From contig NZ_BLLI01000010.1 in assembly GCF_011170085.1 (NCBI RefSeq), forward strand, positions 1-44,778: a stretch of DNA of 44,778 nucleotides, in the 5' to 3' direction. The stretch's first letter is position 1. Each line of letters opens with the position of its first letter. The position numbers and the translations under genes are program-made. The notes beneath the pieces are model-generated. The model was not told the DNA's origin, made no database searches, and was given only the letters and a program-made list of their open reading frames with translations. Origin of the DNA: Pseudolactococcus hodotermopsidis. GTDB taxonomy: Bacteria; Bacillota; Bacilli; Lactobacillales; Streptococcaceae. Below are positions 1-44,778 of the stretch, piece by piece.

Positions 1-93
1 CATAACAATGATTAGCACATCGCAAAGAGGATAAGCAACATAACTTTGGTCTCGTAAATCTTCAATAACCGTAAATTTTTCTTTAATTGTCAT
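1..93 (-). mobile_element. ISAs1-like transposase, 5' end only (partial)
   Basis: The complement of this stretch reads an uninterrupted 31-codon N-terminus, starting MTIKEKFTVIEDLRD and continuing through YPLCDVLIIVM, with a GGAG ribosome site just ahead of the ATG. The pattern 'F..I.D.R......YPL.D.L.I' matches the short domain at the start of ISAs1-family DDE transposases as I know it. The rest lies beyond the left edge, so completeness cannot be judged. The family call rests on only 31 residues and could be wrong; that a minus-strand gene starts here is well supported. Confidence 0.55.
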
Positions 94-349
94 TTTCAGC
101 TCCATAACGAAAGTTTAACAGATTTTTATGAAAATTAAAGCGGTTAGGGAAATAATCGTCTGAAATAGCTATTTAACTTGTGAAATTTCGGAATTTGTCG
201 GATAAATTAAATTTATGAAATGACCGTGTGTTATAATGAAATATAGTTGAAATTAAACTGTATTTATCATAAAATGGTAGTAGTTGCAATAATACGGTGG
301 CGTAACCGTAGGGACATAAAAATATTTTAGGATAGAGTATGTAATATAA
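94..349. other. Intergenic region between transposase start and vanW-like gene
   Basis: About 256 bases with no convincing gene. It holds one good sigma-A promoter (247-275) and a second isolated TATAAT at 232-237 without a recognisable -35. The ribosome site for the downstream gene is poor: AGGAT lies about 20 bases ahead of the start. Confidence 0.6.
247..275 (+). promoter_or_regulatory. Sigma-A promoter for vanW-tsaB-rimI-tsaD
   Basis: TTGAAA at 247-252 and TAAAAT at 270-275 are separated by exactly 17 bases. It is the best promoter ahead of the vanW-like gene, and the tight spacing of the following genes suggests it drives them all. Confidence 0.55.
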
Positions 350-1186
350 ATGGGAAGAAAATTATTTTGTGAATTAAATCCGCTAACTTATAAAATCTCA
401 CTGGAAAAGGAAAGATTTAAAAAGAATTTAGTCAATACATTTTCAAACTTGACATTTGCCAAGACAAAAAGTCAGGTGCTTTTGCCTGTTGTTATCAAAA
501 AACACAAATCGCTTATTCGTCGAAAACTTGGCAATGTTGATTTACATTTACAGGAAAATAAAGCCAGATCTCTTTCAATCGCAACACCAAAAGTTAGTCA
601 TATTTTAATTAAACCAGGCGAGACTTTCTCCTTTTGGTATTTAGTTGGGCGAATTACTCGGAGAAAAGGCTATTTGGAGGGTGTGACGATTTCAAATGGT
701 CGTCCTACGGCTGATGTTGGTGGTGGCATGTGTCAGTTTACCAATTTGCTACATTGGCTTATTTTACATACGGATTTGGCGATTGTTGAGCATCATCATC
801 ACAATGGTTTGGATTTATTTCCTGATTTTAAACGTCAAATACCATTTGGAACAGGTACATCAATCGTCTATAACTATCTTGATTATCGCTTTAAAAACAC
901 AACTTCTAAAACTTATCAGCTCGTTGTTGAGACGACTGATGAGTATCTTGTTGGTGAGATTCGGGCGACTGCGCCGCTTGCGATAAAAGTCCACATTCGT
1001 GAAGAAGAGGCTTATTTTTATGAAAATGCTGGTAATATGATGCGACATAACAAGATATATAAAAAGACGATTGACAAGCGAACAGGTAACACCATTTCCG
1101 ATGAATTGCTTTTAGAAAATCATGCCAAGGTCATGTATGATTCGGCTTTGATTGATCAAACGAAAATACAGGTAAAAAAGAAATAA
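350..1186 (+). CDS. VanW family protein
   Basis: 278 residues that match the VanW family (first seen next to the vanB vancomycin-resistance genes). The hallmark central block is present: a PGETFSFW motif near residues 88-95, then GGGMCQFTNLLHW around 124-136, followed by a histidine-rich segment (EHHHHNGLD). Conserved C, H and aromatic residues are all there. The biochemical function of VanW proteins is unknown; a cell-envelope role is usually assumed, but this chromosomal copy has no van genes beside it, so it says nothing about vancomycin resistance. The start ATG at 350 fits the usual family N-terminus (KLFCELNPLTYKIS). It ends one base before tsaB, so the two are probably cotranscribed. 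Confidence 0.9.
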   Translation: MGRKLFCELNPLTYKISLEKERFKKNLVNTFSNLTFAKTKSQVLLPVVIKKHKSLIRRKLGNVDLHLQENKARSLSIATPKVSHILIKPGETFSFWYLVGRITRRKGYLEGVTISNGRPTADVGGGMCQFTNLLHWLILHTDLAIVEHHHHNGLDLFPDFKRQIPFGTGTSIVYNYLDYRFKNTTSKTYQLVVETTDEYLVGEIRATAPLAIKVHIREEEAYFYENAGNMMRHNKIYKKTIDKRTGNTISDELLLENHAKVMYDSALIDQTKIQVKKK

Positions 1187-1187
1187 G

Positions 1188-1889
1188 ATGAAAATATTAG
1201 CTTTTGATACGTCAAGTCAAGCGCTTTCTGTTGCTTTGACGGAAAATGGCAATTTACTCGGGAAGATTGATGTGACGATTAAGAAAAATCACAGCATAAC
1301 TTTAATGCCGGCTATTGATTTTCTGATGGCAAATATCGGCTTAACACCGCAAGAGTTGGATAGAATTGCCGTTGCCAAAGGTCCCGGTAGCTATACAGGA
1401 TTGCGGATTGCGGTAACGACAGCAAAAACATTAGCCAGTACGCTTGGCATTGACCTTGTTGGTGTATCAAGTCTGGCTGCAATTGCGAGAAATGCTGATG
1501 TTTCAGGAAAAATTGTTCCTTTGATGGATGCGCGTCGTCAAAATGTTTATGCGGGTGTTTATGAGCATGGTATGGCAATTAAAAAAGACTGTCACACGGC
1601 ACTTTCAGAGTTATTAGACAGTTTAAAAAATGAAGCTGACATCACATTTACAGGAGAAGTTGCGCCATTTCGTGAGTTAATTTCACAGGAATTGCCACAG
1701 GCAAAATTTATTGAAAATTCTGAGCGCCGATTGCCTAACGCCTTTCAAATTGCGCGCATAGGCGCAGTTGGCGAAATAGCAGATGTGGATACATTTGTGC
1801 CAAATTATCTGAAAAAAGTTGAAGCAGAAGAAAAATGGTTGGAGACTCACGATGAAAGCACTGATACGCGATATATTCAAAAAATTTGA
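1188..1889 (+). CDS. tsaB: tRNA threonylcarbamoyladenosine biosynthesis protein TsaB
   Basis: 233 residues of the TsaB/YeaZ family, a catalytically inactive relative of TsaD that forms the TsaB-TsaD-TsaE complex placing threonylcarbamoyl on A37 of ANN-decoding tRNAs. Seen: the N-terminal MKILAFDTSS actin-like strand with the phosphate-1 loop, then the family signature GPGSYTGLR near residues 65-73. Length is normal. The start follows the vanW-like stop by one base, with weak AAGAAATAAG as ribosome site. The 3' end overlaps the next gene, whose start lies at 1852. Partner tsaD is about 1 kb downstream; tsaE and tsaC are not in the window. Confidence 0.95.
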   Translation: MKILAFDTSSQALSVALTENGNLLGKIDVTIKKNHSITLMPAIDFLMANIGLTPQELDRIAVAKGPGSYTGLRIAVTTAKTLASTLGIDLVGVSSLAAIARNADVSGKIVPLMDARRQNVYAGVYEHGMAIKKDCHTALSELLDSLKNEADITFTGEVAPFRELISQELPQAKFIENSERRLPNAFQIARIGAVGEIADVDTFVPNYLKKVEAEEKWLETHDESTDTRYIQKI

Positions 1890-2403
1890 GGTAAGCGATT
1901 TTCGCAGGTATCGCACTTTTGATGAGGTTGATCTTGATGTCGTGATTAATAACGCGCTTTACCGAATATCTGAAAGCGCTGATATTGTCAATTTTCTGGC
2001 GATTGAGCGTGATGTTTATGCAGGCGACACGCCTTGGACTTTCTCACATTTTGAGTATGAGATTACGACGGATCGGCTTGCGGTTTTCCTGACAGCTGAA
2101 GCTAGTGGGAGAATCGTTGGTTTCATTGGCGCTCGCGTGATTCCTGATAAAAATTCAGTGCATTTGTCAAATCTAGCGGTTGCGACCGCTTTTCAAAAGC
2201 AAGGTATTGGCTCAAATCTAGTTAAAACGGTGGCTGAACTTATGCGACATTTGGGCATTGACACGATGAGTTTGGAGGTCAAACGGGATAATTTGGCGGC
2301 GCAAGCCATGTACCGTAAGCTCGGTTTTTCGACCACTGAAATCTTACCTGATTACTATGATAACAAGCTTGACGGACTTTGGATGGTTAAAAAATTAAAA
2401 TGA
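1852..2403 (+). CDS. rimI: RimI-type GNAT N-acetyltransferase (first copy)
   Basis: 183 residues of the GNAT fold. The acetyl-CoA loop reads QKQGIGSNL and the C-terminal 'LYRKLGF'-like block is MYRKLGF, as in ribosomal-protein-alanine acetyltransferase RimI. An N-terminal extension of about 35 residues (FKKFEVSDFRRYRTFDE) precedes the domain and is longer than classical RimI. I chose the ATG at 1852 because GGAG at 1841-1844 sits seven bases ahead; the in-frame ATG at 1819 has no ribosome site. It overlaps the tsaB 3' end by 38 bases. Position between tsaB and tsaD is the usual place for rimI in Firmicutes; the true substrate is unknown. Confidence 0.8.
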   Translation: MKALIRDIFKKFEVSDFRRYRTFDEVDLDVVINNALYRISESADIVNFLAIERDVYAGDTPWTFSHFEYEITTDRLAVFLTAEASGRIVGFIGARVIPDKNSVHLSNLAVATAFQKQGIGSNLVKTVAELMRHLGIDTMSLEVKRDNLAAQAMYRKLGFSTTEILPDYYDNKLDGLWMVKKLK

Positions 2404-2855
2404 TAACAATTAGACAAGCCAATTTTCTGACAGACTGTTTTCGTGATGTTGCGGTAGACATTCAGGTGATTTTAGCCGATGTTTACACTACTGCACCTTG
2501 GACATTTGAGCAAACTTTTGCTGATATGTTGAAAGAAGAAACGACTTATTTCTTAGCTTTTTCTGATGAAAAAATGGTCGGTTTTTTGGCATTATCGCAA
2601 ATCATGGACGAAACGGAAATCACCAATATCGCTGTCAAACAGGCGTATCAAGGTCGCGGCATTGCTAGTTTGTTGCTATCGCAACTGGCAGAATTTGACG
2701 GAAAAATCTTCTTAGAAGTCCGAAAATCCAATCTTTCAGCACAGAAATTGTATAAAAAATTTGGCTTTCAAGTCTATCATATCCGCAAAAATTATTACCA
2801 AAATCCGCCAGAAAATGCAGTTTTAATGAAAAGGAGTAGCCAACCCAACGCCTAA
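2400..2855 (+). CDS. RimI-type GNAT N-acetyltransferase (second copy)
   Basis: 151 residues, a second and shorter GNAT protein starting in an ATGA overlap with the first, so translationally coupled. Seen: acetyl-CoA loop [11 protein letters not shown] and the later LYKKFGF block, both diagnostic of RimI-like enzymes. Its length is closer to canonical RimI (about 150 residues) than that of the upstream copy, so this may be the true RimI. The last residues (SSQPNA) are supplied by a short inserted element (see 2830-2939): without the insert the frame would have run into the tsaD start and ended a few codons later. Confidence 0.8.
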
Positions 2856-2939
2856 GCGATAAATCGCAAAGGCACGTTGTGCCTAGCAACTTCCTTAAAC
2901 TGACGCGACTACGTCGCTCAATCGCTAAAGGAGTAGCCA
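2830..2939 (+). repeat. Short hairpin-rich insert bounded by a 13-bp direct repeat
   Basis: AAAGGAGTAGCCA occurs at 2830-2842 and again at 2927-2939, exactly 97 bases apart. Between them lie three perfect small palindromes: GCGAT/ATCGC (2856-2867), GGCAC/GTGCC (2871-2883) and GCGAC/GTCGC (2905-2917). The second copy of the repeat carries the tsaD ribosome site and the A of its ATG. The layout looks like insertion of a small structured element with duplication of the flank; a local tandem duplication is the alternative. Confidence 0.6.
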
Positions 2940-3952
2940 TGACAGATAAATACATACTAGCATTCGAGACATCTTGCGACGAAACAAGTGTTGCCGTGCT
3001 TAAAAATGATGATGAGTTGCTCAGCAATATCATTGCCAGTCAAATTGAGAGCCACAAGCGTTTTGGCGGTGTTGTGCCTGAGGTGGCGAGCCGTCATCAT
3101 GTTGAGGTGATAACGACCTGCGTGACTGAGGCCTTGCGCGAGGCGCAGATTTCAGCGCAGGATCTGACGGCGGTTGCTGTGACTGAGGGACCGGGGCTTG
3201 TCGGCGCGCTCCTTGTCGGTGTGGCGGCTGCCAAGGCCTTTGCGTGGGCGCACAATTTGCCGCTTATCCCTGTCAACCACATGGCTGGACATCTTTGGGC
3301 GGCGCGAAATGTACGAGAACTCGAATTTCCCTTGCTTGCATTGCTAGTGAGTGGTGGGCATACAGAACTCGTCTATGTGAAAGCGCCAAGCGATTATAAA
3401 ATTGTTGGTGAAACGCGAGATGATGCAGTTGGCGAGGCATATGACAAAGTTGGCCGTGTGATGAATTTGACTTACCCCGCGGGTAAGGAGATTGATGCGT
3501 TAGCGCATCAAGGTAATGACGTGTTCAATTTCCCGCGTGCCATGATGAAACACGATGACCCAGCGCTCGAATTTAGCTTTTCAGGACTCAAATCTGCTTT
3601 CATTAACACTGTCCATAATGCTGATCAAAAAGGCGATGCACTTGATAATAAAGATTTGTCAGCCAGTTTTCAAGCGGCTGTGTTAGACGTTTTACTAGCA
3701 AAAACGAAAATAGCACTTGCTGAATTTCCCGTGAAAATGCTTGTTGTCGCAGGCGGTGTCGCAGCTAATCAGGGCTTACGTGAACGTTTGGCGACGGAAA
3801 TAACAGATATTCCTGTTGTTATTCCACCATTACGTTTGTGTGGCGATAATGCAGGCATGATTGCCTATGCTAGCGTTTGCGAATTCAATCATGGCAATTT
3901 TGCGGACTTATCCTTGAATGCGCGACCGAGTTTGAGTTTTGAGGCGATTTAA
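2939..3952 (+). CDS. tsaD: tRNA N6-adenosine threonylcarbamoyltransferase TsaD
   Basis: 337 residues of the TsaD/Gcp/Kae1 family, the catalytic subunit that transfers threonylcarbamoyl to A37 of tRNA. Seen: N-terminal [15 protein letters not shown], the metal-binding HxxxH as NHMAGH near residue 110, the block [10 protein letters not shown], and the C-terminal [13 protein letters not shown] and CGDNAGMIA motifs. All are complete. The start is ATG 2939: AAAGGAG at 2927-2933 sits six bases ahead, while an upstream in-frame GTG at 2879 lies inside the hairpin insert. The segment 3121-3300 is about 63 percent GC, far above its surroundings (see findings). Confidence 0.97.
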
Positions 3953-4003
3953 AAGGCATTTTGTCATTGATTGGAAAAGTTGTTTTAGATTAAGGAGATT
4001 AAA

Positions 4004-4921
4004 ATGACATATTACATAGGTTTCGATATTGGTGGAACAACTGTTAAATATGGTCTTATCACTGAATCGGGTGAAATTGTTGAAAAAGGTTTGTTTGCGA
4101 CAACGCCAGATGATGGCGATTTGATTGTGTCAAATATGGCGGCGCAAATCAGTAAATTTCAAGAAATATATGAGATTAAAAGTGTGGGTATCAGTGTACC
4201 TGGGATTGTTCGAGCTGACGGCTATATGGTAACAGGCGGTGCGATTAAACCTTTTTATGATATAAATCTAAAAGAAAAATGTGAGCAAGTCTTTGCTTTG
4301 CCAGTTATTGTGCGAAACGATGCCAACTGTGCGGCGATTGCTGAACATTGGATTGGCAATGCGCAAGGTGTTGAAAACTATATCGCGATTGTACTCGGAA
4401 CGGCTGTGGGCTGTGGCATTATCATCAATCATAAAATCTATCAAGGTGCGCATGGTGCAGCTGGCGAAGCAGGGTGGACGATGCAGTATCCACTTGATTA
4501 TTCGCATAATTTGGAGCAAGAGTCGTGGAATTTCACGAGCGGTGTTGTGCTTGGTCTCTATAAACGCTATGAAAAAGCTAGTGGTAAGGCAGTAAGTGAT
4601 GCGCGTGTGATTTTAGATTTGGCGCGAAATGGGGATGACATCGCTGTTCAAGTCATGAATCAATACTATGATGATGTGGCAAAAGGTTTGCTCAATCTGA
4701 TTGCTACTTTTGATCCTGAAGTGCTACTTTTAGGCGGTGGTATTTCTGCTAATGAAGAATTTATAAGTAATTTGTCTGCCAGAATTGATAAGATTAAGAA
4801 AAATCATAAGACTTTAAACAAATTGACGGGAATCACAGTTGCAGAGGTTAAGCCATGTTATTTGCGTAATGATGCAGGGCTGATTGGGGCGGTTTATGAA
4901 GCAATGATGGAATTTAAGTAG
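4004..4921 (+). CDS. ROK family sugar kinase
   Basis: 305 residues. The N-terminal phosphate loop YYIGFDIGGTTVKYGL and the second ATP motif AIVLGTAVGCGIIIN mark the ROK family. The usual ROK zinc site (a GHxxxxxxGxxCxCGxxGC stretch) is absent: after GAHGAAGEAG the sequence continues without the cysteine cluster. Zinc-less ROK proteins in streptococci and listeriae include beta-glucoside kinases, so a glycoside or hexose kinase is plausible, but the substrate cannot be read from sequence. It has a good AAGGAG site, follows tsaD by 51 bases with no terminator between them, and is followed by a clear terminator, so it probably ends this transcription unit. Confidence 0.85.
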   Translation: MTYYIGFDIGGTTVKYGLITESGEIVEKGLFATTPDDGDLIVSNMAAQISKFQEIYEIKSVGISVPGIVRADGYMVTGGAIKPFYDINLKEKCEQVFALPVIVRNDANCAAIAEHWIGNAQGVENYIAIVLGTAVGCGIIINHKIYQGAHGAAGEAGWTMQYPLDYSHNLEQESWNFTSGVVLGLYKRYEKASGKAVSDARVILDLARNGDDIAVQVMNQYYDDVAKGLLNLIATFDPEVLLLGGGISANEEFISNLSARIDKIKKNHKTLNKLTGITVAEVKPCYLRNDAGLIGAVYEAMMEFK

Positions 4922-4944
4922 ATGATATAATTTGTGTATTTTAG

Positions 4945-4979
4945 GGGTCACATCAATCTGATGTGTCTTTTATTTTTTT
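4945..4979 (+). terminator. Rho-independent terminator after the ROK kinase
   Basis: CACATCA (4949-4955) pairs with TGATGTG (4959-4965) around a 3-base loop, followed by a T-rich tract ending in seven T's. Confidence 0.85.
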
Positions 4980-5013
4980 GTTGGCAAAATTACGATTGGA
5001 ACAAGCAAATTAG

Positions 5014-5042
5014 TTGAATTTATATTAAAATATAGATATAAT
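5014..5042 (+). promoter_or_regulatory. Sigma-A promoter of clpE
   Basis: TTGAAT at 5014-5019 and a perfect TATAAT at 5037-5042 are 17 bases apart. The start of transcription should fall near 5049, directly at the CtsR site. Confidence 0.8.
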
Positions 5043-5049
5043 AGAATCA

Positions 5050-5069
5050 AAGGTCAGGAATGGTCAAAG
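5050..5069 (+). promoter_or_regulatory. CtsR operator
   Basis: A direct repeat GGTCA-N5-GGTCAAA (GGTCA 5052-5056, GGTCAAA 5062-5068) matches the CtsR heat-shock repressor heptad repeat, with one half-site degenerate (GGTCAGG). It overlaps the predicted transcription start of clpE, the usual place for CtsR repression of clp genes in low-GC Gram-positives. Confidence 0.8.
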
Positions 5070-5108
5070 TTTAATCTGACTTTTTAAAAAATTAGTTGTT
5101 TTCAATTC

Positions 5109-5141
5109 CTTGCGTTTTCGCTTAATTTTCTAAAACGCAAG
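5109..5141 (+). promoter_or_regulatory. Leader hairpin in clpE 5' UTR
   Basis: CTTGCGTTTT (5109-5118) and AAAACGCAAG (5132-5141) are perfect 10-base inverted repeats around a 13-base loop. There is no following T tract, so it is not a terminator. It sits about 25 bases ahead of the ribosome site; mRNA stability or temperature response are possibilities (inference). Confidence 0.5.
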
Positions 5142-5180
5142 ATAGACGATTCAATATCTTAAAATAAAGGAGTGACGCTT

Positions 5181-7409
5181 ATGCTCTGTCAAAATTGTCA
5201 ATTAAATGAGGCGACGATTCATCTTTTTACAAGTGTGAATGGTCATAAACAATCGAATAATCTGTGTCAAAATTGCTATCAAATCATGAAATCTGGTGGG
5301 CGCGAGAAACTTTTTGGCGAAAAAAATGAAAGTCATCAAAACTACAATCCTTTTGATGATTTGTTTGGGACGTTAAAAAATGATTTGAATCGGGCGAGTG
5401 GTCGTCCTGAAAATAATGTGCCACCGACTCAAGCAGGTCGTGGCAATGGGGGAGGTCGTCCGCCGCGTGGTCGTGGGCAATCAAATAGTCTGCTTGATGA
5501 ATTTGGTTTTAACGTCACTGAAAGTGCGCGCAAGGGAGAAATTGATCCTGTTATCGGACGTGACGAGGAAATTGTTCGTGTGATTGAAATTCTTAATCGG
5601 CGAACGAAAAATAATCCTGTTCTTATCGGTGAACCTGGTGTTGGTAAGACGGCTGTTGTTGAGGGGTTGGCACAGAAAATCGTAGACGGCGATGTGCCGC
5701 AAAAATTGCAAAATAAGGAAGTTATTCGCCTTGATGTTGTGAGTTTGGTGCAAGGGACTGGCATTCGTGGGCAATTTGAGGAACGCATGCAGAAGTTAAT
5801 GAAGGAAATTACAGCACGCAAGGATGTGATTCTCTTTATTGATGAAATTCATGAGATTGTTGGTGCTGGCTCGGCTGGCGATGGCAATATGGATGCGGGA
5901 AATATCTTGAAACCTGCGCTTGCTCGTGGTGAGTTGCAACTTGTCGGTGCAACGACATTGAATGAGTACCGCATTATCGAAAAAGATGCGGCGCTCGAAC
6001 GTCGGATGCAGCCTGTCAAGGTGGATGAGCCGTCTGTCGATGAGACGATTACCATTCTCAAGGGGATTCAAAAACGTTACGAAGATTTTCATCACGTCAA
6101 ATATACAGATGCGGCGCTTGAACAGGCAGCGATTTTGTCAAATCGTTATATTCAGGATCGTTTTTTACCTGATAAGGCGATTGATTTGTTGGATGAATCT
6201 GGTTCTAAGAAAAATCTGACTTTGAAATTTGTTGATCCGCAAGATATTGCTGAGCGAATTCAAAAGGCTGAGGAGGCTAAAAATGAGGCATTGCGGTCTG
6301 AAGATTTTGAAAAAGCAGCACATTTTCGCGATCAAATTGCCAAATTACGCGAATTATCCAAACAAGAATTGACGGACGAGGATACGCCTGTGATTACTGA
6401 AAAGGATATTGAGGCAATCATTGAAGAAAAAACGCAGATTCCTGTGGGCGATTTGAAGGAAAAAGAGCAAACGCAGTTAATCAATCTGGCAGCTGATCTT
6501 AAAGCTCACGTTATTGGGCAGGATGAGGCGATTGACAAGATTTCTAAGGCGGTTCGGCGCAATCGTGTCGGGCTTGGTAAGGCAAATCGACCGATTGGGA
6601 GCTTTATGTTTGTTGGGCCAACTGGGGTCGGGAAAACTGAGCTTGCTAAGCAATTGGCGCTGGAGCTTTTTGGTAGCGAGGACAGCATGATTCGCTTTGA
6701 TATGAGCGAGTATATGGAAAAACATAGTGTGGCGAAGTTGATTGGTGCGCCTCCGGGCTATGTTGGCTATGATGAGGCGGGGCAATTAACTGAGAAAGTC
6801 CGCCGCAATCCTTACTCGCTGATTTTGCTAGATGAGATTGAAAAAGCACATCCCGATGTGATGCACATGTTCTTGCAGATTTTGGATGATGGTCGCTTGA
6901 CGGATGCGCAAGGGCGCACGATTAGCTTTAAGGACACGATTATTATCATGACCTCAAATGCTGGGACTGGTAAGGCTGAGGCAAATGTTGGCTTTGGTGC
7001 AGCGCGTGAAGGGACGACAAATTCTGTTCTCGGTCAATTGGGCGATTTCTTTAGTCCTGAGTTTATGAACCGTTTTGACGGCATTATCGAATTCAAGGCG
7101 TTGAGTAAGGCAAATCTGCTGACAATCGTTGATTTGATGCTGGCTGATGTTAATCGGCAGATTGCGCGCAATGACATTCATCTTGAGGTAACACAAGCAG
7201 TTAAGGAAAAATTAGTTGACTTGGGTTATGATCCGAAAATGGGCGCTCGTCCTTTACGACGGACGATTCAAGATAACATTGAGGATGCCATTGCTGATTT
7301 CTATATTGAAAATCCTGAGTATAAAGATTTGGTCGCTGAATTGGTTGATGATGCGATTGTGATTGTTAATCGGGTTGTTGAAGAAACAGCAGTTGCTGCT
7401 GATGAGTGA
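5181..7409 (+). CDS. clpE: ATP-dependent Clp protease ATP-binding subunit ClpE
   Basis: 742 residues of the HSP100 family. The N-terminal zinc finger (Cys3, Cys6, Cys29, Cys32) is the feature that separates ClpE from ClpC. Then come a flexible Gly/Arg-rich linker, the first AAA+ module (Walker A GEPGVGKT near 150-157), a short UVR-like coiled coil ([22 protein letters not shown]), and the second AAA+ module (Walker [10 protein letters not shown]) with its C-terminal domain. ClpE unfolds damaged proteins for ClpP and helps lift CtsR repression after heat shock. I start at ATG 5181, eight bases after AGGAG; the GTG at 5172 overlaps that ribosome site. Monocistronic: own promoter, CtsR site and terminator. 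Confidence 0.96.
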
Positions 7410-7536
7410 GTTGATTGATATTTCGTGGCGTATGAAGTTTTTCATGGGAATTTCAAGAAAACGACAAGTTTCAAATTTAAGTGCCAAAATTGGCATTTGT
7501 CTACAAACCGAAAGATTAGTTAATTATAAATAAAAG

Positions 7537-7582
7537 AATCGCATAAAATCAACGTTTAAAAAACGTATTTTATGTGATTTTC
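7537..7582 (+). terminator. Terminator after clpE
   Basis: A long hairpin: AATCGCATAAAAT (7537-7549) pairs, with one mismatch, with ATTTTATGTGATT, and an inner ACGTTT/AAACGT stem extends it. A T-rich run follows (GATTTTCTTATTATTTT). Confidence 0.7.
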
Positions 7583-7665
7583 TTATTATTTTGGCTTTTG
7601 TTTCATTCTCTTTTTCTTTTATCTATGATTTTCTTGAAAGTATTTTGATTTTATGTGTTGAAAAA

Positions 7666-7694
7666 TTGAAATTCAATCTAAAAAATGGTATCAT
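7666..7694 (+). promoter_or_regulatory. Promoter of the DUF4143 ATPase
   Basis: TTGAAA 7666-7671, 17-base spacer, TATCAT 7689-7694 with a TGG extension just upstream. Confidence 0.6.
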
Positions 7695-7715
7695 TAAATC
7701 GAAAGTGGTAATAAT

Positions 7716-9017
7716 ATGAAACGTGATTTTGATGAAGTTGTTGCGAAATGGTATGCGAGCGAGACACGAAAACCTTTGATGGTTGTCGGTGTTCGACAGA
7801 TTGGTAAGACTTATTTATTGGATCGATTTTGTCGTGCGACAAATCGGGACTATTTATTTTTTAATCTTGATCGGGATGCGGAAATTGTTGCAATTTTTGA
7901 GGAGACGATTGATCCTAAAAAGATTATTAGACGGTTGGAGCTGTTACTTCGTAAGAAAATTAATGTGGCGCAGACGATTTTCTTTTTTGATGAGGTTCAA
8001 GTTTCAGAGCGTTTTATTGCTGCTTTGAAATATTTTAATGAGTCATCGGAAAATTATAAGATTGTTTGTGCGGGCAGTCTTTTGGGCGTTAAGATTAATC
8101 GCTTTGAGTCATCATTTCCTGTTGGGAAAGTTCAGATTGAGCATATGCACCCGCTTTCTTTTAAGGAATTTATGTTAGCGTGTGATGAGGAAAGACTGTT
8201 AGAAGAGATTCAAAATGCTTTCGAGCTTGATTTGAAGTTGCCTCAAATGTTGCACGACCATGCTTTAGAGCGGTATCGGGAGTATCTATGTGTGGGAGGG
8301 ATGCCCGAGTCTGTCAAGAATTTTCTTGAAAATAATCAGGATATTTTGCTGTATGATGTGAGTATTTTGCGGTTGATTACGCAGATGTATTTGGCGGATA
8401 TGAATAAATACACGACTAATAAGTTTGAGACGAATAAGATTGAGTTGACGTATCAACGGATGATAGCGCAACTTGCTCAAAAGGAGTCGCGGAAGTTTAA
8501 GTATAATTTGGTAGATAAACATGCAAGTAAGCGAGATTATTACTCGGCTATTTCTTGGCTTTTGTCTAGTGAGATGTTGATTGATGTGACTAAAATCACG
8601 AGAGTTGAGATGCCGCTGAAAGCTTATGTTGATCCCAATGCCTTTAAGTTATATTTGAGTGATGTGGGCTTGTTGGTTAGTCAGTCGGAGTTGCTACTAC
8701 CTGATGTGATTTTGGATAAACCTTATCTTTTCAAGGGTGCGATTACTGAAAATTATGTGGCTTGTGAATTTAAAGTTAAGGGAATTTCGAGATATTATTG
8801 GACGAGTGGCAATCGTGCTGAGGTTGATTTTTTGTTATATAATCAAGACGGGATTATTCCTGTTGAGGTCAAGGCAAGCGCTAATACGCGCAGTAAGTCT
8901 TTGAATGTGTATACGGAGAAATATTCCCCTAACTATGCGATTCGTATTTCTAGTAAGCATTTTGGCTTTGAAAATGGGATTAAGTCAGTGCCTTTGTATG
9001 CGGTTTGGTGTATTTGA
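7716..9017 (+). CDS. ATP-binding protein with AAA_14 and DUF4143 domains
   Basis: 433 residues. The N-terminal ATPase domain has Walker A GVRQIGKT (25-32) and Walker B IFFFDEVQ (about 88-95); the C-terminal DUF4143 domain has the family pattern FKLYLSDVGLL near 305-315 and a nuclease-like end with TSGNRAEVDFLL and IIPVEVKAS (the D...ExK arrangement seen in restriction-like folds). It is full length and ends in the usual PLYAVWCI. These proteins are common, variably distributed and of unknown role; some lie in mobile or defence regions. The gene has its own promoter and a weak AAAGTGG ribosome site. Directly after its stop lies the remnant of a Fic gene. Confidence 0.85.
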   Translation: MKRDFDEVVAKWYASETRKPLMVVGVRQIGKTYLLDRFCRATNRDYLFFNLDRDAEIVAIFEETIDPKKIIRRLELLLRKKINVAQTIFFFDEVQVSERFIAALKYFNESSENYKIVCAGSLLGVKINRFESSFPVGKVQIEHMHPLSFKEFMLACDEERLLEEIQNAFELDLKLPQMLHDHALERYREYLCVGGMPESVKNFLENNQDILLYDVSILRLITQMYLADMNKYTTNKFETNKIELTYQRMIAQLAQKESRKFKYNLVDKHASKRDYYSAISWLLSSEMLIDVTKITRVEMPLKAYVDPNAFKLYLSDVGLLVSQSELLLPDVILDKPYLFKGAITENYVACEFKVKGISRYYWTSGNRAEVDFLLYNQDGIIPVEVKASANTRSKSLNVYTEKYSPNYAIRISSKHFGFENGIKSVPLYAVWCI

Positions 9018-9021
9018 GAAG

Positions 9022-9213
9022 AGTCGTTTGTTGGTAAATTTGGAGTTGATGAAAACAGGCTTACCACCTATTGATATTAAGTTTACGGATAGACTAAGTT
9101 ACTATGATGCTTTTGATGAATTTCATGTTAAGCATAATTTGCTTGCCATACAAAAATTATTTGCTGGTTATGTCATTGAGCGGTTGGATGAGTATTTGGT
9201 TATTTTGGATTAG
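9022..9213 (+). pseudogene. C-terminal remnant of a Fic family protein
   Basis: Read in the frame ending at 9213, the sequence from SRLLVNLELMKTGLPPIDIK to DEYLVILD matches the C-terminal part of Fic-domain proteins (AMP transferases), where RLLxNxxLMxxGxPPI follows the catalytic HPFxxGNGRT motif. Everything up to and including that motif is missing: the homology begins five bases after the stop of the upstream DUF4143 gene. No start codon and ribosome site fit it, so it is a relic without activity. It suggests that a DUF4143-type gene replaced or cut into a fic locus. Confidence 0.7.
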
Positions 9214-9239
9214 TGGTGTTAAAATTTTTTTGGTAATGA

Positions 9240-11102
9240 TTACTCGGATGAGAGGTCAAAAAAATCAGAGAAGTATTTATTTTTAATTGTATTTTGTAAT
9301 GCTAGATTTTCCTTTAGCTGATTCTTTGCTTTATTCTCAAAATTTGCATCAATTGAGCTATTAGCAATACCACCAAGAATTTCGTTATGTTCTAATGTAC
9401 AAATTTGGAGCATACTTTCGTAATTATTTGTTTCTAATATATCAGAAATTTTCTTTTTAAACTTTGTTTCCTCTGTGGATAAAACAGAGAAAAGAGATTT
9501 TAATTCTTCAATATTTTGGTCTAAGGGAATTTTCGTATCGTAACCTCTGTCTGATAATGTTTGCTCAAAAATTTTCTTAATTCTTCTTTGAATAATTAAG
9601 TCTTGTTTGTCTGATAACAGTGTCTGAAATTTTGTTTTAAACTCATTAATTTTAGTACTAATTTCAGGTTCAGGAAAATTGTTGCTTAACACTGCTTTAA
9701 AAATAGCTTCATCACATAACATCATTTCAATTTCTAGAAATTTGGTAGTAAAAACAAAATCATTTCTTAATCGCTCTTGTTCATCGTCAGTTCTTAAATC
9801 ATTATCAATAATGCCATATGCTTTATTAGAAAATATACTATTTTGATCATTATATGCTTTTACATACCGATGAACGTTTAGACAATTTCCAACAGGAATG
9901 ACCGTTAAATTTGGAAATAAAACAGAATACATAGCATAATCAAGGCTATGTTTCTCCCCTTCACAAAAAATAACATCTTTTTTAACCCCTGTTAATTCAA
10001 CAAGTAGCTCTTTTGGAAATAAGTTGGTGCTCTCGTTTTCAAGTAAATCTAATGTCCAATTGTCTGGAAATATGAAACCTTTACACCAAATAAAATCAAC
10101 ATCTACACGACTCTCAATAAAATCAATTCTGTGTGAGATATAGATAAATCTACAATCTGCTCTAAGCTGTTCAAGTTCATTCCATAAGCGATTATATATT
10201 GAAGTATTCAGATACATTTCTGGTTCATCGATAATAATTGTTGCATTAGGAACAGCTAATAAAACTTGAATGATATAGTAAATTATAACTTTTTCACCGT
10301 CACTCATTTGATCAATAGTATATGGTTGGTTATTTTTGATAGGAATAATTTGTTTTAGGATAGTATCAGGTTTATCGAAACTTATATCTGGTATTATTTT
10401 CTCATATAAAGTTTTGAACTTAAAGAAAATATTATCAGTATCATCATCTTTTTTAATCTGACCGTAATAGGCTTTTTGTATATCTTTATCAGACTCGTTT
10501 ACTAAGGCAGTTATTAATTTTTGGAAGAAGAACCTTTCTTCTAGGTTATCGGATTTAACATCTTTCCTAGATAGTTCATTTTGAATACTCTTACGATCCA
10601 TTGCATGATCGTAATTTACATCTGATGAAAATAGATTTTTACGTGCGGGAATGACGGCTATTCCGTTACTACCTCCTTTTTTAAAGAAATTAGCTAATGA
10701 AGATTTTCCGCTACCATTTCCTCCAATAATTACAGCATTTTTTTCACCATCAATAGGAACTAAATATCTCAATTGTTTTAATTGATCATTTATCGAAGAT
10801 AATTGATTGAGTGAACTGTTTGGGTAGTGTTCTGGAAGAGGTTCGTTAGAATCGTGATAAAATCTAAAATTTCGAAGGATATTTGTAAATAAATTTTGGA
10901 TATTATTTGAAAATTGCTTTTTATTTTCAATAACGTCAATTAAATCTTGATAGTTTCTGTTAAATTTTTCAAGTTGATTATGGAATTTATTTTCGTCGTC
11001 ATTTTTCCAATCGATTCCATCTGTCTTTATTTGACTTTGGAATTTATCAATGTGTTCTTTAATCTCACTTAAAATTGACAGTAATGTTTCTTTTGTATTC
11101 AT
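9240..11102 (-). CDS. AAA ATPase-TOPRIM (DUF4435-like) protein, PARIS-like single-gene defence protein
   Basis: 620 residues. An ABC-type ATPase comes first: Walker A GGNGSGKSS (127-135), signature MSDGE (266-270), Walker B ATIIIDEPE (287-295) and a switch histidine in YISHR (H324). It is followed by a TOPRIM-like half with VIFCEGEK (Glu381) and IIDND (Asp433, Asp435), then LEIEMML, which resembles DUF4435. AriA (ATPase) and AriB (DUF4435 nuclease) form the PARIS phage defence system, and merged AriA-AriB forms are known; OLD nucleases are the alternative with a similar plan. It has an AAAGGAA ribosome site, lies alone between a Fic scar and def on the opposite strand, and is clearly more AT-rich than its neighbours, which suggests transfer. 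ATPase part certain; PARIS assignment inferred. Confidence 0.7.
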   Translation of the reverse strand: MNTKETLLSILSEIKEHIDKFQSQIKTDGIDWKNDDENKFHNQLEKFNRNYQDLIDVIENKKQFSNNIQNLFTNILRNFRFYHDSNEPLPEHYPNSSLNQLSSINDQLKQLRYLVPIDGEKNAVIIGGNGSGKSSLANFFKKGGSNGIAVIPARKNLFSSDVNYDHAMDRKSIQNELSRKDVKSDNLEERFFFQKLITALVNESDKDIQKAYYGQIKKDDDTDNIFFKFKTLYEKIIPDISFDKPDTILKQIIPIKNNQPYTIDQMSDGEKVIIYYIIQVLLAVPNATIIIDEPEMYLNTSIYNRLWNELEQLRADCRFIYISHRIDFIESRVDVDFIWCKGFIFPDNWTLDLLENESTNLFPKELLVELTGVKKDVIFCEGEKHSLDYAMYSVLFPNLTVIPVGNCLNVHRYVKAYNDQNSIFSNKAYGIIDNDLRTDDEQERLRNDFVFTTKFLEIEMMLCDEAIFKAVLSNNFPEPEISTKINEFKTKFQTLLSDKQDLIIQRRIKKIFEQTLSDRGYDTKIPLDQNIEELKSLFSVLSTEETKFKKKISDILETNNYESMLQICTLEHNEILGGIANSSIDANFENKAKNQLKENLALQNTIKNKYFSDFFDLSSE

Positions 11103-11153
11103 AAATTGTTCCTTTTGATTAGCGTGTTTCTCTAAAATAATACTTTACGAATT

Positions 11154-11190
11154 GAAAAAAATTTCCGAAGTTTAAAATACTTCAGAAATT
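11154..11190 (-). terminator. Terminator of def
   Basis: On the minus strand AATTTCTGAAGT pairs with ACTTCGGAAATT around a short loop and runs into seven T's; it lies immediately after the def stop. Confidence 0.85.
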
Positions 11191-11194
11191 CCCC

Positions 11195-11815
11195 CTACTC
11201 AATAATCAACATCCCATCCCTAACCCCAAAAGGATTCTTCTCATCAATCCGATCATAAAACATAACACCATTTGTATGATCAATCTCATGTTGCACAACC
11301 ATGGCATCGTAGCCTTTCAGCTTGAGTCGCTGTTTATCGCCATTTTTGTCAAAATAGTCAACAGTTACGCGCGCATGACGAACAACATAACCTTGCACCT
11401 CACGGTCAACAGACAGACAGCCCTCACCGTCAGCAAGCGCAGCATCTTGAACAGAATGGCTGACGATTTTAGCATTATACATAATGGTTGCTAAGCTATA
11501 AGCCTCGTTGGCTTTTTCAGCCTCATCCTCAGTCTCAAATTCCTTTGGCACCAAGCAAGCAATGATTTTTTTAGACACATCAAGCTGTGGTGCGGCTAGC
11601 CCCACACCACCACGGAGACCCATTTTTTCCGCCATGACAGGATCTTGCGAATGTCGCAAAAATGCCAGCATTTTTTCACCGAGAATAATATCGTCGTCAT
11701 GCAAAGGGAGCGCCACATCAGCGGCAACCTCGCGCAAAGTCGGGTTTCCCTCGCGGATAATATCAGCCATGTCAATCAAATGACTGGCTTTGATTAAATT
11801 TTCTTGTCTTGTCAT
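11195..11815 (-). CDS. def: Peptide deformylase
   Basis: 206 residues, type 2 (Gram-positive) deformylase that removes the formyl group from nascent N-terminal methionine. All three motifs are present: GVGLAAPQ (70-77), EGCLS (131-135, metal-binding Cys) and QHEIDH (175-180, two metal-binding His and the catalytic Glu). The type 2 insertion between motifs 1 and 2 (acidic, [17 protein letters not shown]) is also present. The ribosome site AAGAGG lies ahead of the ATG, and an extended -10 (TGGTATAAT on the minus strand, TATAAT at 11851-11856) precedes it. It is divergent from uvrB and has its own terminator, so it is monocistronic. Confidence 0.97.
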
Positions 11816-11879
11816 GATTACCTCTTGTTATCATATATAATATACAACTATTATACCACAAAATTATCCTCAAAAATGG

Positions 11880-11885
11880 TAAAAT
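11880..11885 (+). promoter_or_regulatory. Extended -10 element directly before uvrB
   Basis: ATGGTAAAAT gives a TGN-extended -10 (TAAAAT 11880-11885). Only six bases separate it from the uvrB ATG, so transcription should begin at or next to the start codon. Confidence 0.5.
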
Positions 11886-11891
11886 GAACCT

Positions 11892-13880
11892 ATGATAGAA
11901 AAAGACACGACTAAAAAATTTGAATTGATTTCTAAATATTCGCCGTCTGGCGATCAGCCACAAGCCATTGAAGAATTGTGTGAGGGCATTGAAAATGGCG
12001 AGAAAGCGCAGATTTTGCTAGGGGCGACAGGGACAGGAAAGACGTATACGATGAGCCAAGTGATTGCGCGGGAAAATAAACCAACGCTTGTTATCGCGCA
12101 CAATAAAACGCTTGCAGGTCAGCTTTACGGCGAGTTTAAGGAGTTTTTTCCGAACAATGCGGTGGAATACTTCGTTTCCTACTATGACTACTTTCAGCCT
12201 GAGGCTTACGTGCCGTCGACGGATACCTATATCGAGAAAGATTCGGCGATTAACGAGGAAATTGACAAGCTCCGTCATAGCGCGACGAGTTCGCTTTTGG
12301 AGCGCAATGACGTGATTGTCGTCGCCTCCGTCAGCTGTATTTACGGCTTGGGGAATCCCAAGGAATATGCCGATAGTGTCGTGAGTTTGCGACCTAACAT
12401 GGCGATTTCACGCGATCAGTTGCTCAATAATTTGGTTGATATTCAGTTTGAGCGCAATGACATTGACTTTCAACGTGGCAAATTCCGCGTGCGTGGCGAT
12501 GTGGTGGAGATTTTTCCTGCCTCTCGTGATGAGAATGCCTTTCGTGTGGAATTTTTCGGTGATGAAATTGAGCGAATTAGAGAAATTGAGGCACTGACGG
12601 GGCATGTTCTTGGCGAAGTTGAGCATTTGGCGATTTTCCCTGCGACTCACTTTGTGACAAATGATGAACATTTGGCGCATTCCATTGCAACGATTGAGGC
12701 TGAGCTTGAAAATCAGCTGAAAATTTTCAACGAAGAAGGCAAGCTATTGGAGGCACAGCGTTTGGAACAGCGGACGAATTATGACCTCGAAATGTTGCGT
12801 GAAATGGGTTATACCAATGGTGTTGAGAATTATTCTCGGCATATGGACGGGCGCTCTGAGGGCGAGCCACCTTACACGCTAATGGACTTTTTCCCTGACG
12901 ATTTTTTAATCATGGTGGACGAGAGCCATATGACCATGGGGCAGATTAAGGGCATGTATAACGGCGACCGCTCGCGTAAGGAAATGTTGGTTAATTATGG
13001 TTTTCGACTGCCTAGTGCGCTAGATAATCGCCCTTTGCGCCGTGAGGAGTTTGAGAGTCACGTTCATCAGATTGTCTATGTGTCGGCGACTCCTGGTGAT
13101 TATGAGTTGACACAAACAGACACGATTGTTGAGCAGATTATTCGACCGACTGGTTTGCTTGATCCGATTGTTGAAGTCCGTCCGATTATGGGGCAGATTG
13201 ATGACCTCTTGGGCGAGATAAATGCGCGTTCTGAGCGAAATGAACGAACTTTTGTCACAACATTGACCAAAAAAATGGCGGAAGATTTGACCAATTACCT
13301 TAAAGAAATGGGTGTCAAGGTCAAATATATGCACTCGGACATCAAAACGCTTGAGCGAACGGAGATTCTGCGCGATTTGCGACTGGGTGTGTTTGACGTG
13401 CTGATTGGGATTAATCTGCTCCGTGAGGGAATTGACGTGCCAGAAGTGTCGCTTGTTGCCATTCTTGATGCGGATAAGGAAGGTTTTCTGCGTAATGAAC
13501 GTGGCTTGATTCAGACGATTGGTCGGGCGGCGCGAAATGCGGATGGGCGCGTGATTATGTATGCCGACAAAATGACCGATTCGATGAAAAAAGCGATCGA
13601 CGAAACAGCTCGGCGGCGTGAGGTGCAAGAGGCATATAATGCAGCACACGGCATTACGCCAACAACGATTATCAAGGAAATTCGCGACAAGATTGGCATG
13701 ACTCGGCTTGCGGATAATGGAGAAGAAGTCACGATTGATTATGAGATGATGAACCGCAAGGAACGCAAAGCCACTGTTAAGAAATTGACACAGCAGATGA
13801 ATGAGGCTGCTGGTAATTTAGATTATGAATTGGCTGCGCAAATCCGCGATATGATTTTGGAGATTAAGGCGATTGACTAA
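11892..13880 (+). CDS. uvrB: Excinuclease ABC subunit UvrB
   Basis: 662 residues, the damage-verifying helicase-like subunit of nucleotide excision repair. Seen: Walker A GATGTGKT (44-51), the DNA-clamping beta-hairpin region [21 protein letters not shown], the DESH box ([10 protein letters not shown]), helicase motifs near [14 protein letters not shown] and QTIGRAARN, and a C-terminal UVR motif ([17 protein letters not shown]) that binds UvrC. Length is normal. No Shine-Dalgarno sequence precedes the ATG, and the -10 lies six bases upstream, so the mRNA may be leaderless. uvrA is not adjacent. Confidence 0.97.
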
Positions 13881-13888
13881 GCAGACTG

Positions 13889-13999
13889 ATGACAGAGTAT
13901 CAAGACCCAGACTTGTTTGCTCAGTTGTTGGCAAATGTTGAATTTGACGCTATTAACATCAAAGAAACGGAAAATTGGCTTTATTTTCGAGCGGAATAA
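13889..13999 (+). CDS. Possible small protein downstream of uvrB
   Basis: A 36-codon open frame starting MTEYQDPDLFAQLLANVEF and ending YFRAE. It lies eight bases after the uvrB stop and ends seven bases before the -35 of the next promoter. It has no recognisable ribosome site, but could be translated by coupling to uvrB. The composition (acidic, one Trp, no low complexity) looks protein-like. I recognise no family; it may equally be chance or a relic. Confidence 0.25.
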   Translation: MTEYQDPDLFAQLLANVEFDAINIKETENWLYFRAE

Positions 14000-14005
14000 A
14001 AGCGC

Positions 14006-14038
14006 TTGACATTACCAGTAAATATTGTATAATTATAC
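14006..14038 (+). promoter_or_regulatory. Promoter with palindromic -10 (first solute-binding protein)
   Basis: TTGACA 14006-14011, 16-base spacer, TATAAT 14028-14033. The -10 lies inside a perfect 12-base palindrome GTATAATTATAC (14027-14038), shared with the promoter at 18320-18352, so a repressor may sit here (inference). Confidence 0.75.
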
Positions 14039-14072
14039 TTGTGAAGAAGTAAATATACAAAAGGAAAATCAA

Positions 14073-14885
14073 ATGAAATTGAAAAAAGTAGTTTTGGGTT
14101 TTGTCGCATTGACAGCAGTTGTTGCTTTGTCGGCTTGTGGGTCGTCATCTTCTAAGAAAGATAGTCTTGAGAAAATCAAGGAAAAAGGGACGTTGGTTGT
14201 GGCTTTGAGTCCTGATTATGCGCCATTTGAGTTTCAAATGCTTGAAAATGGTAAAAATGAAATTGTCGGCTCTGACGTTGATTTGGCAAATGAAATCGCT
14301 AAAGAATTGGGTGTTAAAGTAAAAATTGAGGCGATGGATTTTAACAATGTGCTTGCAAGTGTGACAAGTGGCAAGGCAGACATTGCGATTTCAAGCATTT
14401 CAGTTGACCCTGATCGGGCGAATGCTTATGATTTCTCAGATAGCTATTATACAGCGCAAAATGTTATCGTCGTGAAGAAAGAAAATCTTGCTAAATTGAC
14501 AGCTATCACTGATTTTAAGGATAAAAAAATCGCAGCGCAAAAAGGTTCTGTCCAAGAAAAAGTGGCAAATGAGCAACTCAAAGATGCTTCGCTTGTTGCC
14601 TTGGTCAAAACTGGACAAGCAATCAATGAGCTGAAAAATGGCACGGTTGAGGGTGTGGTTTTAGAAGAGCCGATTGCTAAGTCATACATTGCGGCAAATC
14701 CTGATTTGGTCTTGGCTGACATCAAGTTGGACTCATCAGATACAGATAGTTATTCAGTTGCTATGCCGAAAAAATCTGATGCCCTCAAAAAAGAAATTGA
14801 CAAGGTTATCAAAAAATTAAAAGAAACTGATGCCATTAACAAGTCAGTTGAGAAAAATTTTGAGTTGGCGCAAGAAGCCAAGTAA
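14073..14885 (+). CDS. Amino acid ABC transporter substrate-binding lipoprotein (first copy)
   Basis: 270 residues. A lipoprotein signal peptide (KLKKVVLGFVALTAVV) ends in the lipobox LSAC, so the mature protein is anchored by its N-terminal Cys. The rest is a family 3 periplasmic binding protein: GTLVVALSPDYAPFEF, GSDVDLANEIAKELG, and the C-lobe DIAISSISVDPDRANAYDFS. These bind amino acids or related small ligands; the ligand is not readable. Start ATG 14073 chosen: AAAGGAAA lies ahead, and an earlier in-frame start at 14025 would fall inside the promoter. No permease or ATPase gene follows, so it must share a transporter encoded elsewhere. It is close in sequence to the protein at 18389-19210. 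Confidence 0.92.
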   Translation: MKLKKVVLGFVALTAVVALSACGSSSSKKDSLEKIKEKGTLVVALSPDYAPFEFQMLENGKNEIVGSDVDLANEIAKELGVKVKIEAMDFNNVLASVTSGKADIAISSISVDPDRANAYDFSDSYYTAQNVIVVKKENLAKLTAITDFKDKKIAAQKGSVQEKVANEQLKDASLVALVKTGQAINELKNGTVEGVVLEEPIAKSYIAANPDLVLADIKLDSSDTDSYSVAMPKKSDALKKEIDKVIKKLKETDAINKSVEKNFELAQEAK

Positions 14886-14893
14886 GGAAAAAT

Positions 14894-14930
14894 AAATTTC
14901 ATCTGTTATCTCGGGTGAAATTTTTATTTT
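14894..14930 (+). terminator. Terminator after first solute-binding protein
   Basis: AAATTTCA and TGAAATTTTT form a stem around a GC-containing loop, followed by a T-rich tract. Confidence 0.7.
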
Positions 14931-14963
14931 TCTCAGTTTTCCTTTCATAAATTCTATTAAAAA

Positions 14964-14972
14964 TGTTATAAT
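14964..14972 (+). promoter_or_regulatory. Extended -10 promoter of hydrolase-mprF operon
   Basis: TGTTATAAT (TATAAT 14967-14972) 17 bases ahead of the hydrolase ATG; no clear -35. Confidence 0.5.
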
Positions 14973-14989
14973 ATCAAAAAGGAGTGATA

Positions 14990-15685
14990 ATGCACGAGGA
15001 AAAATGTTTGAAAATGGTAGATGGGACTGAAATTTTTTATGAAATTTTTGGCAGTGGTTTTCCCTTGATTTTATTGCATGGCAATGGTCAGTCAGGGGAT
15101 ATTTTCCACGCACAAGTGCCTAGTTTTCAACGTTTTTTCAAGTGTTTTGTCATTGATAGTCGCAATCATGGGCGCAGTAATAATCGCAGTCGTTATTTAG
15201 ATTTTGCAATGATGGCGCGTGATGTGATAGCGATTATGGATGCACAAAAGATTGATAGGGCGCATATTTTAGGCTTTAGTGACGGTGCCAATATTGCGAT
15301 GTTTTTAGCGACACGCTATCCCAATCGTGTTGGGAAATTGATTTTGAATGCGGGAAATTTGACGGTTGACGGCATGACTTGGCTATCCCGTGTTACCTCT
15401 CGATTAGAAGTTATTTTAGCACGATTTTTTAAGCGGAATTTATCAATTAAGAAGTTGTTGGTGCATGATATTGGGCTTGAAAAGGCTGAATTGACTGAGA
15501 TTTTAAGTCCTACCCTTGTATTAGTTGGGCAGTTTGATTTGATAAAACGGCAACATTCTCAAGAAATCGCAACTTTGATTCCGCATGCTAGATTTTTAGT
15601 TGAAAAAGGTGTCGGGCATTTATTTTATAAGCGCCAACCTGTGCGCTATAATCAGGTGATTTTGGGATTTTTATTAGGAGAATAA
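14990..15685 (+). CDS. Alpha/beta hydrolase, cotranscribed with mprF
   Basis: 231 residues of the alpha/beta hydrolase fold: oxyanion region LILLHGNGQSGD, nucleophile elbow GFSDGAN (Ser), acid in VGQFDLI and His in GVGHLFY, so the triad looks complete. There is no signal peptide or membrane helix; it should be cytoplasmic. Start ATG 14990 has AAAAGGAG five bases ahead; the in-frame GTG at 14984 overlaps this site. The mprF ATG follows the stop by one base and its ribosome site lies inside this gene, so the two form an operon. Hydrolases next to aminoacyl-lipid synthases can cleave the aminoacyl lipid (AhyD beside the synthase in Enterococcus faecium), so the same role is possible here, though not shown. 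Confidence 0.85.
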   Translation: MHEEKCLKMVDGTEIFYEIFGSGFPLILLHGNGQSGDIFHAQVPSFQRFFKCFVIDSRNHGRSNNRSRYLDFAMMARDVIAIMDAQKIDRAHILGFSDGANIAMFLATRYPNRVGKLILNAGNLTVDGMTWLSRVTSRLEVILARFFKRNLSIKKLLVHDIGLEKAELTEILSPTLVLVGQFDLIKRQHSQEIATLIPHARFLVEKGVGHLFYKRQPVRYNQVILGFLLGE

Positions 15686-15686
15686 A

Positions 15687-18236
15687 ATGATAAAATGGTT
15701 TAAAGAACGCATTAAATATTTCAAATATATCTTTATCATGGCGGCTGTGGTGCTGGTTATGACGGAGTTATTTACGATTTCTAAGCATTTGTCGGGGCAG
15801 CAGCTGAGACAGATTTTTTCTGATATGCCATTATGGCAACCATTTGTGATTATTTTGCTTGGTTTACTTGCCATTTTACCGATGATTGGTTACGATTTGG
15901 TGCTGAATCGTTTGATTGATAATCAGCCGAAAAAACGTTTTTTGTTCGAGACGAGTTGGCTGATTAACACGATAAATAATTTGATTGGTTTTGGTGGTAT
16001 TTTTACGATTGGTTTTCGTTCGAGTATCTATGGCAAGGGAAAAGATAATAAGAAAGTCTTGAGTACGATTTCGCAGATTTTCCTCTTTTCTGGCGCTGGT
16101 TTGTCAATTTTTAGTCTTATTTCGTTGATTTTGTCGCTGAATGGTCAGCTGAATCATTTTGTGTCACAATATTGGATTTGGTTTTTGGGTGGCACTTGCT
16201 ATTTTCCCATTGTTTTAATTGCGACAAGTGTCAAGAAAGACGGCTTTTTAGGTGGTGTTGACCTAAAAAATAAGCTATTATTGCTTGTTATTTCGACTTT
16301 AGAATGGTTGGGTGTGCTATTATCATTTTGTGTTACTGGTGTTTTACTTGGGGTCAAAGTATCGTCGCTTGAAATTTCGGCTTTGTTTGTTGCGGCGATG
16401 ATTATTGGTGTTGTGTCAATGATTCCAGGGGCTTTAGGGAGTTTTGATGTCATGATGTTCCTAGGTCTCTCTCATCTTGGGATTGATTCGGAGATAATTG
16501 GCGCTTGGATTTTGCTTTTTCGTGTGGCATATTATTTTGTACCATTTATTATTGGTGTAATATTTGCTGTGAAAAATCTAGGTGGCTCATTTAATGCTAA
16601 ATATCATGATGTCCCACGTCATTTAATTGATGAAATTGGGCATAAGATTGCTTATTATTTGTTGTATTTATCAGGAATTTTACTTGTTTTGTCGGCAACG
16701 GTGCCTGAATTTTTCTCTAGTCTTAAATGGCTGAGTAAGATTAGTCCGTGGTCGGAGCATATTGTGGCAGAATTTCCTAAAGTTGTGTTGGGATTCTTGT
16801 TGATTGCAATGGGGCGTGCCTTGGCAAATAAGGTAGAGCGTGCTTTTTTACCAACGCTTATTTTGGAAATCATTGTGCTGATTTATATTATTTGGGATGA
16901 TTTTTCTTGGTATGGTATCTTATTTTATCTGCTTGTCTTACTTTTGACGGTTGTTACCAAGTCTCAACTTTATCGCAAACAGCTTGTTTTCTCATTGGAA
17001 TCGCTGGTTCGTGACGGTTTCATGTATTTTGTTTTGATTACAATTTATTTGGGAATTGGCGTTTATAATAGTCCGATTTCGATTTTTCATCCGCATAAAA
17101 AAATGGTGCATGAATTTTTGTTATTTCCCTCGTTTCGTGTCTGGTTGACTGGATTTATTGCGATTGTTGCTGTGATTGCGCTTGATTATGCCCTGATTCA
17201 TTACCTTAAAGGCACTAAAGAGACGGTTGGTGAAAAAGCGGATTATGCGCGTATTGCCAAGGTTCTCACGACTTATGGTGGCAATACGGAGAGTCAGCTT
17301 GTTTATTTGGGCGACAAGGATATGTTTATGTACCAAAATCAGGCAGGCGAGGACACCGTTTTTCTCCAGTTTGAAGCCTATCATGACAAGGTGGTTGTTA
17401 TGGGCGAACCGTCTGGGAAGCGGATAGATTTTAAGGATGCTTTGGCTTGTTTTGTCAAAACCTGTGATTTGTATGGTTATTCTCCTGTTTTTTATGAGGT
17501 CATGGAGCAAGAAACTTTAGCATTGCACGAGTATGGCTACAACTTTATCAAGGTTGGCGAGGAGGCACATGTGCATTTGGCGGACTTTACCTTGGAAGGC
17601 AAGAAACACAAGAATCATCGGGCGATTGTCAATCGTTTTGAGCGTGACGGTTATCGTTTGGAAATGCTTGAGACACCATTTTCTAAAGAAGTTTTAGCGG
17701 AAATGCGGCTGATTTCGGATGAATGGTTGAATGGTCGCAAGGAAATGGGCTTTTCACTAGGCTATTTTGATGAGGCTTATATCAGTCGTGCGCCTATTGC
17801 TGTGGTTAAAAATAATGATGAGAAAATTGTGGCGTTTGCAACGATTATGCACTCTTATACGCAAGAAGTGGTAACGATTGATTTGATGCGTTATTCATCT
17901 GAAGCACCGAGCGGTGTTATGGACTTTTTATTCTTATCCTTGTTTGCTCACTTACGAGAGGCTGGTTTTGCCGAGTTTGATTTGGGGATGGCGCCTTTGT
18001 CAAATGTTGGCATTTATCAGCAAAGTAATACTTATGAGCGAGTGGCAAACTTGATTTATCAGTTTGGTAATAAAATCTACTCATTTCAAGGTTTGCGTTC
18101 TTATAAGGATAAGTATGCGGATGCTTGGATACCGCGCTATATAGCCTATCCTAAAACAAATTATATTTTATTCGTTATTTTGGCTCTGCTGATGATTAAT
18201 AATAAACCTGTCGAGCTGGAAAATGATTCGCTGTAA
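15687..18236 (+). CDS. mprF: Phosphatidylglycerol lysyltransferase/flippase MprF
   Basis: 849 residues with the two-part MprF plan. The N-terminal half is a string of hydrophobic helices (residues about 15-510) forming the flippase, including GFGGIFTIGFRSSIYG and VSMIPGALGSFD, both typical of the family. The C-terminal third (about 535-820) is the soluble DUF2156/GNAT-like synthase that moves an amino acid from aminoacyl-tRNA to phosphatidylglycerol: FLQFEAYHDKVVVMGEPSG, FYEVMEQE, ISDEWLNGRKEMGFSLG, YSSEAPSGVMDFLF, FDLGMAPLSNVG. The added positive charge protects against cationic peptides. The ribosome site TTAGGAG lies inside the preceding hydrolase gene. A terminator follows directly. Confidence 0.95.
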   Translation: MIKWFKERIKYFKYIFIMAAVVLVMTELFTISKHLSGQQLRQIFSDMPLWQPFVIILLGLLAILPMIGYDLVLNRLIDNQPKKRFLFETSWLINTINNLIGFGGIFTIGFRSSIYGKGKDNKKVLSTISQIFLFSGAGLSIFSLISLILSLNGQLNHFVSQYWIWFLGGTCYFPIVLIATSVKKDGFLGGVDLKNKLLLLVISTLEWLGVLLSFCVTGVLLGVKVSSLEISALFVAAMIIGVVSMIPGALGSFDVMMFLGLSHLGIDSEIIGAWILLFRVAYYFVPFIIGVIFAVKNLGGSFNAKYHDVPRHLIDEIGHKIAYYLLYLSGILLVLSATVPEFFSSLKWLSKISPWSEHIVAEFPKVVLGFLLIAMGRALANKVERAFLPTLILEIIVLIYIIWDDFSWYGILFYLLVLLLTVVTKSQLYRKQLVFSLESLVRDGFMYFVLITIYLGIGVYNSPISIFHPHKKMVHEFLLFPSFRVWLTGFIAIVAVIALDYALIHYLKGTKETVGEKADYARIAKVLTTYGGNTESQLVYLGDKDMFMYQNQAGEDTVFLQFEAYHDKVVVMGEPSGKRIDFKDALACFVKTCDLYGYSPVFYEVMEQETLALHEYGYNFIKVGEEAHVHLADFTLEGKKHKNHRAIVNRFERDGYRLEMLETPFSKEVLAEMRLISDEWLNGRKEMGFSLGYFDEAYISRAPIAVVKNNDEKIVAFATIMHSYTQEVVTIDLMRYSSEAPSGVMDFLFLSLFAHLREAGFAEFDLGMAPLSNVGIYQQSNTYERVANLIYQFGNKIYSFQGLRSYKDKYADAWIPRYIAYPKTNYILFVILALLMINNKPVELENDSL

Positions 18237-18250
18237 ACAATGACTCTTGA

Positions 18251-18278
18251 GTGGAGATTGGAAAATCTCCGCTTTTTT
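18251..18278 (+). terminator. Terminator after mprF
   Basis: GGAGATT (18253-18259) pairs with AATCTCC (18264-18270), followed by GC and six T's. Confidence 0.85.
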
Positions 18279-18319
18279 GAATAAAAATTATTTTTATTGA
18301 AATAATATGCGTAAAATGC

Positions 18320-18352
18320 TTGACTTATCCCCTAATTAGTGTATAATTATAC
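18320..18352 (+). promoter_or_regulatory. Promoter with palindromic -10 (second solute-binding protein)
   Basis: TTGACT 18320-18325, 16-base spacer, TATAAT 18342-18347 inside the palindrome GTATAATTATAC (18341-18352). Spacing and palindrome are identical to those at 14006-14038; a TAAATATAC word follows in both leaders. Confidence 0.75.
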
Positions 18353-18388
18353 CTATAAACTAATAAATATACTAAAAAAGGGAGTGTT

Positions 18389-19210
18389 ATGAAGATGAAA
18401 AAGATAATTTTAGGGCTTGTTACTGCCTTTTCAATTTTGACTTTAAGTGCCTGTGGTTCGGATAAAAAGGCAACTGTTGACAAGTATTTGGATAAAATTA
18501 AGGATAAGGGAACTTTAACGGTTGCTATGAATCCTGAATTTGCACCGTTTGAGTTTCAAGTGATTCAAGAGGGTAAAAATAAAATTGTTGGTTCTGATGT
18601 TGATTTGGCAAATGAGATTGGCAAAGCCTTGGGTGTTAAGGTTAAGTTTGAGGCGATGGACTTTAACAATGTGCTGGCTGCTGTTCAATCTGGAAAAGCA
18701 GATATTGCGATTTCTGGCATTTCAGTAACTGCTGAACGTCAAAAAAACTATGACTTCACGACACCTTACTACATTGCCAAAAATGTTATGATTGTCAAAA
18801 AATCTGAACTTGCAAGCTACAAAACGGTAGCTGATTTCAAGGGGAAAAAGGTTGCAGCGCAAAAAGGTACAGTGCAGGAGACGGTTGTTAAAGAACAAGT
18901 TAAGCAGGCAGATTTAGTGAGCTTAACAAAGAATGGGCAGATGATTAACGAGCTGAAAAATGGGACAGTTTCGGGTGTTGTTCTTGAAGAACCGATTGCT
19001 AAGGCTTATGTGGCGGCAAATTCTGATTTGGCTATTTCTGAGACAATTGGCTTTGAATCGTCAGAATCTGACAGCTATGCGATTGCTTTGCCGAAAAACT
19101 CGGGAAATCTAAAAAAAGAAATTGATAAAGTTATCGACAAACTCAAAGCTGAAGGGAAAATTGAGACATTTGTTTCCGATAATTTTGATTTGTCACAAAA
19201 AGCTAAATAA
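18389..19210 (+). CDS. Amino acid ABC transporter substrate-binding lipoprotein (second copy)
   Basis: 273 residues, paralogue of the protein at 14073-14885. Lipobox LSAC ends the signal peptide; the binding-protein body has GTLTVAMNPEFAPFEF, GSDVDLANEIGKALG, EAMDFNNVLAAVQSGKADIA and GTVSGVVLEEPIAKAYVAA, nearly the same as the first copy. GGGAG lies four bases before ATG 18389; a second in-frame ATG at 18395 has better spacing, so the true start may be two codons later. Single gene with its own promoter and terminator; no transporter membrane or ATPase genes in the window. The pair probably arose by duplication, promoter included, and may differ in ligand. Confidence 0.92.
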   Translation: MKMKKIILGLVTAFSILTLSACGSDKKATVDKYLDKIKDKGTLTVAMNPEFAPFEFQVIQEGKNKIVGSDVDLANEIGKALGVKVKFEAMDFNNVLAAVQSGKADIAISGISVTAERQKNYDFTTPYYIAKNVMIVKKSELASYKTVADFKGKKVAAQKGTVQETVVKEQVKQADLVSLTKNGQMINELKNGTVSGVVLEEPIAKAYVAANSDLAISETIGFESSESDSYAIALPKNSGNLKKEIDKVIDKLKAEGKIETFVSDNFDLSQKAK

Positions 19211-19224
19211 AACCGAACATTTTC

Positions 19225-19254
19225 AAAAAAATCAGTAAAAATGCTGATTTTTTT
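19225..19254 (+). terminator. Terminator after second solute-binding protein
   Basis: AAAAAATCAG and CTGATTTTTTT form a stem around TAAAAATG with the T tract in the descending arm; the A-rich ascending arm could also serve the opposite strand. Confidence 0.8.
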
Positions 19255-19274
19255 GTGTATAATGATTCTCAATA

Positions 19275-19283
19275 TGATATAAT
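19275..19283 (+). promoter_or_regulatory. Extended -10 promoter of serC operon
   Basis: TGATATAAT (TATAAT 19278-19283), with no good -35. It leaves a leader of roughly 75 bases before serC; I see no recognisable riboswitch in it. Confidence 0.5.
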
Positions 19284-19364
19284 AGGATAAATATTTAGTA
19301 AATTCTAAATGTTAGGGTAACTTTTGATAAGTTTGCCGACTAAAAAACTCGGAGGTTTCACAAA

Positions 19365-20462
19365 ATGACAGTTTACAATTTTTCAGCAGGACCAGCAGTC
19401 TTGCCAAAACCTGTGCTTGAAATGGCGCAAAAAGAGATGCTTGACTACCGCGGCAGTGGCATGAGTGTGATGGAGCTGTCCCACCGCTCCTCCGAGTTTG
19501 ACGAAATCATAAAGGCAGCTGAATTGCGTTTGCGTGAGCTGATGGCGATTCCCGACAACTATAAAGTCCTTTTCTTGCAAGGTGGCGCGTCACTCCAATT
19601 TTCAATGATTCCTTTGAATTTGGCGAAAAAAAGTAAAAAAGCCTACTATATTGTTGGCGGTTCATGGGGCAAAAAAGCTTATACGGAGGCGGTTAAACTC
19701 TCGAAAACGATTGACTTTGACCCGCAGCTTTTGGCATCTTCGGAGGACACTGTTTACAACCATATTCCGACATTTGACTCAAAAACGATTGACAAAGAGG
19801 CGGCTTATGTGCATTTGACGACGAATAACACCATTGAGGGAACAACGATTTATGACTTGCCAGATACAAATGGTGTGCCGATTGTTGCCGATATGAGTTC
19901 AAATATTCTTGCTGTTCGTTATCGTGTCGCTGATTTTGGGATGATTTATGCAGGCGCACAAAAAAATATTGGTCCTGCTGGTGTGACGATTGTTATCATT
20001 CGCGATGATTTGCTAAATGACACACCTGTTTTGTCTAGCATGCTTGATTATCGGATTCAAGCGGATAATGGCTCGCTTTATAACACACCGCCAACTTATG
20101 GCATTTATATCGCACGTTTGGTCTTTGACTACGTGGCAAGTCTTGGTGGCGTTGATGCTATGGAGACGAAAAATGTTGAAAAGGCGACGTTACTTTACGA
20201 TTTCATTGACAAGTCGGAATTTTATTCAAACCCTGTTTCAGTCAAGGCTGATCGGAGTATTTGTAATATCCCATTTGTCACACCGTCTGATGAGTTGGAC
20301 AAATTGTTCAATAAAGAGGCACTTGAGCATGATTTCAAAAATATCAAGGGTCATCGTTCTGTTGGTGGCATGCGTGCCAGTATTTACAATGCCTTTCCAC
20401 TCGAAGGGGTGCAGGAGCTGGTTGCGTTTATGAAAGCATTTGAAGAAAGAAATAAAGGATAA
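19365..20462 (+). CDS. serC: Phosphoserine aminotransferase
   Basis: 365 residues, class V aminotransferase fold. It converts 3-phosphohydroxypyruvate and glutamate to phosphoserine in serine synthesis (PLP enzyme). Seen: N-terminal [36 protein letters not shown], and the PLP lysine in [10 protein letters not shown] near residue 195; the C-terminal block [18 protein letters not shown] is also typical. Ribosome site CGGAGG precedes ATG 19365. serA starts six bases after the stop, so the two form an operon. The third gene of the pathway, serB, is not here. Confidence 0.97.
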
Positions 20463-20468
20463 AAAATA

Positions 20469-21644
20469 ATGGTTTATACAGTTAAAACATATAACAATAT
20501 CAATAAAATTGGTTTGCGTGAGCTTGGCAATCGTTTTCAAGTTGACGGCGACCACAAGGATAATCCAGATGCCTATATTATTCGCTCGGAAAATCTTCAC
20601 GGGACTCAATTGCCAGAAAATCTCAAAGCGATTGCGCGCGCAGGTGCTGGGACAAATAATATCCCGATTGATGAGGCAACTGATCAAGGAATTGTCGTTT
20701 TCAATACGCCTGGTGCCAATGCTAATGCCGTGAAAGAGGCGGTAATTGCATCAACACTTTTGAGTGCGCGTGATTATATCGCTGCTAATAAATGGGTCAA
20801 TACCTTGACTGGCGATGATGTGCCAAAACAAGTTGAGGCTGGTAAGAAACAATTTGCGGGGAGTGAAATTACTGGGAAAACTTTCGGTGTTATCGGTCTT
20901 GGCGCAATTGGCGGGCGAATCGCTAATGATGCTTATCGTTTGGGTATGAAAGTTTACGGTTACGACCCTTACGTGTCAATTGAAACCGCTTGGAATATTT
21001 CGAGCCATGTACGCCGTGTCAATGATATTAAGGAAATTTTCACGCATTGTGATTATATTACGATTCATGTGCCATTGACTGACGAAACAAAAGCGACTTT
21101 TGATAGTAAAGCCTTTGATTTGATGGGCAAAGATGTGACGATTATCAACTTTGCGCGTGGTGAATTGGTTGATAATGCAGCGCTTTTTGATGCGATTGAG
21201 ACAGGTGTTGTCAAACGTTATATTACCGATTTTGGGACGGAAGACTTGCTCAACAAAGACAAAATCACTGTCTTACCCCACGTTGGTGGCTCGACTGAGG
21301 AGGCTGAGTTGAACTGCGCGATTATGGCTGGACAAACGATTCGGCGTTTTATGACAACAGGTGAAATCATTAATTCGGTCAATTTCCCTAATGTCAAACA
21401 GGCTTTGACAACACCGTTTCGGATTACGTTGATTAACAAAAATGTGCCAAATATCGTGGCAGGTATTTCAACACGTGTGTCTGAATCTGGGATTAACATT
21501 TCAAATATTATCAATCGCTCAAAAGGCGACCATGCTTATACCTTGCTTGATTTGGATGAGACTGATGGTGCTAAGGTTCAAGCGCTTGCTGATGAATTTG
21601 ACAAATCTGAGAACATTGTCAAGGTGCGGGTAATCCAAAAATGA
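20469..21644 (+). CDS. serA: D-3-phosphoglycerate dehydrogenase
   Basis: 391 residues. It oxidises 3-phosphoglycerate with NAD to 3-phosphohydroxypyruvate, the first step of serine synthesis. Seen: substrate region RAGAGTNNIPIDEA, Rossmann loop VIGLGAIGGRIANDA, catalytic Arg in NFARGELVDN, Glu in the DFGTEDLL region and His in LPHVGGSTEEAE; a C-terminal ACT domain (about 318-391) offers a place for serine feedback. Ribosome site AAAGGA. The last codons overlap the next gene by four bases. Confidence 0.97.
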   Translation: MVYTVKTYNNINKIGLRELGNRFQVDGDHKDNPDAYIIRSENLHGTQLPENLKAIARAGAGTNNIPIDEATDQGIVVFNTPGANANAVKEAVIASTLLSARDYIAANKWVNTLTGDDVPKQVEAGKKQFAGSEITGKTFGVIGLGAIGGRIANDAYRLGMKVYGYDPYVSIETAWNISSHVRRVNDIKEIFTHCDYITIHVPLTDETKATFDSKAFDLMGKDVTIINFARGELVDNAALFDAIETGVVKRYITDFGTEDLLNKDKITVLPHVGGSTEEAELNCAIMAGQTIRRFMTTGEIINSVNFPNVKQALTTPFRITLINKNVPNIVAGISTRVSESGINISNIINRSKGDHAYTLLDLDETDGAKVQALADEFDKSENIVKVRVIQK

Positions 21645-22000
21645 CGAAAACATTTTACTGGTATCCTAAGTGTTCGACCTGTCGGAAAGCCTTAAGTGAG
21701 CTTGAAGCGTTGCAGGTTAATGTTGACAAGATTGACTTGAAGACGGCGCCGCCAAAGGCGGATTTGATTTTGTCGTGGCTTGAAACCTCTGGTTTTGACA
21801 AACGGAAGTTTTTTAATACGTCTGGTATGCGCTATCGTGATTTGGGTTTGAAAGATAAGATTGATAAAATGTCTTTGCTTGAGGCGGCAGATTTGCTTGC
21901 AAGTGATGGCATGTTGATTAAGCGACCGATATTGCTTGATGAGACTGGAAAAGTCTTGCAGATTGGCTATCGGGCGACTTATGCTAGTCTAAGTTTATGA
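21641..22000 (+). CDS. Arsenate reductase/Spx family thioredoxin-fold protein
   Basis: 119 residues of the ArsC/Spx/YffB family. The N-terminal redox motif is CSTC (Cys10 and Cys13) in WYPKCSTCRKAL; the family block TSGMRYRDLGLKDKI and the late KRPILLDETGKVL with its conserved Arg are also present. It starts in an ATGA-type four-base overlap with serA, so it is translated from the serC-serA message. It is shorter and less basic than Spx, so I do not call it a transcription regulator; a thiol reductase role is more likely. Confidence 0.85.
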   Translation: MTKTFYWYPKCSTCRKALSELEALQVNVDKIDLKTAPPKADLILSWLETSGFDKRKFFNTSGMRYRDLGLKDKIDKMSLLEAADLLASDGMLIKRPILLDETGKVLQIGYRATYASLSL

Positions 22001-22007
22001 GAAAAGT

Positions 22008-22030
22008 CTTGCTTATGGCAAGCTTTTTTT
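22008..22030 (+). terminator. Terminator after serC-serA operon
   Basis: CTTGC (22008-22012) pairs with GCAAG (22018-22022), followed by seven T's. Confidence 0.8.
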
Positions 22031-22164
22031 GTCATTTAATTATCTGACAATTAGAGAAAAATAACAAAGTCCCGAAATCGAAACTTATTTTTTTCACTTA
22101 GTATAAAAGCGTATAATAGTCTTATAACACTGTATTTTATTTTAAGAGGAAATCGAGGTAAATG

Positions 22165-25100
22165 ATGAAGAAAATTACTTTTAGTAATTTATTGCACCAG
22201 AACCAAGAACCCGAAAAGTCCCATTATAGGATGTGGAAATCGGGTAAACAATGGTTATTTGGTACAATGACTACCGTTGCAACGCTTACGAGCGTTGGCA
22301 TGGTATCGAATGTTGTCGCAGATCATACTGGTCTAAAGTTTTCTTTTGCGACCGAGACAGTGTCAGCTGATGTTTTAGAGGATTATGAGTCTGCTAAAGT
22401 GGATTACGAGGCAGATTTAAAGGCTTATGACAGTGCTAAAGCTAAGTATGAATCTGAAGCTAACCGTCTTTCTGCTTTGATTGCTGAAAAAAAAGCTGAG
22501 ATTGACAATCATAAACAGGCTGTTTCAGATTATGCTGAGATAGTTGCTGCTTATGATAAACTTAAATCAGACTTTTCAGCTAAATCTAAGGCTTATCAAG
22601 CTAAGTTTGATAAGTATGAAAATGTTGATAAAACAGCATTTCTAAAGATTAAGTCGGCATATGAAAAGCATAAGTCTGAGTATGAAACAACGAAAGTTGC
22701 TTTTGATACAGAAAAAAAAGTCTACGACGACTTGAAAGATGCTGCGAAATCTAAGACGAAAACTTATGATGACTTGAAAACAGCCTTTTTGAGTAGTAAG
22801 CAAGATTATGCGAAAAAGTTAGCTGCCTACAATTCGGATAAGGCTAAGTTTGAAGAGATTAAAGAAATCTATGCAGATGTTTTGACAGAGTATAATCTTG
22901 AAAAAGCGACTTATGACAAGATTGCAGCAGAGTTTGATGAAGTCAAAAAGTCTGATGCGAGTTATGCTGATAAAAAGGCAGCCTTAGCGATAGCTGATGA
23001 AGAATTTGCTAAAACTAAAGCCAAGTATGACGAGACTTTAAAAACTTATAATGCTACTAAAACGGCGTATGATAAGCATACTGAGGCTTTTAAGGTCATT
23101 GAAAAGACCCATAAAGACTTGGGGATAGACTTTACTAAGGCAGCGGGTGCTTACAAAGAAGCACAAGATGCAATAGTAGAAGCTAAGGCTAAGTATACTG
23201 AACTTGAAGTTAAGTTAAAACCTTTACTTGCGGATTATCAGGAGCTTGCTAAAGAATATCAAGCAGCAGATAAAGCCTTTAAGGCTTTGTCAACTGATTA
23301 TCAGACTCTGAAAAAAGAGTATGAGCAGTTAGTCAAGGATTTTGAAGCAGCTAAAGGACAATATCAGCTTGCACTTGGTAAAAAAGAAGAAATTAACATC
23401 AGTGCTGATGCGATTAACACCTTGAAGAGCGAAGTAGATACCTTGCAAAAGCAGAAAAGTGCGCTTGACGTAGCGTTAGGCTCTTTGGAGCTTGAGCATA
23501 AAGAGTTATTAGCTAAGAAAACGGCATTAGAACAGGCTCAGATTAAACCTAGTGCTGATTATGAAGTCGCTAGGAGTGCTGCAGCTAAGGCATTAGCTGA
23601 ATTGGATGATAAAAGTAGTAAACTTAGTACTTTTGTCAATTCTTTTGACCAAGCAACTTCAAGAGAACAGTATAATAGTGTCTTTAAGCCAACACTTCAG
23701 ACGCTTCAGAATGATTTGAAGGCCGCCATTAACTCAGCTGAACCAGTGTTCACTGCTTATAAAACAGCATTTGATGCTTATGTTAAAATTGGTGGTGTGC
23801 CTAGTGCTGATACAGCTTTTGCGATAGAACCAGGAACACAACCTTATCGTGAAAGTGTTGTGATGGTTGATAATATCGTTGACCAAATGGTTAGCTACTA
23901 TAACTTGAAAGATGCAGTTGATGAGTTCCGAAGAAAGAAAGACGAGTATAATCAAAAGATTTCACTTGTCTCTCTTGAAAATGAAGATGCTAGCGTCTAT
24001 ATGGATTATCTCAATATGACTCCAGAAGAATGGGTTTATCTGGAAGGTAAGGATGGTTTAGTAGGAAGTCAGTATCTTAATGTTTTGGAAGAGTGGAAGT
24101 CAGATATGACTTCAAAGCTCTCAGAGTTAGAAAAAGCGTTTTATCCTAAGTGGCTAAAAGCCAATGAAGAATTTGCGATTGAATTGGCGAATTTAGAAAA
24201 AGCGGTACGTGAATACAATGGAGAAGTAGAAGCTAATGATATTCCTGGTGTACCTTCTGTAAATCTCCCTAGTAAATGGGGCTTTGAGGCTATCCGAGAT
24301 ACAATTTCTTTAACTCCGGGAAATTTTGATAGGATAATTGCTTATAATTATAAGGTAGCTTATGACAAATATCAAAACTACCTTGATAGTATGCAACCAG
24401 GTGAACTTGAAGTTGCGACAGTTGGAGAAATGTATCTCAATGGTAACTGGGAATTTGCTAATAACAAATGGACAGCATTACCGCCTACTATAGGAGATTC
24501 TTCAGATCCGATTATTAAATTTAGTTTCGACATTGCTAAAAATACCATGAATTTGGTTACGCCTCCAGACTTGAGAGTTAGTGACGTCCCTCCTGCAACT
24601 GGTGTTCCAATGCCAGTCTTGGAAGAGGCGAAATATGCTAAAGAGCCTGAGGCGATGAAATTTGAAGTTGAGATACCAACTGAGCAAAAAGAGAATGTGA
24701 AAGAGGCTGTTGCAGTGAGTTTAGATGTTTTAGATGAACTTACGCCTATCATAAATGATACGGTAGCGCCTGAGAAACTTGAGTTTACCACACCACCTCC
24801 TGTGGTTGTTGTGGAAGTTGAGGAAGAATTAGATTCTGAATCTGAGTATTATTCAGATTCAACATTTGATTCCGACTCAGAATTTGACTCAGATTCGGAA
24901 TTTGATTCAGATTCACTATTTGACTCTGACTCAGCGTTTGATTCAGATTCGGAATATGATTCTGATTCAGCGTTTGATTCAGATTCAGAATATGACTCTG
25001 ATTCAGCGTTTGATTCGGATTCGGAATATGATTCTGATTCAGCGTTTGATTCGGATTCGGAGTATGACTCCGATTCATTATTTGACTCGGATGCGTTGTT

Positions 25101-25257
25101 TGATTCAGAAAACAGCAGAAGAGGTAGAGGAGTTTTACCAAACACTGGTGACGACATGCCTGATGAATTTATTGATTCATATGGTTTTGTCGGCGGTGCT
25201 TTAATTGCCGCAGCTGCTCTTATGGCTGAAAAACGTCGGATGAAACAAAACGAGTAA
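22165..25257 (+). CDS. LPxTG-anchored surface protein with coiled coil and Ser-Asp-aromatic repeats
   Basis: About 1030 residues. N-terminus: KxYKxGKxW-type signal peptide (YRMWKSGKQW, then a hydrophobic stretch). Residues about 65-500 are a Lys/Glu/Ala/Tyr-rich coiled coil with recurring AYD..KA.YE units. A globular part with several Trp (about 510-890) has no family I recognise. Residues about 890-985 are a run of hexapeptides DSDS-x-F/Y. The end has LPNTG (about 992), a hydrophobic helix and a basic tail (EKRRMK) for sortase anchoring. Two in-frame ATGs start the gene: GAGG at 22155-22158 is six bases from the second (22165) and three from the first (22162), so I prefer 22165. Likely an adhesin or wall-spanning stalk; ligand unknown. 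Own promoter and terminator. Confidence 0.9.
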   Translation: MKKITFSNLLHQNQEPEKSHYRMWKSGKQWLFGTMTTVATLTSVGMVSNVVADHTGLKFSFATETVSADVLEDYESAKVDYEADLKAYDSAKAKYESEANRLSALIAEKKAEIDNHKQAVSDYAEIVAAYDKLKSDFSAKSKAYQAKFDKYENVDKTAFLKIKSAYEKHKSEYETTKVAFDTEKKVYDDLKDAAKSKTKTYDDLKTAFLSSKQDYAKKLAAYNSDKAKFEEIKEIYADVLTEYNLEKATYDKIAAEFDEVKKSDASYADKKAALAIADEEFAKTKAKYDETLKTYNATKTAYDKHTEAFKVIEKTHKDLGIDFTKAAGAYKEAQDAIVEAKAKYTELEVKLKPLLADYQELAKEYQAADKAFKALSTDYQTLKKEYEQLVKDFEAAKGQYQLALGKKEEINISADAINTLKSEVDTLQKQKSALDVALGSLELEHKELLAKKTALEQAQIKPSADYEVARSAAAKALAELDDKSSKLSTFVNSFDQATSREQYNSVFKPTLQTLQNDLKAAINSAEPVFTAYKTAFDAYVKIGGVPSADTAFAIEPGTQPYRESVVMVDNIVDQMVSYYNLKDAVDEFRRKKDEYNQKISLVSLENEDASVYMDYLNMTPEEWVYLEGKDGLVGSQYLNVLEEWKSDMTSKLSELEKAFYPKWLKANEEFAIELANLEKAVREYNGEVEANDIPGVPSVNLPSKWGFEAIRDTISLTPGNFDRIIAYNYKVAYDKYQNYLDSMQPGELEVATVGEMYLNGNWEFANNKWTALPPTIGDSSDPIIKFSFDIAKNTMNLVTPPDLRVSDVPPATGVPMPVLEEAKYAKEPEAMKFEVEIPTEQKENVKEAVAVSLDVLDELTPIINDTVAPEKLEFTTPPPVVVVEVEEELDSESEYYSDSTFDSDSEFDSDSEFDSDSLFDSDSAFDSDSEYDSDSAFDSDSEYDSDSAFDSDSEYDSDSAFDSDSEYDSDSLFDSDALFDSENSRRGRGVLPNTGDDMPDEFIDSYGFVGGALIAAAALMAEKRRMKQNE
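24834..25110 (+). repeat. 18-bp coding repeat (DSDSxF/Y hexapeptide)
   Basis: About 14 tandem copies of an 18-base unit built on GATTCAGATTC-type words. The fifth and sixth codons vary; from the fourth copy on, AF and EY units alternate, giving a 36-base higher-order period. It is a candidate for length change by slippage. Confidence 0.85.
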
Positions 25258-25270
25258 GTAGTATAAGATA

Positions 25271-25301
25271 AGAATCAAGTTGTGAAACTTGATTCTTTTT
25301 T
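25271..25301 (+). terminator. Terminator after surface protein gene
   Basis: AGAATCAAGTT (25271-25281) pairs perfectly with AACTTGATTCT (25286-25296), then a T run. Confidence 0.9.
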
Positions 25302-25307
25302 CTATTC

Positions 25308-25347
25308 AAAAATACCAGTCGTTATCAAAATGACTGGTATTTTTTTG
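25308..25347. terminator. Bidirectional terminator between surface gene and exoA
   Basis: AAAAATACCAGTC (25308-25320) and GACTGGTATTTTT (25332-25344) form a 13-base stem with A runs on one side and T runs on the other, so it can stop both the surface gene (plus strand) and exoA (minus strand). Confidence 0.85.
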
Positions 25348-25389
25348 AGTTAATTGTTAAAGAATTGCATTAGTATTTGATAAAGCATC

Positions 25390-26223
25390 TTACAACTCAA
25401 TCTCAAGCAAAATCGGCGTGTGGTCTTGTCTAGCGCCGGAGTCAATCATTTCAGATTTGCTGACTTTATCGGCGATGATATTTGAGGTTAGCCAGTAGTC
25501 AATCCGCCAGCCAGAATTATTGACTTTACTTGTTTTCGAGCGTTGCGCCCACCATGAATAGACGTTTGGCACTTGGCCATGGAGATGGCGGAAAGTGTCG
25601 GTAAAGCCAGCTGCCAAAAGTTGCGTAAAGCCATCACGTTCTTCGTCAGTAAAACCTGGGGAATTGCGGTTATTTTGCGGGTTTGCAAGGTCGATTTCAT
25701 AATGGGCAACGTTGTAGTCGCCTGTTGCGATGACTGGCTTTTTACTATCAAGTTCAAGCAAGTATTCGCGGTAGTTGATGTCCCACATTTGGCGTTCGGC
25801 AAGGCGTTTAAGTCCGTCGCCAGCATTGGGCGTATAGACTTGGGTCAGATAGAAAGTATCAAATTCTAACGTGATGATACGTCCTTCGCTATCCATGGTT
25901 GACGGCGCGCTGATTTCTGGGTAACTAATCACGACAGACAAGTTCTTTTTGTAGAGAAACATTGTCCCCGCATAGCCTTTACGAGCTGGCTCAATGGACG
26001 AGCGCCAAGCAATGTCGTAGTCGGGAAAACGCTTGCTCAGAATTTCGAGGTGCTTTTTGGTCGGACCGTTTGCGGCAAGTTTGGTTTCCTGCAAGGCGAT
26101 AACGTCAGCGTTGTGCGCAGCGAGGGTCGTCAGCACGGCCTGAGACAGCTGAGCGCGCGGGGAATCGCTTGTCAGCGCAGCGTTTAGGGAATCAATGTTC
26201 CACGAGATAAATTTCATTTTCAT
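25390..26223 (-). CDS. exoA: Exodeoxyribonuclease III
   Basis: 277 residues of the ExoIII/APE1 family, AP endonuclease and 3' exonuclease of base excision repair. Seen: SWNIDSLNA, the metal Glu in ALQETKL, active-site Tyr in YTPNAGDGLKR, D and N in TGDYNVAH, the W-rich YSWWAQR loop, and the final SGARQDHTPILLEI with the catalytic Asp-His. The start at 26223 follows an extended -10 (TGGTATAAT on the minus strand) by six bases, with only AAAAG between, so the mRNA should begin at or beside the ATG; a second in-frame ATG lies two codons later. Confidence 0.95.
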   Translation of the reverse strand: MKMKFISWNIDSLNAALTSDSPRAQLSQAVLTTLAAHNADVIALQETKLAANGPTKKHLEILSKRFPDYDIAWRSSIEPARKGYAGTMFLYKKNLSVVISYPEISAPSTMDSEGRIITLEFDTFYLTQVYTPNAGDGLKRLAERQMWDINYREYLLELDSKKPVIATGDYNVAHYEIDLANPQNNRNSPGFTDEERDGFTQLLAAGFTDTFRHLHGQVPNVYSWWAQRSKTSKVNNSGWRIDYWLTSNIIADKVSKSEMIDSGARQDHTPILLEIEL

Positions 26224-26229
26224 TCTTTT

Positions 26230-26238
26230 ATTATACCA
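26230..26238 (-). promoter_or_regulatory. Extended -10 directly before exoA
   Basis: On the minus strand TGGTATAAT; TATAAT covers 26235-26230, six bases from the exoA ATG. No matching -35. Confidence 0.6.
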
Positions 26239-26256
26239 TGAAATGTTATCGTTTTA

Positions 26257-26286
26257 GGGTGTTGGGAGTTTGGGAAGTTGGGTGGG
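26257..26286 (+). other. G-quadruplex motif between exoA and metG
   Basis: Five GGG tracts (26257-59, 26264-66, 26272-74, 26280-82, 26284-86) with loops of 4, 5, 5 and 1 bases fit the G3-N1-7 quadruplex rule. Confidence 0.6.
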
Positions 26287-26373
26287 TATGTTAATTCCAA
26301 TGTTTAGAATTATCAAACAATTGCATTTTCCACAGTATTTACAACACGAAGCATTCCCAAAAATACGCAAATA

Positions 26374-26382
26374 TGGTATAAT
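26374..26382 (+). promoter_or_regulatory. Extended -10 promoter of metG
   Basis: TGGTATAAT with TATAAT at 26377-26382 gives a leader of roughly 50 bases before metG. Confidence 0.6.
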
Positions 26383-26387
26383 TGTAA

Positions 26388-28448
<2,061 letters not shown>

Positions 28449-28451
28449 AAT

Positions 28452-28769
28452 ATGGTAATCATCACGAAAATTTGTGACGTTTTGATAGTGGCAACCAGTG
28501 TTGTCGCTGTTATCGTATTGCTCTGCGGTGTTGTCAAAGCAACGGTCAAATTTGCTCAAAATGAGTTGACACATTCTGATAAGTTGCGTGCCATCAAAAA
28601 TGAACTGGGCGCTTATGTCTTGCTGTCGCTTGAAATTTTGATTGCGGCAGATATTATCGAGAGTATTATCAAACCGACTTTTGCAGATATTGGTAAACTC
28701 GCGGCTTTGGTCGTGATTCGGACAGTCATTTCCTACTTTTTAGGCAAGGAAATTGATCAAGAAAAATGA
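28452..28769 (+). CDS. DUF1622 family membrane protein
   Basis: 105 residues with three hydrophobic helices (about 6-28, 50-68, 80-98). The pattern LGAYVLLSLEILIAADIIE and KLAALVVIRTVISYFLGKE matches DUF1622 membrane proteins as I know the family. Function unknown. It lies three bases after metG with no promoter, so it is expressed with metG. Confidence 0.8.
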   Translation: MVIITKICDVLIVATSVVAVIVLLCGVVKATVKFAQNELTHSDKLRAIKNELGAYVLLSLEILIAADIIESIIKPTFADIGKLAALVVIRTVISYFLGKEIDQEK

Positions 28770-28771
28770 GG

Positions 28772-28801
28772 ACAAGGGTCGAAAGCCCCTTGTTTTTTTG
28801 G
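28772..28801 (+). terminator. Terminator after DUF1622 gene; left copy of a ~28-bp direct repeat
   Basis: ACAAGGG and CCCTTGT form a stem around a TCGAAAGC-like loop, followed by seven T's. Nearly the same sequence recurs at 29258-29285 on the far side of the IS remnant. Confidence 0.85.
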
Positions 28802-28848
28802 AAAAAGTGATGATAAAAGAATTAGATAACAAGTAAAATTTGCCTTGG

Positions 28849-29231
28849 GAATTGTGTCAAGCGAAATTGAAAATGTCCCAAAAAAAGTCTAAACATGAGT
28901 TACGTTTTGCTAAAGCAAAATTTGCTTTTAGATTCCATTTTTGATATTATTTAGTTATGATTTAGGCTGAATTTTCAGCTTGATATTCCAGAAGCGTCTT
29001 ACCGATTCTTCTGAGATACTTTTCGAAAGATGCAAGTTTCCACGGGTGTGACTGTTGGGGAATATACTTGCGTTTTTCTTTTTTGCCTTCTTTGGGTTGA
29101 TCAAATTCTTCTGAGTAAATTTCATGTGTTAGTAACATTCTTGAGCTATAAATCTTGTCCTCGATATTGATATAAATATTACCGTCAAAGGCTTCTATTA
29201 CAAGTGCCTTAGATTTTTTAGTAAAGTACAT
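28849..29231 (-). mobile_element. IS remnant (IS1202/ISNCY-like) between direct repeats
   Basis: The stretch 28802-29257 lies between two copies of an imperfect 28-30 base repeat. It contains a possible IS end (TGTGTCAAGCGAAATTGAAA near 28854-28873) and an open frame that reads like the C-terminus of a transposase. The catalytic part is missing, so the element cannot move on its own. Long target duplications (about 27 bp) are reported for IS1202 from memory; this supports, but does not prove, the family. Confidence 0.45.
28962..29231 (-). CDS. Transposase C-terminal remnant (hypothetical, 89 residues)
   Basis: 89 residues. The second half carries KEKRKYIPQQSHPWKLASF, which resembles the 'KKYIPPxxHPWR' stretch near the C-terminus of ISNCY/IS1202-type transposases; the first half (ALVIEAFDGNIYINIEDKIY) resembles the small domain before it. 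No catalytic DDE residues are present. It does have an AAAAGGAAA ribosome site ahead of its ATG, so it may be translated even if it is only a relic. Family assignment is from memory of one motif; it might be an unrelated small protein. Confidence 0.5.
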   Translation of the reverse strand: MYFTKKSKALVIEAFDGNIYINIEDKIYSSRMLLTHEIYSEEFDQPKEGKKEKRKYIPQQSHPWKLASFEKYLRRIGKTLLEYQAENSA

Positions 29232-29257
29232 TTTCTTGTTTCCTTTTTACCAACATC

Positions 29258-29291
29258 ACAAGGTGCGAAAGCCCTTGTTTTTTGGTATAAT
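29258..29291 (+). promoter_or_regulatory. Terminator fused to extended -10 promoter of rnc
   Basis: ACAAGG/CCCTTGT hairpin with six T's ends at 29283; TTGGTATAAT follows without a gap (TATAAT 29286-29291), eight bases before the rnc ATG. One short segment can thus stop upstream transcription and start rnc. Confidence 0.6.
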
Positions 29292-29299
29292 AGAAGATA

Positions 29300-30022
29300 A
29301 TGGAAACTTTACAAGAAAAATTACGTGATTACAAGATAAATTTTAAAAATTTGGCTTTGCTTGATGAGGCATTTACACATAAATCTTACTATTTTGAGCA
29401 TAAAGATTCGAGTGTTTTTCATAATGAGCGTTTGGAATTTTTAGGTGATGCGGTGTTGGGATTTGTCATCGTTGAGTATCTCTATAAAGCTTTTCCTGAT
29501 GAGCGCGAGGGTGTTTTGACGGAAAAGAAGATTTCGATTGTTCGGCGGGAATCACTGGCTGATTTTTCGCGCAAGCTCGGTTTTGATGCTTATCTCAAGC
29601 TCGGCAATGGCGAGGAAAAAAATGGTGGTCGTAAAAATGATGCCAATATGGAAAATTTATTTGAGGCTTTTCTTGGTGCACTTTTGGTTGACCAAGGGAT
29701 GTTTGAGGTCAAAAAATTCCTTTATAAGGTTATGATTCCTGAGATTGAAAATGGTAGCTATGATAAAGTGACGGATTATAAGTCTGCTTTGCAGGAGATT
29801 TTTTACTCGGCAGGGACAATTGATGACAATAATAAAATTCCTTTGGCATACGTTGTGATTGGGCAAAGTGGTCCAGTTCATGAGCCTATTTTTGAGATAG
29901 ACGTGGTTTTTGAGGGGCGTACCATTGGTCACGGAAAAGGGAAATCTAAAAAAATAGCTGAGCAAGATGCGGCGCGTGATGCCTTTCAAAATCAGCAAAA
30001 GGACAGCAAATCATGTATCTGA
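29300..30022 (+). CDS. rnc: Ribonuclease III
   Basis: 240 residues. It cleaves double-stranded RNA (rRNA precursors, structured mRNAs). Signature HNERLEFLGDAVL at 41-53 with the catalytic acidic residues, second acidic pair in NMENLFEAFLGALLVD, and a C-terminal dsRNA-binding domain (DYKSALQEIF to KIAEQDAARDAF). ATG 29300 is preceded only by AGAAG and lies eight bases from the -10, so the leader is very short. smc begins inside the last codons (10-base overlap), as in other streptococci and lactococci. Confidence 0.97.
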   Translation: METLQEKLRDYKINFKNLALLDEAFTHKSYYFEHKDSSVFHNERLEFLGDAVLGFVIVEYLYKAFPDEREGVLTEKKISIVRRESLADFSRKLGFDAYLKLGNGEEKNGGRKNDANMENLFEAFLGALLVDQGMFEVKKFLYKVMIPEIENGSYDKVTDYKSALQEIFYSAGTIDDNNKIPLAYVVIGQSGPVHEPIFEIDVVFEGRTIGHGKGKSKKIAEQDAARDAFQNQQKDSKSCI

Positions 30023-33000
30023 AGCAAATCGAAATGGTCGGTTTCAAATCTTTTGCTGACCGTACAAAAATCACTTTTGATACTGGTGTCACAGCGATTG
30101 TCGGACCAAATGGCTCAGGTAAGTCAAATGTGACAGAAAGTCTCCGTTGGGCGCTTGGCGAGCAGTCTGCTAAGAGTTTACGTGGCGCTAAAATGCCTGA
30201 TATTATCTTTGCGGGGACGCAGAAACGGCGCGCGATGAACTATGCTGAGGTTATCGTAACTTTTGATAACGAGGATGATTATTTACCTAGTGAAAAGACA
30301 GTCATCATCACGCGGCGGCTTTATCGCAATGGCGATAGTGAGTTTCTGATTAACGGCAAGAAAGTTCGTCTCAAAGATGTCCATGACTTGTTTATGGATA
30401 CGGGACTTGGGCGTGACAGTTTTTCGATTATCTCCCAAGGGAAAATTGAGGCGATTTTTAACAGTAAACCTGAGGAACGGCGTGCGATTTTTGAGGAAGC
30501 GGCGGGTGTTTTAAAGTACAAAAATCGCAAGAAAGAAACGGAGTCAAAGCTTGCTGCCACGCAAGAAAATATGGATCGGCTTGATGACATCATCTATGAG
30601 CTTGATGGTCAACTCACGCCTTTGCGGGCACAGTGTGATGTGGCTCTGCGTTTTCGTGAGCTTGATGCCACGCGTTCTCAGCTTGAGATTTCCGTTTTGG
30701 TTGCGCAAATTATTGCTGAAAAAGTGAACTATGAGTCTGCGCAAGCGCAATTTAGCGAGGTACAGCAGACCTTAGCTCAGATTGATGAGGATCAAGCTGA
30801 ATTTGATCGTGAAGTGCTGAAGTTGAAACAGCAACGTGCGACTGTCGAGGCTGAACAGGAAAAATTACAGGCAGAAATTTTGACATTGACAACTGCCAAA
30901 TCTGATTTTCAGTCGAAAATTGACATTTATCATAGCCAAGCTAAGATGTCCCAGAAATCTGCAGCGGAGCGAGAAGAAAGAATTTCGTCGCTTTCTGAAA
31001 AAGTTTCTGAAATTTCAAGAGATTTGCAGCAATTATCAGAGAAATTATCTGAAAATCAAACTTTAAAAGCAACATTAGAGACTGAAATTGCAGCTTTACA
31101 AGGCAAATTAGCTAATTTTTCTGAAAATCCTGATGATGTGATTGAGCGTTTGCGGGCAGAATTTGTTGATTTGGTCAATCAAGAAGCGCAGTTATCAAAT
31201 GCTTTGACCAAAAATACATCAGAATTAGAAAATATTCAGCTAAATGCTGCCAGTAAGTCAGATGAAAATCAAGTCCTGTCTGAAAAATATATGGCGCTAA
31301 AAATTGAATTAGCCGAGACAGCAGAACGCGCTAAGGCGTTGAAAGCAAAACTTGACACGCTCTTGAGCCAATATCGAACCTCCGAAGCTGACTTGACAGC
31401 ACTGAATGGTAAGGTTACTCAGACACAAGAGCAGCTGTTTTCAGCCATGGGCGAGCTGAATAAATTTAAGGCGAGCTTGACACATTTGGAGAATGTGCGT
31501 GCCAATCACAGCAACTTTTTTCAAGGTGTCAAAGCCGTGTTACAAGCCACTGATAAATTGTCAGGTATTATCGGTGCTGTTGCTGATTTGGTAACATTTG
31601 ATAAACGATATGCGACGGCTATGGAGATTGCGATTGGCAATCGTGGGCAATTTGTAGTTGTTTCTGATGAATTAGCAGCCAAATCAGCTATCAATTTTCT
31701 GAAAAATCAGCGTTTAGGTCGGGCGACATTTTTGCCACTTACGACGATTAAACCACGTTATTTTAATAAATATGCTCAAATTTCGACGATGACGGGCTTT
31801 ATTGATACGGCGCAAAATCTGCTTAGCTATGATGAAAAAATTACGCCAGCGATTTCAAATTTGCTCGGTAGTGTTGTGATTGTGGATAATGCTGACAATG
31901 CTACGAAAATTGCGCGTGCGATGAATTATTCGATTCAGATTGTGACCTTGGATGGCACACAAATCAACGCAGGTGGTTCATTTACAGGTGGCACTAACAA
32001 GCAAAAATCAACGTCATTTACCAACGTTGAAATTGATGATTTAACGCAAAAAGTGACGCTTTCTGAAAATGGTGTCAAAATTTATGAAAATGAATTGCAA
32101 GAGTTGCAAAATCAGAAAACGTTGTTGACTGAATCTCTGATAAATTTGCGCCAACAAGGCGAACAAGCGCGGCTTGACAGTCAAGAATATGAATTGAAAG
32201 AAAAAGTTTTATGTGAAGCTAAGACTGATTTGGAAAGTCGTTTGGCACTTTCAAGTGCTACTGACGAGCAAACAAGAATCAATAAACTGACAACTGAAAA
32301 TGCTGAGAAAAGGGTTGCTCTTGCTGTCATTGATGACAAGAAAAAGCAGATTAACACGGACATTGACCAAGTTAAAAGCAGTCAAACAGAAGTCAAAGTG
32401 CTTAGTGAAACGCTACGTCAGACCTTGCAGAAATCGCAACTGAAACTTTCTGAAATTACCTCAGAAATCAAATATGACAAGGCAGAAATTGCGCGTTTGA
32501 CGAGTGAAAAAGTGACTTTAGCGTCAGAAATTCAAGCGCTAACCAGTCAAAATCAGGCGGAAAATCCTGAAGTGACTGACCAAACACTTGAAAAATTGAC
32601 TGAAAATCTGTCGAAAGTTTCAGAAAAACTTGAAGCAGCCAATATCAAGCAAGTCAGTCTCAGGTTTGAGCGGGAAGATTTGACAGCGCAAATTGAAGAT
32701 TTAGATATTGCCAATGCTGATAATATCAAGCAACGTCAGGAATTTTTATCACAGAAAACGCGACTGGAGCTGTCAATTGAGACATCTGAAAACAGACTCA
32801 GAAATCGTCAGAATAAACTGATAAATGATTATCAAATGAGTTTTGAAGCGGCGCAAGATTTGGCGGAAGAATTAGCTAATTTACAAGAAAGTGAGCGCCA
32901 ATTGCAAGCTCTGGAAACGCAGATTCGCAAACTCGGTCCAGTCAATTTAGCTGCAATTGAGCAATTTGACGAGGTCAATAATCGGCGTGAGTTTCTTAAT

Positions 33001-33576
33001 ACACAAAAAGAAGATTTGCTCAATGCGAAAAACTTGCTAGAATCAACGATTAACGACATGGATGATGAGGTTAAAATTCGCTTTAAATCAACTTTTGAGG
33101 CGATTAGAACATCATTTCAGACAACTTTTACGCAGATGTTTGGTGGTGGTCAGGCTGATTTGCGCTTGACTTCGGACAACTTGCTAGATGCTGGGATTGA
33201 GATTGCGGTGCAGCCACCAGGCAAAAAACTTGCCAGTCTTAATCTCATGAGTGGTGGTGAAAAATCGCTAACGGCACTCGCCCTGCTTTTTGCTATTATC
33301 CGTGTGCGGACAGTGCCTTTTGTCGTGCTTGATGAGGTTGAGGCGGCTTTGGATGAGGCTAATGTTAAGCGTTTCGGTGATTATATGACACGCTTTGACG
33401 AAAGTAGTCAGTTTATTGTTGTGACCCATCGAAAAGGGACGATGAAAGCTGCTAAAGCCATGTATGGCGTGACCATGCAAGAGGGTGGGATTTCTAAAAT
33501 CGTATCGGTCAAGCTCAAAGATTATGTGGTCGCTGAAGCGGGCAAAGGAGCAGAAAAAGCGGTGCATGATAGATAA
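30013..33576 (+). CDS. smc: Chromosome partition protein SMC
   Basis: 1187 residues, full length. N-terminal head with Walker A GPNGSGKSN (31-39), first coiled coil (about 170-500), flexible hinge (about 505-660, from HSNFFQGVKAVLQ to INAGGSFTGG), second coiled coil (about 670-1000), and the C-terminal head with signature LMSGGEKSLTALALLFA and Walker B FVVLDEVEAALDE. With ScpA and ScpB it forms the bacterial condensin that organises the chromosome. Ribosome site AAAGGA lies inside rnc and the genes overlap by ten bases. Confidence 0.97.
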   Translation: MYLKQIEMVGFKSFADRTKITFDTGVTAIVGPNGSGKSNVTESLRWALGEQSAKSLRGAKMPDIIFAGTQKRRAMNYAEVIVTFDNEDDYLPSEKTVIITRRLYRNGDSEFLINGKKVRLKDVHDLFMDTGLGRDSFSIISQGKIEAIFNSKPEERRAIFEEAAGVLKYKNRKKETESKLAATQENMDRLDDIIYELDGQLTPLRAQCDVALRFRELDATRSQLEISVLVAQIIAEKVNYESAQAQFSEVQQTLAQIDEDQAEFDREVLKLKQQRATVEAEQEKLQAEILTLTTAKSDFQSKIDIYHSQAKMSQKSAAEREERISSLSEKVSEISRDLQQLSEKLSENQTLKATLETEIAALQGKLANFSENPDDVIERLRAEFVDLVNQEAQLSNALTKNTSELENIQLNAASKSDENQVLSEKYMALKIELAETAERAKALKAKLDTLLSQYRTSEADLTALNGKVTQTQEQLFSAMGELNKFKASLTHLENVRANHSNFFQGVKAVLQATDKLSGIIGAVADLVTFDKRYATAMEIAIGNRGQFVVVSDELAAKSAINFLKNQRLGRATFLPLTTIKPRYFNKYAQISTMTGFIDTAQNLLSYDEKITPAISNLLGSVVIVDNADNATKIARAMNYSIQIVTLDGTQINAGGSFTGGTNKQKSTSFTNVEIDDLTQKVTLSENGVKIYENELQELQNQKTLLTESLINLRQQGEQARLDSQEYELKEKVLCEAKTDLESRLALSSATDEQTRINKLTTENAEKRVALAVIDDKKKQINTDIDQVKSSQTEVKVLSETLRQTLQKSQLKLSEITSEIKYDKAEIARLTSEKVTLASEIQALTSQNQAENPEVTDQTLEKLTENLSKVSEKLEAANIKQVSLRFEREDLTAQIEDLDIANADNIKQRQEFLSQKTRLELSIETSENRLRNRQNKLINDYQMSFEAAQDLAEELANLQESERQLQALETQIRKLGPVNLAAIEQFDEVNNRREFLNTQKEDLLNAKNLLESTINDMDDEVKIRFKSTFEAIRTSFQTTFTQMFGGGQADLRLTSDNLLDAGIEIAVQPPGKKLASLNLMSGGEKSLTALALLFAIIRVRTVPFVVLDEVEAALDEANVKRFGDYMTRFDESSQFIVVTHRKGTMKAAKAMYGVTMQEGGISKIVSVKLKDYVVAEAGKGAEKAVHDR

Positions 33577-33662
33577 AATGACGTACTGTTTTTAACTTAT
33601 TTGATTGTTAGCTAAAAGTTTTTCTTTTAAGAAAAATACAAGGCAAACATCTTGAATTTTGA

Positions 33663-33668
33663 TATAAT
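33663..33668 (+). promoter_or_regulatory. Extended -10 directly before the HAD gene
   Basis: TTGATATAAT (TATAAT 33663-33668), six bases from the ATG at 33675; no ribosome site between. Confidence 0.55.
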
Positions 33669-33674
33669 GAAATT

Positions 33675-34481
33675 ATGACTAAAATAAAATTATTAGCACT
33701 TGATTTGGACGGGACTTTATTGACGAGTGAGAAAACGATTTCTGCTGAAAATAAAGCGGCGATAAAACTTGCGCAGTCGGCTGGCGTTCATGTTGTGATT
33801 ACGACAGGTCGTCCGCTGAAAGCGATTGAGCATATCTTGACGGCGCTCGATTTGCTTGATGATACACAGTATTCGATTACTTTCAACGGTGGTCTGGTTC
33901 AGCGCAACAATGGCGAGATTCTCTCGAAAAAAACGTTTTCTTATGCTGAGTTGGCTGAGATTCACGCTGAGTTGGCACGCCTTGACCTCCCGATGGACGT
34001 TATTTCTGACGGCACTTGCTACGAGACTGACCCTAAGTCCCTCTATCAAGGGTTCAGCCCTTTTCTTGATTTTATCGAAGGACCATTTTCAGCGATTCCT
34101 CATGATATTATTTTAAACAAGGCAGTCAGCGCTTTAGATGCCGAAGTTTTAGATGAGAAAATCTTAGAAATCTCACCTCTTTTAAAAGAAAAATATGAGA
34201 TTTTCAAATCTCGTGATATTTTATTAGAACTCATGCCCAAAGGTGTTATCAAGTCATTTGGACTGGAAAAATTGACAGAAATTCTAGGCATTACCAAAGA
34301 AAATGTGATGGCAATCGGCGACGAAGAAAACGATATTGCCATGTTAGAATGGGCTGGAATCGGTGTTGCGATGGGAAATGCGACAGCACAAGTCAAGTCG
34401 CTTTCTGATATTATCGCACCTGTTACAAATGATGAGCACGGCGTTGCTTGGGCAATTCACAACTATATTTTGGAGGCATAA
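33675..34481 (+). CDS. Cof-type HAD-IIB family phosphatase
   Basis: 268 residues. HAD motif I is LALDLDGTLLTSEKTIS (nucleophile and acid Asp), motif II TTGRP, motif III Lys in the KGVIKSFGLEKL region and motif IV AIGDEENDIAMLEWAG. The cap domain type and length place it in the Cof/HAD-IIB group, which dephosphorylates sugar phosphates, flavin mononucleotide or similar; the substrate is not predictable. It sits between smc and ftsY, the usual place in Streptococcaceae. No ribosome site and a -10 six bases ahead suggest a leaderless message. ftsY begins on the very next base after the stop. Confidence 0.9.
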   Translation: MTKIKLLALDLDGTLLTSEKTISAENKAAIKLAQSAGVHVVITTGRPLKAIEHILTALDLLDDTQYSITFNGGLVQRNNGEILSKKTFSYAELAEIHAELARLDLPMDVISDGTCYETDPKSLYQGFSPFLDFIEGPFSAIPHDIILNKAVSALDAEVLDEKILEISPLLKEKYEIFKSRDILLELMPKGVIKSFGLEKLTEILGITKENVMAIGDEENDIAMLEWAGIGVAMGNATAQVKSLSDIIAPVTNDEHGVAWAIHNYILEA

Positions 34482-35615
34482 ATGGGATTATTTGATAAGA
34501 TTTTTGGTAAGAAAAAGATGGCAGAAACAATAGCAGAAAACATCGAGGCAGATGTTTTCTCCTTTGATTTGTCAGATTTAGCAGAAACATCCGAATCTGA
34601 GCGCGAAATTGTCACAGTTGTTGAACCAGAAATTTCGGTAGAACAAGTCGCTGAACCAGAAATACAAAGCGTTATCCAATCTGAACCTGAAACACAAATT
34701 GAGGAAAAATACGAAAAATCGCTGAAAAAAACGAGCAAGTCATTTGGCGCGCGTTTCAATGAATTTTTGGCGAATTTCCGTTCGGTTGACGAAGAATTTT
34801 TTGAAGATTTGGAAGATACATTGATTATGAGTGATGTCGGTGTTGATGTCGCAACGCAATTAACAGACGATTTGCGCCGTGAAGTTAAGCTCCAAAAGGC
34901 TAAGTCACAAGATGATGTTAAGCGTGTTATCATTGAGAAAATGGTTGACAACTTTGGTGAATCGGGTCTTGATACAAGTCTTAATTTGCAGGAAAATTTG
35001 ACTGTTATGATGTTTGTCGGGGTTAATGGTGTCGGTAAAACGACGACAATTGGCAAGCTCGCCAATCGTTTCAGAAATGAAGGGAAAAAAGTGCTACTTG
35101 CGGCAGCAGATACGTTTCGTGCCGGTGCAACGGATCAATTAGTCGAATGGGCACATCGAAGTGATGTTGAGATTGTTGTCGGAAAAGAAAAGTCTGATCC
35201 AGCTTCTGTTGTTTTTGATGCGGTTAAAAAAGCTAAGACAGAAAGTTATGATATTCTTTTGATTGATACGGCAGGTCGTCTGCAAAATAAGGAAAATCTG
35301 ATGAAGGAGTTAGAGAAGATGGGCAAAATCATCAAACGTGAAATACCTGATGCGCCACATGAAACCTTATTAGCCTTGGATGCAACGACAGGACAAAATG
35401 CGATTTCTCAAGCCAAAGAATTTTCAAATGTTACACCATTGACAGGTATTGTTTTGACAAAATTAGACGGTTCAGCCAAAGGCGGTATCATCTTAACGAT
35501 TCAGCAAATTCTACAAATTCCAGTTAAATTAGTCGGACTAGGCGAGGGAATTAACGATTTGGAAACTTTTAACGAAGAATTATTTGTCAAGGGACTTTTT
35601 CAAGACTTGATTTAG
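34482..35615 (+). CDS. ftsY: Signal recognition particle receptor FtsY
   Basis: 377 residues. An acidic, poorly ordered N-terminal part (about 1-80, Glu/Thr/Val-rich with EPE repeats) is followed by the NG domain: helical N part (FLANFRSVDEEFFEDLEDTLIMSDVG), P-loop VNGVGKTTT (about 181-189), DTFRAGATDQL, DTAGRLQNK and TKLDGSAKGG. This GTPase docks SRP-ribosome complexes at the membrane. Ribosome site GGAGG lies inside the HAD gene, whose stop directly abuts this ATG. Confidence 0.97.
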   Translation: MGLFDKIFGKKKMAETIAENIEADVFSFDLSDLAETSESEREIVTVVEPEISVEQVAEPEIQSVIQSEPETQIEEKYEKSLKKTSKSFGARFNEFLANFRSVDEEFFEDLEDTLIMSDVGVDVATQLTDDLRREVKLQKAKSQDDVKRVIIEKMVDNFGESGLDTSLNLQENLTVMMFVGVNGVGKTTTIGKLANRFRNEGKKVLLAAADTFRAGATDQLVEWAHRSDVEIVVGKEKSDPASVVFDAVKKAKTESYDILLIDTAGRLQNKENLMKELEKMGKIIKREIPDAPHETLLALDATTGQNAISQAKEFSNVTPLTGIVLTKLDGSAKGGIILTIQQILQIPVKLVGLGEGINDLETFNEELFVKGLFQDLI

Positions 35616-35644
35616 TCAGCATTTACAAAATGCTAAAAAAATAG

Positions 35645-35650
35645 TAAAAT
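35645..35650 (+). promoter_or_regulatory. Probable -10 of prs
   Basis: TAAAAT after AAATAG, about 110 bases before prs. No strong -35, so this is tentative. No terminator separates ftsY from prs. Confidence 0.35.
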
Positions 35651-35669
35651 TATATGTGTGAACAGTCAA

Positions 35670-35726
35670 CTATAAAATAACACTAATAGACGCATTCAAG
35701 CACGGGATTTTATCGTTATTTTATAG
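35670..35726 (+). promoter_or_regulatory. Large inverted repeat in prs leader
   Basis: CTATAAAATAAC (35670-35681) and GTTATTTTATAG (35715-35726) are perfect 12-base inverted repeats around a 33-base loop. There is no T tract directly after it, so it is a leader structure rather than a plain terminator. I do not recognise a known riboswitch or PurR box. Confidence 0.55.
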
Positions 35727-35758
35727 CTGATTGTGTCTAAAAAATCTCGGAGGATGAC

Positions 35759-36739
35759 ATGTCGTACGCAAACTTGAAGTTATTTGCACTCAGTTCAAAC
35801 AAAGAATTAGCCAACAAAGTCGCTAGAAATATGGGGCTTGACCTCGGAAAATGTAGCGTGAAAACCTTTAGCGACGGCGAAATTCAAATCAATATCGAAG
35901 AATCAGTTCGCGGCAGTCACGTCTTTTTGTTACAATCAACCTCAAGTCCTGTCAATGAAAATTTGATGGAGCTTTTGATTATGGTTGATGCGCTGAAACG
36001 CGCTTCAGTTGGCTTTATTAATGTTGTCATTCCTTACTATGGTTATGCGCGCCAAGATCGCAAGGCTCGTCCGCGTGAACCGATTACATCAAAATTAGTC
36101 GCAAATATGCTCCAAATTGCGGGTGTCAATCGTCTTTTGACGGTTGATTTACATGCGGCGCAAATTCAAGGTTTCTTCGATATTCCAGTTGACCACCTGA
36201 TGGGTGCACCCTTGATTGCTGATTATTTCGAGCGCAAGGGATTGACTGGTGAAAATGGTGATGTTGTTGTTGTCTCGCCTGACCATGGTGGGGTAACACG
36301 TGCGCGTAAATTGGCAGATTTCCTCAAAACGCCGATTGCGATTATTGACAAGCGTCGGCCGCGTGCCAATGTTGCTGAAATTATGAATATCATCGGTGAT
36401 GTTAAAGGTAAAAAATGTGTCTTGATTGATGATATGATTGACACAGCAGGAACGATTACACTTGCCTCAAATGCTTTGAAAGAGCTTGGCGCGACTGAAA
36501 TTTATGCGTCATGCACACACGGTGTCTTGTCTGGTCCAGCGCTTGAGCGGATTGAAAATTCGGCGATTACCGAGTTAATTGTGACTGACACGATTGAGTT
36601 GCCAGAGGCCATTCGCAATTCTGAAAAAATCACTGAAATCTCGATTTCAGCGCTGATTGCGGATGCGATTGTTCGGATTCATGAAAATCGTCCTTTGTCG
36701 CCTTTGTTTAAAATGCGCGTGAAATCTGAAGATATATAA
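35759..36739 (+). CDS. prs: Ribose-phosphate pyrophosphokinase
   Basis: 326 residues. It makes PRPP from ribose 5-phosphate and ATP for nucleotide, histidine and tryptophan synthesis. Seen: [18 protein letters not shown], the flexible loop [17 protein letters not shown], metal-binding [18 protein letters not shown], and the PRPP loop [13 protein letters not shown] (about 220-232). Length is normal. Ribosome site CGGAGG precedes ATG 35759. The long hairpin-containing leader suggests regulation. A compact terminator follows. Confidence 0.97.
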
Positions 36740-36755
36740 GACTATATAACAAGCG

Positions 36756-36784
36756 AAACGCCAAACGGCGTTTTTTGGTAAAAT
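36756..36784 (+). promoter_or_regulatory. Terminator of prs fused to an extended -10
   Basis: AAACGCC and GGCGTTT form a 7-base stem with a 4-base loop and six T's; TTGGTAAAAT follows directly (TAAAAT 36779-36784). The -10 is only one base from the next ATG, so its transcript would start inside that gene. Confidence 0.6.
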
Positions 36785-36785
36785 C

Positions 36786-37526
36786 ATGAAAATAGAAGAA
36801 TTAGCAAAAATTTATGCTGTAAAAAATGGTTATCGTGAGGCTGAAGTCAATTTTGAAATTGACGGCAAGGCGTTTCATATTGCCAAAAATGACTTGAGTA
36901 ATCGCGAGATTTTACTTTTTGAGTGCTTATTTAAACAGGAAATTTCGGCTGATTTTGAACAGCTTACAAATGGCAATTACCGTATTTTGCAGATTCGGGC
37001 GAAAAATTTTGCAGAAGTGGCAGACAATTTGTCACTTATCATTCCGTCAGTTGTAAAAGTAATCAAATTTGATGAAAAATCTGGCATTGCCATTGAAAAA
37101 TATGACAAAGAAACATTGAGTTGGACTGAACTAACCAATGTTGTCAAGGCTTTGGCGCAAGATTTGAGCTTTAAAATTGACTTGTATATTGGTTTTTTTA
37201 CGGAAAAATCAGAGTTAGCTCAAATTTATGCAGAAGAAAAGCTGAATTTTGCCAATCATCAAACTTTCAGTGAAGCGATGATTGCTAAAAATCTTGAAAA
37301 GTCGCAAAGTTTGATTTTGAATAAGCTCAAAACGGCATTTCAGCGCGATATTGACAGTCAGGAACTGGTCAAAGTTCTTTATCAAAATGACGGCAATCAG
37401 CTGAAAACGGCTAAAGACCTCTACATTCATCGCAACACGCTGACCCAGAAAATTAAAAAATTCGAGAAACAATACGGCATTAGCTTGACCAGTAGCGACT
37501 TGGTATTGTTGAAGAGTTTGATTTGA
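36786..37526 (+). CDS. PucR-type helix-turn-helix protein
   Basis: 246 residues. The last 50 (LVKVLYQNDGNQLKTAKDLYIHRNTLTQKIKKFEKQYG) form the PucR C-terminal helix-turn-helix, with the typical LYIHRNTLTQKI recognition segment. The N-terminal 190 residues have no domain I can name. Related leucine-rich HTH proteins occur in streptococci, often near housekeeping genes; ligand and targets are unknown. There is no ribosome site ahead of ATG 36786, and the only -10 is one base upstream, so either readthrough from prs supplies the message or the true start is later. leuS follows on the same strand. Confidence 0.75.
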   Translation: MKIEELAKIYAVKNGYREAEVNFEIDGKAFHIAKNDLSNREILLFECLFKQEISADFEQLTNGNYRILQIRAKNFAEVADNLSLIIPSVVKVIKFDEKSGIAIEKYDKETLSWTELTNVVKALAQDLSFKIDLYIGFFTEKSELAQIYAEEKLNFANHQTFSEAMIAKNLEKSQSLILNKLKTAFQRDIDSQELVKVLYQNDGNQLKTAKDLYIHRNTLTQKIKKFEKQYGISLTSSDLVLLKSLI

Positions 37527-37600
37527 ATTTGTTGCGAACCATTGAAAAACGCGTCTAAAAATAGTAAAATAAGACATACCAAATTAAAAGAAAGACTAAT

Positions 37601-40096
37601 ATGACATTTAATCATCAAGCAATCGAACAAAAATGGCAGAAATTTTGGGCTGACAATCAGACATTTAGAACAGGGACTGACAAGACAAAACCGAATTTTT
37701 ATGCCCTAGATATGTTTCCATACCCGAGTGGCGCTGGGCTTCACGTAGGTCATCCGGAGGGCTACACGGCAACGGATATTCTCAGTCGGGCGCGCCGTGC
37801 GCAAGGTTATAATGTTTTGCATCCAATGGGGTGGGATGCCTTTGGCTTGCCTGCTGAGCAGTACGCCATGGATACTGGCAATGATCCAGCTGAATTTACG
37901 GCGAAAAATATTGAAACATTCAAGCGTCAAATCAATTCGCTTGGCTTTTCGTATGATTGGGAACGTGAAATCAACACAACTGACCCGGAATACTACAAAT
38001 GGACACAGTGGATTTTTACCAAACTTTACGAAAAAGGGTTGGCTTATGAGGCAGAAGTCGCTGTCAATTGGGTTGAAGAACTTGGGACAGCCATTTCAAA
38101 CGAAGAAGTTTTACCCGACGGCACATCAGAACGTGGTGGTTATCCAGTTGTCAGAAAACCGATGCGCCAATGGATGTTGAAAATCACGGCTTACGCTGAG
38201 CGTTTACTTGATGATTTGGCAGAAGTCGATTGGCCAGAATCAATCAAGGAAATGCAGCGTAACTGGATTGGTAAATCTGTCGGCGCAAATGTGACATTCA
38301 AAATCAAAGAGACAGACCGTGACTTTACTGTTTTCACAACGCGACCAGATACGCTTTTTGGGGCAACTTATGCCGTTTTAGCGCCCGAACATGAGCTAGT
38401 TGACGTGATTACGACATCAGCACAGGCTACTGCGGTGGCTGATTACAAGCACACGGCTAGTCTCAAATCTGACCTTGCGCGTACTGATCTTGCCAAGGAT
38501 AAAACGGGCGTTTGGACAGGTGCTTATGCGATTAATCCTGTCAATAATCAAGAAATTCCGATTTGGATTGCTGATTATGTTTTGGCGAGCTACGGTACTG
38601 GTGCGATTATGGCGGTGCCTGCTCACGATACACGTGACTGGGAATTTGCCAAGCAATTTGACTTACCGATTATTCCTGTGCTGGCTGGTGGCGATGTTAC
38701 CGCATCTGCCTATACAGAGGACGGTTTGCATATCAATTCGGACTTCTTGGACGGTCTTGACAAGGCGACAGCTATTAGCAAAATCAACGATTGGCTGACT
38801 GAAAATGGTGTTGGCAGTCAAAAGGTCACTTACCGCTTGCGTGACTGGCTTTTCAGCCGCCAGCGTTATTGGGGGGAACCGATTCCGATTATTCATTGGG
38901 AGGATGGCACGTCTACGGCTGTGCCTGAACATGACTTGCCACTCGTTTTGCCAAAAACAACTGATATTAAGCCGTCGGGAACTGGCGAGTCGCCACTTGC
39001 CAATTTGACTGACTGGTTGACGGTTACACGCAAGGATGGTGTTAAAGGTCGGCGTGAGACCAATACCATGCCACAATGGGCTGGTTCTAGCTGGTATTAC
39101 ATTCGTTATATTGATCCAACAAATACGGAAAAAATGGCTGATGAAAACTTGCTTAAAGAGTGGTTGCCAGTTGATATTTATGTCGGTGGTGCTGAGCATG
39201 CCGTCCTGCACTTGCTTTATGCAAGATTTTGGCATAAATTCCTCTACGATATTGGCATTGTGCCAACAAAAGAACCGTTCCAAAAGTTATATAATCAAGG
39301 GTTGATTACGGCGATGAGCTATAAGGACGGTCGTGGTGCACTGGTTGCTAATGACAAGGTTGAGGCGCGTGATGACAAGTTTTATCATCTGGAAACGGGC
39401 GAGGCGCTTGAGCAAGTTGTCGCTAAAATGTCGAAGTCGCTGAAAAATGTGGTCAATCCAGATGATGTGGTGGCGCAGTACGGGGCGGATACTTTGCGCA
39501 TTTATGAGATGTTTATGGGACCTTTGGATGCCAGTATTGCTTGGTCGCCAGAGGGGCTTGAAGGGGCGCACAAATTCCTCGAACGTGTCTATCGTTTGCT
39601 TACAGAAAAAACGATTGTTGCTGAAAATGACGGCAAACTTGACCGTGTTTACCATGAAACAGTCAAATTTGTGACGGAACACTTAGCGGCCTTTAAATTT
39701 AACACGGCGATTTCGCAATTGATGATTTTTGTTAATAGTGCTAACAAATTATCTGAATTGCCAAGAGATTATGCCAAAGGTTTTGTCCAATTGCTTGCGC
39801 CATTTGCGCCACATTTGGGGGAAGAACTCTGGCAAATGCTGACGGGCGAAGTAGGTATTTCCTATGTGCCTTGGCCAACATTTGATGACAGTAAACTTCT
39901 TGATGATGAAATTGAGATTGTTCTGCAAGTTTTGGGCAAGAATAAAGCGAAAATCATGGTGCCGACAGGTCTCTCCAAATCAGAGTTGGAAAAAATTGCC
40001 CTTGACAATGAGGTCATCAAAGGCTTGATTGGCGGTAAAACTGTCCGAAAAATTATTGCTGTGCCTGATAAATTGGTTAATATTGTGGCGACTTAA
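37601..40096 (+). CDS. leuS: Leucyl-tRNA synthetase
   Basis: 831 residues. Class I synthetase: [14 protein letters not shown] with the HIGH-type motif HVGH (48-51), the editing domain ([19 protein letters not shown] and [20 protein letters not shown] with its conserved Thr and Asp), catalytic [11 protein letters not shown] and KMSKS (about 609-613), then the anticodon-binding helices and a C-terminal domain. It charges tRNA-Leu and removes mischarged amino acids. The upstream leader is about 75 bases with a TAAAAT at 37564-37569 and an AAAGAAAG ribosome site. The terminator lies about 135 bases after the stop. Confidence 0.97.
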
Positions 40097-40230
40097 AAGA
40101 TATTTGATAGTCTGATAAAGATTGTCAAGTGTTTTTGGAGGTGTTCTATACTTAACTTTTGAGCTAAATTCGTTAGTTCTAGCCAACGGCTAAGCAATGT
40201 TTTTCTATTATTAACACCAAAATTTTTTCA

Positions 40231-40260
40231 AAAACTTGCGAGCAAAATGGCAAGTTTTTT
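40231..40260 (+). terminator. Terminator downstream of leuS
   Basis: AAAACTTGC (40231-40239) pairs with GCAAGTTTT (40250-40258), then T's. The 134 bases between the leuS stop and this hairpin hold no gene I can support. Confidence 0.8.
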
Positions 40261-40358
40261 CGTATATAAAGGTAGGACATCAAAAATTTGATTTTCTATC
40301 TTGTTTATGATTAAATGAAAATTGGAGTAGTCGTGTTTTTGAAAAGAAAGCTGAAATC

Positions 40359-41252
40359 ATGACGAAATACTTACCGACAAACGATTTACTTTTTAAGAAA
40401 ATGCTAACTTCTGAGGATACGCGGCATATTTTGCGTGCTTTTGTAAGAGATCTTCTGGGAGTTACTTTCAAAACACTCACGCCGACGGAAACTTATCATA
40501 TTGATAGTTATGCCAAAACGGCGGGGGAAGCCGAGCTTTTGCGGACGGAAGTTGATATTCTTGCCGTTGCTGAAAATGGTGCAAAAACGACAATTGAGAT
40601 GCAAATTCAACTGCATCATTATTTTAAGGAACGCTCAGTATACTATCTTGTTGAGGCTTTTTGTGGCTCATTTGCTAATGCTGAAACGGAAAATTTTGTC
40701 AACAATAACAATTTTTCTGCTTTGCGTGCTACTTATGGCATTAATATTGTCAATTTTCATATTTTGGGTAAAAATGAAAAAGCCGTGAAAATTTTTGGAC
40801 TTTTGGACGAAGAAACGCATGACGTTTTAAAAAGTGAAACAGGCGAAGATATTCTGAGACTTTGTTACTTTAGTCTTGTAAATGAAAATGTTGTGGCTCT
40901 GTCAGCTGTTGCCCATTGGCAAAAATTTTTGAAAACGGGCGAGGTTGATGAGTCGGCACCAGATTATATTAAGGCGGCGAAAGTCAAGACTGATTTTCAT
41001 AGCTTGAAAGAGGAGGAGCAAGAAATGGTGTTACAACTTGAGAAAAATAAGGTGCTTTACGATGTTGAGTTGTCCTCTGCTAAGTTGGAGGGAAGGCTTG
41101 AGGGCGAAAAATTGGGAGTGACGAAAGGAAAGGCGGAAATGGCAATTAATATGTTGAAAGACAATGTAGACATGGCTGTCATTTCAAAATACAGTCAGTT
41201 ACCTATCGAAATCATCCAAAAACTTCGTGAGGAAGTTCCCAAAAATAACTAA
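40359..41252 (+). CDS. Rpn family PD-(D/E)XK nuclease/putative transposase
   Basis: 297 residues. The start YLPTNDLLFKKML, the block RTEVDILAVAENGAKTTIEMQIQ (Asp and E-x-Q of the PD-(D/E)XK core) and ERSVYYLVEAFCGSF match the Rpn/PDDEXK_2 family (recombination-promoting nucleases, formerly annotated as transposases). The C-terminal quarter is charged and helical (LEGRLEGEKLGVTKGKAEMA), the part known to vary in this family. It is full length. Ribosome site is weak (GAAAG). It opens the accessory right part of the window and is followed by a strong terminator. Confidence 0.85.
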   Translation: MTKYLPTNDLLFKKMLTSEDTRHILRAFVRDLLGVTFKTLTPTETYHIDSYAKTAGEAELLRTEVDILAVAENGAKTTIEMQIQLHHYFKERSVYYLVEAFCGSFANAETENFVNNNNFSALRATYGINIVNFHILGKNEKAVKIFGLLDEETHDVLKSETGEDILRLCYFSLVNENVVALSAVAHWQKFLKTGEVDESAPDYIKAAKVKTDFHSLKEEEQEMVLQLEKNKVLYDVELSSAKLEGRLEGEKLGVTKGKAEMAINMLKDNVDMAVISKYSQLPIEIIQKLREEVPKNN

Positions 41253-41271
41253 TCTTCTTTTTCATAATCTA

Positions 41272-41307
41272 AAAAAACAGCCAAAAATAATAAATTGGCT
41301 GTTTTTT
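41272..41307. terminator. Terminator after rpn-like gene
   Basis: AAAAAACAGCCAA and TTGGCTGTTTTTT form a 13-base stem (right arm 41295-41307) with a 9-base loop; A and T runs on either side allow action on both strands. Confidence 0.9.
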
Positions 41308-41320
41308 CGTCGTTAATAAT

Positions 41321-41356
41321 TTCCAAACATTCCCTAAACAACTTACAAACATTTTC
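41321..41356 (-). promoter_or_regulatory. Tandem 11-bp repeats, candidate response-regulator site
   Basis: On the minus strand TGTTTG-N5-TGTTTA-N5-TGTTTG, three hexamers with exact 11-base spacing, 13-45 bases upstream of the probable -10 of the gene at 41408. OmpR/PhoB-type regulators bind such tandem repeats. Confidence 0.55.
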
Positions 41357-41368
41357 AAGATAAACTAG

Positions 41369-41393
41369 TATCATAAGGTAAGGGAAACTTACC
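41369..41393 (+). promoter_or_regulatory. Probable -10 and palindrome before the membrane cluster
   Basis: TATCAT at 41369-41374 is the likely -10. GGTAAG (41377-41382) and CTTACC (41388-41393) form a perfect inverted repeat with a 5-base spacer at the predicted transcription start, directly ahead of the AGGAGG ribosome site. Confidence 0.45.
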
Positions 41394-41407
41394 AAGGAGG
41401 AGATATT

Positions 41408-41944
41408 ATGAACGAAATCACAAAAAGCGCAACCGCTTTTGTCGGCTATGAGTACAAGGAAGTCACGGTCAAACAATCGCTTGAAAATCTGTATGTTGAC
41501 AGCTACACAGCTTTTGGGTGGCAGTATGACGGTGGTGGGACGACGCTGTCGTCGCTTGGTACAATCACGCTGAAATTCAAGCGCGATCGCAAGATTCAAA
41601 ATAAAACAGAATTGGCACGCTTGCAACGGCATTTTGAGGTGGCGGTTAAGCAAATTGATCAGCTGGAAATGATGAAAACGCGCACTGCCGCAATCACGGC
41701 TTTCACGACAGGTATCGTTGGGAGTGGTTTTATGGCAATTTCAGTTTTTTCTATCACAGGTGCAACAACTCATCTTGTGCTTTGTATCATTTTCGGTGCG
41801 CTAGGTTTTCTTGCTTGGGGGCTGGCTTATCCACTTTTTCATCGGATTTCGGCGAAAAAAACGGTGCAGATGACCGAGTTGATTGAACAGAAATTTGATG
41901 AAATCTATGATATTTGTCAAAAAGCGACTGCTTTAATCAGGTAG
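41408..41944 (+). CDS. Uncharacterised protein with two membrane helices
   Basis: 178 residues. A hydrophilic N-terminal part (1-90: TAFVGYEYKEVTVKQSLENLYVDSY, GWQYDGGGTTLSS, LKFKRDRKI) is followed by two hydrophobic helices (about 93-115 and 120-142) and a short amphipathic tail. I recognise no named family. A very strong AGGAGGAG ribosome site and a promoter with candidate regulator sites point to high, controlled expression. The next gene begins six bases after the stop, so the two probably share a transcript. Confidence 0.75.
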   Translation: MNEITKSATAFVGYEYKEVTVKQSLENLYVDSYTAFGWQYDGGGTTLSSLGTITLKFKRDRKIQNKTELARLQRHFEVAVKQIDQLEMMKTRTAAITAFTTGIVGSGFMAISVFSITGATTHLVLCIIFGALGFLAWGLAYPLFHRISAKKTVQMTELIEQKFDEIYDICQKATALIR

Positions 41945-41949
41945 AAATT

Positions 41950-42567
41950 ATGGCAAAACTTAATAAGTTATTTTGGCTTTTCATCATTGGCTCAGTGTTC
42001 GGCTTTGTACTAGAAACGGTGTTCTGTTTCCTAGTCAATGGTCGGCTAGAATGCCGTTCCAGCTTGATTTTTGGGCCATTTAACATCATCTACGGCTTAG
42101 CTATGGTCATGCTCTATCTAGGCAAATATTTGGTCGCCCACCGAAAATTGCGCACGATATTTCTCTTTGGTGCGATTACTAGTACCATTTTGGAATATGT
42201 TGTCTCAATCGTCCAAGAAATGCTAATTGGCTCAGTCTCATGGGATTATAGCAGTCAGCCATTCAACATTGACGGTCGTGTCAGCTTACTATTTTCAGTC
42301 TTTTGGGGCATTTTGACAATTATTTGGTATCTGTTTGTTCTACCATTTCTTGAAAAAACGATAGACCATTTATCACAGAAAATCAAGCCAGTACTGACAA
42401 AATTATTTATCTTGTTTTTGGTGCTAGATTTGTTAATCTCAGGCCTAGCAGTTGTCAAATGGCATATCAGACAAGTTGGCCCGACAAGCAAAAACACCAC
42501 CATTGACAAAATACTCAATGACACGCTGATGGAAAAAATCTATCCTAACATGATTTGGAAAGATTAA
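41950..42567 (+). CDS. Putative ABC transporter permease-like membrane protein (CmpB type)
   Basis: 205 residues with about five or six hydrophobic helices. The N-terminal pattern LFIIGSVFGFVLETVFCFLVNGRLECRSS and LIFGPFNIIYGLAMV matches the family labelled putative ABC transporter permease (PF06541-like), common in Firmicutes; despite the label no ATPase partner is known or seen here. Start ATG 41950 chosen because it fits the family N-terminus; an upstream in-frame start at 41914 would overlap the preceding gene. The C-terminal 40 residues are polar (TSKNTTIDKILNDTLMEKIYPN). Confidence 0.75.
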   Translation: MAKLNKLFWLFIIGSVFGFVLETVFCFLVNGRLECRSSLIFGPFNIIYGLAMVMLYLGKYLVAHRKLRTIFLFGAITSTILEYVVSIVQEMLIGSVSWDYSSQPFNIDGRVSLLFSVFWGILTIIWYLFVLPFLEKTIDHLSQKIKPVLTKLFILFLVLDLLISGLAVVKWHIRQVGPTSKNTTIDKILNDTLMEKIYPNMIWKD

Positions 42568-42588
42568 AATCATGATACTGAAAAGCGA

Positions 42589-42628
42589 TGCGCCGAGTGA
42601 CCGTAGGCGCAAACTTTCGTAGAAAGTT
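42589..42628 (+). repeat. Pair of small hairpins ahead of a small membrane gene
   Basis: TGCGCC/GGCGCA (42589-42594 and 42606-42611) and, directly after, AACTTTC/GAAAGTT (42612-42618 and 42622-42628) with a GTA loop. No T tract. Similar in style to the insert ahead of tsaD, but not clearly the same sequence. Confidence 0.45.
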
Positions 42629-42659
42629 AGCTTGAAGTTCAAATAAAAAGGAAATTCCC

Positions 42660-42782
42660 ATGAAAAAAATTATCGCAAGTACACTCGTTACCGCAGTTAT
42701 CAGTGTCGGCACAATTATGATTGTTCGTCAAACTAACAAACGCCAAACGTCCGTAAAATTAGACAAAGTTTGGTATATTTAA
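42660..42782 (+). CDS. Small membrane protein, 40 residues
   Basis: A 40-codon frame with an AAAAAGGAAA ribosome site nine bases ahead. It starts MKKIIASTLVTAVISVGTIM, one hydrophobic helix, then a basic stretch (RQTNKRQTSVK). This could be a signal-anchored membrane peptide. No family recognised. Its spacing and ribosome site resemble those of the genes around it, which supports translation. Confidence 0.6.
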   Translation: MKKIIASTLVTAVISVGTIMIVRQTNKRQTSVKLDKVWYI

Positions 42783-42795
42783 TAGACTCATTTAA

Positions 42796-42927
42796 CTATA
42801 AAACGCTAACACTTTCGGCTAGCTCCACCATTACGTCGTTGACAAGTCTCGACGTACACCTGTACGCCTTCGCCATGTCGCCTAGAATTGACGAATCTAG
42901 CACGAAAGTTACGTACGTTTTTTATAG
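42796..42927. repeat. Imperfect 132-bp palindromic element
   Basis: The ends CTATAAAACG (42796-42805) and CGTTTTTTATAG (42916-42927) are inverted, followed inward by ACTTTCG/CGAAAGT (42811-42817, 42903-42909) and CTAG/CTAG. Inside is a further stem CGTACA/TGTACG. The element could fold as one long hairpin with side stems, like a small MITE. It lies between two small membrane genes. Confidence 0.6.
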
Positions 42928-42959
42928 TGAAACGAGTATAAAAAGAAAGAGGAAATCTA

Positions 42960-43334
42960 ATGAAAAAATCCAATTTTGTTGCCATGATTATGGGAACGAT
43001 CGGTGGCATTTTTAGCGCACTTGGCATGGTTATGTGCCTAGAATCAGACTTCGGCGACTTCAAAATCGGTGTTATCATGGGCAGTATTGGGCTTGTCATC
43101 TTGCTTTTGACCGTTGTTGTTTGGCGCAAAATGACGGGTAAAGCGCCGATTCGGTTCAGCGCCAAAACAATCGGGACAACGCTGTTAGCAGTTATCGGGG
43201 CGCTTTTGCTAGGTGTCGGTATGTGCTTGACAATGGTTTGGGGCAATGTGGTCATGGGTGTTATTGTTGGCATTGTCGGAATTGTTACGTTATTGTCCTT
43301 GATTCCATTGACTAAAGGATTAGCTTGGAGGTAG
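42960..43334 (+). CDS. Uncharacterised four-helix membrane protein
   Basis: 124 residues with four hydrophobic helices in two pairs (about 6-26, 36-55, 75-94, 97-117), joined by a basic loop (WRKMTGKAPIRFSAK). Gly-rich helices (GTIGGIFSALGMVM, VIGALLLGVGMC) repeat a similar pattern in the two halves, suggesting internal duplication. No named family. AGAGGAAA ribosome site; a 22-residue gene begins at its stop. Confidence 0.75.
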   Translation: MKKSNFVAMIMGTIGGIFSALGMVMCLESDFGDFKIGVIMGSIGLVILLLTVVVWRKMTGKAPIRFSAKTIGTTLLAVIGALLLGVGMCLTMVWGNVVMGVIVGIVGIVTLLSLIPLTKGLAWR

Positions 43335-43335
43335 A

Positions 43336-43404
43336 ATGATGATTTATGTTATCAAAATTATCGGAAGTGTTATTTTATTGACGGTTATCAAAAAATTAAA
43401 TTAA
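43336..43404 (+). CDS. Tiny membrane peptide, 22 residues
   Basis: A short frame (MMIYVIKIIGSVILLTVIKK...) with a strong GGAGG ribosome site at 43327-43331 that lies inside the preceding gene. A single hydrophobic helix with a basic end resembles small membrane peptides. The start may be either of two consecutive ATGs (43336 or 43339; spacing favours the second). Its stop TAA is the TTAA flank of the MITE; removing the MITE does not extend the frame, so it is not truncated by it. Confidence 0.45.
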   Translation: MMIYVIKIIGSVILLTVIKKLN

Positions 43405-43663
43405 GGGCATCTCTAAAAACTGCTTGACCAAATTTTAGATAGATTTTTTAACCGCAAGGAAATCTGACGACGGCTTGTGACTGCGCAATGCTCGTCACAG
43501 GTAAACACGTGCTGGTGCACATGCACTTTCTGTGGCGAGTAATCGCAGTCACAAGGCTAGGAGGATTGACGTAGGATTTGGAAAATCTAGCACATCTTTT
43601 CCTGTTAGCGATTTTATGAGCTGACAAAATTTGGGAAATCTGAGTTTTTAGAGATGCCCTTAA
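43401..43663. mobile_element. MITE-like element with perfect 21-bp terminal inverted repeats
   Basis: Left end 43401-43421 and right end 43643-43663 are exact inverted copies (TTAAGGGCATCTCTAAAAAC plus T), including TTAA flanks that may be a target duplication. The core is 255 bases. Inside, GGCTTGTGACTGCG with CTCGTCACAG and their inverted partners form a large central hairpin. There is no protein-coding frame of note. It needs a transposase encoded elsewhere. Confidence 0.85.
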
Positions 43664-43680
43664 ACTAAAGATGATTGAAA

Positions 43681-44157
43681 ATGCTGGTCAAAGCAGTGGT
43701 ATGGCTCAAAAAAATATTTCGTCCAAGCAAATTTTGGTCAATTCCCATTGGTATCTTAGGCGCAAGTTTGCTTGCTTTCGTCTTTATTGCGGCGCTTTAT
43801 GAGACCATTGTTTGTACATTATGTTATCCGATTTCTCTCTATGCTTTATCAGTGCTTTTCCTTGGTATTCCTGATAATATCGCAACGGCAAAGATGATTA
43901 TTTCCAAAAATAAATTTGGCGCACGTTATCTTAATGATGCCAAACTTCGTGCGAAACTCTCGCTCTATCAAAGTTTCGCCGTTAATCTGATTTTCGTCAT
44001 TTTCTACACGTATACCAGCCACCATTACCACTCAACGTGGTTTGGCGCGGTGGCAGTTTATGATGCGATTTTGAGTTTCATACGTTTTATTTTACTGAAA
44101 AATGTTCGTCAAAACTTGGAAAAAGAGTGGCAAACTTATCGTCTATGTGGTTTTTGA
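43681..44157 (+). CDS. Membrane protein, N-terminal part of a frameshifted gene
   Basis: 158 residues with three or four hydrophobic helices: SIPIGILGASLLAFVFIAALY, TLCYPISLYALSVLFLG, and later SFAVNLIFVIFYTY. It ends NVRQNLEKEWQTYRLCGF at a TGA that follows a run of five T's (44151-44155). The next frame continues the family sequence at once, so one T seems to be missing; with six T's the product would be about 285 residues. Related full-length proteins from lactic acid bacteria and clostridia are known to me as unnamed membrane proteins. The ribosome site is weak (AAAG), and the MITE lies just upstream. Confidence 0.7.
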   Translation: MLVKAVVWLKKIFRPSKFWSIPIGILGASLLAFVFIAALYETIVCTLCYPISLYALSVLFLGIPDNIATAKMIISKNKFGARYLNDAKLRAKLSLYQSFAVNLIFVIFYTYTSHHYHSTWFGAVAVYDAILSFIRFILLKNVRQNLEKEWQTYRLCGF

Positions 44158-44537
44158 TGATTGCGCTCAATCTTGGCATGACGGGTATGATGATTTGGCA
44201 AAATAAAGGCTACAATTATGCAGGTTTGGTCATTTATATGTCAGCTATGTCCACTTTTTATAGCATGATTACAGCAATTATCAGCATAATTACCGTCCGA
44301 AAGATGAAAAGTCCGATTTTCTCAGCAACCAAATTGCTCAGTTTTACAGGTGCGCTCATGGCCATGTTTATGCTCCAAACTGACATGATGTCGCATTTTG
44401 GCAATGATGATGAGAAAATAAGACGACTATCGAACATGACAACGGGAGCAGTCGTCTCACTGATTGTCTTTTGTCTGGCAGTTTTCATGATTCGTCATGC
44501 CAGTCGTGAATTGAAAAAAATGAAAAGATTAACATAA
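44127..44537 (+). CDS. Membrane protein, C-terminal part of the frameshifted gene
   Basis: The second half of the gene above: from about 44156 it reads LMIALNLGMTGMMIWQNKGYNYAG, then helices FYSMITAIISIITV, LLSFTGALMAMFML and AVVSLIVFCLAVFM, ending in a basic tail (ELKKMKRLT). The nominal ATG at 44127 lies inside the first half and has no ribosome site, so the first ten codons are probably not real. Either a true pseudogene, a sequencing error in a homopolymer, or, less likely, programmed frameshifting. Confidence 0.6.
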   Translation: MANLSSMWFLMIALNLGMTGMMIWQNKGYNYAGLVIYMSAMSTFYSMITAIISIITVRKMKSPIFSATKLLSFTGALMAMFMLQTDMMSHFGNDDEKIRRLSNMTTGAVVSLIVFCLAVFMIRHASRELKKMKRLT

Positions 44538-44567
44538 CTTTAAAAGCGACCGTCCTTGAGCGTTTTT

Positions 44568-44576
44568 TGGTATAAT
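44568..44576 (+). promoter_or_regulatory. Extended -10 promoter near right edge
   Basis: TGGTATAAT after a T-rich run (TATAAT 44571-44576), with no ATG or ribosome site downstream before the hairpin at 44614. It may drive a short non-coding RNA. Confidence 0.5.
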
Positions 44577-44582
44577 AACCAC

Positions 44583-44649
44583 CCCCAACCCAGCAGTCCC
44601 TCAATATTTTTTAACGAGCGCAACTCCTAACTTTTGCGCTCGTTTTTTT
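44583..44649 (+). ncRNA. Candidate short RNA, antisense to recombinase 3' end
   Basis: A promoter at 44568-44576 and a perfect terminator hairpin at 44614-44649 would make a transcript of roughly 65 bases. There is no coding frame. Its last third is complementary to the end of the recombinase gene. Purely a prediction. Confidence 0.3.
44614..44649 (+). terminator. Strong terminator inside recombinase 3' end
   Basis: ACGAGCGCAA (44614-44623) and TTGCGCTCGT (44634-44643) pair perfectly around a 10-base loop, followed by seven T's. Confidence 0.85.
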
Positions 44650-44778
44650 GTGATAGCTTATCTGTTACATCGCCAACCATTCCAACAAATCGGTAATGGA
44701 TGTCAATTTGCTGAACACGTTTACTATTCCGTTCTTGACCATTAGCTGTTGGCTTGTGAATAATAATCTTATCAATCA
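44627..44778 (-). CDS. Large serine recombinase, C-terminal end (partial)
   Basis: The complement reads IDKIIIHKPTANGQ...RVQQIDIHYRFVGMV and stops at 44627. The pattern 'IDKIxVHxP...VQxxDIxYRFVG' is the C-terminal tail (DUF4368-type) of large serine recombinases carried by integrative elements and phages. The catalytic N-terminus lies beyond the right edge. It suggests that the window ends at a mobile element. Confidence 0.7.
   Translation of the reverse strand, partial: IDKIIIHKPTANGQERNSKRVQQIDIHYRFVGMVGDVTDKLSQKNERKS

Follow-up and report, generated by a model that had tools for sequence, protein, structure and literature searches.

The window, a stretch of 44,778 nucleotides from contig NZ_BLLI01000010.1 of Pseudolactococcus hodotermopsidis, contains a merged PARIS-like gene, referred to here as ariAB, whose 620-codon reading frame on the minus strand is intact (Table 1). 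It is the single copy in its source genome, and its start codon is preceded by a good ribosome-binding-site-like motif. The G + C content of the gene is 28.5% (GC3 20.8%), compared to 44–47% for clpE, def and uvrB, in agreement with an earlier note on this sequence, which had described a 620-residue protein on this strand, AT-rich against its neighbors. The gene is part of a 3.8-kb insertion separating clpE and def, which also carries a 433-aa AAA_14/DUF4143 ATPase gene, assigned to the PADLOC candidate family PDC-S01, and the remnant of a fic gene. The statement of the earlier note that ariAB stands alone therefore had to be corrected, as the candidate gene shares the same insertion. The broken fic gene mentioned there could be recognized: the remnant (9034–9210) has matches in 13 plasmid records, with a coverage of 80% or more in each case and the best with 68%, and six of the eight matches listed carry a Fic annotation.

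The distribution among related genomes is as expected for an imported locus, which had likewise been proposed. In all 12 genomes of the genus that were searched, the source genome included, def and uvrB are present, and both the ariAB-like gene and the AAA_14/DUF4143 gene are missing from all 11 sibling genomes. In eight of ten sibling regions clpE adjoins def without ariAB or its neighbor gene, with a clpE-def gap longer by a few hundred bases in one of the eight (L094); in the remaining two (L091 and L099), clpE is absent from the stretch read. In the sibling genome G005, a bacteriocin-like locus is located beside def (L091, 1375–6079), with GG-motif peptides and an ABC exporter of the peptidase type recognized by eye, and for this reason the def-side site may be a hotspot. 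The scan of the window for expression signals resulted in 27 promoter-like sites (18.3 expected, sd 5.0) and three terminator-like sites (2.3 expected); on these counts, no promoter or terminator is claimed. No Rfam match was obtained in the window at the gathering threshold.

Table 1. Features of the ariAB insertion, with positions in the window and the evidence for each.
Feature	Position	Strand	Evidence
ariAB-like merged PARIS gene	9240..11102	-	620 aa, ATG start; Pfam and PADLOC matches
Ribosome-binding-site-like AAAGGAA	11109..11115	-	precedes ATG; read from sequence
N-terminal helical extension, residues 1-118	10749..11102	-	length split, core tree, low-confidence helical prediction
ABC-type ATPase domain, residues 119-345	10068..10748	-	AAA_21; structure match AriA 8ux9_B
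Walker A, residues 127-134 (G127..K133)	10701..10724	-	alignment and sequence reading
ABC signature SDGE, residues 267-270	10293..10304	-	alignment and sequence reading
Walker B D292-E293	10224..10229	-	alignments and sequence reading
H-loop His324	10131..10133	-	invariant, 40-row alignment
AriB-like TOPRIM/DUF4435 half, residues 366-620	9243..10007	-	DUF4435; predicted model; AriB match
TOPRIM Glu381	9960..9962	-	invariant in 40-row and 45-row alignments
TOPRIM D433-x-D435	9798..9806	-	invariant in 40 rows; D433 ≥90% conserved in 45 rows
E457-x-E459 acidic pair after DxD	9726..9734	-	invariant (40- and 45-row alignments)
AAA_14/DUF4143 ATPase gene, 433 aa	7716..9017	+	PADLOC candidate PDC-S01, 6.9e-138; Pfam
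fic gene C-terminal remnant	9034..9213	+	plasmid-record matches; stop read

The reading of the protein as PARIS-like, with an ATPase joined to a DUF4435 half, was supported by profile searches. Both AAA_21 (1.3e-7, 32.4 bits) and DUF4435 (2e-14, 54.3 bits) score above the Pfam cut-off of 27. In PADLOC, the merged-PARIS profile AriAB (PDLC02982) matches residues 173–617 with 5.1e-90, followed by the other AriAB model with 2.3e-13, and GajA reaches 9e-4; the single profiles of AriA and AriB, which the earlier note had suggested as a check, yielded 1.6e-11 and 1.3e-10, respectively. The AriAB profile matches all 40 members of an alignment of the family. Furthermore, a match to PHROG 25246 (2.5e-92) was obtained, and the family is thus represented in a library of phage proteins.

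The Walker A, SDGE, Walker B and H-loop motifs as well as E381, D433 and D435 are located at the residues given before. Invariant residues of the 40-row alignment are G127, K133, S267, G269, E270, H324, E381, D433, D435, E457 and E459; at least 90% of the rows share D268, D292 and E295. All 12 long-form rows of a first alignment retain E293, the usual catalytic glutamate. At this position the Bacteroidales-type short forms L046–L048 and L050–L054 carry a serine, and ATP hydrolysis may be weak or absent in that branch. Residue 154 (10641–10643), belonging to a PAQK-type motif after Walker A, is arginine in the window protein, where the first alignment has glutamine in its remaining 11 rows; it varies among the short forms, too.

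The full-length AlphaFold2 model, based on 45 sequences, reached a mean pLDDT of 82 and a pTM of 0.59, with a low-confidence N-terminus. Its N-terminal ~110 residues are predicted to be helical, as had been read from the sequence, and for residues ~1–110 no Pfam family was found above the cut-off; a match to WXG100 was rejected, as its E-value of 0.15 is at chance level. In a Foldseek search with this model, the Gabija GajAB entry 8u7i_A ranked first (7.1e-6, TM 0.22) and AriA was absent among the best 50 matches listed. The ATPase domain was compared using VIA-align on the Foldseek top 1000 and matched AriA (8ux9_B) with a Z of 13.6 and an rmsd of 3.7 over 210 aligned residues. The closest ATPase folds are those of retron/Septu PtuA with Z values up to 14.6, a tie with or above AriA, and in the profile search against the PDB the retron/Septu ATPases (9e-12) are also found ahead of AriA (6e-7). 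PtuA works with an HNH partner and is not known to have a TOPRIM half.

The C-terminal half modelled alone reached a pLDDT of 88.8 and a pTM of 0.85. Foldseek ranked AriB first with a modest E-value of 2.2e-3, and VIA-align gave Z values of 11.6 and 10.3 for AriB, 7.1–6.3 for OLD nucleases and 5.5 for GajA, where PDB chains were called AriB from entry titles and chain length. On this basis, a TOPRIM-type fold is confidently predicted for this half, and among solved structures E. coli AriB matches it best, above the OLD nucleases. Because the rmsd of the best AriB match is high (8.0 over 209 aligned residues), the folds agree, but superposition is not close along the full length of the domains. 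The match starts with model residue 1 on AriB residue 11; if no gap intervenes, Glu381 falls on AriB E26, a residue mutated in PMC12409363. The profile of the C-terminal half did not find AriB in the PDB, and its matches look like chance. A best match to class 1 OLD proteins or to another family lacking a DUF4435 signal, or a missing TOPRIM fold, named by the earlier note as outcomes against its reading, were thus not observed.

Merged forms of PARIS, mentioned in the earlier note, were reported together with the discovery of the system (Rousset et al., 2022; PMC9122126) and are also noted in PMC12409363 and PMC10568477; the window gene therefore belongs to a known kind. With merged PARIS (AriAB, AAA_21 + DUF4435, PDLC02982) it shares domain order, catalytic residues and the profile match, but it has about 90–100 additional residues before Walker A compared to the short forms of this group. 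The ATPase and AriB folds are also common to the two-gene PARIS of E. coli (AriA with 464 aa plus AriB; 8ux9, 8v45–8v49), where ariA and ariB are separate genes, whereas the window protein is one chain. In addition, its ATPase is compact: model residues 112–345 (234 residues) span AriA 8–444 (437 residues), and the window protein thus lacks a large insertion present in AriA. The E. coli AriA has just 7 residues before the matched start and is without the N-terminal domain.

Expression of a separate AriB via a second start was ruled out, as no in-frame ATG, GTG or TTG is located at residues 300–381 and the next in-frame start, M391, lies downstream of the catalytic Glu381. The spacing between the H-loop and the TOPRIM glutamate is 52–60 residues in all 54 proteins in which it was measured, out of 57 fused proteins, which makes a long flexible tether unlikely.

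Relatives were retrieved by alignment queries of genome contigs and viral contigs; the single-sequence query of both found none. Among the 57 fused proteins collected, 21 have 117–192 residues before Walker A and 36 have 19–62, a ratio that is not a natural frequency because sampling was guided by the lineage of the window and used listed matches only. The 57-row tree includes the window gene (L001) and one open-ended protein (L034). Weak, broken or fragmentary rows and near copies were left out (L003–L006, L009, L014, L016, L018, L020, L021, L023, L055–L060, L068 and L073), the near copies being L016, which is intact, and L014, whose sequence was not extracted. In the core tree, calculated without the extension, one branch parts long and short forms with an SH-aLRT of 99. 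The same split was obtained without the long branches L043 and L076 (55 rows; bootstrap/SH-aLRT 100/99), and all 200 bootstrap trees explain the length difference by a single change. The N-terminal ~118 residues thus mark a lineage of fused PARIS proteins. The AriAB profile excludes the extension: four other long forms join it at position 41–46 from residues 111–182, and three short forms at position 26–29 from residues 2–3. Common ancestry of the extensions was not supported by sequence, since the highest HHalign probability in comparisons of seven sub-lineages was 6.3% and no sequence kinship was detected; solely the position and the core tree argue for a single origin.

The long forms comprise the window protein, relatives from the same family and from further families of the order, including Streptococcus australis, the Oenococcus phage phi9805, Ignatzschineria, two Campylobacterota bins, a Phycisphaerae bin, a Woesearchaeota bin (L028) and three IMG/VR contigs. 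The Woesearchaeota contig may be misbinned, as its sequence is very close to the Arcobacteraceae copy. Relatives occur in phage as well as plasmid records. In phi9805 the long form (L022, 7785–9665) is located on the attR side, directly behind the genes for lysin and Hol44, which is a usual position of lysogenic cargo. Merged AriAB-like genes are also carried by small plasmids of 5–6.5 kb from E. coli and Salmonella (e.g., NZ_CP030330.1 and NZ_CP091609.1).

Several long forms are located in or beside type I restriction loci. For this, tblastn searches with streptococcal and L109 queries were carried out in flanks of <1 kb to 8 kb. In all eight streptococcal genomes with a match, hsdS lies directly upstream and hsdM directly downstream of ariAB; the genus of these genomes was read as Streptococcus because L017 and L029, the latter from S. 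australis, encode identical proteins. HsdR, HsdS and HsdM were confirmed by Pfam in L107 and HsdS in L111, where HsdR and HsdM were found by tblastn. Three further loci belong to two other lineages: in L007/L109 hsdM is the next gene downstream of ariAB (Pfam), in L025, a Sulfurovum bin, hsdS overlaps the ariAB start by 4 bp, and in L028 an hsdR-hsdS-hsdM cluster is located two ORFs upstream. In total, hsd genes are present in the flanks of 9 of the 21 long-form rows versus none of the 36 short-form rows; as six of the nine belong to one streptococcal clade, these are three places in the tree rather than nine. A survey of 32 genomes with the Methylase_S profile (17 matched) allowed no further copy to be placed beside a short-form ariAB, contig numbers being assumed to correspond to records by number. 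The window copy is located outside any type I restriction operon: all Methylase_S and HSDR_N matches of its genome are on contig C5, which carries a type I restriction locus without ariAB.

The streptococcal hsdM was found in 69 of 197 genomes searched (E <= 1e-180), and 1.5 kb upstream of it were read for the 30 best-matching loci. The place directly before hsdM is occupied by AriAB in eight of these (with a broken frame in L136), by a 250–251-aa protein of the PDC-S61 type in 12 (assigned by a scan of one member and by the first residues of the others), by a Gp49/HTH pair in two, by a 192-aa protein in two, by hsdS itself in one and by five single other occupants, including DUF6119 and PDC-S34. 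Several occupants among L115–L144 are without a Pfam or PADLOC match. In the 22 loci without AriAB, hsdS was found within 1.5 kb upstream in 10 and not reached in 12. Where both genes were seen, the slot lies between hsdS and hsdM, and it behaves as a variable cargo slot. With PADLOC defence candidates and unnamed proteins among its occupants, it can be used as a small search tool.

The variation within the protein was analyzed for seven close streptococcal pairs among ten pairs aligned. Identity is 48–80% (mean 60%) in the N-terminus, 42–70% (mean 54%) in the ATPase lobe 159–260 and 51–90% (mean 72%) in the C-terminal helical part (466–620), compared to 76–91% in the TOPRIM domain and 89–99% from signature to H-loop, the least variable part. 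On average, the N-terminal extension and the lobe 159–260 are the fastest changing parts. Between genes that differ in back type, however, the C-terminal helices are just as variable (down to 51%), and variability is therefore not confined to the supposed sensor. Five of six aligned streptococcal genes represent all four combinations of two front and two back types. The first ~400 bases separate L011 and L017 from L013, L015 and L016, and the last ~650 bases separate L011 and L013, along with the sixth gene, L012, from L015, L016 and L017. The middle is a further mosaic; the sharp break is located near alignment base 1200, just inside the TOPRIM half. These combinations are tentatively read as recombination between front and back.

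In the two-gene PARIS of E. coli, AriB is kept inactive on the AriA hexamer and released upon binding of a phage protein such as Ocr; it then cleaves mainly tRNA-Lys, and further targets are tRNA-Thr and tRNA-Asn (PMC12409363; PMC11455837). We consider it likely that the window gene is a single-chain PARIS of the compact-ATPase kind with an added helical N-terminal domain, direct sensing and in-place, tRNA-cutting abortive infection. The N-terminal domain and the variable ATPase lobe would form the surface by which a phage protein, probably one with anti-restriction activity, is sensed, and are placed in this role because they are the most variable regions. An ATP-dependent rearrangement of the oligomer would bring TOPRIM domains of neighboring chains together, which would then cut host tRNA, stop translation and abort the infection. 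One chain, a near-constant spacing and the lack of an internal start suggest that activation of the effector probably takes place within the chain, without its release. The release of AriB in two-gene PARIS counts against the PARIS reading, as a fused chain as such cannot release it; a release by proteolysis may be considered as well.

It is very unlikely that the protein is a class 1 OLD-like enzyme, i.e., an ATPase plus TOPRIM degrading DNA. The lone gene with both domains in one chain, as found in class 1 OLD (PMC10568477), would fit, and GajA likewise unites the two domains; in the structural comparison the TOPRIM domains of OLD nucleases come directly after AriB, and GajAB heads the full-length Foldseek list. 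However, the TOPRIM half is structurally closer to AriB than to OLD, AriAB scores above every other PADLOC family and DUF4435 is above the Pfam cut-off. For Gabija, a GajB-type partner is absent among the neighbors (the PDC-S01 gene, the fic remnant, clpE, def and uvrB). A dead or silent import, in which the frame is intact by chance, could be suspected from the adjoining fic remnant and from broken relatives such as L009, L020 and L136, but the full-length frame, the catalytic residues and the ribosome site make it extremely improbable.

The restriction loci raise another explanation, in which long-form AriAB would be a guard similar to PrrC, docking by its N-terminal domain on the type I complex and firing when a phage inhibits that complex. 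The nuclease part of PrrC is not known to be a TOPRIM domain. PrrC of EcoprrI is encoded within a type I locus, which it is described to guard (PMC12707154). Some of the relatives resemble it in that a gene for a putative tRNA-cutting ATPase is part of a type I operon, and the hsd genes seen next to long forms only, in the flanks read, would agree with such a role. By contrast, the window copy is located outside a restriction operon and 12 of the 21 long-form rows have no hsd gene in the flanks read. As other genes occupy the place before hsdM in 21 of the 30 streptococcal loci read, the position may reflect transport instead of docking. In addition, E. coli PARIS, though another, two-gene form, is described as independent of EcoKI (PMC9122126). 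Altogether, we regard a guard role as quite unlikely.

According to a review, fused AriAB could operate either in the manner of two-gene PARIS or in that of class 1 OLD (PMC10568477); this is testable because the lineage has no second start and an extra domain, and its streptococcal members sit in restriction operons. PARIS is thought to answer the inhibition of such operons, and the relatives located there allow asking whether they stand guard over restriction. It is conceivable, though unlikely, that the N-extended proteins form a distinct class, a fused tRNase coupled to type I restriction by a fast-evolving N-terminal domain, as a TOPRIM counterpart of PrrC without release, of which some copies, like that of the window, would have left the operon and respond to other triggers. 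BREX loci are reported to recruit PARIS-like modules (PMC12839542). A search for PARIS with type I restriction, which took in little of the subscription literature, found no report of an N-extended lineage and no ariAB between hsdS and hsdM, so both lineage and layout may tentatively be called new.

Other genes were also observed within the type I loci. In L111 (3172–6371), a gene for a 733-aa AAA_13 ATPase (PADLOC PDC-S06) and a DUF6261 gene are located between hsdR and hsdS, and in L025 (3551–5153) two ORFs resembling, by eye, an AbiEi/AbiEii pair lie between ariAB and hsdR.
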